A DNA stretch of 23,909 nt from a virus. A program made the translations under genes and the position numbers. Within the stretch, counting starts at the first letter, position 1. Every line of letters starts with the position of its first letter. Positions 1 to 23,909 of this stretch are shown here, one piece after another. The stretch is from positions 1-23,909 of IMG/VR virus record IMGVR_UViG_3300031746_005631; one strand, given 5' to 3'. A model generated the notes under the pieces. That model was not told the DNA's origin and ran no database searches. It worked only from the letters and a program-made list of their open reading frames with translations.

Positions 1-1
1 A

Positions 2-154
2 GGTGCTGGTTGGTGGGGTATGCAAAAAATACCCAATTTCGGTATTTTGCGTGGCGCTATTGTAGCTGCACTCAAAAAAGTGGAAGGCCAAAAACTATCC
101 AACAAACGCATTAAGAAAGAGTTAAAGCTAAAGGGCATAATACAATTAATTTAG
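2..154 (+). CDS. C-terminal end of an unidentified rightward gene (5' truncated)
   Basis: Frame 2 is open from the window edge to a TAG and encodes 50 residues, rich in Lys, Ile and Leu, beginning GAGWWGMQKIPNFG. The start lies outside the window. The stretch ends about 60 nt before a bidirectional hairpin terminator that also closes the leftward gene beyond it, which fits the end of a convergent gene. I do not recognise the family. The case rests on the open frame, plausible composition and the terminator position; a chance open frame of this length remains possible. Confidence 0.45.
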   Translation, partial: GAGWWGMQKIPNFGILRGAIVAALKKVEGQKLSNKRIKKELKLKGIIQLI

Positions 155-217
155 TATAACTATTTACATACACTGATAAAGAATAATCATAAATGTCGCT
201 GTGAATTTTTTAGACAT

Positions 218-246
218 AAAAAAAGCCTGAATTATCAGGCTTTAAT
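218..246. terminator. bidirectional intrinsic terminator between convergent genes
   Basis: A perfect 9-bp stem AAAGCCTGA / TCAGGCTTT closes a 4-nt loop (ATTA). Seven A residues precede it on the plus strand, so the leftward transcript gets a hairpin followed by seven U. The rightward transcript gets a shorter U stretch. It lies between the stop of the rightward partial gene and the stop of the leftward gene at 266. Confidence 0.85.
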
Positions 247-265
247 ATAAATAATTGCTTATTAT

Positions 266-1447
266 TTAACCTACAGGAATGCCCGAAAGCATCCCCTCTT
301 TAATCCCTGATAGATCTTTGAGACCCCCAGCCTTTAATTCTTCATATTTTTCCTGAAATACGAAATAAAGAGTCATGACAGCATCTGGAGTATCTTTCCA
401 GGAATCTAAATCATAAGGATCTTCAATGAGTGATTGAGAAATACGAGCACCGGCTCCAATACTGACTTCCTTTACTATCTTTATATCAGGAGTTATCTGC
501 GAGTCCATTCCCCCATCAGTAATTAGGACGACCTTTTGATGTTTAAGATGAGGACGTATTTTTGATATAGACCTTTGTTGTACTGAACCTATAGTTAATG
601 ATTCAGGTCCTGCTGAGCATAACAGATCTGATCGCCTCCCAGAACTAATTATTCCTCCAGATGTCTTTTGTTCATCGCAACTGGCTGAAGCTGATACTCC
701 GATAGGTCCTGAGTAGCCTTTATCAGGTATCAAGGTCTCTGAAAAATTAGAAGCAGCACTATACAGCACAGAGGATGAAAAACAGTTCACTGTACCTGAG
801 TTGTTAACAGGGACATTGAATATACTGTATAAACTTTCATTGTTATTCAGATAAACAGCATTACTACTTCTATTTACCTGACGCCATTGTTTAGGCCTGT
901 AAAAAGCGAATCCGAAAGCAGGTACAGTATTCTCTTTTGAGATCATAGCTGAGGCTACGTCTCTGAGCTCATCTTCAGTGAAGAAAAACTGCCTGACAGA
1001 ACCATCTTCAGTATTGACCCAACCATCGAGCCAGAGGGGGGCCTGAGAGACGTACCCTTGTGAAACCCATTTATATTTACATTCAGGACAGAATCTATCC
1101 GCCAAAAAATCACAACCATGTTTCGGGCATTTAGTCTCATATTTTTCCATGTGAAACCCTGATGTCTGCATACCTGTGAGCGGATTACATCCTTTTACAG
1201 TAGGTATAATAGCTGTATTATCAGGGTCATTGGCTCTCCAATCAAACCACAAACCTTTATTAGGCTTTACTGGGATGAGGAACGCTCCTTTTTTCATCCA
1301 ATTTTCGGGCCATTTCTCAAATAGATCGGCCGGATAAGACGGTAGTTCATATCCTGGGGGAAGTCCATGAACTCCTTCACCTGTCAGTCGTTCCGCTTCC
1401 ATTATTCTGGCTTTAAACCCTTTATACTCCATCCAATTCCGTGTCAT
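266..1447 (-). CDS. hypothetical zinc-ribbon protein, possibly virion-associated
   Basis: The product is a 393-residue protein that I cannot assign to a named family. A Cys4 zinc site is visible at C107, C112, C120 and C123 (CPKHGC and CPEC). Residues 1-100 are rich in Trp, Pro and Gly; roughly residues 190-290 are Ser/Asn/Gly-rich and look like a flexible or beta-structured segment. No signal peptide or membrane segment is seen. The start is the ATG at 1447, with GGAGG at 1453-1457; an in-frame TTG four codons upstream overlaps that ribosome site and is rejected. The gene lies directly behind the terminator of the 1509-2471 gene, so it is read either by leakage through that terminator or from its own start. 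Both genes carry a zinc ribbon and each ends in a strong terminator. That pattern suggests separately controlled, well-expressed late (perhaps structural) genes, which is inference. Confidence 0.8.
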   Translation of the reverse strand: MTRNWMEYKGFKARIMEAERLTGEGVHGLPPGYELPSYPADLFEKWPENWMKKGAFLIPVKPNKGLWFDWRANDPDNTAIIPTVKGCNPLTGMQTSGFHMEKYETKCPKHGCDFLADRFCPECKYKWVSQGYVSQAPLWLDGWVNTEDGSVRQFFFTEDELRDVASAMISKENTVPAFGFAFYRPKQWRQVNRSSNAVYLNNNESLYSIFNVPVNNSGTVNCFSSSVLYSAASNFSETLIPDKGYSGPIGVSASASCDEQKTSGGIISSGRRSDLLCSAGPESLTIGSVQQRSISKIRPHLKHQKVVLITDGGMDSQITPDIKIVKEVSIGAGARISQSLIEDPYDLDSWKDTPDAVMTLYFVFQEKYEELKAGGLKDLSGIKEGMLSGIPVG

Positions 1448-1466
1448 AAAATCCTCCAAAAAATTT

Positions 1467-1501
1467 AAAAAAAGGGACAGGAATCATTCCCATCCCTTTT
1501 T
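1467..1501 (-). terminator. intrinsic terminator after the 320-residue zinc-ribbon gene
   Basis: The stem is built of AAAAAGGGA/TCCCTTTTT outside and GGAA/TTCC inside, separated by a symmetric CA/CA internal loop and closed by a TCA loop. The leftward transcript continues into a U-rich run. It sits 8 nt downstream of the stop codon of the 1509-2471 gene and just ahead of the ribosome site of the next gene. Confidence 0.8.
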
Positions 1502-1508
1502 ATCGTTG

Positions 1509-2471
1509 TTAATAACTTCTGTTACCGAAAGCCCGGCTACCTTCCATGAAGAAAGGATCAGCTACTGTACGACTTGGCCGATTCTCAATTACTCTGAGTT
1601 TCGGTAAACTCCCTGTAGCGTCCATTTCATCAAACGTCTTAGCTAGTGAAGGCCAGGTCTGTTTAAGATCATCCAGACCCTTTGCTCCGCTGGCCATGAT
1701 CGCTTTTCTGTCGGAAAAGCTATTTTTGTTGAAATTGGAAGATTGAGCTATAAGATTGATATAAGCTCTTTCTTTCTCTCCAACCGGCGAGAAATTTAAC
1801 GAGCATTTCTCACAATAGCCTTTATACAGAACTTCACCACAGATAGGACAGTAGTCGATGATTCTGTCTGCAAGATTCAATTCTGTGATCTTATAGACAG
1901 CAGAATAGCCATCTCCGTTAGAAACAATGGATGGCACAGTCCTTTTCCGGGCCGATTTGAGAAGTTCCAGGGTCGTTTCCAGATTAATCTTTTCTTTTCC
2001 CGGTTCGTATTTACCAGGGACCAGAACCACAAAATTTTGCCCTCTGGCTCTCTTATTATGTAGTTCTGTTTCGATTTCTGGGTCACGGTCCTGAACAAAC
2101 TTTTCCAGAAGTTCCCGGTCAGACCATTGCTGGATAGGACGGGCAGCTTTGAAGACCTGAGCCATGCTTTCAGCGGTCAGGACGGGCATTTTTTCCTGTG
2201 TTTCAGTCGGGGTGACTGGAGCAGGTCTTGCCGTTTCTGAATCTTTGAGCATAGATGCTGCGGCTTTAAGCTGAAGATTCTTGGCCTGAGTACCGCACTT
2301 GACCAGTATCTGAACTACGTCATCAATGGTCGTTGTGGGGGCATCCAGGACATCAAGGCCGGCAGCATCATCAGTGATGCCTTCATCAGCAAAAGCTTTG
2401 AGCAGATCTTCAGGACTGGCTTTGAGAATGGATGAAACTTTCTGACAGCGGACTGATAGAGGAGTTGACAT
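1509..2471 (-). CDS. hypothetical zinc-ribbon protein, strongly expressed by its signals
   Basis: The product is a 320-residue, largely soluble protein of unknown function. Residues 1-130 are Ala- and Asp-rich and helical by composition. A zinc ribbon lies at C208, C211, C220 and C223 (CPIC and CEKC). The tail is basic and Ser/Arg-rich. The ATG at 2471 is preceded by an AAGGAGG ribosome site at ideal spacing, a structured leader and a near-consensus sigma70-type promoter, and the gene is followed by a strong terminator. It is therefore a self-contained transcription unit. Its GC content and codon choice look richer than those of the replication genes, as expected for a highly expressed gene. 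A structural or abundant accessory role is inferred from those signals, not from homology. Confidence 0.85.
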   Translation of the reverse strand: MSTPLSVRCQKVSSILKASPEDLLKAFADEGITDDAAGLDVLDAPTTTIDDVVQILVKCGTQAKNLQLKAAASMLKDSETARPAPVTPTETQEKMPVLTAESMAQVFKAARPIQQWSDRELLEKFVQDRDPEIETELHNKRARGQNFVVLVPGKYEPGKEKINLETTLELLKSARKRTVPSIVSNGDGYSAVYKITELNLADRIIDYCPICGEVLYKGYCEKCSLNFSPVGEKERAYINLIAQSSNFNKNSFSDRKAIMASGAKGLDDLKQTWPSLAKTFDEMDATGSLPKLRVIENRPSRTVADPFFMEGSRAFGNRSY

Positions 2472-2578
2472 TTATGCCTCCTTAAGGCTGGTAACCTGTC
2501 ACGGTCACCTGTTTTTGGGCATCTCGAATATATGGCGGCCCTACCCATACGTGCGTTATACCTGCACGTTCGGTCATT
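2472..2578 (-). promoter_or_regulatory. structured 5' leader of the 320-residue gene
   Basis: The roughly 105-nt leader between the promoter and the ATG folds into at least two hairpins on the leftward transcript. One is ACGTGC/GCACGT with a 9-nt loop. The other is GGUGACC/GGUUACC with a 6-nt loop, just upstream of the AAGGAGG site. The second contains a G-U pair that would be a mismatch on the opposite strand, which supports the leftward reading. Likely roles are transcript stabilisation or control of ribosome access. Confidence 0.5.
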
Positions 2579-2584
2579 GATTTG

Positions 2585-2613
2585 AATATAGCATCATTAA
2601 AAAAGTCTGTCAA
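2585..2613 (-). promoter_or_regulatory. near-consensus sigma70-type promoter
   Basis: On the leftward strand TTGACA (2608-2613) and TATATT (2585-2590) are separated by exactly 17 nt. Transcription would begin near 2578 and enter the structured leader of the 320-residue gene. This is the clearest promoter in the window and uses the host housekeeping consensus. Confidence 0.8.
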
Positions 2614-2620
2614 GTATTTT

Positions 2621-2800
2621 TTATTCTTTTTTCCATAGATCTTCTAATGAGCCTGAAAATAATTGTTTTAATCGTTCTTTTTCATAGACCCTTCGAGCTT
2701 CTTGAGCAGCTATTCGACGCATCTCTCTTCGGTTATCCTCATGAGAAGGAGGATCATCATCCATTATACGCCCATCTCTTACACCAGGACCATACAGCAT
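2621..2800 (-). CDS. small charged hypothetical protein (59 aa)
   Basis: The product begins MLYGPGVRDGRIMDDDPP and continues as a Glu/Arg-rich helix (residues about 20-45). The ATG at 2800 is chosen because AAAGGAG lies 7-8 nt upstream. A longer reading from a GTG at 2872, which overlaps the stop of the upstream lipoprotein gene, is possible but has a weaker ribosome site. I do not recognise a family. The stop lies 8 nt upstream of the -35 box of the next promoter, so this gene closes the preceding transcription unit. Confidence 0.65.
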   Translation of the reverse strand: MLYGPGVRDGRIMDDDPPSHEDNRREMRRIAAQEARRVYEKERLKQLFSGSLEDLWKKE

Positions 2801-2864
2801 AAAATCTCCTTTGTTATATATAGTATATTTTAAAGAAGAATTCATGTCTGTGATTATGGTCACA

Positions 2865-3044
2865 TTAATCACATATTTTTTCTTTGAATGTTACTTTCAC
2901 GAGATTGTCCACGGTATCAATTTTAATAATAGTCTCTTGTAGAACTCTGACAGGCTCAGTCATCCCATACTGCATAGTAGTTATTTTATAATGGCTGCAG
3001 CTGAAGAAAAAACAGAAAAAAATTATCATTAGTAGTTTGTACAT
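2865..3044 (-). CDS. putative small lipoprotein (59 aa)
   Basis: Translation from the ATG at 3044 gives MYKLLMIIFFCFFFSC followed by SHYK and a short polar domain ending in KEKICD. The first 16 residues have the form of a type II signal peptide: a Lys near the start, a hydrophobic core rich in Phe and Ile, and a lipobox-like FFSC with Ser after the Cys. The lipobox is unusual in its Phe content, so processing is inferred. The stop overlaps a GTG that could extend the next small gene. No strong ribosome site is visible (AATTATCTT precedes the ATG). In phages, small lipoproteins can be Rz1-type spanins or superinfection-exclusion proteins; nothing here decides which. Confidence 0.5.
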   Translation of the reverse strand: MYKLLMIIFFCFFFSCSHYKITTMQYGMTEPVRVLQETIIKIDTVDNLVKVTFKEKICD

Positions 3045-3061
3045 AAGATAATTTTATCATT

Positions 3062-3142
3062 AAGCTAGAGGCGATGCAATCTAATTTATTAACCATTAAC
3101 CAAACCGATAAATTAGTTCCCATCACTATGTAACTCTAGCTT
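3062..3142 (-). ncRNA. nested stem structure, possible structured RNA
   Basis: Three stems nest on the leftward strand. The outer is AAGCTAGAG/CTCTAGCTT (9 bp), the middle GTGATG/CATCGC (6 bp) and the inner CTAATTTAT/ATAAATTAG (9 bp), closing an 18-nt loop. A 7-nt bulge (TTACATA) and a GGAA/ATTG internal loop separate them. The middle stem needs a G-U pair on the leftward strand and would have a C-A mismatch on the other, which points to a leftward transcript. It starts at the stop codon of the homing endonuclease gene and precedes the small lipoprotein gene. It lacks a U-run, so it is not a standard terminator, and I find no tRNA or hammerhead core. Confidence 0.4.
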
Positions 3143-4275
3143 TAAATAGTTAATTCTCTTTTTAAAATATCTTCAATGTCTTCTCTGGACTTTTTTGTAT
3201 ACGGTATTCTAATAAGTTTTATTTCATTATTTAAACAATATCTGTTTTTAATGGCATCTTTTTTCTTTAAATCTTCATAGGCTGTTATGCCACCATAATA
3301 ATCTACAGGGTTGAAGTGCTGTTTACCGTCATACTCAATACAAGCGTTCATACTGGGTATATAAAAATCAAAAGGTAACAGTCTTATATTTTTGCAGTCA
3401 GTAAATTTTTTTTCTCTTTCATATTTAATATTCATTGAATTTAAAAGGTCACTTATTTTAAGTTCACCCTGAGAGTCCAGACAAAAAGGACAGCCTTTAC
3501 CTGCCAAATGTGACGCGGGGGTTTGAATAAATACCCCATGGTTATGACATTTAATTTTTATTTTTATTTCACATTTTTTGTAATCAACTTCTGAATAGTC
3601 GTATTTATTTTTATGCACCAGCATTGCTTTTCTAATAAATTCTTGTGTGTTATACTTACGGCTATCGGCATTAATTTTAAGAGCACATTTAACACATTTC
3701 ATTCCCATTAAATGGTTGTTCGGAGACTGTTCAAAAAGGCCATGATCAGGACATAAGATCTTTATTTTTTTACAGCTTTTCCTATAGGCTACTAAGGAAT
3801 AATCGTATTTATTTCCATGTATAGCCTTGGCTTTTTCTATGAATGTTTTGGTCGTTAAAGAATTGTAATGAGGAAGTTCTCGGGCACATCTTGGACAGCC
3901 CTGGCCAGCCATATGTTTTGTTGGAGTCTGCTGAAAAAGTCCGTGTTTAGTGCATATTATGTCTAATTTCACATGACTATTTTTATAATCTGTTCTTGAA
4001 TAATCATATTTATTTCCATGGACAGCGACAGCCTTTTTTAAAAATTCAGTCTGATTCAGGCACAGGGCTAAAACAGTTTTATGTCTCCCGCATTTTGGAC
4101 AGCCCTGTTTTCTTAGATGGGCATTTGGAACCATCTTAAATAAGCCATGATCAGGGCAGACTATATTGATCTTTACCCTGGAAAGAGTGTAATTAGCTAA
4201 AGAATAGTCATATTTGTTTCTATGTACTATTCTAGCTTTTTTAACGAATTCTTCTATATTAGATCGATCGGGCAT
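3142..4275 (-). CDS. homing endonuclease with four zinc-ribbon repeats and a Vsr-like (EDxHD) nuclease domain
   Basis: Residues 9-62, 77-130, 144-197 and 212-265 are four copies of one module. Each contains NKYDYS, a C-x2-H pair, GLF or GVF, a Pro-x2-H element and a C-x2-C pair, a zinc-binding DNA-recognition module common in phage free-standing endonucleases (DUF723-like). Residues 266-377 form a Vsr-like nuclease with the acidic cluster FDFYIP (D303) and IEYDGKQH (E314, D316). This arrangement matches the I-Bth0305I-type EDxHD family. The gene begins 7 nt after the sigma-like gene with no clear ribosome site, as expected for a mobile gene slipped into an operon. Likely role: cutting intron-less or gene-less relatives to spread itself. 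The catalytic residues look intact. Confidence 0.85.
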   Translation of the reverse strand: MPDRSNIEEFVKKARIVHRNKYDYSLANYTLSRVKINIVCPDHGLFKMVPNAHLRKQGCPKCGRHKTVLALCLNQTEFLKKAVAVHGNKYDYSRTDYKNSHVKLDIICTKHGLFQQTPTKHMAGQGCPRCARELPHYNSLTTKTFIEKAKAIHGNKYDYSLVAYRKSCKKIKILCPDHGLFEQSPNNHLMGMKCVKCALKINADSRKYNTQEFIRKAMLVHKNKYDYSEVDYKKCEIKIKIKCHNHGVFIQTPASHLAGKGCPFCLDSQGELKISDLLNSMNIKYEREKKFTDCKNIRLLPFDFYIPSMNACIEYDGKQHFNPVDYYGGITAYEDLKKKDAIKNRYCLNNEIKLIRIPYTKKSREDIEDILKRELTI

Positions 4276-4282
4276 AAATAAT

Positions 4283-4921
4283 TTAAATGGTCATACTAAA
4301 GATCACCGATGCCCCACGGTCAAAGTGCGGCAATCTAACTTCGTGTAGTTTATACAGATTGCAGTTTATATATTTTAGTAGCCTGTAATACTGATCCAGA
4401 TCTCTGTTTCTTTTCCTCTCCATTTTCAATCTTTCCATACATTTGAGAAACCGATGACGTACTTTCACCTGGGTCATTTTTTTCTTGTCACCTAAAAACT
4501 CGAATTTTTCATTTAAAAGCTGGGCAGTTTTACTTTGGCAAGTCGTTTCCATCATGAATTTTATTATTTCTATTTCAAGAATATTGAAATAGCTTTTTAA
4601 AGCTGTTTCAATTTCTTCTTTGGTTATTTTCGGCATTTTCCGGAGAAATTTAAGACGGGCTTTTGCTCGGGTAAGTCGACTTGATATAGCTCCTTGGGTA
4701 ACGCCAAACATTTTAGCTATATCTTTTTGGTTTTTTCGCTCTTTGTAGTAAAGATCTATCAGATCTCTTTCTCTTTCAGGAAGCTGACTTATTAAATCAT
4801 TGAAATCCTGCAAAGACACTGAAGGCCCGAGAATTTCATTGTATTTAATAGCTCTTTCATTGGAGAACTGTTTATCCATATCAGAATAATCTATTGACTT
4901 AAGAACAGGGCTAGTCCTCAT
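4283..4921 (-). CDS. sigma factor region 4-like transcription protein
   Basis: The product has 212 residues. Residues 45-95 match sigma70 region 4: LPERERDLIDLYYKER is followed by a helix-turn-helix at about 64-86 (QKDIAKMFGVTQGAISSRL). No recognisable region 2 is seen, so this is either a divergent phage sigma factor or a sigma-like DNA-binding regulator. The C-terminal 110 residues are basic and not recognised. The ATG at 4921 has AGGAG 8 nt upstream. The start overlaps the end of the NusG-like gene by 11 nt, suggesting translational coupling of two RNA-polymerase-directed factors. Likely job: redirecting host RNA polymerase to phage promoters. Confidence 0.7.
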   Translation of the reverse strand: MRTSPVLKSIDYSDMDKQFSNERAIKYNEILGPSVSLQDFNDLISQLPERERDLIDLYYKERKNQKDIAKMFGVTQGAISSRLTRAKARLKFLRKMPKITKEEIETALKSYFNILEIEIIKFMMETTCQSKTAQLLNEKFEFLGDKKKMTQVKVRHRFLKCMERLKMERKRNRDLDQYYRLLKYINCNLYKLHEVRLPHFDRGASVIFSMTI

Positions 4922-5441
4922 CTTTATTGCTCCTATCTGAGTAATGCTCTAGTAGAGTTGATGGTATCGGTACGATCATTTCCCGTGAAATACGGGTTAT
5001 TTTTATAAAAATTTTTTTACCAGCGTCTTCTATTCCAACTACCTCTCCTACAAGATTCTTAAAAACTCCTTCCAGAATTCTTACTTTATCGGTTAAAATA
5101 AATTTTCTTTTTAAAGAATTTCTCAGCTTTTTCTTCATTCCAGCAATAATATGAGAATTTACTGTTTCGTACTTACCCTTTTTATGAAGTACTCCAGTAA
5201 ATAATCTTTGGTCATTGATGTACATGATATTGGAGCGTACTGAAAATGAATCTCGTACAAAAGCATATCCTTCTACGAGACAGCATGTACTAACATAGGA
5301 TCCCATAGGTTCGTAGTGGATGGGAATGAAATATTCGGCATCATCACCGAAAACAGCCTTTATAGCTACTTCAATTTCTTTGTAGCCTAAGGTATCGGAA
5401 ATGTCATTTAATTGTAAAATAAGCCACTCAGAGCCCACCAC
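4911..5441 (-). CDS. NusG/RfaH-like transcription elongation factor (NGN plus KOW)
   Basis: Residues 5-100 have the NGN layout: an opening WLILQLN strand, a central FIPIHYEP, and an EGYAFVR element equivalent to the conserved G-Y-x-F-V of NusG. Residues 115-165 form a KOW domain (DKVRILEGVFKNLVGEVVGIE). The length of 176 is typical for the family. NusG proteins bind the RNA polymerase clamp and reduce pausing or antiterminate; a phage copy would act on host polymerase. The start is GTG at 5441 (a second GTG follows at once) with a G-rich TAGGGGGG upstream, and it overlaps the dnaX end by 14 nt. It sits directly before the sigma-like gene, forming a transcription-control pair. Confidence 0.75.
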   Translation of the reverse strand: MVGSEWLILQLNDISDTLGYKEIEVAIKAVFGDDAEYFIPIHYEPMGSYVSTCCLVEGYAFVRDSFSVRSNIMYINDQRLFTGVLHKKGKYETVNSHIIAGMKKKLRNSLKRKFILTDKVRILEGVFKNLVGEVVGIEDAGKKIFIKITRISREMIVPIPSTLLEHYSDRSNKDED

Positions 5442-6768
5442 GCCCCCCTACCAAATTCTGAGAAAATTCCTCAGGAGTCAGTACTTCGTCATCGAAGCTA
5501 TTTTCTCCTACTTTCTCTTCTTTAGGTAAGGGCCAATCTGAATGAATATTTTTTGTTTCTTTGTGCTCCGGTGCTTGAGCGTTATTATGTCGCTCTCGCA
5601 ATAGCTGCGCCCGTTCAATAACAGGCTTTTTAGAATAGTCAGCGTAATTTAATTTGGGAGCATTAACAGCGGTTTGTTGCTGCGGAATATTATGTGTTGA
5701 ATTATCCGTATTTTGAGTGGATATTTTTTGAGGAACAATTGAGCCAAACTTATAGTGAAGAACTATAATATCGCTTCGAAGACCTAACTTATCGACATAT
5801 TTATCTCTGCCGATAAGATAATTGAGCTGCTCTAACAGACCAAATCCATGTACATTTTTAAGATCAGTTAAGATTTTAATTTTCCTTTCTGAAAAATTAT
5901 TATATCCATTTAAAAAGGCACATGCATCACTTATCATGGTTATCACACCATTATAAAAATCCATAGAGGATAGGTATGAAGAGACACTGTTATAGGCATC
6001 GAGAACTTTTGTTAAGTCTTTGCCCAGATTAAGCAGCATTTCAAAAATAGTGTCGTCATAGCTATTACAGCATGATTGAACATTTTCAGTGGTTACTTTA
6101 CCTATACAGGATATTCTTTCCAGATTCTTAACAGCTACTCGGACATGGCCATCTGATTTTTCTGCCAGTAGTTCCAGGGCTAAGTCATCATACTCTATAT
6201 TTTCAGCCTGGCAGATATTTTTTAGTAACGGGGTGATTAAAGAGGTAGGAACTTTGGTCACATACAGTTTAGTACAGCGGTCCCAGAGAGTTTTTTTTAT
6301 TTTTTCCGGCTCTGTGGTGCAGAATATATAAATCAAATGGTCAGGACACTGTTCTATCTGCTTGAGTAGGGCATCCTGACCATGACTGCTTATATCCTGA
6401 CATTCATCTATCAGGAGGATTTTTTTACCGGAGGCGGGCACCGAATAGGCTTCATCTCTAAGATCTACCATATCGTCTTTGCCGCCGCATGAAGCTGCGT
6501 CTAGTTCCCGGTAATTAAAATGCTGCTCACGATTGAATAGCCGGCAGGATTCACACTGGTTACAGGGATCTCCGTCTATAGGAGATTCACATAATACAGC
6601 TTTTGCGAAGATTCTACCGCTGGTGGTTTTTCCGGTGCCAGAGGGGCCCGTAAAAATATAGGCAGAGCTGTAGCGTTTGTGTATAATAATTTGACGTAGA
6701 ATCTGTACGACAGGTTCTTGACCAAGGACTTCTTTAAAGGAAGTCGGCCTGAATTTTTGATCTAACAT
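5428..6768 (-). CDS. dnaX: DNA polymerase III gamma/tau-like clamp-loader ATPase
   Basis: The 446-residue product opens with LDQKFRPTSFKEVLGQE, a DnaX signature. Walker A is GPSGTGKT (41-48), a zinc module includes C69, C72 and C75, Walker B is LLIDEC (118-123), and the sensor SRC motif appears as DRC (163-165). The C-terminal 200 residues diverge, with a Gln/Asn-rich linker, and may hold the oligomerisation region; no obvious tau-type polymerase-binding domain is seen. The ATG at 6768 is chosen over an upstream TTG because it begins the conserved block; neither has a strong ribosome site. Together with the delta and delta-prime homologues it would make a phage-encoded clamp loader. The clamp and polymerase are not in this window. 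Confidence 0.9.
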   Translation of the reverse strand: MLDQKFRPTSFKEVLGQEPVVQILRQIIIHKRYSSAYIFTGPSGTGKTTSGRIFAKAVLCESPIDGDPCNQCESCRLFNREQHFNYRELDAASCGGKDDMVDLRDEAYSVPASGKKILLIDECQDISSHGQDALLKQIEQCPDHLIYIFCTTEPEKIKKTLWDRCTKLYVTKVPTSLITPLLKNICQAENIEYDDLALELLAEKSDGHVRVAVKNLERISCIGKVTTENVQSCCNSYDDTIFEMLLNLGKDLTKVLDAYNSVSSYLSSMDFYNGVITMISDACAFLNGYNNFSERKIKILTDLKNVHGFGLLEQLNYLIGRDKYVDKLGLRSDIIVLHYKFGSIVPQKISTQNTDNSTHNIPQQQTAVNAPKLNYADYSKKPVIERAQLLRERHNNAQAPEHKETKNIHSDWPLPKEEKVGENSFDDEVLTPEEFSQNLVGGRGGL

Positions 6769-6831
6769 TACTAATAACCGCCCAGTTTTTAACAAGTTAG
6801 AAATCTTATATCAATATATGATTAACGGGTC

Positions 6832-7248
6832 TTATTTGTCAACATTATTCTGAATGTCTAAAATTTCTTTTACGCTATTTCCTAAAACTTCGTCTATAGT
6901 ACTGTCTTTATTCTTGAGATATTTACCCCAGAGTCCTATAGCAGGCCACTTTCCAGTTCTTATAAGTTTTCGTTTTCTAAAGGGTTGCATGTTTGTTATG
7001 GTCTTATATTTTATGAGAGCTTCAGCCAAGGGAAGGCCTTCTTCTTTAAATACCATGGAAATAGGGCGTTTCCACGGAAATCTATTAAGATAGGTATTAT
7101 GCCTTTTACCTCTGTTTAAGGCTTCAATGTATTTATAAATATTTCTATCTATACCGGAAAAATAGGTGCCATCTGAGCATTCCGCGATGAAAATGGACAG
7201 AGTACCAAGAAGATCTACCCATTTAATTAAAAATCTATCTCTATCCAA
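6832..7248 (-). CDS. GIY-YIG-like (UPF0213/YhbQ-type) domain protein with degenerate active site
   Basis: The pattern CSDGTYFSGI, NRGK, RPISMVFKEE and AEAL closely follows the small GIY-YIG proteins of the UPF0213 family, and the 138-residue length fits that family plus a short tail. By alignment from memory, the catalytic positions are changed: the YTG tyrosine is Phe, the Arg of the ERR helix is Tyr, the following His is Leu, and the Glu after EAL is replaced by a non-acidic residue. The fold therefore seems kept without nuclease chemistry, perhaps as a DNA-binding protein. The start is TTG at 7248 with AAAGG upstream, overlapping the primase end by 8 nt; no ATG or GTG fits before the conserved block. 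Confidence 0.65.
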   Translation of the reverse strand: MDRDRFLIKWVDLLGTLSIFIAECSDGTYFSGIDRNIYKYIEALNRGKRHNTYLNRFPWKRPISMVFKEEGLPLAEALIKYKTITNMQPFRKRKLIRTGKWPAIGLWGKYLKNKDSTIDEVLGNSVKEILDIQNNVDK

Positions 7249-7924
7249 GAGTTAATACCTTTGATGACACGAAAGTTTTAAAATCTTTTAGACTAAGATG
7301 TTCATAGCATTTTGCTGGATCCTCGTAATTTCCTAAAGAAGCTCTTTTTATATTAGGGAACATCTTTTCCGCTTTATCGGTTCCGTGAAAACCTGCTTTA
7401 TCATAATCAAACATAGTTATAATATTGTCACAATAAAGACGGAGATAGTTATACTGTGTTTCCGATATTCCAGATGTTATCGTAGCTACAGTATTGGGGA
7501 ATACTTTTCTCATAGCTATTACATCGGTGTAGCCTTCAACTACATACACTTTATTTTCTGAGTAAATATAAGGTAAAGCCAGATCAAGTCCGAAAAAATA
7601 GCCTGTAAATTTAGCTTCATCCAGGACAAAATTTTTAAAGCCTTTCTTATCTATTGTTCTACCCGTTATCCCGATGGCTCGTCCAGAAGCATCCATTATG
7701 GGGAAAATGAGTCTGTTTTCATACACTCTACCTTTAAAACTCTCCTGTAAAAAGCGAGTCCGATCAGGACTGTCTTCTTGAGGGACTGCTATAATTTTAT
7801 TGTAACCTAATTTATATAGCTTGATGTCATCTTCAAATATTTTTCTTGATTTCAGATAGTTTATAGCCTTCTCGTACCTGAAAATAGACCCGTGAAAATA
7901 ATTTATCAGCTCATCTAAGAACAT
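7241..7924 (-). CDS. dnaG: DnaG-type TOPRIM primase, catalytic core only
   Basis: The 227-residue product contains the DnaG basic motif region (YENRLIFPIMDASGRAIG at 68-85, then TGRT) and the TOPRIM acidic residues: E130 in VVEGYTD, D173 and D175 in FDYDKAG, and DP at 202-203. It would synthesise RNA primers for lagging strands. The N-terminal CHC2 zinc-binding domain and the C-terminal helicase-binding domain of cellular DnaG are both absent, so this is a minimal core. The ATG at 7924 lies 4 nt after the upstream stop; an earlier in-frame ATG at 7951 would overlap that gene by 23 nt. It sits between a GIY-YIG-like gene and an unknown gene, within the clamp-loader operon. Confidence 0.85.
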   Translation of the reverse strand: MFLDELINYFHGSIFRYEKAINYLKSRKIFEDDIKLYKLGYNKIIAVPQEDSPDRTRFLQESFKGRVYENRLIFPIMDASGRAIGITGRTIDKKGFKNFVLDEAKFTGYFFGLDLALPYIYSENKVYVVEGYTDVIAMRKVFPNTVATITSGISETQYNYLRLYCDNIITMFDYDKAGFHGTDKAEKMFPNIKRASLGNYEDPAKCYEHLSLKDFKTFVSSKVLTLG

Positions 7925-7928
7925 AATT

Positions 7929-8333
7929 CTAAGTTTCTTTAAGCTGTACATCGAAACTCTGACATTTACTTATTATGTCTTTATATACCCAGTCTGGGAC
8001 TTTGTGGAAAAAAGGCTCATTAGTTCTAGGGTGATTTCTAAAGAGAGGTATACATCTTTCAACCACTCCGGTCTGACCTTTTCTTCCATTGAGATCGTAG
8101 TAATATATAGTGATCAGATATTTACATTCTTCTATAGGGAGGTTTTCCCATTTACCGCTTTTTTCCCTAGCTTCTTTAATTATTTTTCCTTTAGGACTTG
8201 ACCAGTCAATAATTTCTTCCAGTTTAGCGAGTCTGTTTGTCAACACTATTTTCAGGTCCTTATGTTTTCCTCTTACATATTTATCATAATCCGCAGTCAA
8301 AAACAGCAGGTCACCTGGTTGAAGATCGGTCAT
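7929..8333 (-). CDS. hypothetical protein (134 aa)
   Basis: I do not recognise a family. The protein is soluble and mixed in charge, opening with MTDLQPGDLLFLTADYDKY, with a central aromatic strand (CKYLITIYYYDLNGRKG) and a C-terminal helix. The beginning, PGDLLFL followed by strands, hints at a small beta-barrel, which is only an impression. The ATG at 8333 has AAGGA upstream. It lies 12 nt after the zinc-ribbon gene and 4 nt before the primase, so it is co-translated with the replication genes and may assist priming. Confidence 0.7.
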   Translation of the reverse strand: MTDLQPGDLLFLTADYDKYVRGKHKDLKIVLTNRLAKLEEIIDWSSPKGKIIKEAREKSGKWENLPIEECKYLITIYYYDLNGRKGQTGVVERCIPLFRNHPRTNEPFFHKVPDWVYKDIISKCQSFDVQLKET

Positions 8334-8345
8334 AAAATGTTTTCC

Positions 8346-8666
8346 TTATAATTGGGCTATTATTTTTCTTGAATCCTGCTCGGTAGCCAGTAGGATTTTG
8401 AGATCGAGTATAGATTCTTCAGTAATTCTGTCAGGTTCTCTGGTTTTTTTATAGCGTGTATTACCACATTCAGTAAGTTTATTGTGTGCCCTTAATGTTT
8501 TTACAAGGCCATCAGAGATAACATCAATTTTTCTTTTATAATAAACCACATTGCTGCGACATTGAGGACACAAATAAAGAATGAATTTAAGTTTATTCTT
8601 TTTCAGCTCAGCTTCCACAGACTGACCACATTTTGGACAGCATAAATTTAATGTTGATTTAGCCAT
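8346..8666 (-). CDS. small zinc-ribbon protein (106 aa)
   Basis: An N-terminal zinc ribbon is clear: CPKC at about residues 10-13 and CPQC at about 33-36, separated by a Lys/Leu-rich strand pair. The remaining 65 residues are basic then acidic helices. Family unknown. The start overlaps the end of the isochorismatase-like gene by 8 nt. The spacing and sequence do not match the CHC2 domain of DnaG primases, although the neighbouring primase lacks its zinc domain, so a separate primase partner is a possibility and not a conclusion. Confidence 0.7.
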   Translation of the reverse strand: MAKSTLNLCCPKCGQSVEAELKKNKLKFILYLCPQCRSNVVYYKRKIDVISDGLVKTLRAHNKLTECGNTRYKKTREPDRITEESILDLKILLATEQDSRKIIAQL

Positions 8667-9171
8667 TTGTTATACTCACCGAAAGACAGTTTTTCATAAG
8701 ACTGATAGCAAAATCGGCCAGAAAATTATCTCTGGACATTGTACAGGGCTCTATCACAGTGACTTCATACCCTCTGTTTCTTAATTCTTCAGCAGTGAAA
8801 AGGATCGAAGTATGGGTTTCTATTCCTGCCATTATTACTTTTTCCACATGTTCTTTTTTTAAGAAAACATCCAGTCCAGTATTATAAAAGGCACTGTACC
8901 TGGTTTTATCGAAAATAATACTGGAATACTTCCTTAGTGATTCAATAATATGAAAATCTTCTGTGTTTACTATGGAATGAGTTTTATCGCTAATGAAAAA
9001 GTCATCTTCCACAGCATGTTTTTCTCTAAAAAACACTTTTAATCCGTTAATCCCTGATAGATAGTCCTCCAACCTGATCCTAAGTATTTCTGCTTTATCC
9101 CCCATATACACAGACCCTGAAGGAGAGAAAAAGCTGTTTTGTGCATTCATTATGAATAAGGCTGTCTGCAT
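8659..9171 (-). CDS. isochorismatase/nicotinamidase-fold protein with substituted catalytic residues
   Basis: The 170-residue sequence has the family layout: TALFIMNAQNSFF at the N-terminus, DKTRYSAF in the middle, and VIMAGIETHTSILFTAEELRNRGYEV near the C-terminus. In working enzymes the triad is Asp (in D-x-Q-N), Lys and Cys (in T-H-x-C-V). Here they read N9, K89 and S122, confirmed in the codons AAT and TCG. Hydrolysis of amide or vinyl-ether substrates by the usual Cys mechanism is therefore unlikely; a structural, binding or inhibitor role is inferred. The ATG at 9171 has GAAGGA about 11 nt upstream. An 89-nt gap with no gene I can see separates it from the preceding gene. Confidence 0.8.
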   Translation of the reverse strand: MQTALFIMNAQNSFFSPSGSVYMGDKAEILRIRLEDYLSGINGLKVFFREKHAVEDDFFISDKTHSIVNTEDFHIIESLRKYSSIIFDKTRYSAFYNTGLDVFLKKEHVEKVIMAGIETHTSILFTAEELRNRGYEVTVIEPCTMSRDNFLADFAISLMKNCLSVSITNG

Positions 9172-9260
9172 TAATTGATTATTTCCTTCCTTCAGGTGGC
9201 CTCTTACCTATAATACAAGGAATGTCGGTGTATTTTAAAGCCGTATTTTTATTTTTTTAA

Positions 9261-9794
9261 TCACAGCACAGGAGAGCTGTTTTTAGGGCTTTTTCCCGGA
9301 GTCCCTTTTCCGATCTTTTTACAGGAGTCTGAGCAGTAGATCGCATAAGGACCTTTATTAGAAAAAAATCTTTGGCATATACGGCACATTTTTAGATTAT
9401 CAAGGCCGAAAGCCCTGATATAAAGGCTCATATTATAACAGATTAGACCTTGTATCCAGGTTTCGTTCTCATCTTTTACCCTGGCAGTCCTGGTTATGTT
9501 ATCTCCCAGAGAACTTTTGGCTGTTTTAATGTCTTCTGCTAATGAACTTTCCATGTAATGATTTACAAAGAATTTAAACGCTTCATCAAGACCTTTATTC
9601 ATGATATCGAGGACAGCTCCCTTTAGTTCTTCCTTAAACCCAGACATGTCAGGGAAAGCAGTCCTGGCGTTTTCAATGGCTTTTAGGGTATAAGTATCCT
9701 CAGTCATTCTGGAAAAGCTGTCCATCATTTCCAATATGCCTATTTCACCATTAAGATACCGTACAAATAAAGGTTCTTTGTAATCACGGTTCAT
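9261..9794 (-). CDS. hypothetical helical protein with C-terminal zinc finger (177 aa)
   Basis: Residues 1-130 look all-helical. A zinc finger follows at C137, C140, C154 and C158 (CRICQRFF and YCSDSCKK), similar in spacing to CGNR-type C-terminal fingers that bind nucleic acid. The tail is short, Lys/Pro/Ser-rich and likely disordered. The ATG at 9794 overlaps the end of the small gene 9784-9960 by 11 nt, so translation is probably coupled. The exact function is unknown; a DNA- or RNA-binding regulator fits best. Confidence 0.7.
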   Translation of the reverse strand: MNRDYKEPLFVRYLNGEIGILEMMDSFSRMTEDTYTLKAIENARTAFPDMSGFKEELKGAVLDIMNKGLDEAFKFFVNHYMESSLAEDIKTAKSSLGDNITRTARVKDENETWIQGLICYNMSLYIRAFGLDNLKMCRICQRFFSNKGPYAIYCSDSCKKIGKGTPGKSPKNSSPVL

Positions 9795-9960
9795 CTGACA
9801 CCTGTACGTTTATTAAAAGTTTTTGGTTGAATTTAAAAGATTTGACGTCTTTAACAGGTATAGTTATCAGGCCATCTTCAGTATTAATCATGATACTTCC
9901 TGTAGGGCCCATAAATATATCAGTCACAATTCCTGTTGTGACTATATTTTCGCATATCAT
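9784..9960 (-). CDS. small beta-rich hypothetical protein (58 aa), ATGA-coupled
   Basis: Translation from the ATG at 9960 gives MICENIVTTGIVTDIFMGPT followed by alternating strands and turns, ending in VQVSDEP. The start and the upstream stop share ATGA (4-nt overlap), and the end overlaps the next start by 11 nt, so it is embedded in a coupled chain and fills an otherwise empty 160-nt gap. The pattern of short strands with Gly turns suggests a small SH3- or Sm-like barrel, which is inference. Its length is below common annotation cut-offs, so it is easily missed. Confidence 0.6.
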   Translation of the reverse strand: MICENIVTTGIVTDIFMGPTGSIMINTEDGLITIPVKDVKSFKFNQKLLINVQVSDEP

Positions 9961-10274
9961 AATTTTGTTAAAAACCTATTTAATTCTACTCGTTTATAGG
10001 TATTAAACATTCTGGCAATGACACTTTTTTTTCTGAGATTGACTTCTATTTTAAGCTCAGGATGTTTTCGAGACGGTAAATGTAAAAACACGACTGTACT
10101 GACTCTATTTGATTCAAGAAAAGGTTCTATTTTACTAACAAAGTCATCGACAGTTATTTGAAAATCTGCTCCTAATATATCTTTTCCGACATTGTATGTC
10201 TCTTTTAAAACAGTCCGTATCCGGTCTCTGTCAAGATCAAGAAAAATAGGGTTATTTTCGTCTATTTCACGCAC
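9957..10274 (-). CDS. hypothetical protein (105 aa)
   Basis: Unrecognised. The sequence begins MREIDENNPIFLDLDRDRIR, has a helix then a strand pair (STVVFLHLPSRKHPELKIEV), and ends in a basic helix. The start is GTG at 10274, overlapping the thioredoxin stop by 8 nt, and the stop forms an ATGA overlap with the next small gene. Tight coupling to thioredoxin suggests shared expression with the nucleotide-reduction genes. Confidence 0.65.
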   Translation of the reverse strand: MREIDENNPIFLDLDRDRIRTVLKETYNVGKDILGADFQITVDDFVSKIEPFLESNRVSTVVFLHLPSRKHPELKIEVNLRKKSVIARMFNTYKRVELNRFLTKL

Positions 10275-10575
10275 AATTGTAGTATTTTTTGACCATGGTC
10301 ATGACGGATTCTTTATTGGAGAAGCCGTGTGATATATGCTGTACCTGGGAGTCTTTCATGAAGACCATTGTTGGGACACTCATTATTCCAAACATCTGGG
10401 TCATGTCCGGATTAAGAGTAACGTCTACTTTGGCTACTCTTATATCACAGTATTTGTTGGAGACTTCTTCAAGGACACCCTGAAGAAGTTTACAGGGCAT
10501 GCATGTGCTTGTATAAAAATCCAGAATGACATTACCATTACTGACTGCATTGAAATCTGATACTTCGGTCATCAT
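10267..10575 (-). CDS. thioredoxin-like protein with a CMPC active site
   Basis: The 102-residue product shows FYTSTCMPCKLLQGVL, where cellular thioredoxin has WCGPC, then VDVTLNPDMTQMFGIMSVPTMVFM with the cis-proline of the fold. The ATG at 10575 has GGAG 6 nt upstream; a second ATG follows at once. It lies 39 nt after the ribonucleotide reductase stop and is very likely on the same transcript. Class II reductases are re-reduced by thioredoxin through C-terminal cysteines, so this is the natural electron donor. The altered motif (Met instead of Gly, Thr instead of Trp) suggests a changed redox potential or partner choice. Confidence 0.85.
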   Translation of the reverse strand: MMTEVSDFNAVSNGNVILDFYTSTCMPCKLLQGVLEEVSNKYCDIRVAKVDVTLNPDMTQMFGIMSVPTMVFMKDSQVQHISHGFSNKESVMTMVKKYYNCA

Positions 10576-10614
10576 TGTAAGCTCCATGAGGTAAAGATGT
10601 TTTGTGACAAACAA

Positions 10615-13600
10615 TTAACCACCGCAGCCACTATGCCCGCATTCACAGTCATAGCAGGTAGGAGATCTCCAAACTATGTTGGGGGAACCGCATTCTTTAC
10701 AGGTACCCTTTTTTTCTTTCAAATCTTCTTTTATTTTTATATGGCTGGCATAATCATACTTTAGTTCTTCTTCCATGACCCTAGCTATAGCATGAGGAGG
10801 AGAAGGTATTGATTCTGATGTACTGCAGTCACCTATTGTTGTAAAAACAGGCTTATCAGAAGGGATATTTTTAAGATTTCTGATAATGGATTCTGTTTTA
10901 ACACCGGCCCGTAAAGCCAGGCTAATCAGTTTGGCCACAGCTTCTGCCCATGAATCCTCTACACCGCTGGTCTGATGTACATTAGGTTTTTTACTTTCCC
11001 CTACGGTGGCAAAAATCTCCACCAGATCTCCATTGGTATTTTTATTAGCTATGACATACAGGTTATGATTCTGCATATGTACTCTGTACGTAGCTCCGAC
11101 AGTCCTGTGTCCACGTTTAATAGGAAGCATGCGACTGTCTGTTTCTTTTATGAGTGCTGGGGTAGGGTTCTGTTTTTTGTCTTTATTTACAAGAACTCCT
11201 TGTTTAGAACCATCCCTGAAGATGGTCACTCCCTTAACTCCATTTTCCATGGCCATAAGAAATGTCTTTTTTATTTCTTCTACGGTAGCTGTTTCAGGCA
11301 TGTTTACAGTTTTACTCGTACTGGAATCTATGTATTTACTGAATACTAGAAGCATTTTCACATGATCTTCAGGAGTTATTTCCTGAGCAGTTTTAAAATA
11401 AAAAGGTTTTTCTTTACCTGGATTCTGTTTTTTCCATTCTAGATAGCTTGGACAGCCATCCTCATAAGAACCAAGCCGGGTATTTCGTTGTATAGACAGA
11501 GCATACCAAGGTTCGCATCCTGTGGATAAATTCAGCATCGTCCCTATTGTTCCCGTAGGTGCCTGGCTCGTGATGCACCCATTGCGCAATCCGTATTTAC
11601 CTATGTCATCACGAATATCTTCTGGTAGGGTTTTTATAAACCCTGAATTTAAAAAAAGCTCTTTATTATATAAGGGGAAAGGTCCTTTTTCTTTTGATAG
11701 TTCTATTGAACTTTTATAAGCTTCATCCCGAAGCACCGTAAGAACTTTTTCTACTAAACAACGCCCGTCTTCAGTATCATAGCCTAATTCCATTTTTATA
11801 AGCATATCATGAAGACTTACAGTTCCTAATCCTGTACGACGTTCACTTTCAGCTGTACTCTTTATCTGTTGTAAAGGAAAACTACAATTATCAATGACAT
11901 TGTCAGAAAATCGGACTGCTGTATGAATAACCTGTTTAAATAAGTCAAAATTAAATTTTTTATCATCTACAAAAGAGCAAAGAGCTATACTTGACAAATT
12001 ACAGGAACTATAGGCTCCTAAAACCTGCTCACCACAGTTATGTACCTTTAAACCATTAACAAAACCCCAGTGCGTCTTAGGCTCAGTAAAATCAAAAACC
12101 TCTTCTTCTCCTATATATTCTATAGTAACAACTTTTGGGTCATGTCTATTTTTTGTCTTTCCCTCTAAAATATTTATTATCGTGGCTAAATTAGTAGCCT
12201 TGTATTTTTGAATAAACCCAATAAATTTGTTGAATGTGGCGATATCTTCTGAAGTGATATTTAAATCAAAGCTTTCTCGGCATTCATAGATACCGTTAAT
12301 AAATTCCACTTTTTTGGGTTTATTCGTGGTATAGTAGGATCTAATGCCTAAAGCCATAAAAATAATTTGTAGCTGTTCTACAAATTCCTTGCAGGTATTT
12401 TTAAAAGAAATGCGGTTATAATTCAGAAGGACAGAGCCATTAGCAGAAAAAACACCCTTCAGAAATAGCTGTAACTGTCGGGGAGGTAAAGATAAAATCT
12501 TTTGAGAAAGTTTTCTCTGAGGAATGGATAGTTCTGGAAAATCAAGATCCCGGCAAATATTAGAGAGTCTGTGACTTAGGGCATAAGCACATGGTTTTGA
12601 TTCCTGCTGCTCTATCTCATTTCCAAAGAGTTCTATAACATCTTTATCATCTTCACCAAGATAAACATACTTGAATCGACTTGAAGCTTTATGATAACCC
12701 CCATCACCAAAAATGAATCCAGCTTTAATCAGGTCATCATCCTCGATATTAACAGCGACACCTGTCCAATCTGAACCAGTGAGTCTCGTGGGGTTGAGAT
12801 TTAAGCATTCCTCAACGGCCTTTTCAGACCCGTCAATGAATATTTTATGATCCTTAGTACATTTAAGAACTATACCATTGCTTAATTTAACCTTATATAG
12901 AGGTTTTATCCCAGTTTTAAATGCCTTTGAATCCGCCCATTCTTGCCCATTCCATATGTGAAATTCCTGACCTTGAAGGTCCCCGATTTTTGCGAGGCCT
13001 TTTTCCTGAGTTAAAAGCAGGCTATCATACGCTAAACAAGGGTTAGTACCTATCAACGGATTAGCATACTCAAGATTATGCATTCGTCTGGCAGTTGACA
13101 TGTTTATGAGTCCAGGGCACCCATCAGCCCAAGCATTGTAACAGAGTCTATCCCAGACCTCTGACGCTTTTACTTTTCTTTTTGAAATTAATTCAAAAAT
13201 ATCCTGGGATCTTGGATAAGGGACTAGTTTTTTTACTTTCCAAAAAGCTGTTTTTTCACTATCTGCTACAACTTCAAATTCTTTTGTTATATAACCTTTA
13301 TCAGTTTTTTTCTTGAATTGTACTTTGTAGAGTTCCCATTCTTTATCTTTCCATTTAAATGTCCATTCAGAATTATTTTTTAAGGCCGTGAAAAATTCGT
13401 CAGAAACTCCAACGCTTATATTAAGCATCTGTAATTTATAATGATTTTCAAATTTGAAAGCTTCCCATTTATCCAGATCTTTCACGTCCATGAATTCCAG
13501 AAGGCGATCCCAGTTGTGGTCTGTTTTATAGCTGATAAATTCCCAAACATCGGGGTGCCATACTTCAAGAAGACCTAACCCCGCTGAACGTCGACTATTA

Positions 13601-15378
13601 TGGCTTATAAAGGAATTAGCTATATAAGAATGACTGTCATTAACTTCAAAATCCGCTGTATAGTCTTCTTCTTGATTAATTGTAGTTATTTTTGAAAAAA
13701 GAAAATTATTTATAGGTTGTAATGTATCTTTTGTTAAATCGTTTTTTAACAGCTTTGAGTAATTAGATAATGTAAGATGGCTGCTCCCTCTAATGTATGT
13801 TCTGATTCTTTTTATAAGAGCTTTAATTTCCTTGGTTTTGGCCATTTCATATAATTTTTCAAGAGACTTTTTCAGCCAATAATCAGGATGCGGAATAATA
13901 CTAGAATATTCTTTATTAGTGTCTGGTTTAAAACTTTTACAAAAATTAAAGCGAGAGCCCTCTGGAAAATTTATTAGCTCATTCCATTTCTCAAGTCCTA
14001 TAGAAGTCATGACTTTAACAGCATAAGCGTCTTTTCTTGAAAAACGACTTTCATGATTAAAAGTCTTAAATCTTTTGCAGGGGATACCCATTCCCATTAA
14101 AAGTATTTGAACTTCTTTAGCTAATTTAATAGATGAAGTATTTAATTGTGGATAACCATGACAAACATATCCATCAGCTTCAAAAAGGCCGGCTATAAAT
14201 GAGGCTACTATTTCTTCTGGACTAAGTCTTATTTTTATGGGAATTGAAGCTGTTATGCTTTTAGATTTCAACAGGCCGTTGTTATTTAAATATTTTTTTA
14301 TAATTTTATTAGTGATATAGTAAGTTTTACTCTCTTCTCCTGATTTCTGCATCTCAGTAATAGTCGGGTTGGATCCAAAAAGATTCTTGAAAATCCCATG
14401 TATCATCTCATTAAGATAGCTTTTAGAAGGTATTGACACACCAATCCTATAATCATTATCTAAAGATCCTGAAAATCCATTACCTACATAATAGCCAAGA
14501 AAAAAAGCAAAATCATTGTCGATTTTATCAGGTAGTTTATCAGGAACAAGACAATTATGGTGATCAGCTTTTATATCTGTATCAAGATATTGTAATTTCC
14601 CCTCATGCTGATTCATTTCAGATACTACGTAATCACCTACTTTTAGATTCTTAAGTTCTTTCCATTCGAACCCTTTTTCAGTGATTGTGTAGATTTTATG
14701 TGATAAGGTCCCTTTAATATTAAGGCCTATATCTGTAGCTATATTTAAGATATCAGAAAAACCATTTACATAATATTTTTTAGAAACGTTATCCCCATCT
14801 TTTGTTTTAACCACCAAATCTTGAGGGTACCATCCTTGTTCTTTTTCTTTAATGATCTCTTCGAAATATAATAGACCTTTTTTGGTATTTATTAAGGTAT
14901 CATAAGTCAAGCACCCCCCCTGTTCAATTACCTCTGATATAGTACTTGTCATGTGAATAAACCCCATGACTCCGCAGCTTCTTCCATTTACTCCTTTAAT
15001 GTAGGAGCCAGCTGGTCTCAATTGACTGAAATTCTGTCCCACTCCGCCACCAAATTTTTCTATAATAGCCATGTTTCGATTAGTATCCATGATGGACTCA
15101 AGACTATCGTCTTCATAAGGAATTACAAAACAGTTGAGGAGCTGGGAATAGTGGGTCCCGGAATGGGCGAGAATCCTACCAGCTGGGCAGAAATATCCTT
15201 TAGACATTATTTCGTAAAACTGTTCTTCCCAATATACCGGGTCTTTTTCTTTGGAGGCTATGTATTTGGCTACACGTCTGAAGGTTTCGTCTATATTATT
15301 CTCGAGTTTATTTCCGTTTTCATCTTTGAGTGCGTATCGATCTTCCCATATGATTTGTCCGAGTTTCGTAAGTTGCAT
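10615..15378 (-). CDS. nrdJ: class II (cobalamin-dependent) ribonucleotide reductase precursor with two inteins
   Basis: The 1,587-residue precursor has reductase blocks split by two inteins; splicing would leave about 814 residues, the usual size for NrdJ with a C-terminal zinc finger. Visible reductase landmarks are LNCFV (first redox Cys), FGGGVGQNFSQLRPAG, QGG-SRRSAGLGLLEVWHPD, NP-CGEQ (radical-bearing Cys and neighbouring Glu), APTGTIGTMLNLSTGCEPW, and the CKECG...CYDCECG tail. No separate radical-generating small subunit gene is seen, which fits class II. It makes deoxyribonucleotides for phage replication. The ATG at 15378 starts at MQLTKLGQII with AAGG just upstream; an ATG at 15393 (five residues longer) has its GGA abutting the start. 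Thioredoxin follows 39 nt downstream. Both inteins show intact splicing ends, so an active enzyme is expected. Confidence 0.93.
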   Translation of the reverse strand: MQLTKLGQIIWEDRYALKDENGNKLENNIDETFRRVAKYIASKEKDPVYWEEQFYEIMSKGYFCPAGRILAHSGTHYSQLLNCFVIPYEDDSLESIMDTNRNMAIIEKFGGGVGQNFSQLRPAGSYIKGVNGRSCGVMGFIHMTSTISEVIEQGGCLTYDTLINTKKGLLYFEEIIKEKEQGWYPQDLVVKTKDGDNVSKKYYVNGFSDILNIATDIGLNIKGTLSHKIYTITEKGFEWKELKNLKVGDYVVSEMNQHEGKLQYLDTDIKADHHNCLVPDKLPDKIDNDFAFFLGYYVGNGFSGSLDNDYRIGVSIPSKSYLNEMIHGIFKNLFGSNPTITEMQKSGEESKTYYITNKIIKKYLNNNGLLKSKSITASIPIKIRLSPEEIVASFIAGLFEADGYVCHGYPQLNTSSIKLAKEVQILLMGMGIPCKRFKTFNHESRFSRKDAYAVKVMTSIGLEKWNELINFPEGSRFNFCKSFKPDTNKEYSSIIPHPDYWLKKSLEKLYEMAKTKEIKALIKRIRTYIRGSSHLTLSNYSKLLKNDLTKDTLQPINNFLFSKITTINQEEDYTADFEVNDSHSYIANSFISHNSRRSAGLGLLEVWHPDVWEFISYKTDHNWDRLLEFMDVKDLDKWEAFKFENHYKLQMLNISVGVSDEFFTALKNNSEWTFKWKDKEWELYKVQFKKKTDKGYITKEFEVVADSEKTAFWKVKKLVPYPRSQDIFELISKRKVKASEVWDRLCYNAWADGCPGLINMSTARRMHNLEYANPLIGTNPCLAYDSLLLTQEKGLAKIGDLQGQEFHIWNGQEWADSKAFKTGIKPLYKVKLSNGIVLKCTKDHKIFIDGSEKAVEECLNLNPTRLTGSDWTGVAVNIEDDDLIKAGFIFGDGGYHKASSRFKYVYLGEDDKDVIELFGNEIEQQESKPCAYALSHRLSNICRDLDFPELSIPQRKLSQKILSLPPRQLQLFLKGVFSANGSVLLNYNRISFKNTCKEFVEQLQIIFMALGIRSYYTTNKPKKVEFINGIYECRESFDLNITSEDIATFNKFIGFIQKYKATNLATIINILEGKTKNRHDPKVVTIEYIGEEEVFDFTEPKTHWGFVNGLKVHNCGEQVLGAYSSCNLSSIALCSFVDDKKFNFDLFKQVIHTAVRFSDNVIDNCSFPLQQIKSTAESERRTGLGTVSLHDMLIKMELGYDTEDGRCLVEKVLTVLRDEAYKSSIELSKEKGPFPLYNKELFLNSGFIKTLPEDIRDDIGKYGLRNGCITSQAPTGTIGTMLNLSTGCEPWYALSIQRNTRLGSYEDGCPSYLEWKKQNPGKEKPFYFKTAQEITPEDHVKMLLVFSKYIDSSTSKTVNMPETATVEEIKKTFLMAMENGVKGVTIFRDGSKQGVLVNKDKKQNPTPALIKETDSRMLPIKRGHRTVGATYRVHMQNHNLYVIANKNTNGDLVEIFATVGESKKPNVHQTSGVEDSWAEAVAKLISLALRAGVKTESIIRNLKNIPSDKPVFTTIGDCSTSESIPSPPHAIARVMEEELKYDYASHIKIKEDLKEKKGTCKECGSPNIVWRSPTCYDCECGHSGCGG
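12037..13038 (-). other. intein 2 of NrdJ, inserted at the catalytic Cys (334 aa)
   Basis: The intein starts with Cys (CLAYDSLLL) directly after GTNP and ends GLKVHN directly before CGEQ, so all splicing residues are present: Cys1, TKDH in block B, the His-Asn end and a Cys as the next residue. It carries a LAGLIDADG endonuclease core. The first motif is AGFIFGDGGY, with its aspartate; the second reads FLKGVFSANGS, with Asn (codon AAT) where the catalytic Asp belongs. Insertion within NP-CGE keeps the reductase dead until splicing. The endonuclease is predicted to be inactive or a nickase. Confidence 0.92.
13597..14913 (-). other. intein 1 of NrdJ (439 aa)
   Basis: The intein starts at CLTYDTLIN after VIEQGG and ends ANSFISHN before SRRSAGLG. 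Splicing residues are Cys1, TLSH in block B, DFEVNDSHSY in block F, and the terminal His-Asn followed by Ser. A LAGLIDADG endonuclease domain is present. Its second motif, IAGLFEADGY, is intact, while the first reads FLGYYVGNGF, with Asn (AAT) in place of Asp. The extra length over intein 2 lies mostly in the region after the second motif, perhaps an added DNA-recognition segment. Confidence 0.92.
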
Positions 15379-15473
15379 GGTCCTTCTTTCCATTCCTATA
15401 TGTATGCTATTTAATATTTACTAATGAAAATTCCCTGTATTAAAAGAAAATTATGACAAATAATTTCCCTATA

Positions 15474-15501
15474 TTCTTAGATTCATTAATCATACTAAGA
15501 A
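15474..15501 (-). other. hairpin overlapping the holA stop codon
   Basis: Perfect 7-bp arms TTCTTAG/CTAAGAA flank a 14-nt spacer and include the TAG stop of the delta-subunit gene. It lacks a U-run, so full termination is doubtful. Downstream on the leftward strand, the 100-nt gap before nrdJ also contains two imperfect copies of AATAYAGGGAAWTT (about 15428 and 15462). They may be a promoter or regulator site for nrdJ, but I see no clean -35/-10 pair. Confidence 0.3.
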
Positions 15502-16427
15502 AAGTTCATAATAAATCGTTCAAAAAGAATATTTTTATTTCCTTTAAACAGCCTCATGGAAATATCCATGTCACACAGAGCACTGTATTTCGAGGCCAGA
15601 AAATCTTTCCCTAAAGCCTTTGCCCTCGGTAGGTATTTTGTTTTTATAAGGAATTCCGGTATACCTATTCTCTCCGATACATCAGAGTCTATTTTTTTAA
15701 GACATAATAAACGATAAGCCTTCTCAATATACGTGGCCATGAATTTAACCAGCTCAGCAGGGCTGTCCTGAAATTTCATGTACGAATAAAAACTGGTAAG
15801 TGCTGCTTCTATATTACGTCGTAGAAGATTATCAAGGATGTCGAAAGCTGATTTCACTGCTGTCATAGGGACATTGTCCTCAATATCTTTTAAAGAAATT
15901 TCTTTGTCTTTTTTAATGAGAAATAATTTTTGCAGTTCGTCATTAAGTGATGACATATCAGGACCTATGCGTGAGTACAGAAGTTTTTCAGCCTCTTCTT
16001 TCAATGTGTAGCCGGCAGACATAGCTCTGGACACTATCCACATCAGGTAGTCGTCTCCATACTCCCTGAGTTTCGGACAATCAACAATAGCCATCTTACT
16101 CAGAAGTTCTGTTATTTGAACTGTTTTGGAAACTTTCTCAGGAAAAATTGCTACTATACAGCCGTTGAAATTTTCAAGACTCTTTGTAATCATAGGCAGC
16201 TTGAACTCGGAGGCCTCAAACATACCTATAACTGAGGGGACAGAAGATTTTAACAAGGCTACTAATTCATTTTGATTTTCAGGGTAAAATTTATATCTAT
16301 CGTAATCAGGGTATTCCCTAAAACATTCATTCAGAAGATCATATTTTAAAAAAGGCTCTGACCCTGTGACAGCAAATTTTGTTTCCTTTTTATAGTGTAA
16401 AGCTTGTAATGCATTCTGATAGTTCAT
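15495..16427 (-). CDS. holA: DNA polymerase III delta-like clamp-loader subunit
   Basis: The 310-residue product follows HolA layout: an N-terminal domain with FAVTGSEPFLKYDLLNECF (equivalent to the L-x-G-x-E-x-x-L element of delta), then IGPDMSSLNDELQKLFL, a conserved delta block, and a helical C-terminal domain. Delta opens the sliding clamp. The sequence is divergent, so the call relies on pattern and on position: the ATG at 16427 lies 3 nt after the delta-prime stop. No P-loop is expected or seen. Confidence 0.8.
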   Translation of the reverse strand: MNYQNALQALHYKKETKFAVTGSEPFLKYDLLNECFREYPDYDRYKFYPENQNELVALLKSSVPSVIGMFEASEFKLPMITKSLENFNGCIVAIFPEKVSKTVQITELLSKMAIVDCPKLREYGDDYLMWIVSRAMSAGYTLKEEAEKLLYSRIGPDMSSLNDELQKLFLIKKDKEISLKDIEDNVPMTAVKSAFDILDNLLRRNIEAALTSFYSYMKFQDSPAELVKFMATYIEKAYRLLCLKKIDSDVSERIGIPEFLIKTKYLPRAKALGKDFLASKYSALCDMDISMRLFKGNKNILFERFIMNFS

Positions 16428-16430
16428 AGT

Positions 16431-17372
16431 TTATGCGTTTAATAAGGGATAGGTTTTAATGAGTGCATTTTTAAGAGCCATATTCAGATTGATTCCGTAC
16501 ATGGAATATTTTTTTACCTGACTCAATGTGTTGACAGACCATAGTAGGGCTCTGTCATTACAGTTTTTTGCCAGGGCTACCAATTTATCCTCCATGTCTT
16601 TATTTACAATATTGGGGTAGTTGTTTTTCAGCATTAAAAGATCCGTGCTAATTATAATCAGCATATCTATATACAATGATAAGTCTTCTCGATCGATCTG
16701 ATCGGTCTCTTCAAGAACATCGATAAGTTCTCTTTTTTTTATGTCACTGAAAAATTCAAAAGCTTTTGTACGGTATTTTAAACACAGTCCAGCATTACTT
16801 AAAATATCAATAGGCAGCTCAGCTGCAAGATTCCCCAGTATCGCTGATTTGTTTTTATCATAGCCCAGATTTTTATGAATGATTTGAGCATACTGTTCTT
16901 TATTGAGCCGGTTGAACTCGTATTTTTCACACCGAGACACTATCGTGACTGGAAGCTGGCTCAGGTTATCGGTAATCAGGAAAAAGATTCCTGTCTTAGA
17001 TCCCTCAAGAAGATTCAGCATTCTGTTGATAGACCCCATGGTCATTTTATCGGCATTATTGGCTATGACTGCTTTTCGGTCGGATAACAGAGGGGCTGTG
17101 AGCATGAACTCAAGTATGCTATCAACATCAGACACCTTTATTCTATTAAAGGTACCGATACACAAAATGTCCGGGTGTTTGTCAGATAAAATCAAAGAGC
17201 ATGATTGGCATTTGCAGGAGTCGTCTCCACCACAAAAACTTTTTCTTATCAGATCCAGGGCAATTTTTTTCTTACCCACACAGGACGGTCCATGAAATAA
17301 AAATACTCCATCAGGATTATTTTTTAATCTCAGAGACAGCGATATCCTTGTCTGTTCATGACCAATAATCAC
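16431..17372 (-). CDS. holB: DNA polymerase III delta-prime-like clamp-loader subunit
   Basis: The 313-residue product opens with GHEQTRISLSLRLKN and a modified P-loop GPSCVGKKK, in which the usual Thr/Ser after GK is Lys, as in non-ATPase delta-prime proteins. A Cys-rich zinc segment follows (CKCQSCSLI). NADKMTMGSINRMLNLLEG matches the delta-prime equivalent of the Walker B region, and the SRC arginine finger is intact (VSRCEKYEF). It would act as the stator of the clamp loader with dnaX and holA. The start is GTG at 17372 with GAGG 8 nt upstream. It is the first gene of the leftward operon, facing the divergent control region. Confidence 0.88.
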   Translation of the reverse strand: MIIGHEQTRISLSLRLKNNPDGVFLFHGPSCVGKKKIALDLIRKSFCGGDDSCKCQSCSLILSDKHPDILCIGTFNRIKVSDVDSILEFMLTAPLLSDRKAVIANNADKMTMGSINRMLNLLEGSKTGIFFLITDNLSQLPVTIVSRCEKYEFNRLNKEQYAQIIHKNLGYDKNKSAILGNLAAELPIDILSNAGLCLKYRTKAFEFFSDIKKRELIDVLEETDQIDREDLSLYIDMLIIISTDLLMLKNNYPNIVNKDMEDKLVALAKNCNDRALLWSVNTLSQVKKYSMYGINLNMALKNALIKTYPLLNA

Positions 17373-17420
17373 GACAGATTCCTCGCAAGCTAAAAAATAA
17401 ACTTTGTTTCTCTACCGTTT

Positions 17421-17442
17421 TACAGGCGACGTATCGTCTGTA
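17421..17442. other. 9-bp inverted repeat in the holB leader
   Basis: TACAGGCGA and TCGTCTGTA flank CGTA and pair over 9 positions with one G-U on the plus strand (A-C on the leftward strand). The site lies about 50 nt upstream of the holB GTG. It could be a protein-binding site; it is not a terminator, as no U-run follows. Confidence 0.35.
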
Positions 17443-17453
17443 ACTCCTTAATT

Positions 17454-17501
17454 CTATTACCTATACTATTACTGATATCATTTTCTGTTTTATTTCTGTT
17501 A
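17454..17501. repeat. 48-bp direct repeat, copy 1
   Basis: This copy is identical over 48 bp to 18569-18616. Inside it are CTATTAC twice (17454 and 17466, 12 bp apart) and TTTCTGTT twice (17482 and 17493, 11 bp apart), so short motifs recur about once per helical turn, as in iteron-type protein-binding sites. It lies upstream of the holB operon on the leftward strand. Confidence 0.9.
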
Positions 17502-17534
17502 TTAATAGTTTTTATGATATGTGTATTGCCTTAT

Positions 17535-17905
17535 TCACACACCTTTTAGTGATCCGCCATCTGCGATAGGGACGCTTACCGCAGCACGAGCATGCTCCAT
17601 TTCGCCTATCCTGTGCGGGATAGGGCAGGTATCCGTTAATACTGCTAAATCATTATAGGGTACTCTCAGAATCGGCTTGCTTTTTCAGGCACTTGTGTAC
17701 CACCACTAGCCCCATGGAAGCAGGTTTATAACGTTCGGCAGCCTGCATGAGATCACGACATCTCTGACCATCTGGACCGTGTAGCTGTCTATTCATATAC
17801 GGATTACCTGCGTCTACAGAAATATGAAGAGCAATCGGCACTCCCCGTATACTTTAGCCCTGATATCCTCCCTAAAATGGCTTTGACCAGAACCTTCCGG
17901 TCTTA
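17535..17905 (-). pseudogene. GC-rich island: decayed frameshifted gene or structured RNA
   Basis: Over about 360 nt the GC content is near 49% (single 60-nt lines reach 53-55%), against about 35% around it. On the leftward strand three open stretches in different frames follow each other. The first contains REDIRAKVYG. The second starts near 17841 and contains HGPDGQRCRDLMQAAERY. The third contains TDTCPIPHRIGEMEHARA and ends at 17535. One extra base near a GGGG run (about 17845) and one fewer in an AAAAA run (about 17682) would join them, as expected for a decayed gene or homopolymer sequencing errors. Against this, several hairpins (CCTATCC/GGATAGG, GAGAT/ATCTC, and CCGTGTA/TATACGG with a G-U on the plus strand) would suit a non-coding RNA. 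I recognise no family either way. Confidence 0.35.
17653..17841 (-). CDS. possible short ORF inside the GC-rich island (62 aa)
   Basis: The frame starts at a GTG (17841) whose only nearby ribosome-site-like sequence (GGGGA) abuts the start. The product runs MPIALHISVDAGNPYMNRQL and continues with a helix and a hydrophobic strand (MGLVVVHKCL). Its composition is protein-like. It ends in the frame change described for the island, so it may be the middle part of a broken gene and not a working one. Confidence 0.25.
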   Translation of the reverse strand: MPIALHISVDAGNPYMNRQLHGPDGQRCRDLMQAAERYKPASMGLVVVHKCLKKQADSESTL

Positions 17906-17910
17906 TAACC

Positions 17911-18291
17911 CTACCTTCCTAGTCTGTTTACGTAATCAGTCCAGTTAGAGGTTAGATGATCATCAAATGGATCCTCTGTTTTTTTCAGAAGATTCATTTC
18001 TGTTGCATAAAGATTAAACCATATAACAAGATCAACTTTATTGAATAGTTCTTTAGGAACACAATCAATAGGATTGATGTTTATCATTTTCCTAGCATAA
18101 TACGTTATTATAGCTCTGTCATACTGATTGAAGAAGTCCCCTATATAGGCACTAATAGAGTCTGAGGACATTAAAGAGTGCATTTCTCCAACCATATAGC
18201 TCTTCCCTACTATTCCTCTGATATATCGGACAGAGGCTCCCAGGGAGAGTTTGTCAGGACTTGCTATGACTATGTAATTAGGTAGTTTCAT
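17911..18291 (-). CDS. hypothetical protein (126 aa) in the divergent region
   Basis: Unrecognised. The product starts MKLPNYIVIASPDKLSLGAS and has alternating hydrophobic strands and helices (RAIITYYARKM, KVDLVIWFNLYATEMNLL) consistent with a small alpha/beta fold, with no membrane segment. There is no clear ribosome site before the ATG at 18291; instead a TATAAAT lies about 10 nt upstream, so a very short leader is possible. It is flanked by the two 48-bp repeats and stands apart from the operons on either side, so a role tied to the control region (initiator, regulator or moron-like insert) is conceivable but unproved. Confidence 0.6.
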   Translation of the reverse strand: MKLPNYIVIASPDKLSLGASVRYIRGIVGKSYMVGEMHSLMSSDSISAYIGDFFNQYDRAIITYYARKMININPIDCVPKELFNKVDLVIWFNLYATEMNLLKKTEDPFDDHLTSNWTDYVNRLGR

Positions 18292-18345
18292 ATCTATTTA
18301 TAATATAGTTTTCTGTCCATTTTTTTAAACTTTATTTATCAGTTG

Positions 18346-18377
18346 TTTCCTGTTATTTCATATACAGTTACAGGAAA
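18346..18377. repeat. inverted repeat TTTCCTGT / ACAGGAAA
   Basis: Perfect 8-bp arms are separated by 16 nt, about 55 nt upstream of the 126-residue gene on the leftward strand. The arms resemble the TTTCTGTT element of the 48-bp repeat, so the same protein may bind both. Confidence 0.5.
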
Positions 18378-18496
18378 TCGTTTTTTTAGTTAGATTTTTC
18401 TTCTGTTTTTCATGCCTATTTCTGATTCTTTTTTCAGTCTGATGGTTGTTACATATATTATATGACTCATTCTTCTTCTTCTGATTTCTTTTATTA

Positions 18497-18557
18497 TACT
18501 CAGTACTCAGTACTCAGTACTCAGTACTCAGTACTCAGTACTCAGTACTCAGTACTC
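18497..18557. repeat. tandem array of the 7-mer TACTCAG, eight full copies plus a partial
   Basis: The unit TACTCAG is repeated without error from 18497 to 18552, followed by TACTC. Each junction creates the palindrome AGTACT, and three units span 21 bp, or two helical turns. The array ends 11 nt before copy 2 of the 48-bp repeat and is close to an A/T-only tract. Iterons for an initiator, a regulator array, or simple slippage expansion are all possible. Confidence 0.9.
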
Positions 18558-18568
18558 CCGTCGTCTTC

Positions 18569-18616
18569 CTATTACCTATACTATTACTGATATCATTTTC
18601 TGTTTTATTTCTGTTA
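18569..18616. repeat. 48-bp direct repeat, copy 2
   Basis: Perfect match to 17454-17501 in the same orientation; identity ends at both edges (C versus T before, G versus T after). It separates the 7-bp array from the dyad and A/T tract that precede the rightward operon. Confidence 0.9.
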
Positions 18617-18618
18617 GA

Positions 18619-18636
18619 CATGGTCTGAAGACCATG
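18619..18636. promoter_or_regulatory. 18-bp perfect dyad, operator-like
   Basis: CATGGTCTGAAGACCATG is an 8-bp perfect inverted repeat around a GA centre, directly after the 48-bp repeat and 145 nt upstream of the first rightward gene. Size and symmetry suit a dimeric helix-turn-helix repressor or an initiator protein. Confidence 0.45.
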
Positions 18637-18637
18637 G

Positions 18638-18672
18638 AATAATAATATATAAATAAATTAATATATAAAAAT
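18638..18672. other. 35-nt A/T-only tract, candidate unwinding element
   Basis: No G or C occurs for 35 nt, with ATATAT and TTAATAT steps. Placed beside iteron-like repeats and a dyad at a strand switch, it fits a DNA-unwinding element or an UP-type promoter element. Confidence 0.4.
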
Positions 18673-18677
18673 GGTAT

Positions 18678-18756
18678 TTGACAGTCTTAATGAGAAATAA
18701 GACTGGGATTAAAAGATTAACTTTAAAAAATGGACTTGAAAACAATATCATATAAA
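18678..18756 (+). promoter_or_regulatory. leader region of the rightward operon: TTGACA, hairpin and TATAAA box
   Basis: TTGACA (18678-18683) overlaps a perfect 8-bp hairpin CAGTCTTA/TAAGACTG with an 8-nt loop (18682-18705). A TATAAA box lies at 18751-18756, 26 nt before the ATG. The TTGACA has no -10 at 16-18 nt and the TATAAA has no -35, so this is not a standard promoter. The hairpin over the -35-like box would suit repression, or the phage sigma-like factor may recognise a different pattern. Confidence 0.3.
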
Positions 18757-18781
18757 TAGAACACAAACAAAGGACTGAAAA

Positions 18782-19081
18782 ATGGATGATAAGACTGGGG
18801 ATGATGAATTCAAAGAATTTCTTGAAAAGGGACAGACTAATAATCAATTACCTATTCTGGTGTTTATTAAGAGTAAATCAGAGTATGTCCTTAAAAGCTG
18901 TGATATGCTGATTAAATCATGTCAGATAAAAGACATTGATGAAGACATAAAGAAGAAACTGAAAGAGACATTGATAAAGATGCTGGATCAGGTGCTGCAG
19001 ACATCTTTTCAGTATGACTATTCAGTAATGGATATGGAAGAAGGAGATGATGAGGAAGATGATGAGGGGGATGATTTATGA
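18782..19081 (+). CDS. acidic hypothetical protein (99 aa)
   Basis: First gene of the rightward operon. Residues 22-75 are helical with a hydrophobic strand (LPILVFIKS), and the last 18 residues are almost all Asp/Glu (EEGDDEEDDEGDDL). Such tails mimic DNA charge or bind basic partners. The ATG at 18782 has AAAGGA 7 nt upstream, and the stop overlaps the next start as ATGA, so it is coupled to the transglycosylase gene. Family unknown. Confidence 0.7.
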   Translation: MDDKTGDDEFKEFLEKGQTNNQLPILVFIKSKSEYVLKSCDMLIKSCQIKDIDEDIKKKLKETLIKMLDQVLQTSFQYDYSVMDMEEGDDEEDDEGDDL

Positions 19082-19860
19082 AAAAGGCATTAGTATCTGT
19101 AATTGTTCTGATGATTGGAATTTTAGGAGGAAGCTATTATACTGTGTTTGAATTATGCAAAAGACTGAGAAAGTCTGAGAAAGAGAAAGAGCTGGCTATT
19201 GAGCTGACCAGAAAAAGTGTGATTACGACTGAGAGAATAAAGAGTATGACTAAGACTCTGATGGTGGCTTATAACCTGGATAAGTGGATGGCTCATTACC
19301 TGTCTGTTATTTTTAATGATTTTTCTGATGCCTATAATATTCCCTGGGAGATCTACGCCTCAATAGTACGCATAGAGTCGGGGTTTAAGACCACTTTGGT
19401 CTCTTCAAAGGGTGCTAAGGGTGTAATGCAGATTCTAGAGTCTACGGGCAAAGGCGTGGCTTCAAGTATAGATCTACCTTACGTTGAGAGTCAGACACTG
19501 TGGAATGAGATACACAACCTCTGTCTCGGGTGTACCTATCTTTCAGAAAACATAAAAAAATCAGGACTGGAAGGTGGGGTTAAGTCGTATCTGGGTGGTC
19601 CGGCGTATCTAAAAACAATACAGTCAAATGGAGATCATAGAACATACATCAGTGAGTATAAGAGCTCAGTCTGGGTAGAATTTAAAAAGCTGTCTTATAT
19701 TTATAGAGGGATTGTAGATGAGTTAAGAACTGATTTAAATGAGTCTTATACCTACAAACAGCTCCGTGATAATACTCCTTTTTACACCGTTCCAGTTAAT
19801 ATCGATCTTTTTAAGAGGGACAGCGTCGTTGTTCTTTGTGATAGCTTAGAAAAGGAATGA
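19078..19860 (+). CDS. membrane-anchored lytic transglycosylase (SLT/goose-lysozyme type)
   Basis: The 260-residue product has an N-terminal membrane anchor (residues 4-24, ALVSVIVLMIGILGGSYY after KK) and a charged linker, then an SLT domain with ASIVRIESGF carrying the catalytic E100 and the following SSKGAKGVMQI block. It would cleave the glycan strands of peptidoglycan from the periplasmic or outer face of the membrane. Its place in a replication operon is odd for a lysis gene; it may help DNA entry, virion assembly across the wall, or host-envelope remodelling early in infection. The stop is followed at once by the helicase ATG. Confidence 0.85.
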   Translation: MKKALVSVIVLMIGILGGSYYTVFELCKRLRKSEKEKELAIELTRKSVITTERIKSMTKTLMVAYNLDKWMAHYLSVIFNDFSDAYNIPWEIYASIVRIESGFKTTLVSSKGAKGVMQILESTGKGVASSIDLPYVESQTLWNEIHNLCLGCTYLSENIKKSGLEGGVKSYLGGPAYLKTIQSNGDHRTYISEYKSSVWVEFKKLSYIYRGIVDELRTDLNESYTYKQLRDNTPFYTVPVNIDLFKRDSVVVLCDSLEKE

Positions 19861-22176
19861 ATGGAAACACTTCACGGTACTATAGATAAGGTTGTTTTTA
19901 GTAGCGAATCCGGATTTAAAGTTTTACGTATTAAGATGTCAAAAGGTCCGTTGATGACCGTTTCAGGGGAGTTTGGCCCGGAGGCTATACCAGGCATAAA
20001 AGCTGATTTTCATGGGGATTATAAGAGCCATCCTAAGTATGGTATGGGGTTTAAAGTAGCATCTTACAGTCTATGCCAAGATCAAGGGGAACTGGCCGGG
20101 ATAAAGCTGTTTTTAGATAGTATAGCTTTTAATATAGGTCCCGAACGGGCAAAGCTTATTATAGATCGTTTTGGTAACGATACTCTGAAAATTATTGAGA
20201 AAAGTCCGGAAAGACTCCTGGAGATAAAAGGTATAGGGGATGTGCTGGCCGGCACGATTGTTAAGTCATGGGGGGATAATCGTCTTAAATGGGTAGGTCT
20301 TCAGCAGGAATATTCTCTTAGAGCGTTTTTGATGTCCTTGGGACTGAAAGAAAAAAGGATAAAAAAAGTTCTCAGTCATTTTGGAAGTGGTCTTGTTGCT
20401 GAGGAAGATATCAGGGAGCATCCGTATAAGCTTATGGAGATAGAAGGGTTTGGGTTTAGTACAGTTGATTTTATAGCCAGGAAAGTCGGAACACCAGAGA
20501 GTGACCCTCAGAGGCTTAAATATTTTATTCTACATGCTTTACAGGTATTGTGTCAGTCTAATGGGCATTTATATCTTACCCGGGAAGAGCTGTTGAAACT
20601 GATAAATCAATATTCGACAGAGACTGCTGTGAAATTCATCGACATGCAAAACATAATAGAAGAGCACATTATACCTCTTGTTGAAGAGCTTAATGAAGAG
20701 AACCTGATAAACAAAGATGAAGATAAATTATACTCAAAATCAAATTATTACTATGAATCTCGATCGGCAGAAATGCTGTCTGAGTTACTGAGTAAGCCCT
20801 CAGATCTTCTGTTTTTGAGTAATGATACAGTTCGTGAGTTCATAGAAGTGTATGAACAAGAGAGCCAGATAACGTTAAATAAAGAACAAAGGGATGTCCT
20901 GTATTATTTCATAGAAAAGAAATGCTATATCATTACAGGAAGCCCAGGCACAGGTAAGACTATGAGTTTACAGGCGTTAGTAGGGCTGATAAAGAAAACG
21001 GGTCTGAGTCTGACCTGTATGACTCCTACTGGAATATCGGCTAAGAAGATGGCTACTACGATTAATTATAGGGCATCTACAATACATCGTCAATTGGGTT
21101 TTAGAGGAAATGAGTGGGTGTTTGGTGAAGCCAATAAATTTGAGACTGATATAGCTCTTTTGGATGAGGCCTCTATGTTAGATATGGAGGTTTTTTTTAG
21201 GTTGTTGTCGGCATTAAAAGATCGTACCCATTTAATATTAGTGGGGGACGATAATCAACTTCCATCAGTAGGGGCAGGGAATGTTTTGAAGGAGTTGATA
21301 AACAGTGGGTCGGTTCCGGTAATAAAGATGGAACAGATTTTTCGTCAGCAGGAAGCATCGGACATTATTAAAGCAGCACATAAGATTAAAAACGGGGACA
21401 CAGATTTGTCTTTGTTTAAAAGTGACCCCTCTTCAGATGTGTTTTTTATGAGGGAGAAAGATCCTGTTGCTATTGAGAAGATAGTCTTAAAATTTGCTCA
21501 GAAATTTAAGGAAGAGAAAAGGTTGTTTCAGATCATTACTCCCAGGAATAGCGGACCTTTAAGTGTGGAAGCTCTTAATCCGGTTTTACAGGAAGTTCTT
21601 AATGCTGATGAGACTCATGAGCGGTCTTTTGGGACATTCAAGATAAAAAGGGGGGATCGGGTAATAGTCACAAAGAATGACTATGAGCTTGAGGTGTTTA
21701 ACGGTGATATTGGAAAAGTGATTACTCTGGGTACTGATTTTATGACCGTGAAATTTGATGATAAGACGGTTGATATAGGTATTGAAGAAGTCGTGGAAAA
21801 GATTAAACTAGCCTATATTTTAACAGTTCATAAAACTCAAGGCAATGAGTTTAACTACGTTATACTGCCTTTTATAAATCAGTTCGGGAAAAACATGCTG
21901 CAGAGGAATCTGCTGTATACAGCTATTACCAGGGCCAAACAAAAAGTCATAGTGATAGGTCATGGCTCTGCATTAGAGAGGGCCATAAATAATTCTAGTG
22001 TGTCCCAGAGAAATACCGTCTTAGGAGAAAGATTATGTCGGACTATAGCCAGGAAGAAAAAAGATTTTTTGCAGAAATCGCCAGAGGAGCTTGTGCCCTC
22101 TCCAAGTGTAACGATCGACAAGGGGCAGTTATTGTCGGTAATGGAAGAATTCACTCCTATGGGTGGAACTATGTGA
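19861..22176 (+). CDS. recD2: RecD2-type 5'-3' DNA helicase
   Basis: The 771-residue product shows the RecD2 order: an N-terminal OB-like region (residues 1-70), helix-hairpin-helix repeats (EIKGIGDVLA at 121-130, EIEGFGFSTVD at 193-203), a Q-motif LNKEQRDV, Walker A GSPGTGKT (360-367), Walker B LLDEAS (433-438), motif III GDDNQLPSVG (462-471), QIFRQ, then ILTVHKTQGNEF and LLYTAITRAKQKV near the C-terminus. It would unwind DNA 5' to 3' in replication or repair. The ATG abuts the transglycosylase stop, with AAAGGA upstream. The family normally ends near the block RNTVLGERL; here 46 more residues continue across the start of the next gene. Confidence 0.93.
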   Translation: METLHGTIDKVVFSSESGFKVLRIKMSKGPLMTVSGEFGPEAIPGIKADFHGDYKSHPKYGMGFKVASYSLCQDQGELAGIKLFLDSIAFNIGPERAKLIIDRFGNDTLKIIEKSPERLLEIKGIGDVLAGTIVKSWGDNRLKWVGLQQEYSLRAFLMSLGLKEKRIKKVLSHFGSGLVAEEDIREHPYKLMEIEGFGFSTVDFIARKVGTPESDPQRLKYFILHALQVLCQSNGHLYLTREELLKLINQYSTETAVKFIDMQNIIEEHIIPLVEELNEENLINKDEDKLYSKSNYYYESRSAEMLSELLSKPSDLLFLSNDTVREFIEVYEQESQITLNKEQRDVLYYFIEKKCYIITGSPGTGKTMSLQALVGLIKKTGLSLTCMTPTGISAKKMATTINYRASTIHRQLGFRGNEWVFGEANKFETDIALLDEASMLDMEVFFRLLSALKDRTHLILVGDDNQLPSVGAGNVLKELINSGSVPVIKMEQIFRQQEASDIIKAAHKIKNGDTDLSLFKSDPSSDVFFMREKDPVAIEKIVLKFAQKFKEEKRLFQIITPRNSGPLSVEALNPVLQEVLNADETHERSFGTFKIKRGDRVIVTKNDYELEVFNGDIGKVITLGTDFMTVKFDDKTVDIGIEEVVEKIKLAYILTVHKTQGNEFNYVILPFINQFGKNMLQRNLLYTAITRAKQKVIVIGHGSALERAINNSSVSQRNTVLGERLCRTIARKKKDFLQKSPEELVPSPSVTIDKGQLLSVMEEFTPMGGTM

Positions 22177-22412
22177 CAGGTGGAGTAGAGGTAACAGCTA
22201 TTGAAAGAGCCCTGATGGACAGATGTTCCCGGGAAGGAGATATCATCTTCCTGAGTTACTTTCCAACTAAAGGTGAAGTGAAGCAACTGTTCTTAAATAA
22301 TATAAAAACAGTCTATTTTTTCGGTAAAATAAACTCCGCTGAGACAGCCTCTTTTATAAATTCTTTACATGATAATTGTATCCCTTTAGAGTTTGTGCAG
22401 TTAGAAGATTGA
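22035..22412 (+). CDS. cytidine/dCMP deaminase-fold protein without zinc or catalytic residues
   Basis: The 125-residue product follows the dCMP deaminase scaffold: ALSKCNDRQGAVIVGNGRI, then a GYN-like GWNYVTGG, then the helix that normally carries HAE, then the PCxxC strand and a final IKTVYFFGK strand. Here HAE reads TAI (residues 54-56) and PCxxC reads PTKGE (77-81). The three zinc ligands and the proton-shuttling Glu are all lost, and deamination is not expected. A binding, regulatory or decoy role is inferred. The ATG at 22035 has AGGAG 7 nt upstream, strong support for this start, although it lies 142 nt inside the end of recD2. Confidence 0.75.
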   Translation: MSDYSQEEKRFFAEIARGACALSKCNDRQGAVIVGNGRIHSYGWNYVTGGVEVTAIERALMDRCSREGDIIFLSYFPTKGEVKQLFLNNIKTVYFFGKINSAETASFINSLHDNCIPLEFVQLED

Positions 22413-22458
22413 TTTTATCTTTAAAAAATCTCCCTAAAAATTGAATCATATAGTAGAT

Positions 22459-23541
22459 ATGGAAGACATAAAGAAAAATTTTATTTACGAGCGTTTGCTG
22501 GGTATGAGTTTTTCTATAGATCTTAAATCTATAACAAGCCCTACCTATATCAATGAGAGGATCTGGCAGTGCCATAATTTCATTGAGGAAGTAGAAAGAT
22601 ACAGCATAGAACTGAGTCAGGAATCCTCGGTCATCCAGCAGGCTGTGAATAATTCCCAGGCTGAATATGACACAGCGAAAGAGACCCTTTTAGTTTCGGA
22701 TGATATAAAAAATCTTCCGAGTATAAAGGATCGTGAAGCCAAGTGTAATCAGCTTCTGAAGAAGGAGCTTAATCAGATAAGAAATTATCAGAATGGGCTA
22801 ATGGCGATTAATAATCTTCTAAAAGCCACAAACCTGAAGATTAAAAATTTAAACAGAGCTAATTCTGATATTAAAGTACAAGTACGGATACTTGAGACTC
22901 AGCTCAGGATAAATGGTGGCCAGGGCTCTGATAAGGTTACAAGAGGTCTTATTGAAGAGATGACTCGAAGTTCTATTGGAGAGGATTCATTCAAAGAGGC
23001 TGTGACAGAAGAAATTCATCAAGAGATAGTTGATCCATCAATTGCTTTGAATGTGGGGGACCTGTTGAAAGGTTCTGATTCCAGTTCTAATAATCTTCTA
23101 GGACATGTACCTTTTATTGATAGTTCGGAAGATGCCCTGAAAGCTGTACAAGCTCTGGAAAAGGCTAATGTAGAGATAAAGGAGCAGGTAAAAGCTGATG
23201 AATCCGGTATTAATAATCTTCTAAGAGATATAGACCAAGCGTTGCTGGAGCCCATACCTGATATAGAGGATGAGGAGGAAATAGAGCCGGAAGAGGATTC
23301 CTGGCTATCACAAATAGATTCTGGCACAGATGTGACGGAAATAACAGAAGAAGAACAACCTATTATTGACATAGATAAAATTTTAACGGAACAAGGAGGT
23401 GTATCGGAGGAACCACCTAAACCATTAAATCTGGATAAAAATAAAATAGAACCAGAGGCACCAAAAAATCCTCAATTATTCCAAAGTAAGACTGTAGTCA
23501 CGGGCATAGACCTGGACGATATACTTGACAGTATTACCTAA
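22459..23541 (+). CDS. coiled-coil acidic protein with a gp32-like C-terminal tail (360 aa)
   Basis: I do not recognise a family. Residues about 25-150 are strongly helical and coiled-coil-like (Gln, Asn, Lys and Leu rich). Residues 170-340 are acidic with Pro-containing linkers, probably disordered. The end, TGIDLDDILDSIT, resembles the acidic tail of T4 gp32 (DLDDLLNDL), through which gp32 contacts its partners. The gene directly precedes a likely gp32-like protein. The ATG at 22459 is preferred to a TTG six codons earlier; neither has a clear ribosome site. A recombination or replication mediator, or a scaffold, fits the context. Confidence 0.7.
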   Translation: MEDIKKNFIYERLLGMSFSIDLKSITSPTYINERIWQCHNFIEEVERYSIELSQESSVIQQAVNNSQAEYDTAKETLLVSDDIKNLPSIKDREAKCNQLLKKELNQIRNYQNGLMAINNLLKATNLKIKNLNRANSDIKVQVRILETQLRINGGQGSDKVTRGLIEEMTRSSIGEDSFKEAVTEEIHQEIVDPSIALNVGDLLKGSDSSSNNLLGHVPFIDSSEDALKAVQALEKANVEIKEQVKADESGINNLLRDIDQALLEPIPDIEDEEEIEPEEDSWLSQIDSGTDVTEITEEEQPIIDIDKILTEQGGVSEEPPKPLNLDKNKIEPEAPKNPQLFQSKTVVTGIDLDDILDSIT

Positions 23542-23564
23542 TATTCAAAATAAGGAGCCACACA

Positions 23565-23909
23565 ATGGCAGAAGCAGAACTTTTTGGTTTTGAGAAGGAT
23601 GAGATTCGGGGCGGCTTGCTCGAGAAATACAAGGGCAAGAAAGGTGAGGTACATCGTTGTGGGATTGTTTATATCGATCCTAAAGCCATGTTTGCCGGCC
23701 ACAAGATACATTTCAAAGAGCGTTTCTTCATTTGTAAGAAGGGAAAATGCTGTGAGGTGTGCGGTGAGCCCAAGTGGAGGATTGGAGCAGTCCTCATCAA
23801 GTATGGTACGGATAGAGCTGGTAATATCAAGAAGCCCCTGTCTTATGAACTCTTTCCGTGGATCTTCTCTGAGCAGAACTATGTCAAACTCAAGGACCTT
23901 AACAACGAT
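23565..23909 (+). CDS. probable gp32-like single-stranded DNA-binding protein (3' truncated)
   Basis: The frame is open from the ATG at 23565 to the window edge (115 codons), with TAAGGAG 7 nt upstream. The visible part has a His (GHKIHF) and closely spaced cysteines (ICKKGKCCEVCG) followed by WRIGAVLIKY, GNIKKPLSYEL and W-x(6)-Y-x-x-LK. This resembles the zinc-containing DNA-binding core of T4-type gp32. Codons are richer in G and C than in the neighbouring genes, as in highly expressed genes, which suits a protein needed in large amounts. The assignment is a pattern match; the end, where an acidic tail would lie, is outside the window. Confidence 0.55.
   Translation, partial: MAEAELFGFEKDEIRGGLLEKYKGKKGEVHRCGIVYIDPKAMFAGHKIHFKERFFICKKGKCCEVCGEPKWRIGAVLIKYGTDRAGNIKKPLSYELFPWIFSEQNYVKLKDLNND

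What the first reader, a model, noticed from the sequence alone, without database searches (positions are those of the whole stretch)
17454..18616. Perfect 48-bp direct repeat 1,115 bp apart at the strand switch
Two identical 48-bp copies in the same orientation frame the only gene and the GC-rich island of the divergent region. Each contains CTATTAC twice at 12 bp and TTTCTGTT twice at 11 bp. Perfect identity implies recent duplication, gene conversion or strong selection. They could be initiator sites, duplicated regulatory regions, or the ends of an inserted unit.
Basis: seen in the sequence. Interest (0 to 1): 0.65.

Follow-up and report, generated by a model that had tools for sequence, protein, structure and literature searches.

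The report
Twin repeats at phage replication origin
Two identical 48-base copies flank a small gene and a structured RNA at what looks like the DNA replication start site of a large bacterial virus, and seven distant relatives have the same layout with their own private pair of repeats, which suggests that the virus needs the two copies to match each other, possibly so that the RNA can find and start the origin.

Summary
The 48-bp direct repeat is real, exact and non-random. It is not a local curiosity. Seven distant syntenic relatives (contigs of 42-470 kb) carry the same module at the same strand switch: right repeat R with an adjoining hairpin, a conserved ~125-aa gene, a structured-RNA region, then left repeat L. 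Each phage has its own repeat (32-66 nt, 85-100% identical within a phage, mostly unrelated between phages) in two copies per contig, 785-1115 bp apart. Cumulative GC- or AT-skew minima lie at or near R in most contigs. In the window and its nearest relative the RNA region shows compensatory changes (z about -4.4) and matches nothing in Rfam. The module is therefore very probably a conserved replication-origin cassette. My preferred mechanism, inferred only, is that an RNA ending in L hybridises at R and opens or primes the origin. Rivals are a pair of initiator-protein sites or a shared leader operator. The simple inserted-unit, general-promoter and assembly-error readings are disfavoured. 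I found no earlier description of this module in the sources searched.

The parts
18569..18616 (-). right repeat R (48 nt), proposed origin-side target
   Evidence: exact repeat; cumulative GC, AT and purine skew minima at 18600/18615/18615; same place in 7 relatives
18619..18636 (.). hairpin abutting R (CATGGTC-TGAA-GACCATG)
   Evidence: sequence; a hairpin touches this edge of R in 8 of 8 phages and is lacking at the matching edge of L (read)
17911..18291 (-). 126-aa gene of a conserved, unnamed family ('g126'); predicted alpha/beta fold without Walker A
   Evidence: homologues in all 7 relatives; AF2 pLDDT 92.6 on the L118 homologue; no PHROG, Pfam or PDB sequence match
17550..17889 (-). 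core of a structured RNA, closed by a helix near its two ends
   Evidence: window/L158 consensus fold: z -4.35, 0 of 100 shuffles as stable, 22 of 61 pairs with changes on both sides; blastn E 2.5e-16; no credible Rfam match
17605..17624 (-). best covarying hairpin of the RNA (7 bp, 4 pairs changed on both sides)
   Evidence: helix 4
17454..17501 (-). left repeat L, 3' tail of the RNA region
   Evidence: lies 263-416 nt after the g126 stop codon in 8 of 8
18497..18557 (.). TACTCAG heptamer array (8.7 copies) next to R, seen in the window only
   Evidence: no such array seen in the gaps of the relatives
16431..17372 (-). clamp-loader subunit (HolB-like), first gene of the leftward replication genes
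   Evidence: Pfam PF13177 1.8e-24
18782..19081 (+). first gene of the rightward operon; homologue in L158
18734..18759 (+). promoter-like site (ACTTGAAAAC...TATAAATAG) of the rightward operon
   Evidence: inference

Best explanation
This is the replication origin of a large phage lineage, built as a cassette: hairpin-R, g126 gene, structured RNA, L. Shown: the cassette is conserved in eight phages, the pair of repeats is kept matched within each phage while its sequence drifts between phages, the RNA region covaries in the window and its nearest relative, and strand-composition minima lie at or near R in most contigs. Inferred: an RNA transcribed leftward ends in L as a poorly structured, A-rich, mostly purine tail. 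That tail hybridises to the complementary strand of R beside the hairpin, helped by the g126 protein, and the resulting R-loop opens the duplex and/or primes leading-strand synthesis towards holB. Because recognition is by base pairing, L and R must match each other but need no fixed sequence.
For: Eight of eight members have the pair: 48 nt 100%, 64 nt 100%, 66 nt 97%, 53 nt 92%, 38 nt 95%, 38 nt 89%, 46 nt 85%, 32 nt 97%, mostly without significant similarity between phages. Two copies per contig; only weaker partial hits besides in G001 and the G007 contig. The pair is the only comparable direct repeat in 5 of 8 contigs. Skew minimum beside R: G004 94,652 vs R 94,661-94,698; G003 131,801 vs R 131,757-131,794; window 18,600 vs R 18,569-18,616; G007 contig 107 27,199 vs R 27,273. 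Third-position skew of same-strand genes shifts at R in G003, G001 and the G007 contig. RNA covariation in the sense strand. Hairpin at R in 8 of 8 and not at the same edge of L. L keeps its distance to the g126 gene and RNA even where other ORFs lie between L and holB (L118, L158). R-loop priming at phage origins is known in T4 (PMC3016281).
Against: No expression, R-loop or replication data. R and L differ at up to 15% (L011), so exact pairing is not always kept. The tail is less structured than the core in 8 of 8, but no more so than shuffled tails. The RNA of the two sub-lineages could not be linked by a covariance model, and covariation is clear only for window/L158 and weaker for two other pairs. 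The antisense strand also scores (z -3.4 vs -4.35). Skew minima near divergent genes partly reflect gene direction; in G006 the GC minimum lies elsewhere (only the AT minimum is near R) and plus-strand genes show no shift; in G001 and G005 the offsets are larger.
Confidence: 0.4

Rival explanations
1. R and L are two binding sites of a replication initiator (perhaps g126 itself) that loops the origin; protein and sites co-evolve, so sites match within a phage.
For: Two sites at a putative origin, one hairpin, a dedicated small protein between them.
Against: A 32-66 nt stretch kept nearly identical is long for a protein site, no short internal core is shared by all phages, and this does not need the structured RNA to end at L.
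Confidence: 0.25
2. R and L are copies of one leader or operator ahead of two leftward transcription units (g126 and the holB operon), bound as RNA or DNA by a shared regulator.
For: R lies 53-277 nt ahead of g126; L lies roughly 50-80 nt ahead of holB in several phages (window, L011, L012, L076, L159; read).
Against: In L118 and L158 other ORFs lie between L and holB while L stays at the end of the RNA region; only two copies exist per contig of up to 470 kb.
Confidence: 0.2
3. The repeats are the scar of an inserted or duplicated 1.1-kb unit.
For: Perfect identity and sharp ends in the window.
Against: All eight divergent phages have the unit at the same place with different repeats; no empty site, no transposase or recombinase recognised.
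Confidence: 0.05
4. General phage promoter element that happens to occur twice.
For: Parts of the repeat resemble promoter-like sites at 18294-18317 (-), 18416-18439 (-) and 18734-18759 (+).
Against: No further good copies in the contigs; in the 62% GC phage the repeat has no evident -10-like motif.
Confidence: 0.05

Closest known systems
R-loop origins of bacteriophage T4 (oriF, oriG)
   Same: phage origin, AT-rich region beside an RNA; the annealed RNA primes leading-strand synthesis (PMC3016281)
   Different: in T4 the R-loop forms where the RNA is made and is not sequence-specific; here the RNA tail and the putative target are two separate matching copies 0.8-1.1 kb apart, with a hairpin and a dedicated gene
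RNA-based origins of extrachromosomal mycobacteriophage prophages (Alma, LadyBird, RedRock)
   Same: a phage noncoding RNA region needed for replication (PMC7157519)
   Different: prophage maintenance of temperate phages beside parABS; no paired repeats or g126 mentioned in the passages read
ColE1 RNA II plasmid origin
   Same: structured RNA preprimer acts at the origin (PMC7157519; general knowledge)
   Different: the hybrid forms in cis on the same copy; no second matching copy, no hairpin-repeat pair, no protein gene in between (general knowledge)
RNA-guided elements with a target-matching RNA segment (TnpB/IscB omega RNAs, IS110 bridge RNA)
   Same: structured RNA followed by or holding a target-matching segment (recalled, not tested)
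   Different: no nuclease or recombinase gene recognised here; fixed place in the genome; one target

Membership tests
RNA-primed (R-loop) phage origins | structured RNA transcribed at the origin | tested here: inconclusive
   sense-strand covariation in window/L158 but no expression data
RNA-primed (R-loop) phage origins | RNA-DNA hybrid primes leading strand at that place | not testable with these tools
   needs biochemistry
RNA-primed (R-loop) phage origins | locus is a replication origin | tested here: inconclusive
   skew minima near R in most contigs and same-strand third-position shift in some; indirect
Iteron-type origins | several short direct repeats clustered at the origin | tested here: not met
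   only two copies, 785-1115 bp apart; the heptamer array is window-only
Transposon or insertion unit with target-site duplication | transposase or recombinase, and empty sites in relatives | tested here: not met
   no such gene by profile search; unit present in 8 of 8 phages
Known Rfam RNA families | covariance-model match | tested here: not met
   no match at gathering and no credible match at permissive thresholds
P-loop NTPases (RecA/KaiC-like) for g126 | same fold | tested here: inconclusive
   best Z 8.3, Foldseek E 0.016
P-loop NTPases (RecA/KaiC-like) for g126 | Walker A motif | tested here: not met
   SPDK-like loop, no GxxxxGK[ST] in any of the eight
Clamp-loader delta (HolA) family for g126 | profile similarity to HolA of the same phages | tested here: inconclusive
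   hhalign probability 0.1%; no support

The most novel reading that the evidence does not exclude
An RNA-guided replication origin: a small protein and a structured RNA form a particle whose variable 3' tail recognises a matching, hairpin-marked site about 1 kb away and starts genome replication there, so that each phage lineage can change its origin address by changing tail and target together.
Probability: 0.25. Interest if true: 0.92.

Novelty: new variant of a known kind. Interest (0 to 1): 0.72.

Why it matters
How huge phages choose and fire their replication origin is largely unknown. This gives a compact, conserved, testable origin cassette. If recognition works by matching the two copies, it would be an origin whose address is set by RNA-DNA pairing in trans and not by a fixed protein site, which would explain how both copies can drift freely between lineages while staying matched within each.

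Tried and rejected
Exact search of the 48-mer in IMG/VR: nothing. tRNA/tmRNA and Rfam: nothing credible. DNA-level relatives in INPHARED: only short chance-like hits; g126 protein of window or L076 in INPHARED: none. Close-relative scans with delta', RecD and RNR single sequences failed until subgroup alignments and a diagnostic RecD motif (ITPRN.GPLSV) were used. g126 in genome contigs with A3: none confirmed. I suspected g126 to be a HolA N-terminal domain: hhalign gives no support. A covariance model of the 3' half of the RNA from window and L158 does not find the RNA of the other six. Multi-sequence alignment of the six-member sub-lineage gives no consensus fold. Viral fold library: no match below 1e-3. 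The early idea that the 48-mer is simply one of a family of promoter sites was dropped after the copy-number test.

Full report
What was checked. The window is a 23,909-bp IMG/VR virus record, held whole. The two 48-bp copies are exact, in the same orientation and at the stated coordinates. The pair is the only direct repeat of that strength at 300-2000 bp spacing in the record. Genes around it are phage replication genes: leftward HolB-like and HolA-like clamp-loader subunits, an intein-bearing ribonucleotide reductase, DnaX and a DnaG-like primase; rightward a small gene, a transglycosylase, RecD and a deaminase-like gene.

Relatives. Single-sequence scans found nothing. A RecD alignment found L011, L012, L037 and L076, a subgroup alignment added L118, and a diagnostic RecD motif added L158 (469,617-bp contig, nearest to the window: RecD 58%, HolB 48%) and L159 (a contig deposited in an Altiarchaeales MAG). 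All have the HolB / RecD strand switch and a homologue of the 126-aa gene of the window (g126).

The repeat pair is a conserved trait with a non-conserved sequence. Every one of the eight carries a direct pair, one copy (R) upstream of g126 and one (L) 263-416 nt after its stop codon: window 48 nt 100%, L158 64 nt 100%, L118 66 nt 97%, L012 53 nt 92%, L037 38 nt 95%, L076 38 nt 89%, L011 46 nt 85%, L159 32 nt 97%. The repeats of different phages mostly show no significant similarity to each other, though L159/L037 and L158/L012 do resemble each other somewhat. Each occurs in two copies in its contig; in G001 and the G007 contig a few partial hits near the 35% mismatch limit appear besides. Outside the repeats the in-register flanks are 5-45% identical. 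On the g126 strand the repeats are A-rich (44-61%) and 58-86% purine. A hairpin touches the 5' edge of R in all eight and is lacking at the same edge of L (single cases are not all significant on their own, and in three phages a longer but more distant hairpin scored higher in the scan). This pattern is hard to reconcile with a duplication scar, a mobile unit or a general promoter, and fits a function that needs the two copies to match.

Structured RNA. The stretch between g126 and L is richer in G+C than its surroundings in the AT-rich phages (for the window). Window and L158 align with E 2.5e-16. Their consensus fold on the g126 strand is more stable than 100 of 100 column shuffles (z -4.35), with 22 of 61 pairs changed on both sides; the opposite strand scores less well (z -3.43). 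A targeted count for the 3' half gives 9 of 30 pairs with two-sided changes and no broken pair, on a structure derived from the same two sequences. Pairs L159/L011 and L159/L012 give z about -2.9, others little or nothing. Conserved sequence islands link L076/L118, L011/L159 and L037/L159. No Rfam family matches credibly, and a covariance model from window and L158 does not reach the other six.

Origin evidence. The cumulative GC-skew minimum is 18,600 in the window (inside R), 94,652 in the 258.6-kb contig (R at 94,661-94,698), 131,801 in the 182.7-kb contig (R at 131,757-131,794), 27,199 in the L159 contig (R at 27,273), 15,526 in G002 (R at 15,715), and less close in G001 and G005. In the 469.6-kb contig only the AT-skew minimum (198,821; R at 199,086) is near. 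Gene direction also switches here, so the skew alone is not proof. Third-codon-position skew of same-strand genes nevertheless shifts across R in the expected sense for G003, G001 and the L159 contig, and for minus-strand genes in G006 but not its plus-strand genes. About 30% of huge phages are reported to show bidirectional-replication skew (PMC7162821).

Protein. g126 is predicted with confidence (pLDDT 92.6, L118 homologue) as an alpha/beta fold loosely like RecA/KaiC ATPases (Z 8.3, which may be only a common arrangement) without a Walker A motif. It has no family in Pfam, PHROGs or PDB sequences.

Mechanism. I commit to an origin whose RNA carries one copy of the repeat as a tail and pairs with the other copy, because this best explains why long stretches are kept matched within a phage without any fixed sequence, why one copy ends a structured RNA, and why the other sits with a hairpin at the strand switch. 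T4 shows that an annealed RNA can prime a phage origin (PMC3016281), and mycobacteriophage prophages use an RNA-dependent origin (PMC7157519). What would be new is pairing between two separate copies. The steps transcript, hybrid and priming are inferences. A paired protein site or a shared leader remains possible; the leader idea is weakened because L stays with the RNA and not with holB in L118 and L158.

Limits. Eight genomes, all metagenomic; no isolate, no expression data; covariation rests mainly on one pair; literature was searched only in the open-access library, where I found no description of this module.

Noticed in passing
window 10615-15393 (-): Ribonucleotide reductase of 1592 aa that appears to be interrupted by two inteins.
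   Followed up: no
window 18497-18557: TACTCAG heptamer repeated 8.7 times, folding into a strong hairpin as single strand; not seen in the relatives.
   Followed up: partly
L118 6368-7261, L076 5948-6652, L012 6076-6705, L011 6101-6751, L037 6017-6655: Tpt1/KptA-like RNA 2'-phosphotransferase gene in the rightward operon next to the origin (Pfam 4e-6 for L118); its place is taken by a transglycosylase in the window and by an NAD-dependent DNA ligase-like gene in L158.
   Followed up: partly
L076 6998-10816: RecD of this phage is 1272 aa and appears to carry two inteins.
   Followed up: no
IMGVR_UViG_3300028840_006907 about 339,480-340,260 (locus L176): Array of short stem-loops TATTCCCCG...CGGGGCTG in the 469.6-kb contig; CRISPR-like look but variable loops. 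The contig also has a 58-bp terminal overlap, so it is probably a complete circle.
   Followed up: partly
L159 (WJJK01000172.1): A contig binned as Candidatus Altiarchaeales carries this phage module; probably a misbinned phage contig.
   Followed up: no
window 18294-18317 (-) and 18734-18759 (+): Divergent promoter-like sites sharing GGAC..GAAAAC...TATAAATAG, reminiscent of T4 late promoters; a phage sigma-like factor is encoded at 4283-4921.
   Followed up: partly
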